Virus record (IMG/VR): IMGVR_UViG_3300031772_000140
Location: 1 to 35,516 of that record
Length of the DNA stretch: 35,516 nucleotides
Source: a virus
Direction: 5' to 3' (one strand)
Shown: one piece after another, positions 1 through 35,516 of the stretch
How the letters are laid out: every line of letters begins with the position of its first letter
How positions within the stretch are numbered: position 1 is the stretch's first letter
The notes under the pieces: model-generated
What the model was told of the DNA's origin: nothing
The model's database searches: none
Seen by the model: only the letters and a program-made list of their open reading frames with translations
Position numbers and translations under genes: made by a program

Positions 1-18
1 GCATATCGCGCCAATTTC

Positions 19-73
19 TTAGCTAGAAAACTGACCCTCTTTCGAGGGATAAGGACTATAACCAAGAAAGGAG
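19..73 (+). promoter_or_regulatory. Phage promoter and leader of gene 80-409
   Basis: TTAGCT (19-24) is followed by an A-rich block (AGAAAA, 25-30), 17 bases, GATAAG (48-53), then TAACC and a ribosome binding site AAGAAAGGAG ending at 73, seven bases before the ATG. The same order recurs before genes 778, 24609 and 26542. Parts of it recur before 24145 and before the noncoding RNA at 28736. The hexamer spacing resembles a bacterial promoter, but the upstream block is not a normal -35 box, so a phage-modified or phage-encoded polymerase is possible. Confidence 0.6.
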
Positions 74-79
74 ATCATT

Positions 80-409
80 ATGTCGCGCAAAAAACATCAC
101 AGAGACCCCAAGCGTTGTAAGGACTGCATGACGATTATAAACCATCTCATTTACCAGGCCGGCATGAGATTGTCGGTGTACATCTTGCAGAAAAAGGACC
201 CACCACTGGCTGACCTGGCGGCCGCGTGCAAGGTATCGAGCGCGACCATGGAACTTCTTCAGGACTGTGACGGTCCCCCCGACGGTATCACCTTCATCAG
301 AGAGGGTCTCAATCTTTTGAATGGAATGATCTCCACCCACCCCCACATCCAAAAGATTTGGGAGGAAGAGGAAACGGGGAGTCAACAAAAAACCTCCCCC
401 CTCAATTGA
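80..409 (+). CDS. Small hypothetical protein, 109 aa
   Basis: I do not recognise this protein. It is 109 residues long. The start is basic (SRKKHHRDPKRCKDC), the middle is predicted mostly helical, and the end is polar (EEEETGSQQKTS). Two cysteines near residues 13 and 16 have no visible partner pair, so a zinc site is not supported. The start is fixed by a strong ribosome site (AAGAAAGGAG) seven bases before the ATG and by the shared promoter module directly upstream. The next gene follows after 8 bases on the same strand, so the two are probably cotranscribed. Its place outside the virion block, among short plus-strand genes, suggests an early or accessory role, but this is inference. Confidence 0.75.
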   Translation: MSRKKHHRDPKRCKDCMTIINHLIYQAGMRLSVYILQKKDPPLADLAAACKVSSATMELLQDCDGPPDGITFIREGLNLLNGMISTHPHIQKIWEEEETGSQQKTSPLN

Positions 410-417
410 GGTGCCCA

Positions 418-684
418 ATGACTTATATTATGATCTATTCGATCTTCTGGTTGTGGGCGATAGGTGCTTTGCTCTCGGTCCGACGCTGCGCCAAACAAGT
501 CCTTGCTGGTGTGCTGATCACCTTGCGAAAGATAGAGAAGGCCCGAGGTAAGGAGCTTACAGACGCACAAATCAATGCCCATTTCAATCGCGCACGCCCC
601 TTCGTGTTCTTCATGACGATCGTAACCGTCATGCTTTGGCCCCTCAGCTTGCCTGCCCACACGATTGCTGCCCTCCGGCGGTGA
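418..684 (+). CDS. Small membrane protein, 88 aa, two predicted TM segments
   Basis: The 88-residue product has two hydrophobic stretches long enough to cross a membrane. One is at about residues 4-21 (MIYSIFWLWAIGALLSV) and the other at about residues 60-80 (FVFFMTIVTVMLWPLSL). A basic, helical linker of about 35 residues (RRCAKQ...KIEKARGKELTD) lies between them. No family is recognised. The two-helix hairpin layout would suit a small inner-membrane protein such as a superinfection-exclusion factor or a lysis accessory, but no motif confirms either. I chose the ATG at 418 because GAGG lies just upstream. That site sits inside the palindrome CCTCAATTGAGG (400-411), which also spans the stop codon of the preceding gene, so translation may depend on ribosomes leaving that gene. 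Confidence 0.65.
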   Translation: MTYIMIYSIFWLWAIGALLSVRRCAKQVLAGVLITLRKIEKARGKELTDAQINAHFNRARPFVFFMTIVTVMLWPLSLPAHTIAALRR

Positions 685-692
685 TAGTTCTA

Positions 693-722
693 CGGGGTGA
701 AGGTCTGCCCCTCTTCTTAGCT
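693..722 (+). terminator. Hairpin followed by TTAGCT
   Basis: GGGGT (694-698) pairs with GCCCC (707-711) eight bases after the stop codon at 684. A pyrimidine run and TTAGCT (717-722) follow. This is one copy of a hairpin-TTAGCT unit found after several genes in the window. The stem is short, so termination may be partial. Confidence 0.45.
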
Positions 723-772
723 GCAAAATTGATCTCCTCCTTGGGTATAAGAATTGTAACCAAGAAAGGAGT
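717..772 (+). promoter_or_regulatory. Phage promoter and leader of gene 778-1239
   Basis: TTAGCT (717-722) runs straight into GCAAAA (723-728). After 17 bases comes TATAAG (746-751), then TAACC and AAGAAAGGAG before the ATG at 778. With TATAAG as the -10 box, transcription would begin near 758 and leave a leader of about 20 bases. It aligns closely with the modules at 26481 and 28701. Confidence 0.65.
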
Positions 773-777
773 TTTCT

Positions 778-1239
778 ATGCTTCGCAGGTTATGGAACAC
801 CCTCAATGCTGCTGTATCCCTGTTCATGGACCGTGAATTCCGTATCCAGTTCTCCGAGTTGCTCCATGCGGCGGAAGTACTCAGGCAGTATGGCGGGCTG
901 CGGAAGGCGGCTGACTTCATCATGAAGCGCGGCCAGGAGATCAGCCAGAAGGCTATGGAGAAGAAGGACGTCGAGCGGGGTGTTGCCCTTCACCAGGACA
1001 CCATCCGCACCGAGCAGAGACGGCGCAAGCTACTGAAGGACATGGAGGCCCTACTCACCACTGCCCGCCAGATGCTCAACAAGCTTGCTGGCCTCCGCTA
1101 TTGGGATGATGACGCCTCCCGGCTCTACGATGAGACCGAGAAGGAGTGCAAAGAGATCGAGCAGCACATCAACGATCTCAAGAACGCCGCGATCAACCTC
1201 GACGATCCCCGCCTCGCGAAGCTGTCCAGCCGGTGGTAG
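778..1239 (+). CDS. Helical, coiled-coil-like hypothetical protein, 153 aa
   Basis: The product has 153 residues and no recognised family. After a hydrophobic-basic start (MLRRLWNTLNAAVSLF), almost the whole chain is rich in E, K, R, L and A with heptad-like spacing. This is clearest at about residues 55-140 (KAMEKKDVERG, RRRKLLKDMEALLTTARQMLNKLAG, ETEKECKEIEQHINDLKNA), which predicts long helices and probably a coiled coil. It lacks the K-[TIV]-A motifs that crowd the virion proteins of this window, so a structural role is not favoured. The start is set by AAGAAAGGAG and the shared leader. The gene appears to be its own transcription unit, bounded by promoter 717-772 and hairpin 1245-1262. 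Confidence 0.75.
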   Translation: MLRRLWNTLNAAVSLFMDREFRIQFSELLHAAEVLRQYGGLRKAADFIMKRGQEISQKAMEKKDVERGVALHQDTIRTEQRRRKLLKDMEALLTTARQMLNKLAGLRYWDDDASRLYDETEKECKEIEQHINDLKNAAINLDDPRLAKLSSRW

Positions 1240-1244
1240 TTCTC

Positions 1245-1274
1245 GGGGCGAAGTTCTGCCCCAAATTCTTAGCT
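1245..1274 (+). terminator. Hairpin followed by TTAGCT
   Basis: GGGGC (1245-1249) pairs with GCCCC (1258-1262), six bases after the stop of gene 778-1239. TTCTTAGCT follows, with TTAGCT at 1269-1274. It matches the unit after 684 in position and form. Confidence 0.5.
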
Positions 1275-1462
1275 TGGAAGTCAAGTATGAATGAACGTGG
1301 TTTCCCAAATTTCTTGGGACGCTCGAGTTGGGACCCCTTCCCAACAGGAACGGCCCGTGCCACCCCTTGATCTCCATGGGCTGACCGTCGTTCGTGCAAC
1401 TGGCGAATTATTTAATAATTACACGCACAAAGGCAAGCATGGAGGAGATCTGTGCACAAACA
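1275..1462. other. Intergenic stretch with hairpins and an AT-rich palindrome
   Basis: I find no convincing gene here. TCCCAA/TTGGGA and GTTGGGA/TTCCCAAC form adjacent hairpins at about 1309-1351. A perfect 7+1+7 palindrome, AATTATTTAATAATT, lies at 1406-1420 as an AT island in GC-rich DNA. It could be a protein-binding site, or the -10 region of a short transcript ending at 1499. Neither is shown. Confidence 0.4.
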
Positions 1463-1499
1463 AAACCCACCTGCGGGGGGCCGGTCCCGCGGTGGGTTT
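1463..1499. terminator. Strong bidirectional terminator between convergent units
   Basis: AAACCCACC (1463-1471) pairs perfectly with GGTGGGTTT (1491-1499), and GCGGG/CCCGC extends the stem inward. Read on the minus strand it is followed by TTTTGTTTG, a good uridine tract, so it should end the long minus-strand virion transcript whose last gene stops at 1560. It also faces the plus-strand genes on the left. Confidence 0.8.
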
Positions 1500-1559
1500 C
1501 GTGCTCGGGCTCGGAGGTGACCGGCTAGGCCGGTGCGGAGGTAACCAGGCCCCAGCAAA

Positions 1560-2780
1560 TCAGTAGGGAGTAGCCTCCCCATACATCGGCAAGTTACTGT
1601 AACCCATGCCATAAGCCATGGGCTGAGAGGTCGCGGCCCCCAAAGCATTGGCCGCCGCCGGCAGACCCTTGGCCAGGCCGTAGGCTGAGCCTGCAAGGAT
1701 GCCACCAGTAGCTAATCCACCCAAAAGACTAGGACCTTTGCGGGGCTTGGCACCCTGCACGTCCTCAATCTCGGTCATCTTCTGCCCCTTCCGGGACAGC
1801 TTCCCGCTTGCTGCTGGAGGCCCTCCCACTGCCCCAGGAGCGGCCGGTGCACCACCAGGGGGTACGACGTGACCCGGAGCTGCTGCAACCCGTCCTGGGG
1901 CAGCCTGGGCTGCGGCCGCTACGGGTGGCAGGGGACGGAAGGTGGCCGCCTGTTCGGCGGTCGCCAGCTGCGGTCCGGGCTTGCCTTTGAAAACCTTCCC
2001 TACGCGCCTGCCGGCGGCCGCCACGTCCCGGGCTATCGGCTGGACAAAGCCGCGGTTGACCACGCCCGCAGCCCTACCAACATCATGAGCGATTGGCCGG
2101 ATGAAGTTGGCCATCGGGTTCCAAGCGTCCTTCTCCATCGCATGCTTGGAGAGCCCATGTTGCCGGCGGGTCTCATCGATCGAGGTGCCAGCTTCTAGCA
2201 GCTGACCCGGCTGCTGGTTGGAGTCGATCCCACGCCCCGCGGGTAGTTGGGGCAAGGACTGCTCTTGTGCGTCTGTGACCGCTGGCTCACGTTGGTTGTT
2301 CTCGGTCTGTGCCAGATCATTCAAGGCCGGACGCGCTCCGAACCGGTTGGCGATCGCCCCGGACAAGATCGCCCCCATGTCACCTTCGGCTGCCTGCTTC
2401 TCGATCGGCCGCACACGAGCATAATCTGGCATAGTACTGGATTTGACCCCCATCCGTTTGAGGCGGGCTCGTGTTTGGAACACCTTTTCTCGCCAGGCGT
2501 TATGACTGGCTTTAGTGCCCAGTCGTCCTACTTCAGCACTCGTTAGCTCCGGGTGCACGATGAGCGACTTAAGTACACGGAGACGTCGGCCCGCTTCTTG
2601 GCTGGCTCGTTCGAGTAGCTCCGGACTGAGCGCGGTCTTCTCCATCACCTGGTGAGCCATCAACTTGCTGGCGGTTTTTAAGAACTGGGTGCTGGCATCA
2701 TGTCGTGCCCGATCTCTACCGGCCCTGATGGCATCTTCCAAACCAACTGGAAGAACGCCACGTAGAGATTGAGAACTCAT
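1560..2780 (-). CDS. Gly/Ala/Pro-rich putative virion protein, 406 aa
   Basis: No family is recognised. The N-terminal 120 residues are helical and basic, with two K-T-A motifs (FLKTASK, MEKTALS) of the kind that recur in the head and tail proteins of this phage. The middle is rich in Q, P and charged residues. Two related phrases, FIRPIAHDVGRAAG and FVQPIARDVAAAG, look like a short internal duplication near residues 220-255. An Ala/Pro/Gly-rich linker follows, then a Gly/Ala-rich hydrophobic segment (SLLGGLATGGILAGSAYGLAKGL). The ATG at 2780 overlaps the stop of the tail tube gene as ATGA, which decides the start and points to coupled translation. It is the last gene of the minus-strand block, ahead of the terminator at 1463-1499. 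A minor structural or ejected protein is likely by context. Confidence 0.7.
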   Translation of the reverse strand: MSSQSLRGVLPVGLEDAIRAGRDRARHDASTQFLKTASKLMAHQVMEKTALSPELLERASQEAGRRLRVLKSLIVHPELTSAEVGRLGTKASHNAWREKVFQTRARLKRMGVKSSTMPDYARVRPIEKQAAEGDMGAILSGAIANRFGARPALNDLAQTENNQREPAVTDAQEQSLPQLPAGRGIDSNQQPGQLLEAGTSIDETRRQHGLSKHAMEKDAWNPMANFIRPIAHDVGRAAGVVNRGFVQPIARDVAAAGRRVGKVFKGKPGPQLATAEQAATFRPLPPVAAAAQAAPGRVAAAPGHVVPPGGAPAAPGAVGGPPAASGKLSRKGQKMTEIEDVQGAKPRKGPSLLGGLATGGILAGSAYGLAKGLPAAANALGAATSQPMAYGMGYSNLPMYGEATPY

Positions 2781-3752
2781 GGCGTGAGCACGCCCGCGGT
2801 CGAGCCCGTGATCAGCGAGAGCGCGGAGACGGCCACCGGCACACAGCGCTCGAACTGGATGGCCGCCGACTCCTGGATGATGACGCCCTGGCTGTCGGTT
2901 GCCCACGTGTGGTTCGGCACGTAGCAGGCCTCGAGGTAGACGGCCCCGACCGTGTCCTCGTTGCTGTCGCGCAGGTACAGCAGCATCCCGACCGGCTGGT
3001 TGAAGAGGTCGCTCGCGAGGTTTAGGAACAGGTTCTCGTACCCCGGTGGGATCTTCACATCGTGGGGGTTAGAGATCGAGCCTGCCCCGGCATTTGGGAA
3101 CACCGAGCTGATGACGGTCGGCGGAATCAGATCTTCGTAATAGGCGTAGAGCATGCGCAGGAGCGAAGGCCCGTGGTACATGATGCGGGCGATCGTCAGC
3201 TGCCCGATGGTGCGGCCGCTGATGAAGTACGACCGTTCGCTCCCGATCTCGAAGATGCGGTTGAACTGTCGGTTGTGGGAGAGGTTCAGGTTCTGAATCA
3301 CGCCTATGGGCATGACGATCTGATCTGCTCCCGCTCCTGCGAGCGCCCCGGCAGTCGCTGTGGCCCCACCGACATTGGCGAGCCGCGGCGGCCCGGCAGC
3401 CACCACTACGAACCCGGCCGAGAGGAACTGCAATCAGTTACGCAGGCTGTTTAGACCTGCTCTCCGAGTTTCCTCGGAGTGTCGGACTATATCTTCACCC
3501 CGTAGGGTGTCGGGCGCTCGTGGGGGCAATTATTGATCGCGCTTCTCATGCCCCTAGTCTCTGAACCTTCCGGGATACTCATTGCGCTTCTCCCGGTTTG
3601 GCTGCTGATTCCCACCGCCATAACGCGCTGAGGGTTCCAGCAATTCACCCGATGCACCTGATCAGTTACCCGATCAGGGGGCCAGTTTGACCATCAACCA
3701 TGCCGGCTTGCACGAACCGGTCATAGGGCGACCACTCAGAAAACTTGGCCAT
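2777..3752 (-). CDS. Tail tube protein, 244 aa, split by a group I intron
   Basis: The gene is in two pieces on the minus strand. Exon 1 spans 3752 to 3672 (27 codons, starting MAKFSEWSPYDRF) and exon 2 runs from 3430 to 2777. Removing 3431-3671 joins ATC to CAG in frame and gives GPLI-QFLSAGF. Without splicing, exon 1 stops two codons later at TAA, and exon 2 has TGA just upstream of its first possible start (TTG at 3433). The phrase IGSERSYFISGRTIGQ...ARIMYHGPSLLRMLYAYY resembles tail tube proteins of large myoviruses, and the gene lies just after the sheath gene, the usual order. Tube subunits stack into the hollow channel that carries DNA. The ATG at 3752 has AGAAGGAG upstream. The tube call rests on context and remembered similarity. 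The split is seen directly. Confidence 0.8.
3431..3671 (-). ncRNA. Self-splicing group I intron, 241 nt, no internal ORF
   Basis: Read on the minus strand, the four conserved group I elements appear in order: P (AATTGCTGGAACC, 3645-3633), Q (AATCAGCAGCC, 3610-3600), R (GGTTCAGAGACTA, 3567-3555) and S (AAGATATAGTCC, 3495-3484). GACTA in R pairs with TAGTC in S to form P7. Near the 5' end the intron carries AACTGATCAGG. GATCAGG can pair with exon end CCTGATC as P1, and AACTG with exon 2 start CAGTT as P10. A P9-type hairpin CTCCGAG-GAAA-CTCGGAG follows S. The last intron base is G, as expected. The 5' junction is less certain, because this choice gives C-G where most introns have U-G at the cut. 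Confidence 0.9.
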
Positions 3753-3773
3753 TGATCGACTCCTTCTAGCTAA

Positions 3774-3799
3774 GAAGAAAGGACTACAGCCCTTTCTTC
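3774..3799 (-). terminator. Hairpin before the tail tube gene, followed by TTAGCT
   Basis: GAAGAAAGG and CCTTTCTTC form a perfect 9-bp stem with an 8-base loop. On the minus strand the stem is followed directly by TTAGCT (3773-3768) and then the tube ribosome site AGAAGGAG. This is the minus-strand version of the hairpin-TTAGCT unit. It may terminate part of the sheath transcript or act as an RNA-processing site that gives the tube its own mRNA level. Confidence 0.5.
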
Positions 3800-3805
3800 G
3801 CCTAC

Positions 3806-3940
3806 TCACTTCTTGATGATCAGTCGGCACCAGCGTTTCAGTTCTGCTAGTGTCATTTCCCGTTTCATTTCATTCACCCGCCGGCAACACAACACTACGT
3901 TGCTCCTGCCTGTTGTTTCGGTCACGTCCCTATTTGACAT
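3806..3940 (-). pseudogene. Likely C-terminal remnant of an HNH-type endonuclease, 44 aa
   Basis: A 44-codon open frame begins six bases after the sheath stop. Its core, SNVVLCCRRVNEMKREMT followed by LAELKRWCRLI, resembles the last part of phage HNH/endonuclease-VII-like proteins, where a phrase like NVVLCC..CN..K..MT..EF..WC closes the fold. The upstream histidines and the usual first cysteine pair are missing, and I see no ribosome site, so it is most likely a decayed remnant. It sits directly upstream of the intron-bearing tube gene, which fits a former freestanding homing endonuclease. The family assignment is from memory of motif shape and is tentative. A tiny functional protein, or chance, remains possible. 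Confidence 0.4.
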
Positions 3941-3946
3941 CACACG

Positions 3947-6900
3947 TCAGATTATCAGTGTAAGGCGAATAAAATTCGCCGGGTAGGGGATGTCGAGCGT
4001 GACGTCGACCAGTACGGTGTCAGGCGCGTCCTTGTCCTGGATGATGTTGTTGAGGTCCCCACCGATCAGAACCCCGGCTTCGGTCAGGAACGTGAGCTGG
4101 CCCTGGATGACGGTACTGAGGGTATCCAGGAACCCCTGGGTGATGTTGAACTTGCCAATGAAGTTTCTCAGACCCGCGCGCATGAATTTCGCGACGAAAT
4201 CTACGATCTTCGTAATGCTCAGCTCGCGCGTCTCGATGCTGGTGAGGTCGGTAGTCAGCTGATGCCTGCTGGTGAGCGGGCCGCCAGCCACCTCCTGAAT
4301 GACCCAGTAGGTACCGCCACCAGCACCAACCGCCATCTGCCGCTCACTGAAGCGGTCGTTACTGCCCACCACCCGCGTGAAGCCGGTCATCGGGAAGTTG
4401 GTGAACCCCTGCTGTGGCGGCTGCTGTCCAATCATGCCGGAGATCGCCGCGCACATGTAGAAACCAGGGATGAGTTGCTCGAGGCCCTGGATGGAAGCCC
4501 CACATTGGTCGGGGGCCACCATCACCAGGCGGCGGTCAAGATAGCTGCGTCCGAGGTCGGCGTAGGTTTCGGCGATCTCCTGCTTGCTGGTGATGACAGC
4601 TCCGCGCACCTTGATGTTGAAAGACTCCGAGATCAAGGTGCTCGGCAGGTTGGTCATGGAGTAGAAGCTGTCGTCATTTTCGCCCGGCGCGAACGTCACA
4701 CGCACGGTGATGTTGGTCCCCACGACCGTGGCCACGCTGTAACGCTTGCTGTCACTCGCGATGTCAAGGAACACGCCGTCCGCCACCGTGATCGTCCCCG
4801 AGGGGTCGACGCCGGCAGCCAGAAGCAGCGCAGCCAGATTCGAGAGCTTGGTGTCGAGCTCGTTGGTGACGCCCGTGCTGTCGGCGTCCGTTCCGCTTGC
4901 CACCAGCGTGTCGACCTTGCGCGCGGGCATCACGGGGTTGATGAGCGCAATACGCTCTCCCCGGCTATCGGGCTCACTCATGAAGTTGACGTGGGTCTGC
5001 CACATCTGGTGGATGACCGCCTCCTGCGTGAGAGGAGCGATGCCGTAGACCTCCTCGCTCTCCAGGAACGCGGCCGCCAGGCTGTAGGCCTCGAGCGTGC
5101 CGTAGGGGCTGTCATCGGTAACGGCGTCCACCCCGAGTCCACTGACCGTTACACCTGGGGAGTTGAGGAGCGCGAAGAACAGTCCCAACCCCAGAGGGTT
5201 GTCACTGGTGATCGGCTCCATCGCAGTAGTCAGTTCGGTCGTGCTCTCGAAAGTCAAGAGCGCGGGGTTGGCGGCTGAGGCCGTCACGTCCAGGCGCAAG
5301 GCCTTGTACGTCAGCATCAGGGGGTTGGCCGCCATCGAAACTGGAAGACCACGAGTGTCGCGCAGGATGTCCTGTTTGATCGTGACGTTGCCCGCGAGGT
5401 CCACTACCATGTCCGGACGCGGCCGGCTGGCTGGCAGGCTGCTGGCAATCTTCTTGGCCTGGATGTAGAAGCTGCGCTTCTTGAACGTCAAGAACGCCTG
5501 CTGAGTGTCCAGTCGCAGGTCAGTCGGCACTCCACCTGGAGAGACCTGCACGATCGTCCCGACGTACTCGCCCTCGGCGTAAAGGGCATCGCCCTCCTTG
5601 GGCTTGAACGCCCGGCCATTGATCGTCTGCAGGGCAACGAAGCCGAAGGTAGTGTTAGCCGTCCCACTACCGACCTCAATCTTGGATTCCTCACCGAGCT
5701 TGGTGGAGGCCAGCACCAGCTTGTTGGCAGCGACCGAAGCGAAACCCGCGCCCATGGTCGTGTTGATGGCGGTCGTCAGCTCCGACTGCGTCATCCACTG
5801 GTAGATGTCCGCGATGCCAGTGAAGCCGATGGCGGCAAACGCCGTGCTGGTGACATCCACCCAGATGATCCCGCCAGCATCAGTCGCCCCACCCACCTGA
5901 AAGCTGATGTACGTGCCGGTCGTCGGCTGGCTGACGCCCAGGTTGTTCGAGCGGTAGCAGACCGGCTGTCCGATGGCGGCGTTGATCGCGTTGATGGCCG
6001 CCACGATGTCGGCGGGCGTAGCGAACGTCACGGTGTAGAGCGTGCCGTTGACGTTGAGCTTCAAGTTGTTCGTGCCCGGAGAGCTGTAGGCATTGGTCGG
6101 AATGATTGGGCCGCCATTGAAAGTCACGGTCTGGGGGTCGAAACCATCCACCTGCACGATGAAGGTTTTGCGATGGACGTAGATAGTGGAGGCCGGGAGC
6201 GTGGTGGTGCCGGTCATGCTGGCAGCCGTCGGGTCCAGCCCAAAATCCTCCGACGGGAAGCGAACGAGCGGGCTGCGGGTGTCACCGTTGCCGTCATCCA
6301 CGCCGTACAGGACGTAGCCTTCGCTGCTGGATGTCAGGCCCAGGATGGTGTTGGCCGTGCCGGTCCCCACCATGATGTAGCCCTTCTGGCTCTGAAGCTT
6401 GAGACGGTTGGAGCCACCATCATAGGCGTAGGTGCCATTGAGCACGCTATTGATCTTGTAGAGCAGGGAGTCGCTCATCCCGCCCTGGCCGGCAGTGAAG
6501 CCGATCGTGGTCCAAGCAGTCGAGCCGGTCTCCACCAGGCGAATGTGGTCGCCGGTAGCGGTTCCACCACCGACCTGGAAGCTGATATAGGTGCCTGCGA
6601 CATCAGCGGTACCGTCAACCAGCGAGCGGTAGGCGATGGTCTCACCAAACTGGGTATTGATGGCGGTGATGGCATCAGCGATCGAAGCCGGGGTCGCAAA
6701 CGTGATGGTGACAGGCGCGAGGTTGTTCTTCTGCGCCACCAGCGCGTTGGTTCCGACTGCGCTGTAGGCATTGCCTGGGGTCACGCGCGTGCCCTCGAGC
6801 GCGAACATCTCGCCCGGGAACAGAATCGTCTGCTCGGCCGCGCCCATCTCGGTCGTGACCTTCAGGGTCGTGTTTTTCAACGTGGTCGTGGGGAACGTGA

Positions 6901-7597
6901 TCGTGGTCCCCAGCAGGAACGACATGATGCCGTTACGAAGGAAGGTCTCGTCGCGCTTGACCTCCTTCAGGACGCTGCCGGTGTTGATGAACGCCCTGAT
7001 GCTGTCTTCCTGGATGTCGATCTCTGCAATGTTCCCGCGCGGATCTGGGAATGACAGCTGGTCAGCATAGACCTTGTCCTGCTTGTAGGTCGACAGCCCG
7101 AAGGCCGTGTACCAGGGGGCGAAGCCGAGAGCGGTGTTGGCCGTGCCGTCCAGAATCTGGAGAGTCTGGCCATCACCCTTGGTCGTGCCCTTGAGCAGGA
7201 GATAGATGCTGGCCCCGATTGTGACGGTGTAGGCCGTCCAACCGGAGGGCAACGAGCTCAGAATCTGAGCCTTCACCTGATCCGCAGTCAGATTCACGGA
7301 CGTTGGGTCCGCGAACGTGACTTCCTGGGCCGTACCGCCATTCAGGCTGACCTTCAGCGTCAGGCCATCGAGCCCGACATATGGCTGGGCAAGGCCAGCC
7401 ATCAGCACCGGCGGCATGCTGACAACGGCGTCGGTGTTGGCGACGTTGTTGCCAGAGGCATCCTGCTTGTAGGCCTCTACCAGCTGGAACGCAGGGCCGA
7501 CAATCGCCGGGACCAGTGTTGGCTGCACGATCGTGGGGCTGACCGTGCGGAACTGCTGGATGATGGAAATGCCTGGACGGGGAAGCTCGTTGGCCAT
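3947..7597 (-). CDS. Tail sheath protein with repeated inserted domains, 1216 aa
   Basis: This is the contractile tail sheath subunit. The C-terminal part (about residues 1000-1216) carries the typical sheath layout: LDRRLVMVAPDQ, a GFYMCAAISGMIG helix, a GGTYWVIQEVAGGPLTSRHQLTTD segment, and a final region with FNITQGFLDTL and a polar C-terminus. The N-terminus (PRPGISIIQQFRTVSPT) also suits sheath proteins. At 1216 residues it is about twice the length of T4 gp18. The excess comes from related segments ending in GTANT at residues 151, 413 and 646. Two of these also share NAYS.xGTN (276, 502) and GTYISFQVGG (335, 561). The insert domains are probably on the sheath surface. AGAGGAG precedes the ATG, which directly follows the stop of the gene before it. 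The tube gene lies downstream. Confidence 0.92.
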   Translation of the reverse strand: MANELPRPGISIIQQFRTVSPTIVQPTLVPAIVGPAFQLVEAYKQDASGNNVANTDAVVSMPPVLMAGLAQPYVGLDGLTLKVSLNGGTAQEVTFADPTSVNLTADQVKAQILSSLPSGWTAYTVTIGASIYLLLKGTTKGDGQTLQILDGTANTALGFAPWYTAFGLSTYKQDKVYADQLSFPDPRGNIAEIDIQEDSIRAFINTGSVLKEVKRDETFLRNGIMSFLLGTTITFPTTTLKNTTLKVTTEMGAAEQTILFPGEMFALEGTRVTPGNAYSAVGTNALVAQKNNLAPVTITFATPASIADAITAINTQFGETIAYRSLVDGTADVAGTYISFQVGGGTATGDHIRLVETGSTAWTTIGFTAGQGGMSDSLLYKINSVLNGTYAYDGGSNRLKLQSQKGYIMVGTGTANTILGLTSSSEGYVLYGVDDGNGDTRSPLVRFPSEDFGLDPTAASMTGTTTLPASTIYVHRKTFIVQVDGFDPQTVTFNGGPIIPTNAYSSPGTNNLKLNVNGTLYTVTFATPADIVAAINAINAAIGQPVCYRSNNLGVSQPTTGTYISFQVGGATDAGGIIWVDVTSTAFAAIGFTGIADIYQWMTQSELTTAINTTMGAGFASVAANKLVLASTKLGEESKIEVGSGTANTTFGFVALQTINGRAFKPKEGDALYAEGEYVGTIVQVSPGGVPTDLRLDTQQAFLTFKKRSFYIQAKKIASSLPASRPRPDMVVDLAGNVTIKQDILRDTRGLPVSMAANPLMLTYKALRLDVTASAANPALLTFESTTELTTAMEPITSDNPLGLGLFFALLNSPGVTVSGLGVDAVTDDSPYGTLEAYSLAAAFLESEEVYGIAPLTQEAVIHQMWQTHVNFMSEPDSRGERIALINPVMPARKVDTLVASGTDADSTGVTNELDTKLSNLAALLLAAGVDPSGTITVADGVFLDIASDSKRYSVATVVGTNITVRVTFAPGENDDSFYSMTNLPSTLISESFNIKVRGAVITSKQEIAETYADLGRSYLDRRLVMVAPDQCGASIQGLEQLIPGFYMCAAISGMIGQQPPQQGFTNFPMTGFTRVVGSNDRFSERQMAVGAGGGTYWVIQEVAGGPLTSRHQLTTDLTSIETRELSITKIVDFVAKFMRAGLRNFIGKFNITQGFLDTLSTVIQGQLTFLTEAGVLIGGDLNNIIQDKDAPDTVLVDVTLDIPYPANFIRLTLII

Positions 7598-8368
7598 TTA
7601 AGACTCCTCTTTCAGCACGGTCAAGGACTGCTCGAAGGCGACATCCCGGATAACCCGGCCTCGAATCCGTGGAGCATTGGGGGTGGTCCCCCGCAATGGA
7701 TCACGGACTGGAGTTTGCTGGGCCTGGACATTTCCTCGAACGCCCATTCTCATTTCGACTGCTTGAACCAGCTTCTGCTGGGGAGTGACCTTACCGTAGA
7801 CCTGGAGGTGGAAAGGGATCTGAACCGTGGTACAAATCCACTCGCCTTCGTTATCACCAGACACGATCGCGCCAGCCGGGCTAGGACTTCCAATAGAGAT
7901 ACCGCGACCGAACTCGTGGATCTTGGTGTAGTACATGAACAGACTACGCAGCAACCACATATGGTTGGCCACGACCCAGGCGATGTATTCGGTTTCCAGG
8001 TCCGCACGTGAGCAACAGTTGATAGACAGGGTACCGGGGAGCAAATCGGTCTTCTGTTTGGCTCCGGTTGCAAGATTGGACTTCTGCATCTCATCTAGCG
8101 AAGTCTGGGCCCAACGCACGGGGCCGCGGACGACGGAGATACCGGGACGTTTGCCGCAGACATCCAGGCGCAGGGGGCTTTCGTCCGTGACCACGATCTC
8201 CGTATTCTGCGGGTTATCATCCCAACGGAAGCAGCCGGGATCTTGAGTGGCGAGCAGGCCCTGGATGAAGGACAATGCGGTCTTCCGCACCATCAGGAGG
8301 GGCTGCTCGGCCCAGGTAACGACAGGAGCGCTACTGGGCTGGATTCTGCCGCTGGACGTCGTCACCGG
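7598..8368 (-). CDS. Putative neck or tail-completion protein, about 256 aa
   Basis: No family is certain. The protein starts with a hydrophobic-aromatic segment (MVRKTALSFIQGLLAT...CFRWDDNPQNTEIVVTDE). A strand-rich region follows (GKRPGISVVRGPVRW), then a helix-strand core (LPGTLSINCCSRADLETEYIAWVVANHMWLLRSLFMYY). The core ends in a region like virion joining proteins (GEWICTTVQIPFHLQVYG). Its place directly before the sheath gene suits a tail terminator or completion protein, but that is inference. The start is unclear because the frame runs into the upstream gene. I chose GTG at 8368, with AAAGGG about 7 bases upstream. ATG at 8389 and ATG at 8293 are alternatives. The last 30 or so residues are basic and Pro/Gln-rich. 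Confidence 0.65.
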   Translation of the reverse strand, partial: PVTTSSGRIQPSSAPVVTWAEQPLLMVRKTALSFIQGLLATQDPGCFRWDDNPQNTEIVVTDESPLRLDVCGKRPGISVVRGPVRWAQTSLDEMQKSNLATGAKQKTDLLPGTLSINCCSRADLETEYIAWVVANHMWLLRSLFMYYTKIHEFGRGISIGSPSPAGAIVSGDNEGEWICTTVQIPFHLQVYGKVTPQQKLVQAVEMRMGVRGNVQAQQTPVRDPLRGTTPNAPRIRGRVIRDVAFEQSLTVLKEES

Positions 8369-8705
8369 CCACCCTTTTGGAAAGCTCATCCATGAGCTTG
8401 TTGCCAGCCATCGTATATCCTGCACCCAAAGCCGTGCCTATGGGAAGCGCGTATCTGAGGAAGGTCGAGGCTTTGGGGCCAACACCTTTGGATAGCAGCC
8501 AGCGTTCAAGCGGTCTGCCCACGAGTCTGGACGTACCGTAGCCGACCCCCACGGCTGCAGCTGCTGGCAGCCCATAACGAACCAGGCGGCCGAGCATACC
8601 AGGTTGGATCTTCCGCGGTGGGCCATTCATCATGGGCCGATCTTCTTGGGGGATCTCCTGACTGATTTTTTGGAGCTCATCCCAGAACGCAGGCATAGAG
8701 ATCAT
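8331..8705 (-). CDS. Small Gly/Ala-rich virion-type protein with FWDEL start, 124 aa
   Basis: The N-terminus reads MISMPAFWDELQKISQE. This matches a short signature shared with genes 8702-9445 (AFWDELEKIG) and 18250-18498 (AFFDELEKMA). Two Gly/Ala-rich hydrophobic stretches follow, near residues 45-62 (YGLPAAAAVGVGYGTSRL) and 85-100 (YALPIGTALGAGYTMAG), separated by basic residues. They are candidate membrane or membrane-inserting helices. The function is unknown. A minor capsid or tail protein that reaches the host membrane on ejection would fit, but this is inference. The ATG overlaps the stop of the preceding gene as ATGA, and the 3' end overlaps the start region of the next gene, so the three genes form a tightly packed translational string. 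Confidence 0.7.
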   Translation of the reverse strand: MISMPAFWDELQKISQEIPQEDRPMMNGPPRKIQPGMLGRLVRYGLPAAAAVGVGYGTSRLVGRPLERWLLSKGVGPKASTFLRYALPIGTALGAGYTMAGNKLMDELSKRVAGDDVQRQNPAQ

Positions 8706-9445
8706 TGGGCCGCCATCCTTTCTGCGACCGTTGGCATGCCGGGTTCGGCCACTAATTGCTGCATTCGATCAGAGATCCTCCTACGAGCATGTCGGCTCAA
8801 CCTTTGGCCTTGACCCAGCTGCATGCCCTGTCCACCAACACCTCGTGTGGCACTCTCGAAGAGTGGCTGCTCTATGTCAGCACGCATTTGACCGAATAAG
8901 CCTTGTACGGGCTCTCGAACTCCACCAGGAAGAGTGGAGATCTGATTGTGCTCACGAAGAAGCACTTCTGGGTGCACGTGTCCAGTTGTGAGGGGGAATC
9001 GCTGTTCCTTGACCCCCCTCGCGGCCATTGCCATCTCGTTCATTTCATGCCCACGAATGATCGCCTCCGTAGCTTTTCTGGCTTCTCCGGGCATGTTTCG
9101 GGCGGCCGGCATACCAACGCCTCTCATCAGTCCAACTACCCCACCCGTTCTACGGGGCATGGTAATCTTCCCCGTGACTTGTCCGAGTAACTTCTCGGCG
9201 GCAGCAGCCTGCTCCGGGGTGATCTGTCCAGACAGGGCCATGTTTTTGATATGGGGCATTGACAGACCGGCGCTGGCGGCCTCTGAGAAAGCCGCTGGGC
9301 CACGATGCATGATTGAAACGGATGGTCGCATTGGCAAATGTAAGATCTTACCTTTGCTCCGTGCGAGCGTATGCTCGACGTCCGCCATCGAGAACCCGAT
9401 CTTCTCCAGCTCGTCCCAGAAGGCGGCGTAGGAGATCTCAACCAT
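8702..9445 (-). CDS. Putative virion protein with AFWDELEKIG N-terminus, 247 aa
   Basis: The protein begins MVEISYAAFWDELEKIGFSMAD, the clearest copy of a short N-terminal signature repeated across this block. The rest is helical, Gly/Met-rich and basic. Notable phrases are a Gly-rich loop (RRTGGVVGLMRGVGMPAARNMPG) and a histidine-containing stretch, IRGHEMNEMAMAARG...LTTGHVHPEVLLREHN, near residues 130-170. The HEMNE and HVHPE histidines could bind metal, and HExxx may suggest a hydrolase, but no full protease or lysozyme motif is present. The distal gene 35181-35507 has a loosely similar HERLHETI...NVHGTHP pattern. The ATG overlaps the end of the preceding gene by 8 bases. A structural role is inferred from position alone. 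Confidence 0.7.
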   Translation of the reverse strand: MVEISYAAFWDELEKIGFSMADVEHTLARSKGKILHLPMRPSVSIMHRGPAAFSEAASAGLSMPHIKNMALSGQITPEQAAAAEKLLGQVTGKITMPRRTGGVVGLMRGVGMPAARNMPGEARKATEAIIRGHEMNEMAMAARGVKEQRFPLTTGHVHPEVLLREHNQISTLPGGVREPVQGLFGQMRADIEQPLFESATRGVGGQGMQLGQGQRLSRHARRRISDRMQQLVAEPGMPTVAERMAAQ

Positions 9446-10343
9446 TTCGATACCCGTAGGCTTTCAAGATCGCAAGGATATCTTCCTCACTGGTTGCGGC
9501 TTCCAGGTTCTGGGGGTTGCTGAAGTTGCGTTCGGCGCTGGGCTCGAGCGCGGCCAGGTCTTGGATGTTAACCGGGAGCTCGAACTCGATATCTCCCGGG
9601 ACGATTTCGTGCAGAGTCAGTTCTTGATGCACGGGCGCTCGCAGGCGCTCAGTGCCAGAAGTACGTATGACTCTCCACCTACGATTTTCGATCTCCACGA
9701 AGATGTCATCGGGCTTGACGATAGGGTAGGCCCCCATGCGCGCAGACGTGTTCGACTGCTGGGTGGCACCCGTCTGTATCTGTTGGTCGGCCTCCATCGA
9801 GGGATCAAATTGTATCCAGAGCTGGATAGGGTCCAGATATCCACGCGCAAACTGGGCATCAATGCACGTCGGGCAGCCTGACCGCAGTTTGCGCATGGTA
9901 GAGCCCCTACTGATATCCATGCAGTGGGGGCAGTATTGTCCGAAGGTACGTTTAGGGAACAGCCAGCACATGCGGCCGTTGAACTCGCGTAAGACCGTCT
10001 GCTCGAGCATTTGGATCTCAAGAGCAATCAGATCTGGCTCCGCGATATTGGTAGCGGACTTTGAGACCTCCACGTTTTGGGGGTCAGCTTTTTGTGTGCT
10101 GCGAATGCGGTAATAGAGCTGCCGCCACCTATGCAGGAGGTTCACGCGGTCATCAAGGAAGCGGTAGCGGTCACTGAAAGGCCCGGCCATCGGATCCCAC
10201 GGGCCTTCGGGGCTCTCACTACGCAGGACCTCCCAGGTGAAGTCGTAGGGATCGAGAGTCGTGTTTGCGATCTCCCACGTGACCTCCAGCGAGTCCAGAC
10301 TCAGGCTACGAACTCGCAGGTTCTGGAAGGTGAAGTTCGGCAT
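9438..10343 (-). CDS. Virion protein with FN3-like domain and zinc ribbon, 301 aa
   Basis: Residues 1-90 are strand-rich with the sequence style of a fibronectin type III or Ig-like domain (RSLSLDSLEVTWEI, DFTWEVLRSESPEGPWDP, RQLYYRIRST). A second part holds two cysteine pairs, C138-x2-C141 (CPHC) and C157-x2-C160 (CPTC), a probable zinc ribbon. Further strands follow (PDDIFVEIENRRWRVIRTSG, LHEIVPGDIEFELPV). This mix suits a baseplate, neck or connector protein of a large myovirus, but I cannot name it. Both the domain reading and the zinc site are inferred from sequence pattern. The ATG comes soon after the preceding stop. The end overlaps the next gene, whose start codon lies in the last codons here. 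Confidence 0.72.
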   Translation of the reverse strand: MPNFTFQNLRVRSLSLDSLEVTWEIANTTLDPYDFTWEVLRSESPEGPWDPMAGPFSDRYRFLDDRVNLLHRWRQLYYRIRSTQKADPQNVEVSKSATNIAEPDLIALEIQMLEQTVLREFNGRMCWLFPKRTFGQYCPHCMDISRGSTMRKLRSGCPTCIDAQFARGYLDPIQLWIQFDPSMEADQQIQTGATQQSNTSARMGAYPIVKPDDIFVEIENRRWRVIRTSGTERLRAPVHQELTLHEIVPGDIEFELPVNIQDLAALEPSAERNFSNPQNLEAATSEEDILAILKAYGYRNG

Positions 10344-10346
10344 GTT

Positions 10347-11165
10347 CTAGAGCGCCCAGATCTTGAGGCCTTCCTTCACCTGCTGCCCAAATCCCATCTT
10401 GGGGTGTGGACCAGGCATTGGTGAAGCCCCGGTGCCGGCGGAGGTCTTCAGCTTCTCGGCCGTCATCTTCACGCTGGCCTTCCTCACGCTTGCGGGCGCA
10501 CCCTTGGTGGCCTTCAACGCCTGCTGCACGATCTTGGCCTTCTCCTGGGCTTCGGGCGAGGTGAAGTCGGCCTGGGCCTCCATGTCCGCGGTCTTGGCTC
10601 GATACTGCCTGACTGCGGCCGTCGCACCGGCTACCCCACTACCCCGACCAAAACCCTTGAGGTAGGCACCTTCCGTCCCGAGGTCCGCGTTCTTCTCCCC
10701 CATGCAAGCGGTCTTCCCACAATGGGCACCGGCGATCTTCCGGCGGAGGGAGGCGATCTTCATGGTGGAGTTCTCGATCTGAGCCAGTTGCCTGCCCCAA
10801 CCATCGGCCCACGCGAGTTTCTCTGTCTCGGCCGCGCCGACTTTTGGAAAAGCGCCCTCGGCAGCTTCTCTTGCGTACCGGCCACTAGCCGCATCCCCTA
10901 CGCGCCCGGCTACGGCAGCTTCACCCCTATTGGCTGCTGCGAGCTCATGCGCGGACATGCTTTTAGTCGACCTACGGGCCTTTTCCATAATCTCTCGGAT
11001 CTTCCTTTTCGAACTAGAAGTCCAGCCTGTGGCCTCCTTACTTGTAGCGATCTTGAGCAGGTCGTCGGCCGACATCTGCATGAGCTGGTCTTCAAGCGAG
11101 ATGGCAGCGACCTTCTCCTGCTCGCCGTCGTAGAGGCCCTTCAGGTACGAGTTCAAGGTCTGCAT
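10347..11165 (-). CDS. Basic, Ala-rich virion-type protein with many K-x-A motifs, 272 aa
   Basis: No family is recognised. The chain is helical and basic and carries an unusual number of K-[TIV]-A motifs: EKVAAIS, LLKIATS, MKIASLRRKIAGA, GKTACMG and AKTADME. These recur in most proteins of the head and tail block and may be processing sites (see findings). Ala/Gly-rich segments lie at about residues 75-105 and 165-185. Cysteines in HCGKTACMG (near residues 145-155) have no clear partner. The start codon lies just below the stop of the preceding gene. A minor capsid or ejected protein is a reasonable guess. Confidence 0.65.
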   Translation of the reverse strand: MQTLNSYLKGLYDGEQEKVAAISLEDQLMQMSADDLLKIATSKEATGWTSSSKRKIREIMEKARRSTKSMSAHELAAANRGEAAVAGRVGDAASGRYAREAAEGAFPKVGAAETEKLAWADGWGRQLAQIENSTMKIASLRRKIAGAHCGKTACMGEKNADLGTEGAYLKGFGRGSGVAGATAAVRQYRAKTADMEAQADFTSPEAQEKAKIVQQALKATKGAPASVRKASVKMTAEKLKTSAGTGASPMPGPHPKMGFGQQVKEGLKIWAL

Positions 11166-11172
11166 GGATCAC

Positions 11173-12663
11173 CTATTTCTTTGGGGTCTTGATCTTTTTG
11201 GCAGTCGTATGCGGGAGAATGCCATCAGAGTTCTTCTCCAGCGCACCAGGCGTGTGATCAGTTTCGATTCCGTAGCGGCGGTTCGGAATCAGATTGATCG
11301 CGTCCGCCGCCTTAACGAAAGGGCGGGCACCACAAAGCTGTCGAACGAGATCGACACCGGCGGTCTTCTTCTTTCCCACATGATAGGCGGCCGCACCGAG
11401 GGCGGTAGCCCCTGCGCCGACAAGGTACTTGTTACGGTGTTGGCCAAGATGCAGTCCCACGTGCTCGGCTGCAGTCGGATTTCTACCCGCTGATTCTCGA
11501 ATGAGATCTTTGATAGCCTTTATGGCTATCCCACGTTCCTCACTTGGGAACTTCTTGGTAACAGCTCGCCCCAGTCTGTAAGCGCTATCGAAACTGGCAG
11601 TCTTGCTCTTGCTGGCAGCTACTGCTCCCTCTGCCAGGCCCATGGCATTCTGGTGCTCGGCGTCCTGGGACTCGATCATTTGCCTCTGCTGCTGGGCCTC
11701 AGCCTCTGCGTCCTCTTGATCTCTCATCCCAAGCTCGCCCTGGACGGCCTCAAGCAGCTCCATCAGTTCCTCGTCCTCCATGCCTTCGAGGTCTAGACCC
11801 CCCTGCATGCCCTCCTCTTCCATCTCTCCTGGGACGCCTTCTTGCCCGCCACCCAGCTCCATGCCTGGGGGCATCTCATTGCCCTCTGCCAGCATTGGGG
11901 GGACCTCCCCCTGCTTGGGCATGGCTTCCTGTCCAGGCTGAGGCTGTTCTTGTCCAGGCTGGGGCTGACCTTGCGCGTTTGGGTCCATAGGCTGCCCGGT
12001 CGCGGGGTCGATAGCGGGAGGAGCGGGTGGAGCAGTGGGATCGGACAATGCAAGCTGCTGGAGCTGCTGCCGGTAATCTTGAATGCCCTGGCGCAAGCGC
12101 ATCAGCTCTTCGTTGGCAGCCATCGACTGCGTCTGGGTCTGCTGGAGTTGGCCACCCATTTCCTGCTGGGTCTGCTGGAGCTGCTGGGTCGCCTGGTCAG
12201 CGGTCGCCTGTGCCTGTTGTGCCTGTTGACCAGCCTGTGCGGCGCTGGCTTCTGCCATCTCAGCCCGTTGGCTAGTCTCCTGGAGCTTCTGCTCCATGAA
12301 GGCGGCTTCGTTCTCGGCCTGGACCTGAGACAGCTCCTGGTCCTGGTTCACGCGCGACATAGCGCGCGCATACTGCAGATCTTCGGGGCTGGTGCCCATG
12401 CCCTCGGCATCATGAACCACAGGCATCTGGACCTGGGGGCGAGTACGCTCACGTACGCCCTCATTCATGAGCGTGCCGGGATCAACCTTTCCGTAGTTGC
12501 TGCCATAGCCACCCATGTGCTCGCCTTCAGGCTGGCTCTGGGGGTTGCCGAGATCGGCCTTCTTCCTGATGCTGGCGCGCTTCACGCGGACGAAGTAGGA
12601 GGCAGCCTTCTCCCACGGGATGCTACGATCACCGTACACCGCCCGCTCGAGATTTCTGCTCAT
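11173..12663 (-). CDS. Gln-rich coiled-coil virion protein, 496 aa
   Basis: The product has a modular, low-complexity layout. A basic N-terminus with K-x-A motifs (WEKAASYF, RKKADLG) is followed at about residues 100-205 by a Gln/Ala-rich coiled coil (QAGQQAQQAQATADQATQQLQQTQQ). Next comes a Pro/Gln linker with a repeated QPQPGQE, then a very acidic Met/Glu-rich stretch near residues 260-320 (GEMEEEGMQGG, EDEELMELLEAVQ). The C-terminal third is helical and holds SKTASFD, a Gly/Ala helix (YLVGAGATALGAAAYHVG) and KKKTAGVD. No enzyme motif is present. It resembles long scaffold-like or tape-measure-like chains only in composition, and at under 500 residues it is too short to be the main tape measure of a large tail. 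TAGGAG precedes the ATG. Confidence 0.72.
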   Translation of the reverse strand: MSRNLERAVYGDRSIPWEKAASYFVRVKRASIRKKADLGNPQSQPEGEHMGGYGSNYGKVDPGTLMNEGVRERTRPQVQMPVVHDAEGMGTSPEDLQYARAMSRVNQDQELSQVQAENEAAFMEQKLQETSQRAEMAEASAAQAGQQAQQAQATADQATQQLQQTQQEMGGQLQQTQTQSMAANEELMRLRQGIQDYRQQLQQLALSDPTAPPAPPAIDPATGQPMDPNAQGQPQPGQEQPQPGQEAMPKQGEVPPMLAEGNEMPPGMELGGGQEGVPGEMEEEGMQGGLDLEGMEDEELMELLEAVQGELGMRDQEDAEAEAQQQRQMIESQDAEHQNAMGLAEGAVAASKSKTASFDSAYRLGRAVTKKFPSEERGIAIKAIKDLIRESAGRNPTAAEHVGLHLGQHRNKYLVGAGATALGAAAYHVGKKKTAGVDLVRQLCGARPFVKAADAINLIPNRRYGIETDHTPGALEKNSDGILPHTTAKKIKTPKK

Positions 12664-12672
12664 AGTGCTCTC

Positions 12673-13116
12673 CTACTTGTCGTACGTCAGGAAGAAGACG
12701 TTAGAGACCGCGTTGTGCTCGAGTTCCAGATAGTCAGTCTTGCTGATCTTGGTCGCTCCTACGGTCGCGGCGACCAGTCCCAGAACTGGGAGCGCCGTAC
12801 CACTGGCCAGGACGTCGCCTTCCTTGGTCAAGCAGATGACAGCAGTTTGCTCTAGTTGGCCATAGCCGTAGCTACGAACGCCGGCAGTTGCTTGCGAGGT
12901 GGCGGCGTTGATGAACGCCACGATCGTATTCAACTTGGCGCTCCCCCACGCGACGGTGTCTGGAAATGTGATGGTGACCACCGGCGTGCTGAAGACCATT
13001 GTGAGGCCGCGGACGTTCAGACCCTTGTACGGGTCGACTGGGGATGATCCCACGAGCAGGCCCTGCAGGAAGTCCTGTACTTCCTGCCGGCTCTTGAACT
13101 CCTTAACGTAGATCAT
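12673..13116 (-). CDS. Small beta-rich virion protein, 147 aa
   Basis: The product is unrecognised. It begins with a helix (MIYVKEFKSRQEVQDFLQGLL), followed by alternating hydrophobic strands and small loops (GLTMVFSTPVVTITFPD, AVICLTKEGDVLASG, LEHNAVSNVFFLTYDK). The NTIVAFINAATSQATAG segment resembles the domain style repeated in the sheath (ITAINTQFGE, VAAINAINAAIG), so it may share that small alpha/beta fold. This is an inference from sequence style only. The ATG has TAGGAG at good spacing, directly after the hairpin at 13132-13152. Confidence 0.68.
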   Translation of the reverse strand: MIYVKEFKSRQEVQDFLQGLLVGSSPVDPYKGLNVRGLTMVFSTPVVTITFPDTVAWGSAKLNTIVAFINAATSQATAGVRSYGYGQLEQTAVICLTKEGDVLASGTALPVLGLVAATVGATKISKTDYLELEHNAVSNVFFLTYDK

Positions 13117-13131
13117 TTTGCTCTCCTAGCC

Positions 13132-13152
13132 AAAGATCCTGAAAGGATCTTT
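13132..13152 (-). terminator. Hairpin between two virion genes
   Basis: AAAGATCCT and AGGATCTTT form a perfect 9-bp stem with a 3-base loop. It lies between the end of gene 13161-13676 and the start of gene 12673-13116. On the minus strand it is followed by GGCTAGGAGAG, which includes the next ribosome site and recalls the TTAGCTAG units elsewhere. It is either a partial terminator or an mRNA end stabiliser. Confidence 0.5.
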
Positions 13153-13160
13153 TACGATCG

Positions 13161-13676
13161 CTATTGGACCAGGGCCCCGTAAAAGGAGTTTATGAACGAG
13201 AGCTCGGACCCTACGCCATGTTCCCCAACGATACCATTGATGTTCAGGCTGACCTTGACCTTGATCTTGTCCTGCTCGTACTTGTTCTGCATGCGATCGA
13301 GCCACTGCATCAGCATCGGGCTCTTGTCGTTGATCGCGACATTGATTCCGCCGTCAGAGAAGTTCAACTGATTGCGGGTCTGCAAGAACCCAACCGACTG
13401 AATGAGGGCTACAGCCGTTCCATAGCGACAGAGACTGGTGAAGCCCATCTCAGTCAACTGATCGATCGTGTACTGCCCGAGCAAGGGTGGAGTACCGTTG
13501 AAGTCACTGAGGAAGTCGACTACAGCCCAAGCGATGAGCCGGTTGCTGCTCTCTTCACCGCGAATCAGCCGGTTCAGGTGGGGATAGTCCCTCATCCATA
13601 GCCGCATCATGTTGATGAAGGCATTGAACGTGTCTGACAGCCCGGGGATCGAGCTCGTACCCTGAAGTTCGCTCAC
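13161..13676 (-). CDS. Putative neck or head-completion protein, 171 aa
   Basis: The N-terminal half is helical with many aromatic residues (FNAFINMMRLWMRDYPHLNRLIRGEESSNRLIAWAVVDFL). A middle region follows (QYTIDQLTEMGFTSLCRYGTAVALIQSVGFLQ), then a strand-rich end (KIKVKVSLNINGIVG). The family is not recognised. Size, position after the capsid gene and the helix-plus-strand make-up suit a connector or neck protein, and this is inference from gene order. The start is GTG at 13676, overlapping the preceding stop as GTGA, which supports coupled translation. The stop is followed by hairpin 13132-13152. Confidence 0.68.
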   Translation of the reverse strand: MSELQGTSSIPGLSDTFNAFINMMRLWMRDYPHLNRLIRGEESSNRLIAWAVVDFLSDFNGTPPLLGQYTIDQLTEMGFTSLCRYGTAVALIQSVGFLQTRNQLNFSDGGINVAINDKSPMLMQWLDRMQNKYEQDKIKVKVSLNINGIVGEHGVGSELSFINSFYGALVQ

Positions 13677-13984
13677 TTGCGTTTGCTCTTGGGCGTGGAG
13701 TCTTCGGGCAGTGGCCCCTCGATCTTGGGTTCGATCACCAAGCTCTCAGTCGGGGCCTTGACCTCGGTAACCAGGTCCAAAATCTTCTTGGTGAGCTTTG
13801 GCCGCTCCGCCGGAGCTGAGGGTGCGGGTGGCTCAACGAAAGGGAAGTTCAATTTCCCACAAGCTCGCAGGGTTTGCACGCGCGGCTGGTAGAGAAGGGA
13901 GTCATCAATCTCTTCGACCTTCTCGGGGGCGATCGTAGTGTGACCGATTTCGATCGGCTCTTTGCTGGTGTTCTTGACCTGCAT
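13673..13984 (-). CDS. Small hypothetical protein, 103 aa
   Basis: The first 55 residues look like a small folded domain (MQVKNTSKEPIEIGHTTIAPEKVEEID). The wording resembles short phage proteins that begin with strands and a conserved I.P...I. phrase. The rest is a Pro/Lys-rich tail with no predicted fold (PPAPSAPAERPKLTKK, ending TPKSKRK). The function is unknown. The ribosome site AGGAG overlaps the stop codon of the preceding gene, which fixes the start and suggests coupled translation. The last bases overlap the GTG of the next gene. A structural accessory role is inferred from position. Confidence 0.65.
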   Translation of the reverse strand: MQVKNTSKEPIEIGHTTIAPEKVEEIDDSLLYQPRVQTLRACGKLNFPFVEPPAPSAPAERPKLTKKILDLVTEVKAPTESLVIEPKIEGPLPEDSTPKSKRK

Positions 13985-13986
13985 GA

Positions 13987-14547
13987 CTATCTCCTCTTTC
14001 CCTTCTTGCTATGCTCGACCACTCGCGCCTTCTCGGTCTCCGACTTCGGCTCTTCGGGCTCGGCTTGGAAGGCGGTAGAGAAGTCCAGTTCTTGAGCTCC
14101 AGGAGCTTGGGTCACGCCCACAGACTTAATGTCCTCGGCTGGGATCTCCATGTCATCGGTGACGACCCCGGGCATGGTGACCATCTCTTCGAGCTGTTTC
14201 TCGATCTCATCCTTCACGGGGACTTCGGATGGAGTGGACTTGGTAGGTTGTAGGGGTAGGTCATGTATTTCCTGTCCTCGGCGGATCTTCAGGACCCCGT
14301 GTTGGTCACAGAAGACAGTCTCTCCATCTGGAGTCGTTACTTGGAACGCCCCCATACGGACGCGGTCGAGGATAGTAGTCATATGTTTGTCGAACTCCTC
14401 GGGGGAGAGTCGCATGCAGTCGTTGTGGAGCATACGCCTACCAGCCAGGAACTGCTTTTGACGGACTCTACCGGGCTGGTAGAAGCGCCGCACTTTGGTC
14501 TGTGGGTGCATTGCGACGTTGGTGATAGTGAATACCGGCTCTGACAT
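13987..14547 (-). CDS. Hypothetical virion-block protein, 186 aa
   Basis: This is the first gene after the probable capsid gene. The N-terminal 100 residues look folded and basic (FTITNVAMHPQTKVRRFYQPGRVRQKQFLAGRRML, FQVTTPDGETVFCDQHGVLKI). The C-terminal half is acidic and probably disordered, ending in a basic tip (EHSKKGKRR). No family is recognised. I set the start at ATG 14547 because TTGGAGGT lies about 5 bases upstream. An earlier TTG in the same frame would overlap that ribosome site. The gene is separated from the capsid gene by hairpin 14620-14645, so its expression may be lower than that of the capsid. Confidence 0.7.
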   Translation of the reverse strand: MSEPVFTITNVAMHPQTKVRRFYQPGRVRQKQFLAGRRMLHNDCMRLSPEEFDKHMTTILDRVRMGAFQVTTPDGETVFCDQHGVLKIRRGQEIHDLPLQPTKSTPSEVPVKDEIEKQLEEMVTMPGVVTDDMEIPAEDIKSVGVTQAPGAQELDFSTAFQAEPEEPKSETEKARVVEHSKKGKRR

Positions 14548-14619
14548 GGTTACCTCCAATGATGGCTATATCTTACAGGCTTGGCCGTGGTCTTGAGAAG
14601 CGATTTTCCATAAGAGAAC

Positions 14620-14645
14620 GGGAGCCTGGATGATCCAGGCTTCCC
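14620..14645 (-). terminator. Terminator-like hairpin after the capsid gene
   Basis: AGCCTGGA (14623-14630) pairs perfectly with TCCAGGCT (14634-14641). GGG/CCC extends the stem across a one-base bulge. It lies 27 bases after the capsid stop. A uridine tract is weak, so partial termination or protection of the abundant capsid mRNA 3' end is likely. Confidence 0.6.
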
Positions 14646-14671
14646 AGAGGTTAATTGTAGGGGGATGATGC

Positions 14672-15799
14672 CTAGTACTGCTCGACAGCCGGGTAGTGGA
14701 GACCCTGGTCAACACGGTTGTTGACTGCGCCGAGGTCCTCTTCCTCCATCGGGGTGACGGCGGAGAGGATGCTGTTGGCGTTGTGGAGGGTGGCGTCGCC
14801 GGAGTACAGCTCCATCTTCCGCACCGCTGCGATGTTGATGATCCCCAGGGCGATGTCCTCCCAGGACTGCCAGGTGATCAGGTTCGCGATCTTGTCGATG
14901 TAGAACTTGGTGTTGTTCAGGACGTAGAACTTCCCGAAGAACTCCGGCTTGGTGAAGGTGTAGAGGTTGCCCGGCCGCAGAAGGTCGGTCTTGATCGTGC
15001 GGGTGTACGCACGCCCGAGGAGCGTGTTATACTTGTACCCGTCGGTCGTGGTCTCCGACTGCAGGCGGTTACCAAAGTCCTCCACCGTCCACTGCAGGAT
15101 GTCGTCCCAGTCGACCTCGGTGAGGAGGGTCATTTCGGCGCGGAGCCGGTGGCCATCCAGCATCTTGTAGAGGTTGACGACGTCCGGCCTCTGGAGCGGC
15201 AGGCTGACGCTGCCGTTGGTGGCGGCCGCACGGGCGAGCTCGCCCTTACGGACCGAGAACTCCACCGGCGGGGTGACGCCCTGGAGGGTACTGGCGTTGA
15301 GGATGGGAGCGGCGGCCACGCCGTTCGCCTCGGCCTGCAGCGCCTGGACGGCGGCCTCGATGTGGATGAGGAACTCGCGGTCCTCGATCTCCTGGATGTC
15401 CTTCACCGAGTTGTCCTCGATGACCTTGGTGATGGGCATCTCGTACGCCAGGAGCTCCTGCTCGACCTTCTCGAACTTCTCGCTCGAGATGGTGAAGAAG
15501 GGGATCTCAGCGCGGGGTGCGCGAACGAAGTTGGCACTCGGCTGACCGCGGAAAGACACAGCCATGGCACGCGACTTCGGCTCAACGTCCACGATCTTCA
15601 CGAGGGTGTCGTGCTTGGTGGAGCGCTGGCAGTCGGCGCGGGTCACGGGCTCGGGGGGGAGGATCTTCCGCGCGAAGGAAACCTCACGCAGACGGTCCCG
15701 GATGTAGTTGCCGCCGTACTCGGCGATCTTCTCTTTGCCTTCCGTCGTCTCCAGCCGCTGGCTGAAGAGTTCGGTAAGGACTTGGGCGGAAGTACTCAT
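14672..15799 (-). CDS. Probable major capsid protein, 375 aa
   Basis: The 375-residue protein has the make-up of an HK97-fold capsid subunit. A helical N-terminal arm (VLTELFSQRLETTEGKEKIAEYG) is followed by SFARKILPPEPVT, a phrase type common early in capsid proteins. A long helix follows (DREFLIHIEAAVQALQAEA). Near the end a strand-rich part reads GNLYTFTKPEFFGKFYVLNNTKFYIDKIANLITWQSWEDIALGIINIAAVRKMEL. Context agrees: protease, scaffold-like protein and two small head genes come just before, and connector-type genes come after. EKIA at residues 23-26 could be where the protease trims the arm. AAAGGA precedes the ATG. The stop is followed by a strong hairpin, which suits a highly expressed gene. 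Identification is by pattern and order, not alignment. Confidence 0.82.
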   Translation of the reverse strand: MSTSAQVLTELFSQRLETTEGKEKIAEYGGNYIRDRLREVSFARKILPPEPVTRADCQRSTKHDTLVKIVDVEPKSRAMAVSFRGQPSANFVRAPRAEIPFFTISSEKFEKVEQELLAYEMPITKVIEDNSVKDIQEIEDREFLIHIEAAVQALQAEANGVAAAPILNASTLQGVTPPVEFSVRKGELARAAATNGSVSLPLQRPDVVNLYKMLDGHRLRAEMTLLTEVDWDDILQWTVEDFGNRLQSETTTDGYKYNTLLGRAYTRTIKTDLLRPGNLYTFTKPEFFGKFYVLNNTKFYIDKIANLITWQSWEDIALGIINIAAVRKMELYSGDATLHNANSILSAVTPMEEEDLGAVNNRVDQGLHYPAVEQY

Positions 15800-15821
15800 G
15801 TGCGTCGTCCTTTCCCGACCC

Positions 15822-16274
15822 TTAGGTCAGCGTGTTGAAGAAGCGGAGCTTCTGTCCGTTGATGGATGGCATTCTGGTGACGTAGCCGATCGTAAGGCTA
15901 GGACCAGCCTGCAGCTTCAGGCCCGACTTGGTCAGGAGGTCATAGGTGACGTCCGCGACCATCAGCGGGCTGCCATGAGCAAGCCCGCCGGCCGAGTCGA
16001 AGATCAGGGTGTCGGCCTCGTACTTACCGATGTACAGGACCGGTACCTTGCCAATGGCCTGGACGTCGCTTCGGCCACGCTCACCGAAGACCACCCAGGA
16101 CAGGGTGAGTCCACCCGACCTGATGGCCTGCTTCGTGGTGTTGTACTGCAGCCACTCGCCATCCAGGAGCGGGTTAGACCCGTTCGGGTTTGCCAGATCC
16201 CTGACCGCGAGCGGCAGGTCACGCCGGTAAACCAGTTCGACTGGAGTAACCAGTCTGAAGTTCTCGACAACCAT
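15822..16274 (-). CDS. Putative capsid decoration or head protein, 150 aa
   Basis: The product is a beta-rich protein of 150 residues without predicted helices or membrane segments. Examples of its strands are VVENFRLVTPVELVYRRDL, GGLTLSWVVFGERG and GKVPVLYIGKYEADTLIF. The small-domain style and the place immediately before the capsid gene suit a head decoration or stabilising protein, which in many large phages sits next to the capsid gene. I cannot confirm the family. GAAGGAGAA precedes the ATG. It is the fourth gene of a run (18236 to 14672) of scaffold-like, coiled-coil, decoration-like and capsid genes, all with strong ribosome sites, which implies high expression. Confidence 0.65.
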   Translation of the reverse strand: MVVENFRLVTPVELVYRRDLPLAVRDLANPNGSNPLLDGEWLQYNTTKQAIRSGGLTLSWVVFGERGRSDVQAIGKVPVLYIGKYEADTLIFDSAGGLAHGSPLMVADVTYDLLTKSGLKLQAGPSLTIGYVTRMPSINGQKLRFFNTLT

Positions 16275-16319
16275 CTCGTTCTCCTTCGTTCGTCAGCGGT
16301 TTCCGCTGATCAGCTGTTG

Positions 16320-16703
16320 TCAACCGAGGTGCCCAAGCAAGTAGGACTCAAGCTGGGTCGAGCCGTTACCGGGCTCGAGTTCGTCACCGAGATTCCCAAG
16401 CTGGCCATTGGGGGAGGACATCTTGACAGCCTCCTCCATGACATCCAGCTTCTTGCCCGCTTTCAGCGCGGTCTCGATCGAGGCAACCTTCTCCTCCATC
16501 GTCTCGCCCAGGGCGGTGATGTTCTTCTCGGTAGCGACCTTTGCCAGTTCGTTGATGCGCGTCCTCCGCTCGTAGTCGTGGATCTTCGCGGTTGCTCCGG
16601 CCAGCTTCTTCATCAGGCCATCGCGCTCCGCTGCCAGACTACGCAGCATGGTAGGCACCGCGGAAAGGACGGCAGCCACCTTCTGGGAACTGATCTTTTC
16701 CAT
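16320..16703 (-). CDS. Coiled-coil head-region protein, 127 aa
   Basis: This short, almost fully helical protein starts MEKISSQKVAAVLSAVPTMLRSLAAERDGLMKKLAG and continues with charged heptads to about residue 95. The tail is polar and Gly-rich. It carries three K-V-A motifs (QKVAAVL, AKVATEK, EKVASIE). Position between the acidic scaffold-like gene and the decoration-like gene suggests a scaffold partner or core protein that is removed or cut during head maturation. No family is recognised, and that role is inferred. AGGAGACACC precedes the ATG. Confidence 0.65.
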   Translation of the reverse strand: MEKISSQKVAAVLSAVPTMLRSLAAERDGLMKKLAGATAKIHDYERRTRINELAKVATEKNITALGETMEEKVASIETALKAGKKLDVMEEAVKMSSPNGQLGNLGDELEPGNGSTQLESYLLGHLG

Positions 16704-16712
16704 GGTGTCTCC

Positions 16713-18236
16713 TTACCTGCCCATGCCGGGAGTAGCCATCGAGGACGCGCCCCCACCACTCATGCCAGCACCAGCGGTCGTGCCGAACTGGCCCGCTTTC
16801 TCCTTCTCACCGTCGTCCTCATCTTCCTTCTTCTTGGCTTCCAACGCCGCCTTCAGCTTCTCAGCCTTCTCCTTCTCTTCCAGTGTGGCGTCCTCACGCT
16901 CACCGGCCTCCGCGATCTTGCGGAGGTACGCCCTGGCCGCCGCTGCCTTGACATGCGAGATCTTCACTCCCGCCTGTCCAGTGGCATCCAGGTTGTTTTG
17001 AAGGACCGGATCCGTTGACTTCTTCTGGGCTGGCTCGTCGAGAACCTGACCCATCTGTCGCTTGGGCTCGGCCTTCGCATCACCCTTGTCGTAGTTGATC
17101 GCTCGCTCGAGCGTGTCGATCAGATCGCGCTGGCTCTCGGCCGCCCCCGGGAGCTTGGGGACGTTCTCCTCACTGGCGCTGGCGTTCGGATTCACCAGCG
17201 GCTCGCTGCCAGCACGGATGTTGGCGTTGCCGTCATGCTCGTCCTCAGCCTGCTTGCAGAGAGCGCGCACGAGTCGAATAGAGGCCTTCTTCTCTTCAGC
17301 CTCATCTTCCTTGCGACTCTTAGTGGCCATTCCCCCAAAGGGGTTATAGGCGTTTCTCTGGTCCTCATGCTTACGGGCAACATAGTCCTGGTGCCGACCC
17401 AGCAATTGCTCGATCGTACCAGTCATGTGTTGCCCGCCTAGGAAGTGGGATTTTGCCGGGTTCTCGTTGGCGTACTCTTTGTTCGCCTTGGACTTCTCAT
17501 GGTGCGCTCTGGCCATGGCATTGGCCTCAGCAGCATCGAGCTTGTGACCCGCTTCGCTCAGAGAGAAGGCCACTTTTTCCTTCTTCTTCTCTTCCTTCTC
17601 TTCCTCGTCCTCACCCGCCTGGAACTCGGTCGACTCCTTGGCCTCGTGCTCAGGGGTCTCTTCCTTGTCAGACTTGTCCTCGGCGATCTTGCGCAGGAGC
17701 GACCTCATCCTACGCACGGACGAGCTCTTCTCCACCAGCTGCGGCTGGGTGCCAGTGCCGCCCGGGACGTCGTTCATATCGGTCTCGAGCGAGGAGGCCG
17801 CATTGAGCTGGCCGTCTTTCGGCCCGACGGGGTCCTCACCCGGCTTCATGGGCGGCTGAGACCCACTGGTTGCCTGGCCCGTTACATAGTTCTGGGTGCC
17901 AGGCGTGCCATCCTCGTTCAGCGGCAGGGCGGTCTCACCCTTGCCGGCTCCCACGAGCGGCTCTTCGGCCACCTTCACCCAGTTGATCGCGGGAAGATGG
18001 CTGTTGATGAAGTCCAAGGCCGAGGCGACCTTCTGCACGAGGCCGGAAGAGACATGCCCCTTCTTCTCTTCCTCTTTCTCCTCGTCCTCTTCCTTCTCTT
18101 CCTTCTTCTCCTCTGCGGAGGTCTCTTTGGGAGGCTCCTTGCCCTTCTCGTCCTCGGCCTCGGCCTCGGCAAGCTTGGTGCGCTCCTGAGCCTCCGCGAT
18201 TGCACCGTGAATCATCTGCTGCAGGGTCAATCGCAT
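16713..18236 (-). CDS. Acidic, Lys/Glu-rich scaffold-like protein, 507 aa
   Basis: The chain is dominated by Glu, Lys, Asp and Ala. A run of almost pure E/K/D lies at residues 38-60, and similar stretches occur near residues 205-225 and 455-490. Between them are short conserved-looking phrases with K-[VI]-A: LVQKVASALDFINSHLPAINWVKVAEEP, LLRKIAED, EKVAFSLSEAG and YLRKIAEAG. The C-terminus is Gly/Ser-rich. Such charge-rich chains next to a prohead protease and capsid gene are typical of scaffold or prohead core proteins. The K-x-A phrases may be where the protease cuts it. I chose ATG 18236 with AAGGAG upstream. GTG at 18239 is possible. The scaffold role is inferred from composition and order. 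Confidence 0.7.
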   Translation of the reverse strand: MRLTLQQMIHGAIAEAQERTKLAEAEAEDEKGKEPPKETSAEEKKEEKEEDEEKEEEKKGHVSSGLVQKVASALDFINSHLPAINWVKVAEEPLVGAGKGETALPLNEDGTPGTQNYVTGQATSGSQPPMKPGEDPVGPKDGQLNAASSLETDMNDVPGGTGTQPQLVEKSSSVRRMRSLLRKIAEDKSDKEETPEHEAKESTEFQAGEDEEEKEEKKKEKVAFSLSEAGHKLDAAEANAMARAHHEKSKANKEYANENPAKSHFLGGQHMTGTIEQLLGRHQDYVARKHEDQRNAYNPFGGMATKSRKEDEAEEKKASIRLVRALCKQAEDEHDGNANIRAGSEPLVNPNASASEENVPKLPGAAESQRDLIDTLERAINYDKGDAKAEPKRQMGQVLDEPAQKKSTDPVLQNNLDATGQAGVKISHVKAAAARAYLRKIAEAGEREDATLEEKEKAEKLKAALEAKKKEDEDDGEKEKAGQFGTTAGAGMSGGGASSMATPGMGR

Positions 18237-18249
18237 CACGTTCTCCTTT

Positions 18250-18498
18250 TCAGGCCTGCCCGGGTGGTGGCGTGGCTTTCAATTCCGATCCCACGTTCAC
18301 GTCCGTACCAGGTGCCTCCACATTAGATCTGGTGTAGTTGGTACTCTTGCCCATCTTCGTAGATGGGTTGACCGCCTTGGGTTGAATCTGTGGTGGCGCG
18401 ATCGGTGGCTTCATCTCAGACGGCTTGGTGGGAACAGAGCCAGCTGGCGGTGGGAAGTCCGCCATCTTTTCCAGCTCGTCGAAGAAGGCCGCCAACAT
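18250..18498 (-). CDS. Small Pro-rich protein with FFDELEKMA start, 82 aa
   Basis: The start MLAAFFDELEKMADFPPPAG carries the same N-terminal signature as the genes at 8331 and 8702 and, loosely, 34699. The rest is Pro/Lys/Thr-rich and looks disordered (KPSEMKPPIAPPQIQPKAVNPSTK). No function is known. I chose ATG 18498 because it puts the signature at the extreme N-terminus. A GTG at 18510 is also in frame. The gene sits between a strong hairpin (18533-18556) and the scaffold-like gene. Small size and disorder would suit a scaffold accessory or a tag-like protein loaded into the head, which is speculation. Confidence 0.6.
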   Translation of the reverse strand: MLAAFFDELEKMADFPPPAGSVPTKPSEMKPPIAPPQIQPKAVNPSTKMGKSTNYTRSNVEAPGTDVNVGSELKATPPPGQA

Positions 18499-18532
18499 CA
18501 CGTGTTCCACAGGTTCAAGCCACGGTGGTCAA

Positions 18533-18556
18533 CCCCGGGGGCCGAAGCCCCCGGGG
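18533..18556 (-). terminator. Very strong GC hairpin with UUCG-type loop
   Basis: CCCCGGGGGC and GCCCCCGGGG form a perfect 10-bp all-GC stem. On the minus strand the loop is TTCG, an extra-stable tetraloop. It lies 12 bases after the stop of gene 18569-19393. A following uridine tract is absent, so it may act as an mRNA 3' stabiliser or a partial terminator ahead of the scaffold genes. Confidence 0.65.
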
Positions 18557-18568
18557 AGACGGATCATG

Positions 18569-19393
18569 CTACTGGTTCCACTGCACGGGGTAGCCGGCTT
18601 CCTCCAGCATCTGGAGGGCACGGATCTCAACCTGCGTGCCGACATCCTCGGCCTGCTTCTCGTAGCCGGCCTCGGCCAGCATTTCCTGAGCGCGCTCGAG
18701 CGCGGCAGCCTCGAACTGCTCGTCAGCGGACTTCTTCTCCTTGTCCTTCTTCAGGTAGTGATGGGCAACCCCACCCGCAAGCGCCAGGCCAGCGGCCGGA
18801 GCCGCCACGCGCTTGCCGAACCGCTTCAGTCCCTCAGTCAGTTCCTTCTTGCCGACCTCACGTGCCAGACCACGGGCATGAGACTCGACGTCAGGGCCAC
18901 CGATCACACCATGGCCAGCCTTGAGGACCTTGCTCAGACCGCCCCGGATCTTGGACACGCCAGTTGCCTCACCGACCTGGCCCGGGAGCTTCTTCACGGC
19001 CTCAGTCGCCCGCCGATAGCCAAGGCGAGCCGAACTGATCTGGGGGCCAATCATGTCCTCTTTTGCCTGCTTCTCGATGCTGGCGAGCTCATCGACGTAG
19101 GCGTGCGCCATCGCACGGCCGAGATAGTCGGACTCGGCCAGCTTCTCCTGCATCTCGGTCTCAGCCGTGGGGGCAGGGGCGGAGGCGGTCTTGCCCATGT
19201 TGCCCTCGACCTCGGCCAGCAGCTGCCCGACCTCGACGTCAGACAGGCTATTGAGATCGACACCCTCTTCCGCAGCCAGCTTCACCAGGAACTCGGCGGC
19301 CGCCTGCTTCTGCAGGTCCTCACCGGTGTAGCCGCCGCCAAGCACTCCCAGGTTCTCCTGGGTGTTGTAGAACTCTGCCAACGAACGATCCAT
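18569..19393 (-). CDS. Ala-rich helical virion-type protein, 274 aa
   Basis: No family is recognised. The N-terminal 80 residues are acidic and helical (EDLQKQAAAEFLVKLAAEEGVDLNSLSDVEVGQLLAEVEGNMGKTASAP). A basic Gly-rich middle follows, then a single Gly/Ala hydrophobic helix near residues 200-215 (VAAPAAGLALAGGVAHHYL). The C-terminus holds a repeated phrase, ERAQEMLAEAGYEKQAED and IRALQMLEEAGYPVQW. The two copies of L.EAGY look like a short duplicated helical motif. K-x-A motifs are present (VKLAAEE, GKTASAP, EKLAESD). It lies between the protease and the scaffold-like gene and is probably a head protein by context. AAGGAG precedes the ATG. Confidence 0.65.
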   Translation of the reverse strand: MDRSLAEFYNTQENLGVLGGGYTGEDLQKQAAAEFLVKLAAEEGVDLNSLSDVEVGQLLAEVEGNMGKTASAPAPTAETEMQEKLAESDYLGRAMAHAYVDELASIEKQAKEDMIGPQISSARLGYRRATEAVKKLPGQVGEATGVSKIRGGLSKVLKAGHGVIGGPDVESHARGLAREVGKKELTEGLKRFGKRVAAPAAGLALAGGVAHHYLKKDKEKKSADEQFEAAALERAQEMLAEAGYEKQAEDVGTQVEIRALQMLEEAGYPVQWNQ

Positions 19394-19463
19394 CTTGCTT
19401 CTCCTTGATTGGTTTACGTTACTTTCAGCGGCGACGTCTCATCGAGGTGCGAAGCCTCTGTCG

Positions 19464-21323
19464 TCAACCAATGATGCTCTTACCCATATTGAGAATACCC
19501 TTCCCAATTTGAGCAGGCAGATGCGAACCTGTTGCCTGAAGTGCACCGCCAAAAGCAGCCAGCCCCGTAAGGAGCGGGTGCTCAGATATCATCTCCATCG
19601 CGTAGCTCGGTCGCTTGCCAGTGTAGAGGTCGCGTTGGATCTTCATGCCGGCCAACCTTGACAGCAGCATGCCCCCAGGGATGGCTGCTGCCAGGGCCAG
19701 GTTCTTCAGCGCTCCAACATCCGCGGTCTTGGCAAACACGTCCTCTAGCCCCATGCCATAAATCTGGGCCTGCACTTCCGGGTACTGATGGAGATAGTCG
19801 GTCATCTGCGCGATCTTCTCAACCACCTGTTCACGGTAGCCATTATACGCAGCAGATACCTTGTCCATCAAATCGTTTTTGATGACCTCCGGTTCCCCAG
19901 TCTCGGACGGCTTCGGGATACCAATAATGGTGATACGAATCATCCGCCGAGTAAGAGGGGGGCCAAAGTCACTACGGTCATCAATCGAGCCCTTCAACAG
20001 CGAGGCAATCAGCTTGCTGATGAACTCTGGCCCCATGGGGATGGACCTGTCGATCTCATCTGTCTGGTCGAAGACCTGGTGGCGGTCGTCCATATCGTTC
20101 GCGAGCCGGCCCTTACCCATGCGGCTCAAAGCAATGCGCTGGAACTCATGTGGGCGAAGGACCATCCCCATCATTGTGGGGGTGGATAGCGCCTCCCTCA
20201 ACGGCTGCTCCCCCATGCGATCGAGCACTTCTCGCGGGAGGTCAGGCTCTGACCGCTGAAGCACGGGGATCGCTTTGTTCATGAACTGAGATGGCACAAC
20301 TTCCTTTGTAATCTCTGCACGCTTGCTTTGGGAAGCCTTTTTTTCCTTGATACTGCGAAGGAGCTGACGTGTCCGTTCGATCGAGTTGGACGTGACGGAG
20401 GCTGCCTTCTCGAAACCCGTCTTGTGGGTAGCCGGCATGTCCTCCTCCTCCTCGTGATAGCCGTAGTGATCTGCAAGGTAAGAAGAAGGAACCACTACTT
20501 GTGCACGATTCCCTACCGAAGCCAGCTTGGCCATCATATAGGAGGTCTTGTCCGCGCCGATGAATACGAATGAGATGTCGAAGAACCTTGGATAGGGATT
20601 GAACGCGCAAACCTTGCGGCCGTCGGGGAGGATCTCATTCGCACGATATTTTAGGAAGTCGTCGTAGTCGTCACGGGTAATTGACAGCCCACTGATCGGC
20701 TTTACCTGCTTGTGATACTGCAGAACCGCAATGCCTGGATGCCGATGTTGATCGGGTTTGTAGGTAGCAAGAGCTTTTCGATAAAGTTCCCAGTCGGTAG
20801 TGATTGAAGACAAATCGTAAGGGACCTTACATCCCATGCTGGTGCTAGGTAGCATCCCCTGATCAATCTTATCTACCACTCGTTGCGCCCCAACTCGCTC
20901 AGCCGCGTCCCGATCAATACGAACAATGAGTTCTACGCGATGCATATTGGTGTTGTAGACAGCCAACTCCACAGCGCCAAATGCCCGTTTTGGATCTTTA
21001 TTTTGGTGATGCTGAAATGGCTTAGCGTAAATCAGAAATGTCTCATATCCATATACCGGTCCACGATGGATCAAGAACTCTTCTTCGAAACCGTCTGAAT
21101 TTATGTTGCTAGACCAGTACTCAAATGCGCCTAATGCGTTCACGAGCGCGTAGATGGAGTTCGGATTCGGCTTCAATCCATCCAAGTACGTTCGGATCTC
21201 GGGTAGGAACGGACTCGCGACCTTATCCATATAGGAGTGATGGAGTTGATCCGGATGCCGGAAGATCTCAATCAGTTGATGTCCCTGCTGGTCGTGGGCA
21301 GGGAACTGACAGAGTTTGATCAT
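19464..21323 (-). CDS. Prohead protease with long C-terminal extension, 619 aa
   Basis: The first 275 residues match the prohead protease style of large phages. FEYWSSNINSDGFEEE is followed by a candidate catalytic histidine in FQHHQNKDPKRAFGAVELA (105/106), a conserved strand MHRVELIVRIDRD, and a serine in STSMGCKVPYD (S162). The later phrase AFNPYPRFFDISFVFIGAD closes the domain. Such serine proteases trim the capsid and scaffold inside the prohead. Relatives I recall carry a Cys-x2-Cys just after SMGC..PYD, whereas here it reads LSSI. The C-terminal 340 residues are an extension with many K-x-A motifs (AKLASVG, EKAASVT, EKIAQMT, AKTADVG) and a Gly/Ala hydrophobic helix (LALAAAIPGGMLLSRLAG). 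They may be a separate function released by self-cleavage. The ATG follows the preceding stop closely. Confidence 0.85.
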   Translation of the reverse strand: MIKLCQFPAHDQQGHQLIEIFRHPDQLHHSYMDKVASPFLPEIRTYLDGLKPNPNSIYALVNALGAFEYWSSNINSDGFEEEFLIHRGPVYGYETFLIYAKPFQHHQNKDPKRAFGAVELAVYNTNMHRVELIVRIDRDAAERVGAQRVVDKIDQGMLPSTSMGCKVPYDLSSITTDWELYRKALATYKPDQHRHPGIAVLQYHKQVKPISGLSITRDDYDDFLKYRANEILPDGRKVCAFNPYPRFFDISFVFIGADKTSYMMAKLASVGNRAQVVVPSSYLADHYGYHEEEEDMPATHKTGFEKAASVTSNSIERTRQLLRSIKEKKASQSKRAEITKEVVPSQFMNKAIPVLQRSEPDLPREVLDRMGEQPLREALSTPTMMGMVLRPHEFQRIALSRMGKGRLANDMDDRHQVFDQTDEIDRSIPMGPEFISKLIASLLKGSIDDRSDFGPPLTRRMIRITIIGIPKPSETGEPEVIKNDLMDKVSAAYNGYREQVVEKIAQMTDYLHQYPEVQAQIYGMGLEDVFAKTADVGALKNLALAAAIPGGMLLSRLAGMKIQRDLYTGKRPSYAMEMISEHPLLTGLAAFGGALQATGSHLPAQIGKGILNMGKSIIG

Positions 21324-21325
21324 TG

Positions 21326-21997
21326 TTACTTCCTACCCGGGAACTTAGCTTCTGCTTGCTGTCTTAGTGTGGGTTTAGGGGCCGGTGTTGCTGGGGCCGG
21401 CGGCCCAGCACCAAAGACATGCTCGGGCCCGTATTTGCGGAGCTGGGAATCGTACTGCTTGAGCTTGGCCTTTTCCGCCAACGTCTCGACCGGCTTCTCT
21501 GGCTTCTCGGGCTTCTCGGGCCTGTACTTAGACGCTCCCGAGATGAAGGCATCCAGGACCGGGTCTGACTTATCGTGGCCCCTGGATATGGTCATGGCCG
21601 TCTGCGGATCTACGTAGGGCTCTCCGCCCATCTCCGAGCGGTCAAGGAAGCGAGAGACGGCAGAGCCCGCCACCAGTGGATCGGTAGCGAGGTCAGGGTT
21701 CAGGTGGTAGACGCTATTGAAGGCCAGGTGGACCTGCTTGCTGTCCTTCTTTGCCAGGCTAGGGTTGGCCTCGATCATGGACTTCATAGCGCGGCCACGC
21801 ACGATCGTGTCCTTCAACCTACCCAATCCATAACCACCCGCCATGGCTCCGGCAGCCAGCGTGGCGGTAGCAGCTCCTGTTCCCAGGCCACCCACCAGAT
21901 GCTCCTTGAACGTGCTCCAAGCGCCGGCAGTCTTTTGCAGGCGCTCGCGCAGACGGAGGAGTCGGAACTCGCGATCGATATCGTCGAATTGGCTCAT
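21326..21997 (-). CDS. Putative head-associated protein, 223 aa
   Basis: This is the gene just before the protease. The N-terminus is charged and helical and leads into LQKTAGAWSTFKEHLVGG, followed by a Gly/Ala hydrophobic segment (LGTGAATATLAAGAMAGGYGLGRL) that could enter a membrane. The middle has a helical domain (MIEANPSLAKKDSKQVHLAFNSVYHLNPDLATDPLVAGSAVSRFLD). It resembles regions seen in other large-phage virion proteins of unknown role. The C-terminus is Pro/Lys-rich with a repeated EKPEKPEKP. The family is unknown. The ATG at 21997 overlaps the preceding stop as TGATG, and an in-frame GTG lies one codon earlier. Confidence 0.67.
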   Translation of the reverse strand: MSQFDDIDREFRLLRLRERLQKTAGAWSTFKEHLVGGLGTGAATATLAAGAMAGGYGLGRLKDTIVRGRAMKSMIEANPSLAKKDSKQVHLAFNSVYHLNPDLATDPLVAGSAVSRFLDRSEMGGEPYVDPQTAMTISRGHDKSDPVLDAFISGASKYRPEKPEKPEKPVETLAEKAKLKQYDSQLRKYGPEHVFGAGPPAPATPAPKPTLRQQAEAKFPGRK

Positions 21998-22284
21998 CAC
22001 TGGTACTCCTCTTCCGACTGCCCACCATAGAGGCTCTTGGCCTTGGCCTTGAGCCTCTGGTAGGTCTCGCTCTTGCGGACCTTGTTCCCGACCAGAGCAG
22101 CAGCCACGTAGGGGGAGGCCCTGGCCGCGAGCTGGGCGGTCTCGCTCTTCACGCCAGCTTCTGTCAGCTGATTAGCGAGTGCATTCCCCGCGCGGTTCAA
22201 GCCACTAAAGGTCCCAGCGATAACCTTACCAGCACCCGCGGTCTTGTGCAGCAGGGCATAGGCGATATCCAGTGCTCGACTCAT
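21997..22284 (-). CDS. Small HKTAG-motif protein, 95 aa
   Basis: The start MSRALDIAYALLHKTAGAGKVIAG pairs a short helix with a K-T-A-G motif, the same layout as LQKTAG in the next gene. The remainder is a basic Ala-rich helical chain with a weakly hydrophobic stretch (SPYVAAALVGNKV). No function is known. The ATG overlaps the preceding stop as ATGA, and the gene's own stop overlaps the next start. It belongs to the same coupled string of head-associated genes and is probably a minor virion component. Confidence 0.65.
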   Translation of the reverse strand: MSRALDIAYALLHKTAGAGKVIAGTFSGLNRAGNALANQLTEAGVKSETAQLAARASPYVAAALVGNKVRKSETYQRLKAKAKSLYGGQSEEEYQ

Positions 22285-23180
22285 CGGTTACCCCCCATGC
22301 CCGCCTTCAGGGAGACTTCGATCTCTTTTCTTTGATCTTCCAAGACCGCCATCGCCTGCTTCATCACCCGCAGATCGCTGGCGGTCTTGGTAAACTCCAC
22401 GAAGGTAGCCACGACCCCATGCTCGGGGTTGGGCTTGTGTCCGGCCTCGGTCGGTTGCCCCAGGCTCTGAATGAAGGCGTGCTTGGTCATGACCCCGTGG
22501 TTGACCAGCTGGTTGCGGACGGTTTCCATGCCCGCCAGCAGGTCCTGTTTACTGCCGAAGTAGGACCAGGCGGCTGCGATCTTGGACAGCGGCTCGCCTA
22601 CCAACACCATCTTCTTGACCTCCTGCGCGAGATCTTCTTTCAGCATCTCCATGTGGGTGGTAGCACAGGAGATCTTACTCATCAAATGCTCCTGTGCGCC
22701 GGTCGCGGTCGTGCGAAGGGCGTGCAGGTCTGAAAGACCCGGAGGCGTCATAACCGAGGCGTGCTTGCCGAAGATCTCATCTTCTACGTTGCGAGCACGG
22801 GGAGCCGAAGGAGGTGCAGAGTAATCGTCGATGTAGCGCGTGTCAGACTGACTACCGTCATTCATGCCCTTCAGCACGATCGAGGGGTCGGCCGGGCCAC
22901 TCGTGAACTCGACATTGCGGACGGACCCACCTTTCTCCCACTCGTTCTGGAACGCGGCCTGGTTGGCGAACTCACACACACGGCGCGCATGCTCTGGTCC
23001 CAGATCTTGATCTCTGATGACTTCTAAAACGGCTTCGGAGAGGGGAGTACTTTGATTGGAATACATGGCTGCCGCCTGCTTGCCGAGCATTTGAAGACGG
23101 CCTGGATCTACGGGGCGTGCTCGAGCTTGTTCAATGATCCCCTGCGGCACGGCTCCTAGTTCTCTATCCATGTGCGGCAT
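22281..23180 (-). CDS. First gene of the late minus-strand block, hypothetical, 299 aa
   Basis: No family is recognised. The protein starts MPHMDRELGAVPQGIIEQARARP. It has a helical N-terminal half with GKQAAAMYSNQSTPLSEAVLEVIRDQDLGPEHARRVCEFANQAAF, followed by an aspartate/serine-rich loop. A second helical half ends LRVMKQAMAVLEDQRKEIEVSLKAG. K-x-A motifs occur (GKHASVM, SKIAAAW, TKTASDL), as in the other virion proteins. I placed the start at ATG 23180 because GAGG precedes it. Longer in-frame starts would run through the promoter at 23200-23228. It is the promoter-proximal gene of the head block, so a head or connector role is likely but unproven. Confidence 0.68.
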   Translation of the reverse strand: MPHMDRELGAVPQGIIEQARARPVDPGRLQMLGKQAAAMYSNQSTPLSEAVLEVIRDQDLGPEHARRVCEFANQAAFQNEWEKGGSVRNVEFTSGPADPSIVLKGMNDGSQSDTRYIDDYSAPPSAPRARNVEDEIFGKHASVMTPPGLSDLHALRTTATGAQEHLMSKISCATTHMEMLKEDLAQEVKKMVLVGEPLSKIAAAWSYFGSKQDLLAGMETVRNQLVNHGVMTKHAFIQSLGQPTEAGHKPNPEHGVVATFVEFTKTASDLRVMKQAMAVLEDQRKEIEVSLKAGMGGNR

Positions 23181-23199
23181 GCTGTACCTCGTGGGGCTG

Positions 23200-23228
23200 A
23201 TTCTAGGCGGTAAGACCTCTGAGGTCAA
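23200..23228 (-). promoter_or_regulatory. Sigma70-like promoter of the late minus-strand block
   Basis: On the minus strand, TTGACC (23228-23223) is followed by exactly 17 bases and TAGAAT (23205-23200). These agree well with the -35 and -10 consensus of the host housekeeping sigma factor. Transcription would start about 12-14 bases before the ATG at 23180. It is the only good sigma70 promoter I noticed for this block. Confidence 0.65.
23214..23226. promoter_or_regulatory. Candidate operator palindrome
   Basis: GACCTCTGAGGTC is a perfect 6+1+6 inverted repeat. It overlaps the -35 box of the promoter at 23200-23228 and lies about 65 bases upstream of the divergent helix-turn-helix gene. A protein bound here would block or reset the late promoter. 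The adjacent regulator is the obvious candidate ligand. Confidence 0.5.
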
Positions 23229-23290
23229 CGGATCTTGCCGCAACTCCTAGTACTTGTTACTCTGTGAAAGGTACCACGCAGAGGACGCAC

Positions 23291-24058
23291 ATGGGAAGTA
23301 CAGATATCAAAGCAGTCGGGACCTTGGCTGACTATGTCGAGCCAAAAGAGGCCCGGGAGATGTTGGGCATCAGCCACTCCACTATCTGGCTCTACCTCAA
23401 GCACGGCATCCTTCAAGGCCGGCACTTCAAAGGTCATGGCCGGCGGTACTTCATACGAAGAGCTGATATCCAAGCTCTGTTGGAGTTAAGAGATCGCGAT
23501 GTAGAGCCATGCTCTTTGAAGGAGCTACTACAAGGTGTGAAGATCCGTATCCACAGTGTGGAAACCCGGCTGGACTTCATCATGCAGGTACTAGGTCTAG
23601 AGGTCTCAGCCCTGCGCGACAAACCGATAGAGAAGTTGCTGAAGATCTATAACGATGCGACGGTAGTGGTGTCTGAAAACCCGCGCTTCATACATGCACA
23701 TCAGGTCCGGAGCTGGGCAGAAGTCATGTGCCAGTTCACGGAGCTTGAATTCCAACGGATGGTGGGGCCCACACAAGACATCCATCCATGGAAGCCGATC
23801 TTCAATCTTTGTGTCGCGCTCCTTACCGACCTTAGACGACGCAAGCGCTTTGGGTTTGATACCAGCTTACAGCAGACCTACCGGATACTGGACAAAGCCC
23901 GCAAGCAGTTGAGTCAGGCGGCATTGGTATTTGAGCACAGTATGGCCTCGAACTTCGGGCCGCTCAAATCTGCACGCATTCACCGCATACACAGTCATGC
24001 AGACTCCTTAGATCGCTATATAGAGGCCGAAATAGGGCTTCCAGACACCCAAAACTGA
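23291..24058 (+). CDS. Helix-turn-helix DNA-binding regulator, 255 aa
   Basis: The N-terminal 60 residues form a MerR/excisionase-type winged helix-turn-helix (EPKEAREMLGISHSTIWLYLKHGILQG, then the wing phrase GRRYFIRRADIQALL). The remaining 195 residues are helical with no recognised ligand domain (KIRIHSVETRLDFIMQVLGLE, EVMCQFTELEFQRMVGP, QQTYRILDKARKQLSQAALVFEHSM). This part probably mediates dimerisation or binds a partner. I chose ATG 23291 with AGAGGA upstream. A GTG at 23264 is in frame but has no ribosome site. The gene is transcribed away from the late virion block and faces its promoter and a perfect palindrome, which suggests control of the early-late switch. The DNA-binding call is solid. 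The target is inferred. Confidence 0.8.
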   Translation: MGSTDIKAVGTLADYVEPKEAREMLGISHSTIWLYLKHGILQGRHFKGHGRRYFIRRADIQALLELRDRDVEPCSLKELLQGVKIRIHSVETRLDFIMQVLGLEVSALRDKPIEKLLKIYNDATVVVSENPRFIHAHQVRSWAEVMCQFTELEFQRMVGPTQDIHPWKPIFNLCVALLTDLRRRKRFGFDTSLQQTYRILDKARKQLSQAALVFEHSMASNFGPLKSARIHRIHSHADSLDRYIEAEIGLPDTQN

Positions 24059-24086
24059 AAAAACTGATCTCCTTCCGGGTATAAGG
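24057..24086 (+). promoter_or_regulatory. Phage promoter before gene 24145-24522
   Basis: An A-run (GAAAAAA, from 24057) with CTGATC, then TATAAG (24081-24086), repeats the spacing and wording of the other phage promoters. CTGATCTCC and GGGTATAAGGATT are nearly identical to the copy at 729-754. It overlaps the stop codon of the regulator gene, and no TTAGCT or terminator hairpin comes before it. The leader of about 50 bases contains TTGGCC/GGCCAA as a possible hairpin. Confidence 0.6.
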
Positions 24087-24144
24087 ATTATGGACCAAGA
24101 GAATGCGCTTTTGGCCCAAACATCCTTGGCCAAGGAGGAAGGAA

Positions 24145-24522
24145 ATGAGTCACATACGCCAGCCACGATCTTCACAAGCTCAGGCGAACGTCGCCGAAGC
24201 GCAGGAGCCCGAGCAGGTGGACCCGACCAAGAAGCTGCTCGACGACCTCGGCAAGCGGCTGGGAGATCCGCAGGTCATCGAGAACGCCGTGAAGGCCGGC
24301 GTGCTCGGGGCTGTCGGCGAGGTCCTCCGCCATAAGCAGAACACGCTGTACGGCACGACCAAGGCCCTCTTCGAGCAGGAGGGCTGGCAGGGGAAGGCCG
24401 TAGGCACGTCCGCGATCGTCGGAGCGGTGGGCGTCGGCGCGCTCGGAGTCGAGATCATCGGCCGGAAGGGGCTGGACTGGGAGTCGGGTCCGGTCAGCTG
24501 GCTGCTCTCCAAGATCTTCTAG
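24145..24522 (+). CDS. Small protein with Gly/Ala hydrophobic segment, 125 aa
   Basis: The first 30 residues are polar and disordered (SQAQANVAEAQEPEQVDPTKK). A helical part follows (LLDDLGKRLGDPQVIENAVKAGVLGAVGEVLRHKQNTLYG). Then comes a Gly/Val/Ala-rich hydrophobic stretch near residues 85-108 (VGTSAIVGAVGVGALGVEIIG), a likely membrane helix. The tail is short and amphipathic (WLLSKIF). The family is not recognised. AAGGAGGAAGGA fixes the start. It is its own unit between the promoter at 24057 and the hairpin at 24546. A membrane-acting accessory protein is plausible, but the sequence does not name it. Confidence 0.7.
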   Translation: MSHIRQPRSSQAQANVAEAQEPEQVDPTKKLLDDLGKRLGDPQVIENAVKAGVLGAVGEVLRHKQNTLYGTTKALFEQEGWQGKAVGTSAIVGAVGVGALGVEIIGRKGLDWESGPVSWLLSKIF

Positions 24523-24545
24523 TCCTGCCCGCATCCCACCTTCAT

Positions 24546-24578
24546 CCCCGGCTTGTAAAGCGGGGGTCATTTTTAGCT
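24546..24578 (+). terminator. Hairpin with U-tract followed by TTAGCT
   Basis: CCCCG (24546-24550) pairs with CGGGG (24561-24565), and CTT/AAG extends the stem inward past one unpaired G. GTCATTTTTAGCT follows. The T-run makes this a good intrinsic terminator for gene 24145-24522. Confidence 0.65.
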
Positions 24579-24604
24579 ATAAGAAAGGTAACCGAGAAAG
24601 GAGT
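24573..24604 (+). promoter_or_regulatory. Shortened phage leader before gene 24609-24821
   Basis: TTAGCT (24573-24578) runs directly into TATAAG (24578-24583), then GTAACC and GAGAAAGGAG. The A-rich block and 17-base spacer present in the other copies are missing. If the spacer is needed for promoter activity, this copy may act only as an RNA-processing or ribosome-loading leader. Confidence 0.45.
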
Positions 24605-24608
24605 TCGC

Positions 24609-24821
24609 ATGAGTAAGGCCGAGCGCGTTCGCGCGATCGAAGCACGGGTCTACACGATGGTGGGGTCTCGTTATCCCATCAACTGGGAACAGCTGACGGA
24701 GGACGATCTGTACAAGGTCCTGGATCTACTCCGCGACATTCAACGAAGGACCGACCGCAACGTGGATGACGCCAAGACCCAAATGCGGGCGAAAGCTCGC
24801 AGGATGGGCATACCTATTTGA
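24609..24821 (+). CDS. Small hypothetical protein, 70 aa
   Basis: This is a compact helical, basic protein of 70 residues (MSKAERVRAIEARVYTMVG, then LTEDDLYKVLDLLRDIQRR and a basic tail KAKARRMGIPI). No family is recognised. Size and charge would suit a small nucleic-acid or polymerase-binding protein, but no motif proves it. GAGAAAGGAG seven bases before the ATG sets the start. The next gene follows after 11 bases with its own strong ribosome site, so the two should be cotranscribed. Confidence 0.72.
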   Translation: MSKAERVRAIEARVYTMVGSRYPINWEQLTEDDLYKVLDLLRDIQRRTDRNVDDAKTQMRAKARRMGIPI

Positions 24822-24832
24822 AAGGAGTGCCA

Positions 24833-25090
24833 ATGAAGAAGCTGATCGAAGTTCAGGAGCAGTCCGGTTTCGATTCTCTGATGGGTGAGCGCATCACGCT
24901 GTTCTGTCTCAACTACATCTATACGGGCAAGCTCGTCGGCGTCAACGAGAAGTACGTGCTCCTCGAAGATCCCGCCATCGTGTACGAGACCGGTGCGTTC
25001 ACCGAGAAGGATTGGAAGGACGCTCAGGCCCTCCCCAACGAGATGTACGTGATGCTGGCGTGCGTGGAGAGCTTCGGGAAGGTGAAGTGA
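24833..25090 (+). CDS. Small conserved phage protein, possible Sm-like fold, 85 aa
   Basis: The protein reads GERITLFCLNYIYTGKLVGVNEKYVLLEDPAIVYETG from residue 18, followed by a helical linker (EKDWKDAQALPNE) and the closing phrase MYVMLACVESFGKVK. I recall this pattern from a widespread family of small uncharacterised phage proteins with the same conserved NYIYTG, LEDP, VYETG and SFG phrases. The strand-turn-strand order (ITLFCLN..YTGKLVGVN..YVLLED) resembles a small Sm-like barrel, as in RNA-binding proteins, but that is inference. AAAGGAG precedes the ATG at 24833. The stop overlaps the next ATG as TGATG, which suggests coupled expression. Confidence 0.78.
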   Translation: MKKLIEVQEQSGFDSLMGERITLFCLNYIYTGKLVGVNEKYVLLEDPAIVYETGAFTEKDWKDAQALPNEMYVMLACVESFGKVK

Positions 25091-25335
25091 TGCAGCGGTC
25101 ATGCAAGCAACGCTATAGGTCTGAGTCTGGGTCGGGGTTTGGGTCTAGGTCGGGGTCGGGGTCGCGGTCGCGGTCGTGGTCGTGGTCGGGGTCGCGGTCG
25201 TGGTCGTGGTCGTGGTCGGGGTCGCGGTCGTGGTCGGGGTCGCGGTCGGGGTCGTGGTCGTGGTCGGGGTCGCGGTCGCGGTCGTGGTCGTGGTCGGGGT
25301 CGCGGTCGCGGTCGTGGTCGCGGTCGTGGTCGTAG
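25090..25335 (+). CDS. Ser/Arg/Trp/Gly dipeptide-repeat protein, 81 aa
   Basis: After MQRSCKQRYRSESGSGFGS the frame is a nearly pure run of serine alternating with R, W or G (SRSRSWSWSGSRSW...), ending at TAG. It is encoded by a hexanucleotide array. The ATG overlaps the stop of the conserved gene upstream, so translation by coupling is plausible. The SR-rich chain recalls RNA-binding RS domains, a loose comparison only. Because the repeat is six bases long, all six frames stay open. A plus frame gives Arg-Gly repeats and the minus frames give Arg-Pro or Asp-His repeats. Which frame, if any, is used cannot be decided from sequence. The position of this start is the best argument. Confidence 0.4.
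   Translation: MQRSCKQRYRSESGSGFGSRSGSGSRSRSWSWSGSRSWSWSWSGSRSWSGSRSGSWSWSGSRSRSWSWSGSRSRSWSRSWS
25119..25334. repeat. Hexanucleotide tandem array, NGGTCG, about 30 copies
   Basis: From about 25146 to 25334 the sequence is an unbroken series of six-base units ending GGTCG with G, C or T in the first place. A more degenerate start runs from 25119. The variable base follows no simple order, giving G, R and W codons in one frame. Many neighbouring units create runs of four G on the plus strand. Such arrays change length by slippage or recombination. Confidence 0.9.
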
Positions 25336-25361
25336 TAGGCCACCACAACAAGGGAGATCGC

Positions 25362-25964
25362 ATGCAGACACGAACGGAGTTGGATGCCAGCTGGAAGAAG
25401 GCGGCTGACCGCTGCCAGCGGCAGTACAACACGAGGGTGGTGGCCGCCATCAAGGCCACCATGGAGTTTCTCGCGACCTACTGGGAAACGACTCTGCGCC
25501 GGAGACTCTTCGGCCACGAGGAGCAGCAGGGCAGCTACTGGGTGGCGGCGGACATGTTCGAGATCAATCAGGCCCTGCTTAGGGCCTGTTGGTGGCCTCA
25601 TCGTCACCCACATGTCTTGCCGGGCTGTGTAGCGTTCAAGGCCGACATCCCCCTGATCGGTCGAAGGGGCGTCATCAACCTCCGCCAGGTGCCCGCGGAC
25701 ACAGAGGTCAAGCTCGTAGACCCCAAGAACACGGGGGAGGCATTCTTGGAGATCGAAGGTTTCGTGGGCAACGAGGCCAAGCACTCGGTCATCATCCTCG
25801 GCTTGGAAGATGGCCAGGAGGTGGTATTCACCGTCCACCCAGGAGACCCGGCTCCGCACATCGGCCTGCCCCTAGATCTGGTCAAAGCCCAGCTCGGAGA
25901 CATCACCACCATCACGGCTGCCCAGGCCCTGGAGTTCGGTCTGACTTTCGCAGCGACCTCCTAA
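25362..25964 (+). CDS. Hypothetical protein, 200 aa
   Basis: No family is recognised. The N-terminal 65 residues are helical and aromatic (ELDASWKKAADRCQRQYNTRVVAAIKATMEFLATYWETTLRRRLFG). They lead to a segment with clustered Trp and His (LLRACWWPHRHPHVLPGCVAF). The C-terminal 110 residues are strand-rich (GVINLRQVPADTEVKLVDPK, AFLEIEGFVGNEAKHSVIILGLEDGQEVVFTVHPGDP) and end with an LAAQALEF-type helix. The C-terminal part is similar in tone to small beta domains of unknown function in phages. AGGGAGATCG sets the start, 26 bases after the hexanucleotide array. The stop codon lies in the loop of a hairpin that covers the next ribosome site. Confidence 0.7.
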   Translation: MQTRTELDASWKKAADRCQRQYNTRVVAAIKATMEFLATYWETTLRRRLFGHEEQQGSYWVAADMFEINQALLRACWWPHRHPHVLPGCVAFKADIPLIGRRGVINLRQVPADTEVKLVDPKNTGEAFLEIEGFVGNEAKHSVIILGLEDGQEVVFTVHPGDPAPHIGLPLDLVKAQLGDITTITAAQALEFGLTFAATS

Positions 25965-25975
25965 CTACGGAGGTC
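25955..25975 (+). promoter_or_regulatory. Hairpin masking the ribosome site of gene 25979
   Basis: GACCTCC (25955-25961) pairs perfectly with GGAGGTC (25969-25975). The second arm is the ribosome site of the GTG start at 25979. The stop codon of the upstream gene (25962-25964) is in the loop. A ribosome ending there would open the stem, so translation of the second gene should depend on the first. Confidence 0.55.
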
Positions 25976-25978
25976 ACC

Positions 25979-26431
25979 GTGAACAAGAGGATCAAGGGCA
26001 TAGAGAAGGGCTTGAGGCTGGTCAGTACGCCCATCAACTTGGGCGGTGGCAGGTCCACCAAAGATCCCCGCATGGCACTCCAGCTGGCGATCAAGGACGC
26101 GCTGGACCCAACCAAGATGGATGGCCCCGTACGAGCCCTTAAAGATATGTCGCCCGAGGAGCGGGCGGCTATCGAGAAACAATACGGGACCAAGATCATA
26201 GAAGGCGATCGTAACGCGCTGGTTACTGTCGAGGTCTTTGTATCATTTGTAACCGAGCGCGCAGTGCTGGTACTTCAAGGTGTTCCTGGTGCCTCATGGC
26301 ATACTCGGTGCTGGCTCCCCCGCAGTATGATCGAGAATGGGGAACATGTAGTGCAAGGTCCCACGACTTTGAGGATCCCTGCTTGGAAGGCGCTACGAGC
26401 TAAGCTCCGCCGAAAGACACCCACCTCCTGA
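25979..26431 (+). CDS. Hypothetical protein with GTG start, 150 aa
   Basis: The protein begins MNKRIKGIEKGLRLVSTPINLGGGRSTKDPRMALQLAIKDAL. A helical part with a conserved-looking MSPEERAAIEKQYGTKIIEGDRN follows. A strand region comes next (ALVTVEVFVSFVTERAVLVLQGV) and a basic C-terminus (IPAWKALRAKLRRKTPTS). The family is unknown. I chose GTG 25979 because GGAGGTC lies at correct spacing. The open frame extends far upstream through the previous gene in another frame, without a ribosome site. The masked ribosome site suggests tight coupling to gene 25362-25964, so the two products may work together or in fixed ratio. Confidence 0.68.
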   Translation: MNKRIKGIEKGLRLVSTPINLGGGRSTKDPRMALQLAIKDALDPTKMDGPVRALKDMSPEERAAIEKQYGTKIIEGDRNALVTVEVFVSFVTERAVLVLQGVPGASWHTRCWLPRSMIENGEHVVQGPTTLRIPAWKALRAKLRRKTPTS

Positions 26432-26448
26432 TGGCCAATGTATGGCCC

Positions 26449-26486
26449 GGCTCCCCGAGTTCTTCGGGTTCGAGCCCTTTTTAGCT
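26449..26486 (+). terminator. Two-tier hairpin with U-tract and TTAGCT
   Basis: GGCTC (26449-26453) pairs with GAGCC (26472-26476), and inside it CCCGA (26454-26458) pairs with TCGGG (26464-26468). TTC bulges on the 3' side. CTTTTTAGCT follows. The copy at 26820 has the same form: two 4-5 bp tiers, a 5-base loop and a 3' bulge. Confidence 0.75.
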
Positions 26487-26533
26487 GCAAAACTGGATTG
26501 CTTTTGGGGATAAGAATTGTAACCAAGAGAGGA
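26481..26533 (+). promoter_or_regulatory. Phage promoter and leader of gene 26542-26808
   Basis: TTAGCT (26481-26486), GCAAAA (26487-26492), 16 bases, GATAAG (26509-26514), then TAACC and AAGAGAGGAG before the ATG at 26542. The match with the copy at 717-772 is close, including AATTGTAACCAAGA. Confidence 0.65.
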
Positions 26534-26541
26534 GTTTTACG

Positions 26542-26808
26542 ATGCCCCAGAAGCATATGATCGTCAATCAGCACACCCACTACGAGATCACTGAGTGGGA
26601 CGACTCCAAGGCCACGGTCAAGGTCAGGACCGTCGGCGGTAAGGTTGTGGGGCGCAACCCCGTGACTGAGGAAGCCCGGTTCTGCAAGGGCGGCGAGGTC
26701 CTCATGCAGTACGAGGACGGCGTTACCCACCGGGTGTCAGCCCGATACTTCCAGTCCCTCAGTCCCCAACAGATCCTCGTCATCCCCGTCCGCTACCTCT
26801 TCGACTAG
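26542..26808 (+). CDS. Small hypothetical protein, 88 aa
   Basis: The protein is strand-rich and small (HMIVNQHTHYEITEWDDSKATVKVRTVGG, then VLMQYEDGVTHRVSARYFQSLSPQQILVIPVRYLFD). It reads like a single beta domain with two or three histidines near the start, but no family is recognised. AGAGAGGAG precedes the ATG. It forms a one-gene unit between its own promoter (26481) and the hairpin at 26820, and it is the last plus-strand gene before the convergent terminase gene. Confidence 0.72.
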   Translation: MPQKHMIVNQHTHYEITEWDDSKATVKVRTVGGKVVGRNPVTEEARFCKGGEVLMQYEDGVTHRVSARYFQSLSPQQILVIPVRYLFD

Positions 26809-26819
26809 TTCATACCAAG

Positions 26820-26855
26820 GTTCCCTGGGTCCTCCAGGTCGAACTTTTCTTAGCT
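26820..26855. terminator. Convergent hairpin-TTAGCT between gene 26542 and terminase
   Basis: GTTC (26820-26823) pairs with GAAC (26841-26844), and CCTGG (26824-26828) pairs with CCAGG (26834-26838), with TC bulged. TTTTCTTAGCT follows on the plus strand. TTAGCT (26850-26855) overlaps the terminase stop codon. Confidence 0.65.
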
Positions 26856-28704
26856 AGTGCCGGCGACGGGGTTGGTAGTCCTCGCCCGTGTCTTTCAACG
26901 GCGCGATGATGTCAGGCCGTGGGTACTTGATCATGGATGCCAAGAAACAGTACAGGATGCTGTGGAAAGTATCATCGGTAGACCCGGGCGAATGATTGTA
27001 GATGGTCATGCGCAGTTGTTTGCTGTACTCGCTGAAGATGTTGAGGATGTCCTGTCCGTAGGGCTCGAAGAAGTCATCCCAATTCGGCAGTGCGATCTGC
27101 TTGCGCACGAGCGCGTTGAATACATCGCTCATGACTTCTGTACGGTGACACATGAAGCGGCGAAGCGTGGGCTGCCAGACGACCTTCCCCTTCTTTTGAT
27201 TGGCGTTGTATTGGAACTTGAGGATCTTCTGTGGACCGAAGGCACGCATGAGATGATCGTTGCGATCGAAGCCGCCACCATAATCGCAGCCACAAAGCTG
27301 GATGTTGTAACGCGATAGGATATTGCAAATACGTTCCAATTGCTTTGGCGGTTCTAGATCTTCGCCCACGAAACGGTGAGACCAAAAGACAGTGAATGCG
27401 CCCGTCCCGAAGTACGTGCCCAGTGAGATGACAGTGTAAGCCTGTTCGCCGCTTCCCCAATCAATACCGGCAAAGATGTCTTGGCTATGTGCAAATTTCG
27501 TAAAGTGTTCGAAGTCTCCGAGTCGGATCTCTTCGCGGCAACAGGCTTTCAATTGCCCACGAGTGATGGGGCGCGTGCCGCTATCGTAACTGCGCCCAAA
27601 GACCTCGTTGTTAAGCTTCTGCCTGGAGTAGCGCTTCTGCTTTTCTAGCAGGCCCCGCCATCCTTCTGGCGTCTTTACTACCCATGGCACCATCAACTGA
27701 CTGATATGATAGCCCTCGAATGTGACCTTAGATTTGTTGTTCTCGGTCACTGGGTTCATGGCTGTCCATGCAGCGTCTGGGTGGTAGACCTCAATCGGCT
27801 GATGGCAACGATCACAGATGAGACCATCGGTACCGATGTTGTCCTCTCCCAGGACATTCCAATGCCAAGACCCCTTGTCCCCGGGTGTCCCATGGTGCTC
27901 ACACGGGACTACCCATTCATTCTGGGTAGAGAAGTTCGCCCAATAGTATTCGATCGTATTGTCCAAGCTCTTAGGCGTGCCAGAATAGTTGAAAATCTTC
28001 CAGTCGCTATGGCTTGCACATTCTTCAATGACGGGAATGTTGTCGACCAGAATGTCTTGGATCTCATCAATGTCGATCAGGTCAGATGGAATACCTCTTA
28101 CTCTATCCGCGGTAAGGTAGGCGTAGCGGAGTCGGATCTGAGAGTAGTTGATGAACTTCTTGTGGAAAACAGCGTTTGTGAGCTTGGTGTTGGTGTATGC
28201 CTGGACGACCGGGCTCATGCTGATAGGATCAGCGAGACGATCGTTAGAGAACACCTTCGTCTGCTCTGACGAGGGACTGACATACAGGCTCTTGAAGTAG
28301 TTAATGAGACAACTGTAGGCCAGCAGCTTGTTACCTAACGTGGTCGATTTTTCAACCTGTCTGCCCGCCAGCAGCAAAGTCTTTCGTTCACTGGTGTCGT
28401 AGATACGACGCAGGTATGGACGCGGACCAAAATTGAAATTGTCGACCGAGCCCTTGTCCGCGATCTTGATTGCGGTCTCCGCGAATTCAGATGGAGCGAC
28501 ATTGTAGATGTAGTCTAGACGAGCTTCGGTCTCCTCCACGTCATCGGGGTCATGATCGATCCCAAAGTCTTGTGGTTCACCTTCATCGTTAAAATCATAG
28601 AACGGCTCGGTGTAAACTTTGCCGTCCACGAGCTGTCGCGCGAGGGAGACCGGCATATCGATCTCAGTTTTTCGAGCACGAACGCGGCGAAGGTCGACTA
28701 GCAA
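26854..28704 (-). CDS. Terminase large subunit, about 616 aa
   Basis: This is the DNA-packaging motor: an ATPase followed by an RNase-H-like nuclease. Walker A is LLLAGRQVEKSTT near residues 111-123 and Walker B is LIDIDEIQD near 209-217. A zinc-like cluster (PCEHH...ICDRC) lies near 267-300. The nuclease acidic residues are in FAGIDWGSG (D415), CGCDYGGG (D474) and STDDTFH (D577/578). Length and order are normal. Glu in GRQVEKST replaces the usual Gly, and I recall this from terminases of other large phages. The start is uncertain. TTG at 28704 lies inside the A-rich block of a divergent promoter, while ATG at 28656 would give a protein 16 residues shorter. The small subunit is not certain nearby. 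Confidence 0.93.
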   Translation of the reverse strand: MLVDLRRVRARKTEIDMPVSLARQLVDGKVYTEPFYDFNDEGEPQDFGIDHDPDDVEETEARLDYIYNVAPSEFAETAIKIADKGSVDNFNFGPRPYLRRIYDTSERKTLLLAGRQVEKSTTLGNKLLAYSCLINYFKSLYVSPSSEQTKVFSNDRLADPISMSPVVQAYTNTKLTNAVFHKKFINYSQIRLRYAYLTADRVRGIPSDLIDIDEIQDILVDNIPVIEECASHSDWKIFNYSGTPKSLDNTIEYYWANFSTQNEWVVPCEHHGTPGDKGSWHWNVLGEDNIGTDGLICDRCHQPIEVYHPDAAWTAMNPVTENNKSKVTFEGYHISQLMVPWVVKTPEGWRGLLEKQKRYSRQKLNNEVFGRSYDSGTRPITRGQLKACCREEIRLGDFEHFTKFAHSQDIFAGIDWGSGEQAYTVISLGTYFGTGAFTVFWSHRFVGEDLEPPKQLERICNILSRYNIQLCGCDYGGGFDRNDHLMRAFGPQKILKFQYNANQKKGKVVWQPTLRRFMCHRTEVMSDVFNALVRKQIALPNWDDFFEPYGQDILNIFSEYSKQLRMTIYNHSPGSTDDTFHSILYCFLASMIKYPRPDIIAPLKDTGEDYQPRRRH

Positions 28705-28729
28705 AACAAGTACCTGTCCTTGGTATAAG
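28701..28729 (+). promoter_or_regulatory. Phage promoter for the structured RNA, divergent from terminase
   Basis: GCAAAAC at 28701-28707 and TATAAG at 28724-28729 are 17 bases apart, as in the promoter at 723-751. CCTTGGTATAAGGA matches CCTTGGGTATAAGA there. No ribosome site or open frame follows, unlike every other copy. Transcription would start near 28736, which is exactly where the first stem of the RNA begins. Confidence 0.7.
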
Positions 28730-28735
28730 GAAGAA

Positions 28736-29050
28736 AGCAGGGAAGGCTGTAGCTAGCCCTCTGCAGTCGCCACCGAGGGCGTCGGTCTCGCCTCGGTCGA
28801 GGAGATTCTAGTTGGGTGTAACCCTTCATCCGAGTCTCCAACACCGATCAACCGGCAGCCGTAGGTGAGTTTCAAGTACCAAGAAGCTGCTTTGACTCCC
28901 CCTTGGCCAACCGGCAAAGGAGCAAGGGACGTGAGCAGGTAGCAGGTGGGTGCTGTTTTCGAGGACTTCTAGTTGTGCGACCAACTAGATCGTCCACCCT
29001 GCTATCTGCCGTCCGCCAATATCGAGGCGGCCTTAGGCCGCCTCTAACTT
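28736..29050 (+). ncRNA. Highly structured noncoding RNA, about 315 nt, unrecognised
   Basis: No open frame is supported. Stems seen: I, 28737-28764, 10 bp with an AA bulge. II, 28772-28797, ACCGAGG with CCTCGGT plus two more pairs. III, GGAGATTC (28801-28808) with GAGTCTCC (28832-28839), enclosing GGGT-GTA-ACCC. IV, GAGT..CAAG (28867-28876) with TTTG-ACTC (28891-28898). Next, CCCTTG (28900-28905) with CAAGGG (28923-28928). V, a 15-bp helix of 28935-28949 with 28994-29009, with one bulged base, capped by CTAGTTG/CAACTAG. Last, the end hairpin at 29024-29044. At least four stems use G-U pairs when read as plus strand. These become A-C mismatches on the minus strand, so plus-strand transcription is favoured. 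It does not match RNase P, tmRNA, 6S, group I or group II RNAs that I know. Confidence 0.75.
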
Positions 29051-29054
29051 AGCT
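29024..29054 (+). terminator. End hairpin of the structured RNA, followed by TTAGCT
   Basis: GAGGCGGCC (29024-29032) pairs perfectly with GGCCGCCTC (29036-29044), then TAACTTAGCT. It is the same hairpin-TTAGCT unit that closes the protein-coding units. TTAGCT at 29049-29054 overlaps the stop of the convergent gene 29049-29498. Confidence 0.65.
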
Positions 29055-29498
29055 AGCTAGCCCATTTCCTTTAGCTAGCCCCTCTCCTACCTTTCGATCC
29101 AAGATCTCCGCAAAACGGCGAAAGGTGTCTTCGTTCGGTGGCAGTGGTCTCCTATTGATCGCAGGGATCGTAACACAGTAGCTATCGACCTCCTGGATGA
29201 ACTCCACTAGCGGCTTAACTGAGGGATAGCTCTCCTCTGCAGCCGACAACACATCCAGGCCGAAGAACCCACCACCCCAGTATTCGGTCGCCACCATCGG
29301 GCCCGGCCACACGTGGTAGAGGAGGTCACCCTCCTTCTCCAGGTACTTTACAATCACGCAGTCGGACTCCAGTAGGGGGACAGCCACTACGACTGCCTTC
29401 TCCACGTCCGAGACCTTAGCATCACCAGCTTGCGCGACCTTCGCTACAACCTCCCGCTCTTCATCGCTGATGAATGCGGGCTTGGGAAGATCATTCAT
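29049..29498 (-). CDS. Hypothetical protein, 149 aa
   Basis: This is a mixed alpha/beta protein without a recognised family. A helical N-terminus (ISDEEREVVAKVAQAGDAKVSDVEKAVVVAVPLL) is followed by strands (DCVIVKYLEKEGDLLYHVWPGPMVATEYWGGGFFGLDVL) and a helical end (NEDTFRRFAEILDRKVGEGLAKG). It lies between the gene 29514-30395 and the structured RNA locus. GGAGG sets the start. A packaging accessory role is conceivable from position, but nothing in the sequence shows it. Its stop codon is inside a TTAGCTAGCTAG run belonging to the opposing RNA gene's end. Confidence 0.7.
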   Translation of the reverse strand: MNDLPKPAFISDEEREVVAKVAQAGDAKVSDVEKAVVVAVPLLESDCVIVKYLEKEGDLLYHVWPGPMVATEYWGGGFFGLDVLSAAEESYPSVKPLVEFIQEVDSYCVTIPAINRRPLPPNEDTFRRFAEILDRKVGEGLAKGNGLAS

Positions 29499-29513
29499 TG
29501 TACAGCCTCCTGA

Positions 29514-30395
29514 TTAGAAATCTTCGTCATCGACATCCGTGCCTTCTCCCGACTTACTGTAGTTGCCTTGCGGAGTAAGGGCCTGGATCTCAATTATCTT
29601 AGTTCGATCCATTTTCATGCGGAACTGCTGGAACTGCCTGAGCACGTCCTGGAGCGCGACATCACTCTGGCGAAGGATGGCATTGGCCTTCTCCAGCGTC
29701 GTCATGCAGTTTTTCAGCGCCATGCTCGTGTCCACCGAGCAGCGTACGTTCTCAAGTTCGATCGCATGCTTGACTGCGATCTGGCCGATGCGGGCGGCCG
29801 CTTCCACCATGTTGAAGCCCGCAGATGGTCCACTGATGCCCACCACCCATGGCAAGTGCTTGGGAACCAAGTCTGTTGGTGTCAGGAGACCTTGAGCCAG
29901 GACATTGGATCCCGCTTGGTCATTGAAGTACTCCATCCATTGTCCTTGGGTCATCAGCATCCGGTTCCAGAAGTAGTGCCTGTAGGCTGTCACGCCATCG
30001 CGCGTAAGGGGGATTGACGTGTACTTACGGAGACGCTTGGCGATGACCGCAGGGTGCATGGACGAAAGCAACAACGGTCGCAGCTTTTCTTGCACGTAGG
30101 CATCTTGCAGAATGACAAACGCCTCCTTGGTAGAAGGCGTTTGCGCCCACATGTCGAAGATCTTCAGACCCTTCAACCACCGCCGGCTGGGCATGTGGGT
30201 GGGGTCCTCTGGTAGAAAGGGGTCTGGTCTGGGCCCCATCTCCTCTTGAACACGACGAATGTAATTAAGGTTAAGTCCGTCTAAGCCCAGACGATCTAGC
30301 TGATCCATGATCAGCTGCTCATTAGCCTCCTCATCCGCCTTCGAAAGAAGGTACTTGATGAAGAACTCGGATGGTGATCTTGGCGTGAGACGCAT
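29514..30395 (-). CDS. Helical protein, possible packaging or structural role, 293 aa
   Basis: The chain is mostly helical. It starts MRLTPRSPSEFFIKYLLSKADEEANEQLIMDQLDRLGLDGLN. A middle region of paired helices follows (LRPLLLSSMHPAVIAKRLRKYTSIPLTRDGVTAYRHYFWNRMLMTQGQWMEYF). The KRLRKYTSIPLTRDGVTAYRHYF part has the feel of a helix-turn-helix. The C-terminal region holds long helices (MTTLEKANAILRQSDVALQDVLRQFQQFRMKM) and ends in an acidic tail (GTDVDDEDF). A DNA-recognising small terminase would fit the position two genes before the large subunit, but the protein is longer than usual and I cannot confirm it. A structural protein is the main alternative. Confidence 0.65.
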   Translation of the reverse strand: MRLTPRSPSEFFIKYLLSKADEEANEQLIMDQLDRLGLDGLNLNYIRRVQEEMGPRPDPFLPEDPTHMPSRRWLKGLKIFDMWAQTPSTKEAFVILQDAYVQEKLRPLLLSSMHPAVIAKRLRKYTSIPLTRDGVTAYRHYFWNRMLMTQGQWMEYFNDQAGSNVLAQGLLTPTDLVPKHLPWVVGISGPSAGFNMVEAAARIGQIAVKHAIELENVRCSVDTSMALKNCMTTLEKANAILRQSDVALQDVLRQFQQFRMKMDRTKIIEIQALTPQGNYSKSGEGTDVDDEDF

Positions 30396-30425
30396 TCTAC
30401 TGCCGGCCCTTCAAGTAGATTGCGC

Positions 30426-32432
30426 TCAAGCTGTCGGGTGTTGTGTGAGTTCGCGCAAGCCATCAACAACTTTATCCAGGTGACGAGTTACGCGCTCTAA
30501 TGCCCCCATGTCAATGTTGGAGAGCCCGAGCCTGGACGCAATCAGCAGCTCGGAAAGTTTGGAGAGCGTGTCTTCGAATTCCGGCAGATACGACACGAAC
30601 GTCGAGACGTTCTCAGGGTTGAGGAAACCGACAGAGAGCACTCGATCTACAGAGAGTGGATCGTCCAGGGAGGCGGCCTCTTTCAGCATCAGGACATTGA
30701 TCTTAGGCAGACGCTCGATGTATTTGGCAGCCCGCTTCTCGGCCGCAGCATACTTCTCGGTGACGAAGGTGACCTGGCGAACGCCATCGATCGAACACCA
30801 CCTGCTCAGCTTCTTGGCAGAAGCCAACTTCGTTCGAGCAAAATTGGGTTCCACACCCAGAATTGCGAGGTTGAACATCGCCTGGTCGTGGTTGATGAAC
30901 TTGCATGGCAGGACAGCAGCCAGCTTCTCTACCGGCTGACCGCGAAGACTGTAGGTACCACCCGACTCCCACATGACTTCGACCTTGTGGGGTAGACGCT
31001 GAGCTTCGGCCGTCTTGCCGAACTCCCCAGGGGTGGAGGCCAGCTCCGTCATCTCCCGCATGGGTAGCCAGCCACAGTCCTCGGGGATGGCAAACACTCC
31101 ATCGTCCATGGGTGCTACCTCCCGGAGACCGGGCACCAGCTGTACCTGGACCTCGGCCCCCATGATCGTCTGGGCATGGTAGGTGTCTTTCCCATCAGGG
31201 CCCTGGGAGACTCCCATGATGGTCATTGGCACCATCGCCACGGCGCTACCCCCACGAGCGAGGTAGAAGCAGCCAAAACCAGTGGGGTCCTCATTGATGA
31301 GGTTGGAACTCTTTCCCACGAGATTGCCGGCGATGTCCTCCTGGAAGGCAGACTCGCTACCATTGGCGAACACAGCGATCGAAAGGTTGTGACCATCAAG
31401 GTCCAGACAGCTGGGGAACACCCAACCAACCAGTTCCTTGCCGTCCTGGGTCTTGACTCGGTACTCCCCGAACTCGTCCACGACCTTGATGGTCATGTCG
31501 TCCAGGGTCTCCTTCACCACCGAGTTCGTAGAGATTGTCTCGGTCCCGTTGCGCTCGACTTTGTTGACAACATCCGAACCCACCATATTGACTGCAGTTG
31601 GACGATCAACCACCTCTTCCTCGGGGAGGAGGGTATCTGGATTCGCGGTCTTGACGAGGAACCCACCAGCGGTCTTGATGATCTGTATGATTTTCGGTGG
31701 GATTGCGTGGAGGGCCTCCTTCAGCATCGACTCCCCTGACGCCCTGCCCCGGTCCTTGAAAGCCAGCTTTGAAAGCCAACTGCGAGTAGCATCGTTATCG
31801 AGCAGCGCGTGGCGCAGGTCCCTATCTGTGCCCAGGGTCTCTTCCAGCCGTCTGACGTCAGCCTCCTTCACGGTGCCGGCAATGGCCTCTACCAGGAACT
31901 CAGGCCGCACAGAACTGGTCTTTGGCGTCTCAAGCTGTCCCACACGGGCGTTACCGAGGCCGAATCCACCAGATCGATAGGGCGGGTAGAGGATGTTCAG
32001 CATATCCTGGTCACCAGGACGCTCGGCGGCAGCTTCAAACACCTGGGGCCTGAACATTGCTCGCTTGAGCCGATCCTCCGTCAGAGGCTGGGCCTTCCCG
32101 TTCTGGATGAAGGTATCCAGCGGAAACATCTTGCCCTCATTGATGACCACTGGAACCAGCACAAGATTCATGCCCTGAGCACCGGAGCTAACGCTGTACT
32201 CGAGTGGATTGATCGCAAGTTTGTTCGAAAGCTCTACCGCGCCAATAGCATAGCGTCGCTCGGGGTCAAGTTCGTTGATAACGATCTTCGGGCTGAAGTC
32301 ACCGACGTACGGAGCCTGGCGGTAGAGTTCGTTCATGATCTCTGACTGCCAATCATCGGGGTTCTCAGAGAGCCTAGTGAAGGCAGCTGCGAACTTGGGA
32401 AGCCCCTTCGGATTGTCCAAGAAAAGGTCCAT
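30426..32432 (-). CDS. Large virion structural protein, 668 aa
   Basis: The protein has no enzyme motif and no family I can name. Its N-terminal third is mixed alpha/beta with conserved-looking phrases (NPLEYSVSSGAQGMNLVLVPVVINEGKMFPLDTFIQNG, YPPYRSGGFGLG). The centre has a strand-rich domain (VVKETLDDMTIKVVDEFGEYRVKTQDGKELVGWVFPSCLDLDG). The C-terminal third is helical with many K-x-A motifs (GKTAEAQ, EKLAAVL, TKLASAK). IIKTAGGFLVKTANPDTL lies near residue 265. Long size and K-x-A content match the head and tail proteins. I considered a portal, but the expected portal core is not visible. TAGGAG precedes the ATG. It lies between the fibre gene and gene 29514-30395. Confidence 0.7.
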   Translation of the reverse strand: MDLFLDNPKGLPKFAAAFTRLSENPDDWQSEIMNELYRQAPYVGDFSPKIVINELDPERRYAIGAVELSNKLAINPLEYSVSSGAQGMNLVLVPVVINEGKMFPLDTFIQNGKAQPLTEDRLKRAMFRPQVFEAAAERPGDQDMLNILYPPYRSGGFGLGNARVGQLETPKTSSVRPEFLVEAIAGTVKEADVRRLEETLGTDRDLRHALLDNDATRSWLSKLAFKDRGRASGESMLKEALHAIPPKIIQIIKTAGGFLVKTANPDTLLPEEEVVDRPTAVNMVGSDVVNKVERNGTETISTNSVVKETLDDMTIKVVDEFGEYRVKTQDGKELVGWVFPSCLDLDGHNLSIAVFANGSESAFQEDIAGNLVGKSSNLINEDPTGFGCFYLARGGSAVAMVPMTIMGVSQGPDGKDTYHAQTIMGAEVQVQLVPGLREVAPMDDGVFAIPEDCGWLPMREMTELASTPGEFGKTAEAQRLPHKVEVMWESGGTYSLRGQPVEKLAAVLPCKFINHDQAMFNLAILGVEPNFARTKLASAKKLSRWCSIDGVRQVTFVTEKYAAAEKRAAKYIERLPKINVLMLKEAASLDDPLSVDRVLSVGFLNPENVSTFVSYLPEFEDTLSKLSELLIASRLGLSNIDMGALERVTRHLDKVVDGLRELTQHPTA

Positions 32433-32539
32433 CTTTTCGTCTCCTACGTGGAAGGCTACCGCCGATCTACACTATGTCGCAAGAGGAATTCACTTACCTT
32501 ACTGCCAACCTATATAGATCGTTGCGTGATTAAGATCTT

Positions 32540-33466
32540 TCATAATTGGCATATCGCATCAATGGGATATCGTTCGACGCCAGCAGTATTGATTGGCTCA
32601 CCTGGTTCAGTGGTACCCCCCGCCGTTGCCCAGCATGCCGGGGAAGCATGGATTGTATAGATGTATCCCATGGGCACCGGGTAGACAAAGGCCACATTGG
32701 GGGCGAAAGCGGCTCTGGTATAATGTGCCCCATCAGTGTTCCACATAGAGATCCTAAACAGGTTGCCAATGTGCGTGGTCAAAATAGTAAATGGAACAAT
32801 GAATGTCACTGCATAGAGCCCAGCCCCCGAACAGGGCACGTCCATGTAAGTGGCACTGCCCGCACCAATGATCCGCGCGCTATTGTTGTACCAAAGTTGG
32901 ACGCGGATAGTATGAGCTCCGGGGGCAGCCGTTCTGAATTGGCATCCGATAATTGATCCTGTAGTCCGGCAATAAAAGACTGCTCCTTCTTTTTGATTAC
33001 CAACCAAATTCGTCAGATTGGTTTGCAGCGCGTTAACAAGGAACACAGGATCTGTAGGCAGAACTCCAGAAGGGCCCGGAGGGCCGGGGGGCCCCGGCGG
33101 GCCGTCAGCTCCTGTTGCACCCGGAGGTCCTGGAGGTCCTGGAGGTCCTGGAGGTCCTGGAGGTCCTGGAGGTCCTGGAGGTCCTGGAGGTCCTGGAGGT
33201 CCTGGAGGTCCTGGAGGTCCTGGGGAACCACTTCCAACCTCTGGTTGCACATGGCTAACTACCGCGCTGGCCACGGCCTCAGATATAACAGTGGCCAATC
33301 CCTCATCCATGAAAAGGTCCCCAATTTTCTGGGACATCTCCATTTTTGTAGTGCCGTCAGGTTGGGGGACTTGTACGGGCGTAGATTTGGTCACTACGCC
33401 TTTCGCCACGGCTCGTGAAAGTAATCGATAGCGAAGAAAATCTGCAAGGGCCTTGATGGAGATCAT
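32540..33466 (-). CDS. Collagen-like tail fibre or fibre tip, 308 aa
   Basis: Residues 1-78 are helical ([46 protein letters not shown]). They are followed by about 18 Gly-X-Y triplets, mostly Gly-Pro-Pro (residues 80-135, with one GATGAD break). The C-terminal 170 residues are strand-rich ([55 protein letters not shown]) and probably form the distal, receptor-facing head. Collagen-like triplets in phage fibres form a trimeric stalk. That is family knowledge, while the adhesin role is inference. The ATG overlaps the spike stop as ATGA. There is no signal peptide. The Gly-Pro-Pro part is encoded by nearly identical 9-base units. Confidence 0.85.
33123..33222. repeat. Nine-base tandem repeat coding for Gly-Pro-Pro
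   Basis: About 11 nearly perfect copies of GGTCCTGGA lie in tandem. In the minus-strand fibre gene they encode Gly-Pro-Pro with the same codons each time, so they look recently expanded. Copy number is expected to vary between isolates. Confidence 0.9.
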
Positions 33467-34689
33467 GGTTTGGGCACCATGAATTTGGGGTTGAGACAGG
33501 CGGCTAATTGACCGGCAGTAGAAGGGGGAGCCTTGGGCGCGGCATGTTCATGCGCAGCTAGCCAAGTGATCAGCATCGACGAGGAGAGGATTGGTTCCAG
33601 ACTTCCATTTCCCAACTTGAAGATCGCGGCATCAATGGTCTTGATGCCGGTGATTACCTCCATGCTGACCGCGGCCTTGAACGTATGAACTCCAGTCACC
33701 TCCTCGTTCTTGATTCCAGTGATCTTGACTTCCTGAGTTCCGGTGACCGTCAATTTATCTGACCCCAACACGGTCGTATCTCGGCCACCACTGTATTTCT
33801 CAGTCAGTTTACCACTAGCTACGATCTCAATATCACCACTCTTTTTAATCCGTAGGGTATAGTTCTCGCCCGAAGCTGAACCATCATCGACCTTCACGTT
33901 CTTGGGGGCGATCACTAGTTCGTAGCGGACGTCATCGCTTACATGCCCGAACCGTACCTGGACATCGGCCTTGTCATTCTGAGCTTTGTCTCGGACAGTA
34001 AGCCGATAGATGACAGGTGCCTCTCCCGCAGGGTCTCCCTCCTGTCGATCAACTCGCCAGAAACATGCGCCACCGGGCATGCTCATTTCGTAGTTCTCAC
34101 AGAACTGGCGCAAGTAGTTGAGGACCGGGATGTACATCGTTTGGCAGGTGGGTGTCGTTCCGATTTGAATGACCCCGCCTCGGCGGAGGTAGATGAAATT
34201 GCCGTCGTGCCCCACAAGAGCGATATCGCCTGGATTCAAGTTCGGACGCTTGCTCCTGAAAGACCCCCCATGACTGGCAGGAGCTGCCGCCCCCGTGGAC
34301 TCGGTAGATACCGGCTGCTGCAGGTCTTCCTCGGTCTCTACGCCCGGCTGGCCAGCACTATCTGTAAGATCATCAGCTTGTGTGGCTTCTGACTTCGGCA
34401 CGCCTATGAACCCCAGGATAAAAGGCGGATCGCCATCAGAAGGAGACGTGAAGTAGGCAACCGTTCCGACCTCTGGCATGGCGTAGATACCAGCCCCGTT
34501 GGTCGCTTCCAAATAAGGGCACATGATCTGTACCCGTGGAATGTACTTGCCGCTGTATTCGGAGATCAGATCAACGGTCCAGTTCTTCATGTCGACATTG
34601 GCGACCGTTCCCTTTTCCACCCAAGCTGCATCCATATTATCGATGCGCTTGGACGGAGAATTGGACGTGCCAATATTTCGAACGGCCAT
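33463..34689 (-). CDS. Baseplate central spike (gp5/gp45-like), 408 aa
   Basis: Residues 22-100 look like the OB-fold found at the start of phage spike proteins ([67 protein letters not shown]). A Thr/Ser-rich linker follows, then strands ([24 protein letters not shown]). The C-terminal section of short repeated beta strands ([48 protein letters not shown]) suits the beta-helix of the needle. Near the end is LAAHEHAAP, where relatives I know carry metal-binding histidines. No lysozyme domain is present, unlike T4 gp5. The spike pierces the outer envelope during injection. The fibre gene overlaps its end. A VgrG-type protein is the related alternative. Confidence 0.8.
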
Positions 34690-34698
34690 CTACTGATC

Positions 34699-35172
34699 CT
34701 ACTGGTACATCACAGGCTGAGGCTTGGGCCGAGAGAACAGTTTGTGTGCCAGAGCCCCCGCACCAATCAGAGCTCCGCCAGCAATACCAGCTTTGCCCAA
34801 TGGGCTCTTGGCCACAGCCTTCAGCCCACCGAGGATACCACCGCCGCGCATGACAGTCTCTGCCTTACCAGCAGTACCGGCAACACTCTGTGCGGTGGGA
34901 ATTCTGCCTTCCTGGAACAGGTTCTTCGTGTGCTGCCAAAGTCCGGTACCAGCCGGCGCTCCCATGCGCTGGGCCATGGGTCCCTGCCCCCCAATGGTAT
35001 TCCCAAGATGCCCGAAGCCCTCACCCATGAACTGACGGCCACGAGTGAGGGCACCCGGTCCAGCAGCGGCAGCAGCATTCGCTGGAATGGGTAGTGGCAT
35101 TGCCATCTTTCTTAGTTCCGTCAATTCCTCGATGAAGGCTGAACCCATTCTGGTCATGTACACATGGTCCAT
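34699..35172 (-). CDS. Small Gly/Ala-rich virion-type protein, 157 aa
   Basis: The start MDHVYMTRMGSAFIEELTELRKMAMPLPIPANAAAAAGPG contains AFIEELTELRKMA, a looser copy of the AF(W/F)DELEKIA signature at 8331, 8702 and 18250. The rest is Gly-rich and basic. A Gly/Ala hydrophobic segment lies near the C-terminus (SPLGKAGIAGGALIGAGALAHKLF), and the tail is short (RPKPQPVMYQ). The function is unknown. I chose ATG 35172 because AGGAGAG precedes it. An earlier GTG at 35262 is in frame but lies inside the upstream gene. A membrane-active minor virion protein is the best guess. Confidence 0.65.
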   Translation of the reverse strand: MDHVYMTRMGSAFIEELTELRKMAMPLPIPANAAAAAGPGALTRGRQFMGEGFGHLGNTIGGQGPMAQRMGAPAGTGLWQHTKNLFQEGRIPTAQSVAGTAGKAETVMRGGGILGGLKAVAKSPLGKAGIAGGALIGAGALAHKLFSRPKPQPVMYQ

Positions 35173-35180
35173 GTTCTCTC

Positions 35181-35507
35181 CTAATACGGATGTTTCAATC
35201 CGAATTCGTAGCCCATCGCAATGCCTGGGATTGGATGGGTTCCGTGCACGTTTGACCCCCACCCCTTATTGGCCGCTTCAATGATCGTCTCATGCAGACG
35301 TTCGTGGTTCAATTTTGCCATCCAGTCGGTCTGGATGTCGAGCGGCAGTTTTGACACGCCCTTGAGGACAGGTGCATGCTGGATGGGCCGCAGGCGTTCG
35401 GCATTCAACTTCTTGTTGATGGCTTGGACCTGGGAGGTGGGCGCAAAATCTCCGCGCAAGAAGTCGTGGTTGTCACCTGGCTCTTCTACCTTCGTCAAGT
35501 TCGTCAT
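35181..35507 (-). CDS. Hypothetical protein, 108 aa
   Basis: The protein is complete within the window, with ATG at 35507 close to the edge. It is basic and mixed: TKVEEPGDNHDFLRGDFAPTSQVQAINKKLNAERLRPIQHAPVLKGVSKLP, then MAKLNHERLHETIIEAANKGWG, ending in NVHGTHPIPGIAMGYEFGLKHPY. The histidine-rich half (HERLHET, HGTHP) may bind a metal, but no known motif is complete. A remotely similar pattern occurs in gene 8702-9445. The downstream gene starts 9 bases after its stop, so they are cotranscribed. Confidence 0.6.
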   Translation of the reverse strand: MTNLTKVEEPGDNHDFLRGDFAPTSQVQAINKKLNAERLRPIQHAPVLKGVSKLPLDIQTDWMAKLNHERLHETIIEAANKGWGSNVHGTHPIPGIAMGYEFGLKHPY

Positions 35508-35516
35508 GCTTTTGAC

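Follow-up and report, generated by a model that had tools for sequence, protein, structure and literature searches.

The tail tube gene encoded in the window (the whole stretch of viral DNA analysed, 35,516 nt) is split after its 21st codon by a short element that is, with very little room for doubt, a group I intron bounded by the corrected junctions 3690|3689 and 3431|3430. Judged from its sequence, this small RNA almost certainly cuts itself out of the tube-gene message, and splicing of the intron so delimited, combined with spread by homing, is very probably the best explanation of the observations as a whole. With the junction so corrected, a different tube protein is predicted, and the case illustrates how annotation of a phage tube gene can miss its start.

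The preliminary description of this region had proposed a group I intron, to be checked with the Rfam model, and the check bore it out. RF00028 matched the minus strand at 3705-3462 with 82.1 bits (gathering score 50; E 1.3e-19) over the full model, 1-253, and cmscan of the complete record returned this as its single match and RF00028 as the sole Rfam family. The catalytic core, P3 to P8, fits the family model. In an alignment of four introns, a P7.1-like helix and another hairpin following P9 both covary; additional helices at these two places, P7 to P3 and beyond P9, are a mark of subgroup IA, to which the intron may belong. Moreover, the fold energy of the intron stretch was unusually low (z = -3.93), none of 200 shuffles being as low. 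In agreement with the earlier statement that the intron is ORF-free, the ORF list of the window contains no ORF of at least 60 aa within 3689-3431. Read straight from the start at 3752 on the minus strand, which is preceded by a good ribosome site (AGAAGGAG), the tube gene stops after 28 codons at the TAA at 3668-3666, and a 218-codon open frame (3430-2777) continues. The earlier remark that the tube ORF would lack its start unless the intron is modelled agrees with the ORF list, which holds only a TTG-started ORF of 218 aa.

Table. Features of the tail tube region, in window coordinates.
Feature	Coordinates	Strand	Details
ORF in tail-sheath position	3947..7597	-	1216 aa, upstream of the tube gene; position as in Salmonella phage Arash
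Putative free-standing endonuclease remnant	3806..3946	-	last ~46 codons + stop, right after the stop of the sheath-position ORF; family A profile
Exon 1 of tail tube gene	3690..3752	-	63 nt, 21 codons (MAKFSEWSPYDRFVQAGMVDG), ends in GGU; placed by intron-less relatives
P1 with internal guide	3680..3692	-	exon GGU 3692-3690 pairs with GCC 3682-3680; U.G wobble at the splice site
Group I intron	3431..3689	-	259 nt, ends in omega-G at 3431; RF00028 and covarying structure
P2 hairpin (P1 of the preliminary description)	3657..3678	-	in 6 of 7 pairs both bases vary among the four introns
In-frame TAA inside the intron	3666..3668	-	closes the reading frame of unspliced mRNA at 28 codons
Exon 2 of tail tube gene	2777..3430	-	217 codons + stop

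Related introns were found at exactly the same site in 2 of 100 relative contigs, L015 (257 nt) and L064 (258 nt). A 23-base word from the intron core was found in three IMG/VR contigs, namely these two and L087, a 134-kb record of another virus in which a 261-nt intron (10962-11222), closely related to that of the window, splits a cold-shock-type gene. The joined exons of this gene form what we take, from its motif, to be a cold-shock-domain sequence, and the L087 record gave no match to the tube profile. In the alignment of the four introns, a structure of 59 pairs was kept in 98.7% of 235 cells, and 29 of the 59 pairs changed on both sides, a number that no shuffle out of 500 attained. Slid controls, in which partners were moved by one to three columns, left 31-50% of cells paired (at most 49.8%), although the structure had been written from the window sequence, which favours the unslid version on the cells paired and hardly on the double changes. 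The P3/P7 pseudoknot and the outer helices were kept by compensatory change, with a double change in one of five pairs in both P7 and P3; P4, P5 and P6 were invariant. P10 tracked its own 3′ exon, pairing at five of five positions in the window, L064 and L087 and at four of five in L015, where there is one U-U mismatch. Elsewhere, an intron 22-mer had no match in a collection of genome contigs, and the intron DNA matched 29 records of a phage collection, none covering 80% of the query; these matches are taken as the shared group I core.

The 5′ splice site had previously been placed at 3672/3671, leaving an intron of 241 bases after codon 27, and it was moved to 3690|3689 by the alignment of 94 distinct rows (the window, two spliced relatives and 91 uninterrupted proteins). 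Exon 1 ends after codon 21 and not 27, because all the aligned rows run DG|x[FY] without extra residues. A motif scan found [DE]Gx[FY]...AGP at one fixed spacing in 93 rows, and the remaining one, L185, differs by eye only in having CGP. The uninterrupted relatives read ...MVDGQFLSAGF... or nearly so, with no extra residues at the junction, and their alignment replaces the formerly predicted peptide GPLI-QFLSAGF by MVDG-QFLSAGF. Joining 3690|3689 to 3431|3430 thus gives a predicted product MAKFSEWSPYDRFVQAGMVDG-QFLSAGF... of 238 aa.

The RNA pairings agree with this placement. A U.G wobble at the splice site is a textbook feature of group I introns, and it was found here together with a terminal G and with P1 and P10 formed from one guide. 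P1 holds only three exon pairs, which are identical in all four introns, and P10 joins the guide AACUG (3687-3683) to CAGUU of exon 2 at five of five positions. Each of the three tube introns comes after the glycine codon GGT, which the U.G pair requires and which 18 of the 91 other rows have. P1 and P10 pairing had originally been cited in support of both intron ends; the 3′ end (3431|3430) was kept, the 5′ end was not, and the strong hairpin then named P1 is P2, as which it covaries in the relatives. That the original junction is nevertheless right, so that the tube protein would be six residues longer and the strong hairpin would be P1, is highly improbable. It is in frame, as had been claimed, but so is the corrected one, both 3672|3430 and 3690|3430 restoring the reading frame; its hairpin is stable, and its P1 would hold seven Watson-Crick pairs. 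However, it inserts QTGPLI, a string seen in none of the 94 distinct rows, ends the exon in a C paired to G in place of the U.G, and lets only two of six P10 positions pair; the GGU|C site in L087, for its part, yields the cold-shock protein. The site at 3672|3671 was rejected for the missing string, the poor P10 and the C-G pair.

Group I introns are in general excised in two splicing steps. At the corrected site, guanosine would attack after the U of GGU (3690), held by P1 as the U.G pair, and the freed exon 1 would then attack after omega-G (3431) while P10 aligns exon 2, so that the ligated exons would read ...MVDG-QFLSAGF.... The pairings for splicing are present, and catalysis itself is predicted from them.

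The identification of the interrupted gene as a tail tube gene, already proposed in the preliminary description, was upheld by a structural model and by gene order. The AF2 model of the closest relative, L020 (79 rows), reached pLDDT 73.7 and pTM 0.70, and almost every one of the Foldseek matches listed for it in the PDB at E <= 0.001 was a tube of a tail or of a contractile injection system, a tube-like neck or baseplate protein, or Hcp; Z in VIA-align was up to 8.2, a middling value by the tool's own warning. Matches of the same model in BFVD included many named tail tube proteins. Since terminator and baseplate proteins share this tube-like fold, the designation of a major tube also leans on the position after the sheath-position ORF, from which the tube gene is separated by a gap of 194 nt. 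That ORF had no Pfam or PHROG match. The gene preceding the tube homologue in Salmonella phage Arash, in turn, matched the PHROG tail sheath (E 6.8e-10), and the ORF upstream in L015 gave a sub-threshold match to Phage_sheath_1 (E 0.0011). On these grounds the gene product is accepted as a predicted tail tube.

Sequence searches gave little for the tube protein itself. Exon 2 and L002 had no PHROG match, exon 2 matched no tube family in Pfam, a profile of 49 relatives found nothing among PDB sequences, and the tube-region DNA had no match in 50,697 phage records. A Pfam scan of 79 tube relatives returned no tube family; its best match, Replitron_C (E 0.00042, in 30 of the 79), and the other weak ones belong to unrelated families and were read as chance. 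Only four relatives are named phages, Arash and three Vibrio phages (~30% identity). One of the contigs, L019 (Vibrio phage D69), carries two tube-like paralogues, at 5725-6372 and at record position 164763. In L064, two ORFs between sheath and tube (881-2944) resemble a sheath beta-sandwich domain at scores below threshold, which would fit a duplication of sheath domains, and L015 2565-3290 looks similar by eye. A hairpin-like stretch (AAAGGGCTGTAGTCCTTTC) lies at 3790-3760 on the minus strand of the window, just ahead of the tube ribosome site, and L005, L006 and L007 have GAGGG...CCCTC-like hairpins followed by TTTAGC at the same place; it is possibly a terminator or processing site.

The relatives comprise 65 viral contigs from a first search and 35 from a wider one (best 80 of 207 relatives), making 101 with the window. 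Among them the intron is patchy at the tube site. On a maximum-likelihood tree of the 94 proteins, well-supported branches force three separate changes for the three rows with an intron, and L020, the nearest row to the window (93% aa), has no intron. A whole-record Rfam scan of 50 records out of 71 first listed found RF00028 in only five: L015, L064, L087 and two, L188 and L191, with an intron elsewhere. In L188 and L191 the tube genes are uninterrupted, the sequence beside the introns resembles thyX by motif, and an HNH-type frame adjoins the L191 intron. Multiple matches were also seen in other contigs: L097, L100 and L107 have three RF00028 matches each, and L089 has six within 2.2 kb (3637-5845), followed by an ORF that PHROG links weakly to a major head protein (E 0.00021), so that its capsid gene may be split many times.

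The gap between the sheath-position and tube genes also houses endonuclease genes. In L015, an intact gene of a family here called HEG family A (3295-4008, 237 aa; PHROG 1035, 'endonuclease VII', E 1.3e-31) overlaps the tube start, and relatives of it immediately precede the tube gene in the intron-less L026, L030, L031 and L033. The window retains a fragment reading ...SNVVLCCRRVNEMKREMTLAELKRWCRLIIKK that matches positions 197-229 of the 236 in the family A profile, with E 4.7e-9, although the window was no part of that profile, and E 1.6e-9 in another search; Pfam scans of 29 window ORFs found no endonuclease, and HNH_3 had no match in the window. An apparent internally deleted family A copy without intron was found in L049, which is near L015 on the tree, and the intron-bearing L064 has no trace of either nuclease in the flank available. 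A second endonuclease family, B (HNH_3), uses the same gap. Altogether, 21 of 101 contigs had family A or B no more than 1.5 kb upstream of the tube gene (A in 10, B in 12, both in L033; one upstream stretch measured 884 bases), and none had either within 1.5 kb downstream, where some stretches were shorter than that, the shortest 398 bases. In 48 whole records, the five strong family A matches were all directly upstream of the tube gene, and three weaker ones (E 1e-14 to 1e-17) lay elsewhere. The sheath-tube gap is a nuclease hotspot, as is expected of homing endonucleases that cut a neighbouring gene.

These observations point to collaborative homing, in which an intron lacking its own endonuclease, as this one does, is spread by a free-standing one. 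The nuclease beside the tube gene would cut intron-less tube DNA during co-infection, repair by homologous recombination would copy both nuclease and intron, and once the intron was fixed the nuclease would decay, as it appears to have done in the window. That homing followed by nuclease decay brought the intron to the tube site is a reading to which we give nearly even prospects. More tentatively, the states found among the relatives may follow one another in a single cycle: L015 has the intron and an intact nuclease, the window the intron and a remnant, and L064 the intron alone; L026, L030, L031 and L033 have only the nuclease, L049 only a remnant, and L020 an empty site. Two of three intron-bearing contigs had family A, against 8 of 98 without an intron (Fisher p 0.025, with no correction for relatedness). 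Intron and nuclease are nevertheless not tightly linked, given the intron alone in L064 and family A in those eight intron-less contigs. The site sequences of nuclease-bearing intron-less phages gave no clear pattern of target immunity, and the sheath gene is an equally possible target of the nuclease.

It is unlikely, though to be weighed, that the intron is immobile, having been inherited from a distant common ancestor and lost precisely in nearly all lineages, with the neighbouring endonuclease uninvolved. One insertion site serves all three tube introns, and one gain with many losses is on the tree as acceptable as three gains. Such a history, however, demands many exact losses, one of them since the split from L020. 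Moreover, the tube introns are pairwise 78.3-80.5% alike against 65.2-71.2% nt for the exon DNA of the same pairs, although structured RNA is also more constrained and this could lie behind part of the higher likeness. The window intron is also nearer to the cold-shock intron of L087 (75.3%) than are those of L015 (68.9%) and L064 (69.8%).

Spread by reverse splicing into RNA, with the neighbouring endonuclease a coincidence, is rather improbable. The occurrence of one intron family in two unrelated genes, of tube and cold-shock type, with GGU before both sites, speaks for it, as does the variation of P10 with the 3′ exon. Reverse splicing has been proposed for ectopic intron moves, and a passage of PMC3984707 describes direct experimental evidence as missing. 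It would, however, require reverse transcription of phage RNA and leave the endonuclease hotspot unexplained. The two routes may also be combined, with the intron first entering a gene by reverse splicing and spreading afterwards by homing.

Collaborative homing has a known counterpart in cyanophage S-PM2, where an ORF-less psbA intron and the free-standing endonuclease F-CphI lie side by side, the endonuclease being next to the host gene of the intron (PMC6083498, PMC3984707); F-CphI cuts the intron-less gene and is blocked by the intron, as reported in PMC6083498. In the window group, too, a group I intron lacking an ORF can have a putative free-standing endonuclease gene beside its host gene, intact in L015 and reduced to a remnant in the window, and homing is proposed from sequence comparison. 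The two enzymes differ by motif: family A has DRVD where the F-CphI family has DHDH, and throughout the family DR (DRV, DRI or DRL) stands where the DHDH motif has its first His, a residue that a section of PMC6083498 gives as conserved in all DHHRN members. With this His missing, family A is by motif no member of the DHHRN (F-CphI) family, although PHROG 1035 'endonuclease VII' matches it.

Tail tube genes with introns are also on record. Group I introns are reported in the orf142 tail tube gene of Twort (PMC11878797) and ORF-less ones in the tail tube gene of Staphylococcus phage 812, from whose variant 812a mutants lacking both introns and the adjoining nuclease were derived, as described in PMC6445280. 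The phage 812 tube CDS contains two RF00028 matches and is followed immediately by a nuclease gene. In phage 812 and the other kayviruses, in Twort and in the window alike, a myovirus tube gene placed right behind the sheath gene holds group I introns that lack an inner ORF, and phage 812 and the relatives of the window share an adjoining nuclease gene. In contrast, the phages are unrelated, the model matches in phage 812 start ~345 bases into the CDS (L196 6475 and 6816) and the insertion in the window follows 63 nt, and the nuclease is downstream of the tube gene in phage 812 and upstream in the window group. In Cluster J mycobacteriophages, too, introns are reported to interrupt virion structural genes, those of capsid and tail, and to occur patchily in closely related phages (PMC3706429); unlike the window virus, these are siphoviruses with introns in other genes, and the capsid intron holds its own endonuclease.

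Tube-gene introns are therefore already known in Herelleviridae, and what is new is another insertion site in an unrelated phage group and, at the sheath-tube nuclease hotspot, a series of intermediate states that is unusually clear. PMC11878797 asks, in one passage, why only genes of nucleotide and DNA metabolism are colonised by introns; here, the tube genes of two unrelated phage groups, that of the window and the kayviruses, have been invaded by small introns beside nuclease genes. Moreover, the states found among the relatives (nuclease or intron by itself, both together, or neither) offer a way to test how mobile introns arise.

Elsewhere in the window, nearly all other ORFs (29 scanned in total) had nothing in Pfam. 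A large terminase is encoded on the minus strand at 26857-28704 (GpA_ATPase, E 3.7e-7), and a 308-aa ORF on the same strand at 32543-33466 carries a collagen-like repeat (Pfam PF01391, E 1.5e-9).

Follow-up and report, generated by a model that had tools for sequence, protein, structure and literature searches.

Phage P22 carries sar, a short antisense RNA that lies between arc and ant and covers the ribosome-binding site of its target. The RNA predicted here, beside the terminase gene of an uncultivated virus, resembles sar in being an antisense transcription unit within an intercistronic gap, but it is ~315 nt long, would start upstream of the Shine-Dalgarno sequence, and has a conserved internal motif. 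The phi29 pRNA is essential, belongs to the reduced motor of phi29, and has been called unique to those phages (PMC11476376). Like the 174-nt pRNA, ours is a phage-borne noncoding RNA in the range of a few hundred nucleotides or less; however, it accompanies a full-length gpA-type terminase rather than a short phi29-type ATPase, and there are lineages without it. The abundant noncoding RNA of ICP1, ~800 nt, is comparable to the GOLLD and ROOL RNAs, which are often found near tRNA genes, and one GOLLD RNA is reported to be dispensable for phage production (PMC7567579). These are also phage noncoding RNAs whose role is unassigned, and the dispensability of that GOLLD RNA resembles what the losses described below suggest, whereas the terL-side RNA is predicted to be ~315 nt and matches neither the GOLLD and ROOL models nor Rfam. 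Finally, RNA-seq of phage K revealed small antisense and intergenic RNAs of ~45-500 nt (PMC9241854), similar in location and size to the present case, although the portion of that report considered here describes no family or structure and no link to terL. Because their sequences diverge, phage noncoding RNAs are easily missed, and the literature searched contained no description of a terL-linked structured RNA.

A predicted transcription unit antisense to terL and P1

The window analyzed is a 35,516-nt stretch of viral DNA (positions 1 to 35,516 of IMG/VR record IMGVR_UViG_3300031772_000140). The features of the locus are:

26854..28704, minus strand: TerL, large terminase subunit, 616 aa (phrog_675, E 2e-58; GpA_ATPase, E 4e-7)
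28701..28729, plus strand: phage promoter, with AAAA at 28703-28706 and the GGTATAAG box at 28722-28729; overlaps the TerL start region on the opposite strand
28736..29050, plus strand: predicted noncoding RNA, ~315 nt (promoter-to-terminator interval, fold z -4.5, layout kept in relatives)
28737..28764, plus strand: stem I, from the predicted +1; its loop contains UAGCY (folds; motif count)
28793..28848, plus strand: conserved core, two covarying stems flanking the internal loop UCUAGYUG / UYCAUCCGA (covariation, 8 sequences)
28935..29009, plus strand: long 3' hairpin with a 15-bp closing helix, 28935-28949 with 28994-29009 (fold)
29024..29054, plus strand: terminator, 9-bp GC hairpin plus TAACTTAGCT; overlaps the P1 stop codon on the opposite strand
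29049..29498, minus strand: P1, conserved orphan protein of 149 aa

TerL is full length, matching positions 20-548 of the 576 in phrog_675. P1 has no match in Pfam, PHROG, or NCBIfam and no confident fold match, and structure comparison of the upstream protein gave no confident match. The gap between the two genes (28705-29048) holds a plus-strand unit antisense to both, consisting in order of a promoter, ~315 bases without a supported open reading frame, the 9-bp GC hairpin, and TAACTTAGCT.

The original prediction, made from the sequence of the window, was of a noncoding RNA gene, not recognized before, that has a phage promoter and a terminator to itself, and every element that it named was found where it had been placed: the GCAAAAC-17-TATAAG promoter at 28701-28729, which occurs once in the window and in 0 of 100 shuffles; the 15-bp helix with its single bulge, which also contains one G-U pair; and a perfect 9-bp hairpin, GAGGCGGCC-TTA-GGCCGCCTC, at 29024-29044, followed by TAACTTAGCT. 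As anticipated, no open frame in the unit is supported, and none is conserved across copies. The remark that the RNA resembles no familiar class also held when checked against Rfam, with 0 of 4227 families reaching the gathering threshold, and a permissive Rfam search of the window returned chance-level matches only. ARAGORN reported no tRNA or tmRNA at the unit, and sequence searches of isolate phages and plasmids found no homologous noncoding RNA.

A group I intron was considered for the unit and rejected, since the only Rfam match lies away from it, at 3462-3705 of the window. This match (RF00028, 82 bits, minus strand) falls between 3947-7597 and 2777-3433, near the start of a short open reading frame at ~3752.

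The promoter recurs. In 24 distinct copies, comprising the window and relatives from uncultivated phages, it has the form RAA-N16-GGTATAAG and is located at the start of TerL in every case. When the 24 copies are aligned, AA at -31/-30 and G-G-T-A-T-A-A-G at -13 to -6 are near-invariant and the sequence of the spacer is unconserved. In five related contigs GGTATAAG is present 38 times versus 9 times for the reversed pattern, and about half of the inspected boxes are followed, 25-45 nt downstream, by a Shine-Dalgarno sequence and start codon. Within the window, the gene at 778 and genes in the 24.1-24.6 kb region, all on the plus strand, also have the box ahead of them. Apart from the RNA unit, reverse-oriented box units are present in the late region at 751, 24085, and 24583.

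The terminator across copies is a GC hairpin followed by TTAGCY, and a terminal hairpin is present in all units read. The same hairpin plus TTAGCT (site 1269) ends the plus-strand gene at 778-1239. Several hairpin-TTAGCT sites, 9 found versus 3.5 expected, look like a phage-wide terminator signature.

Three observations on these signals stand apart from the unit. The gene at 778-1239 is framed by a box (window 717-750) and a hairpin-TTAGCT (1247-1275), as the RNA unit is. In the genome of L094, a possible second noncoding unit from the same promoter is located at L142 208-320 (reverse complement), where a box, a hairpin with a GGUACC loop, a GC hairpin, and CTTTCTTAGCTC are followed by another box. 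In G008, the bacterial assembly of L064 (a possible host), GGTATAAG is rarer than the reversed pattern (18 versus 85), a bias opposite to that of the phage contigs.

Presence and absence among relatives

TerL searches of IMG/VR showed that the same slot is carried by relatives with TerL identities from 100% down to ~58%, and that the unit occurs through both main branches of the TerL tree. The P1/TerL gap is kept, with a distance from box to P1 stop of 142-395 nt, while the RNA sequences are mostly unalignable outside subgroups. The original prediction had made conservation in relatives that keep terminase a test of the gene. This was borne out in most of them, but five (L039, L060, L064, L083, and L114) retain the terminase and lack the unit at this site. 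P1 and TerL abut or nearly so in the first four of these, and in L114 a different ORF is followed by an AT-rich gap of ~60 nt. Because L060, L064, L083, and L114 sit among carriers, at least three losses are suggested; L039 is basal in its branch, and its absence could be ancestral. Together, the relatives without the unit and the at least three apparent losses argue that the RNA is dispensable and that terminase works without it. L121 has a gene of the endonuclease VII family inserted between TerL and the unit, which still adjoins P1; thus, the unit is independent of adjacency to TerL.

Several TerL genes contain in-frame or split insertions (L121:1249-4191, L114:1852-5526, L009, L018, L060, L064, L098, and L101), at sites close to residues 120, 210, and 427 in the window TerL. 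In L121 and L114 the gene stays open as a single long ORF, suggestive of inteins; for the other six, the insertions may be inteins or introns.

The suggestion that the unit is part of the packaging machinery, a structural RNA that, like phi29 pRNA, forms part of the DNA-packaging motor, has to be weighed against this distribution. The unit adjoins terL, and its structure is kept while its sequence diverges, both of which speak for this role. Yet the five relatives above have a homologous TerL and no unit at the site, no Rfam family matches, phi29 pRNA included, and TerL is full length, whereas pRNA belongs with the reduced phi29 motor (PMC11476376). Given that relatives do without the RNA and that TerL is full length, we consider this role, which the original prediction had listed, unlikely. 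It would mean that an RNA, structural or regulatory, serves a full-length gpA-type terminase module outside the phi29 group, and that the losing lineages have replaced it with a protein or moved it, which is an equally unlikely arrangement.

Conserved structure and assignment of the strand

When the first 60 nt are folded, pairing starts 1-12 nt after the box in 24/24 RNAs; as read from the folds, the start of the main stem I is usually 6-9 nt from the box. The motif UA[GC]CY is located 18-24 nt after the box in 16/24 RNAs versus 1.1 expected; because it also occurs in 5/23 other box leaders (0.7 expected), it may in part be common to leaders in general. Many relatives have long hairpins of unrelated sequence ahead of the terminator.

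The conserved core was analyzed in group A (the window, L003-L006, L008, L009, and L092). Pairing in these 8 sequences was 88.6% versus 71.1% after shuffling, with 18 double changes versus 6.9 and a covariation of 0.516 versus 0.196, values reached by 0/500 shuffles. Every slid control was lower, but the structure was chosen by hand on the same 8 sequences, which biases this comparison in its favor. By these counts, covariation of the sort that the original prediction proposed to look for is found, in the group A core only. A covariance model, R1, gave a single strong match in each genome, every one of them at terL on the antisense strand; R1 was built from group A sequences, and the only match outside training by sequence, L018, is ~96% identical to L009. 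In IMG/VR scans, DNA patterns of the group A motif matched only at these loci.

These data bear on whether the locus could be a foldable stretch of intergenic DNA, or a relic, without function. Fast sequence divergence and absence from some relatives would be expected of such DNA. Conservation of promoter, first stem, motif, and terminator down to ~58% TerL identity, together with the covariation, would not, and we regard a chance or relic origin as extremely unlikely.

In the window, the unit folds better than chance on the plus strand (z -4.5, 0/100 shuffles) and just as well on the minus strand (z -4.3), so the strand cannot be read from folding alone. The G-U pairs in four stems, described in the original prediction as working only on the plus strand, turned out not to be decisive: among the 1x1 mismatches in Watson-Crick-only folds of 23 RNAs there were 18 G.U versus 16 A.C. 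Over the related RNAs, the plus-minus difference in folding has a Stouffer z of ~-4.2 for sequences that are not independent and is negative in 14/24; some relatives fold better on the minus strand. Terminal loops are GNRA on the plus strand in 12/26 printed rows and on the minus strand in one (L085), with the script having chosen a different hairpin for several loci, and UNCG terminal loops were read by eye in L004, L005, and L092. We assign the RNA to the plus strand because of the recurrent promoter, the first stem near +1, the plus-strand GNRA terminal loops, and the aggregate fold difference. This assignment rests mainly on the promoter and terminator.

A minus-strand leader had been favored at first, from a reading of the conserved motif and of CTTATAC along the strand of TerL, and was dropped because CTTATAC is the reverse complement of the promoter box that precedes plus-strand genes. 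Under this explanation the structured element would belong to the leader of a TerL-sense transcript and the plus-strand box would be a coincidence. The equal folding of the minus strand in the window, its better folding in several relatives, and inner-stem A.C mismatches in L005 and L008 that become G.U on the minus strand are all consistent with a leader. However, the box is recurrent and upstream of plus-strand genes, the first stem is near the plus-strand +1, GNRA terminator loops are frequent on plus and occur once on minus, and L121 has a gene between the element and TerL, making a leader very unlikely.

The existence of a predicted autonomous noncoding unit at 28736-29050 of the plus strand is strongly supported. 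Of the features that mark an autonomous phage noncoding RNA, it has its own phage-type promoter and terminator and, in subgroup A only, a conserved structure with covariation. Promoter recurrence, layout, and covariation come from comparison of the copies; transcription itself we infer. The comparative data thus support the original prediction of an undescribed gene, and the predicted RNA gene would found an undescribed family in uncultivated bacterial viruses.

Possible roles of the RNA

The best explanation, to which we give a probability of roughly 50%, is an autonomous phage RNA gene that most likely encodes a trans-acting accessory RNA. The RNA would be transcribed from the phage RAA-N16-GGTATAAG promoter, and its fold would comprise a hairpin near +1 at the 5' end, a middle domain that varies and in subgroup A would carry the conserved internal-loop motif, a long 3' hairpin, and the hairpin-TTAGCY terminator. 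Its gene would be carried like a moron, reverse-oriented among the late genes, and the RNA would act in trans by way of its folded structure and its conserved loops; it might, for instance, bind a protein of the host or the phage. The conserved loops, the dispensability, and the independence from TerL adjacency favor this reading. A search of the window for a trans target by complementarity gave a longest match of 14 nt, with a shuffled maximum of 14. That every carrier has the RNA in one and the same place may point to a role at terL itself, which counts against action in trans. A host-RNA mimic and a defence decoy, also suggested in the original prediction, may be further roles.

It is this position that makes a cis-antisense regulator, also among the roles originally suggested, the main rival. 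The RNA would act on the P1-TerL intercistronic mRNA, lowering or delaying expression of TerL and downstream genes through base pairing, cleavage by RNase III, or interference with transcription, like P22 sar RNA. By position it is complementary to the intercistronic region over its full length, although the joint P1-TerL mRNA is itself a presumed transcript, and it has the same place and orientation in every carrier found, L121 included. That both strands fold well with balanced G.U and A.C is also as expected if sense and antisense RNAs both fold. On the other hand, the predicted +1 at 28736 is upstream of the likely TerL Shine-Dalgarno sequence (~28713-28721), leaving the ribosome-binding site uncovered. 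Furthermore, relatives dispense with the RNA, other reverse-oriented box units are located away from terL, and antisense pairing leaves unexplained both the invariant internal loop between covarying stems and the conserved loop of stem I. We treat regulation of terminase in cis as possible but less likely, and retain the trans-acting accessory RNA as the preferred reading.

The fixed slot, the phage promoter, and the terminator signature track the RNA across the clade where sequence search fails. The locus thereby provides a defined, testable RNA gene, and with the same promoter/terminator signature further noncoding units of these phages can be uncovered.
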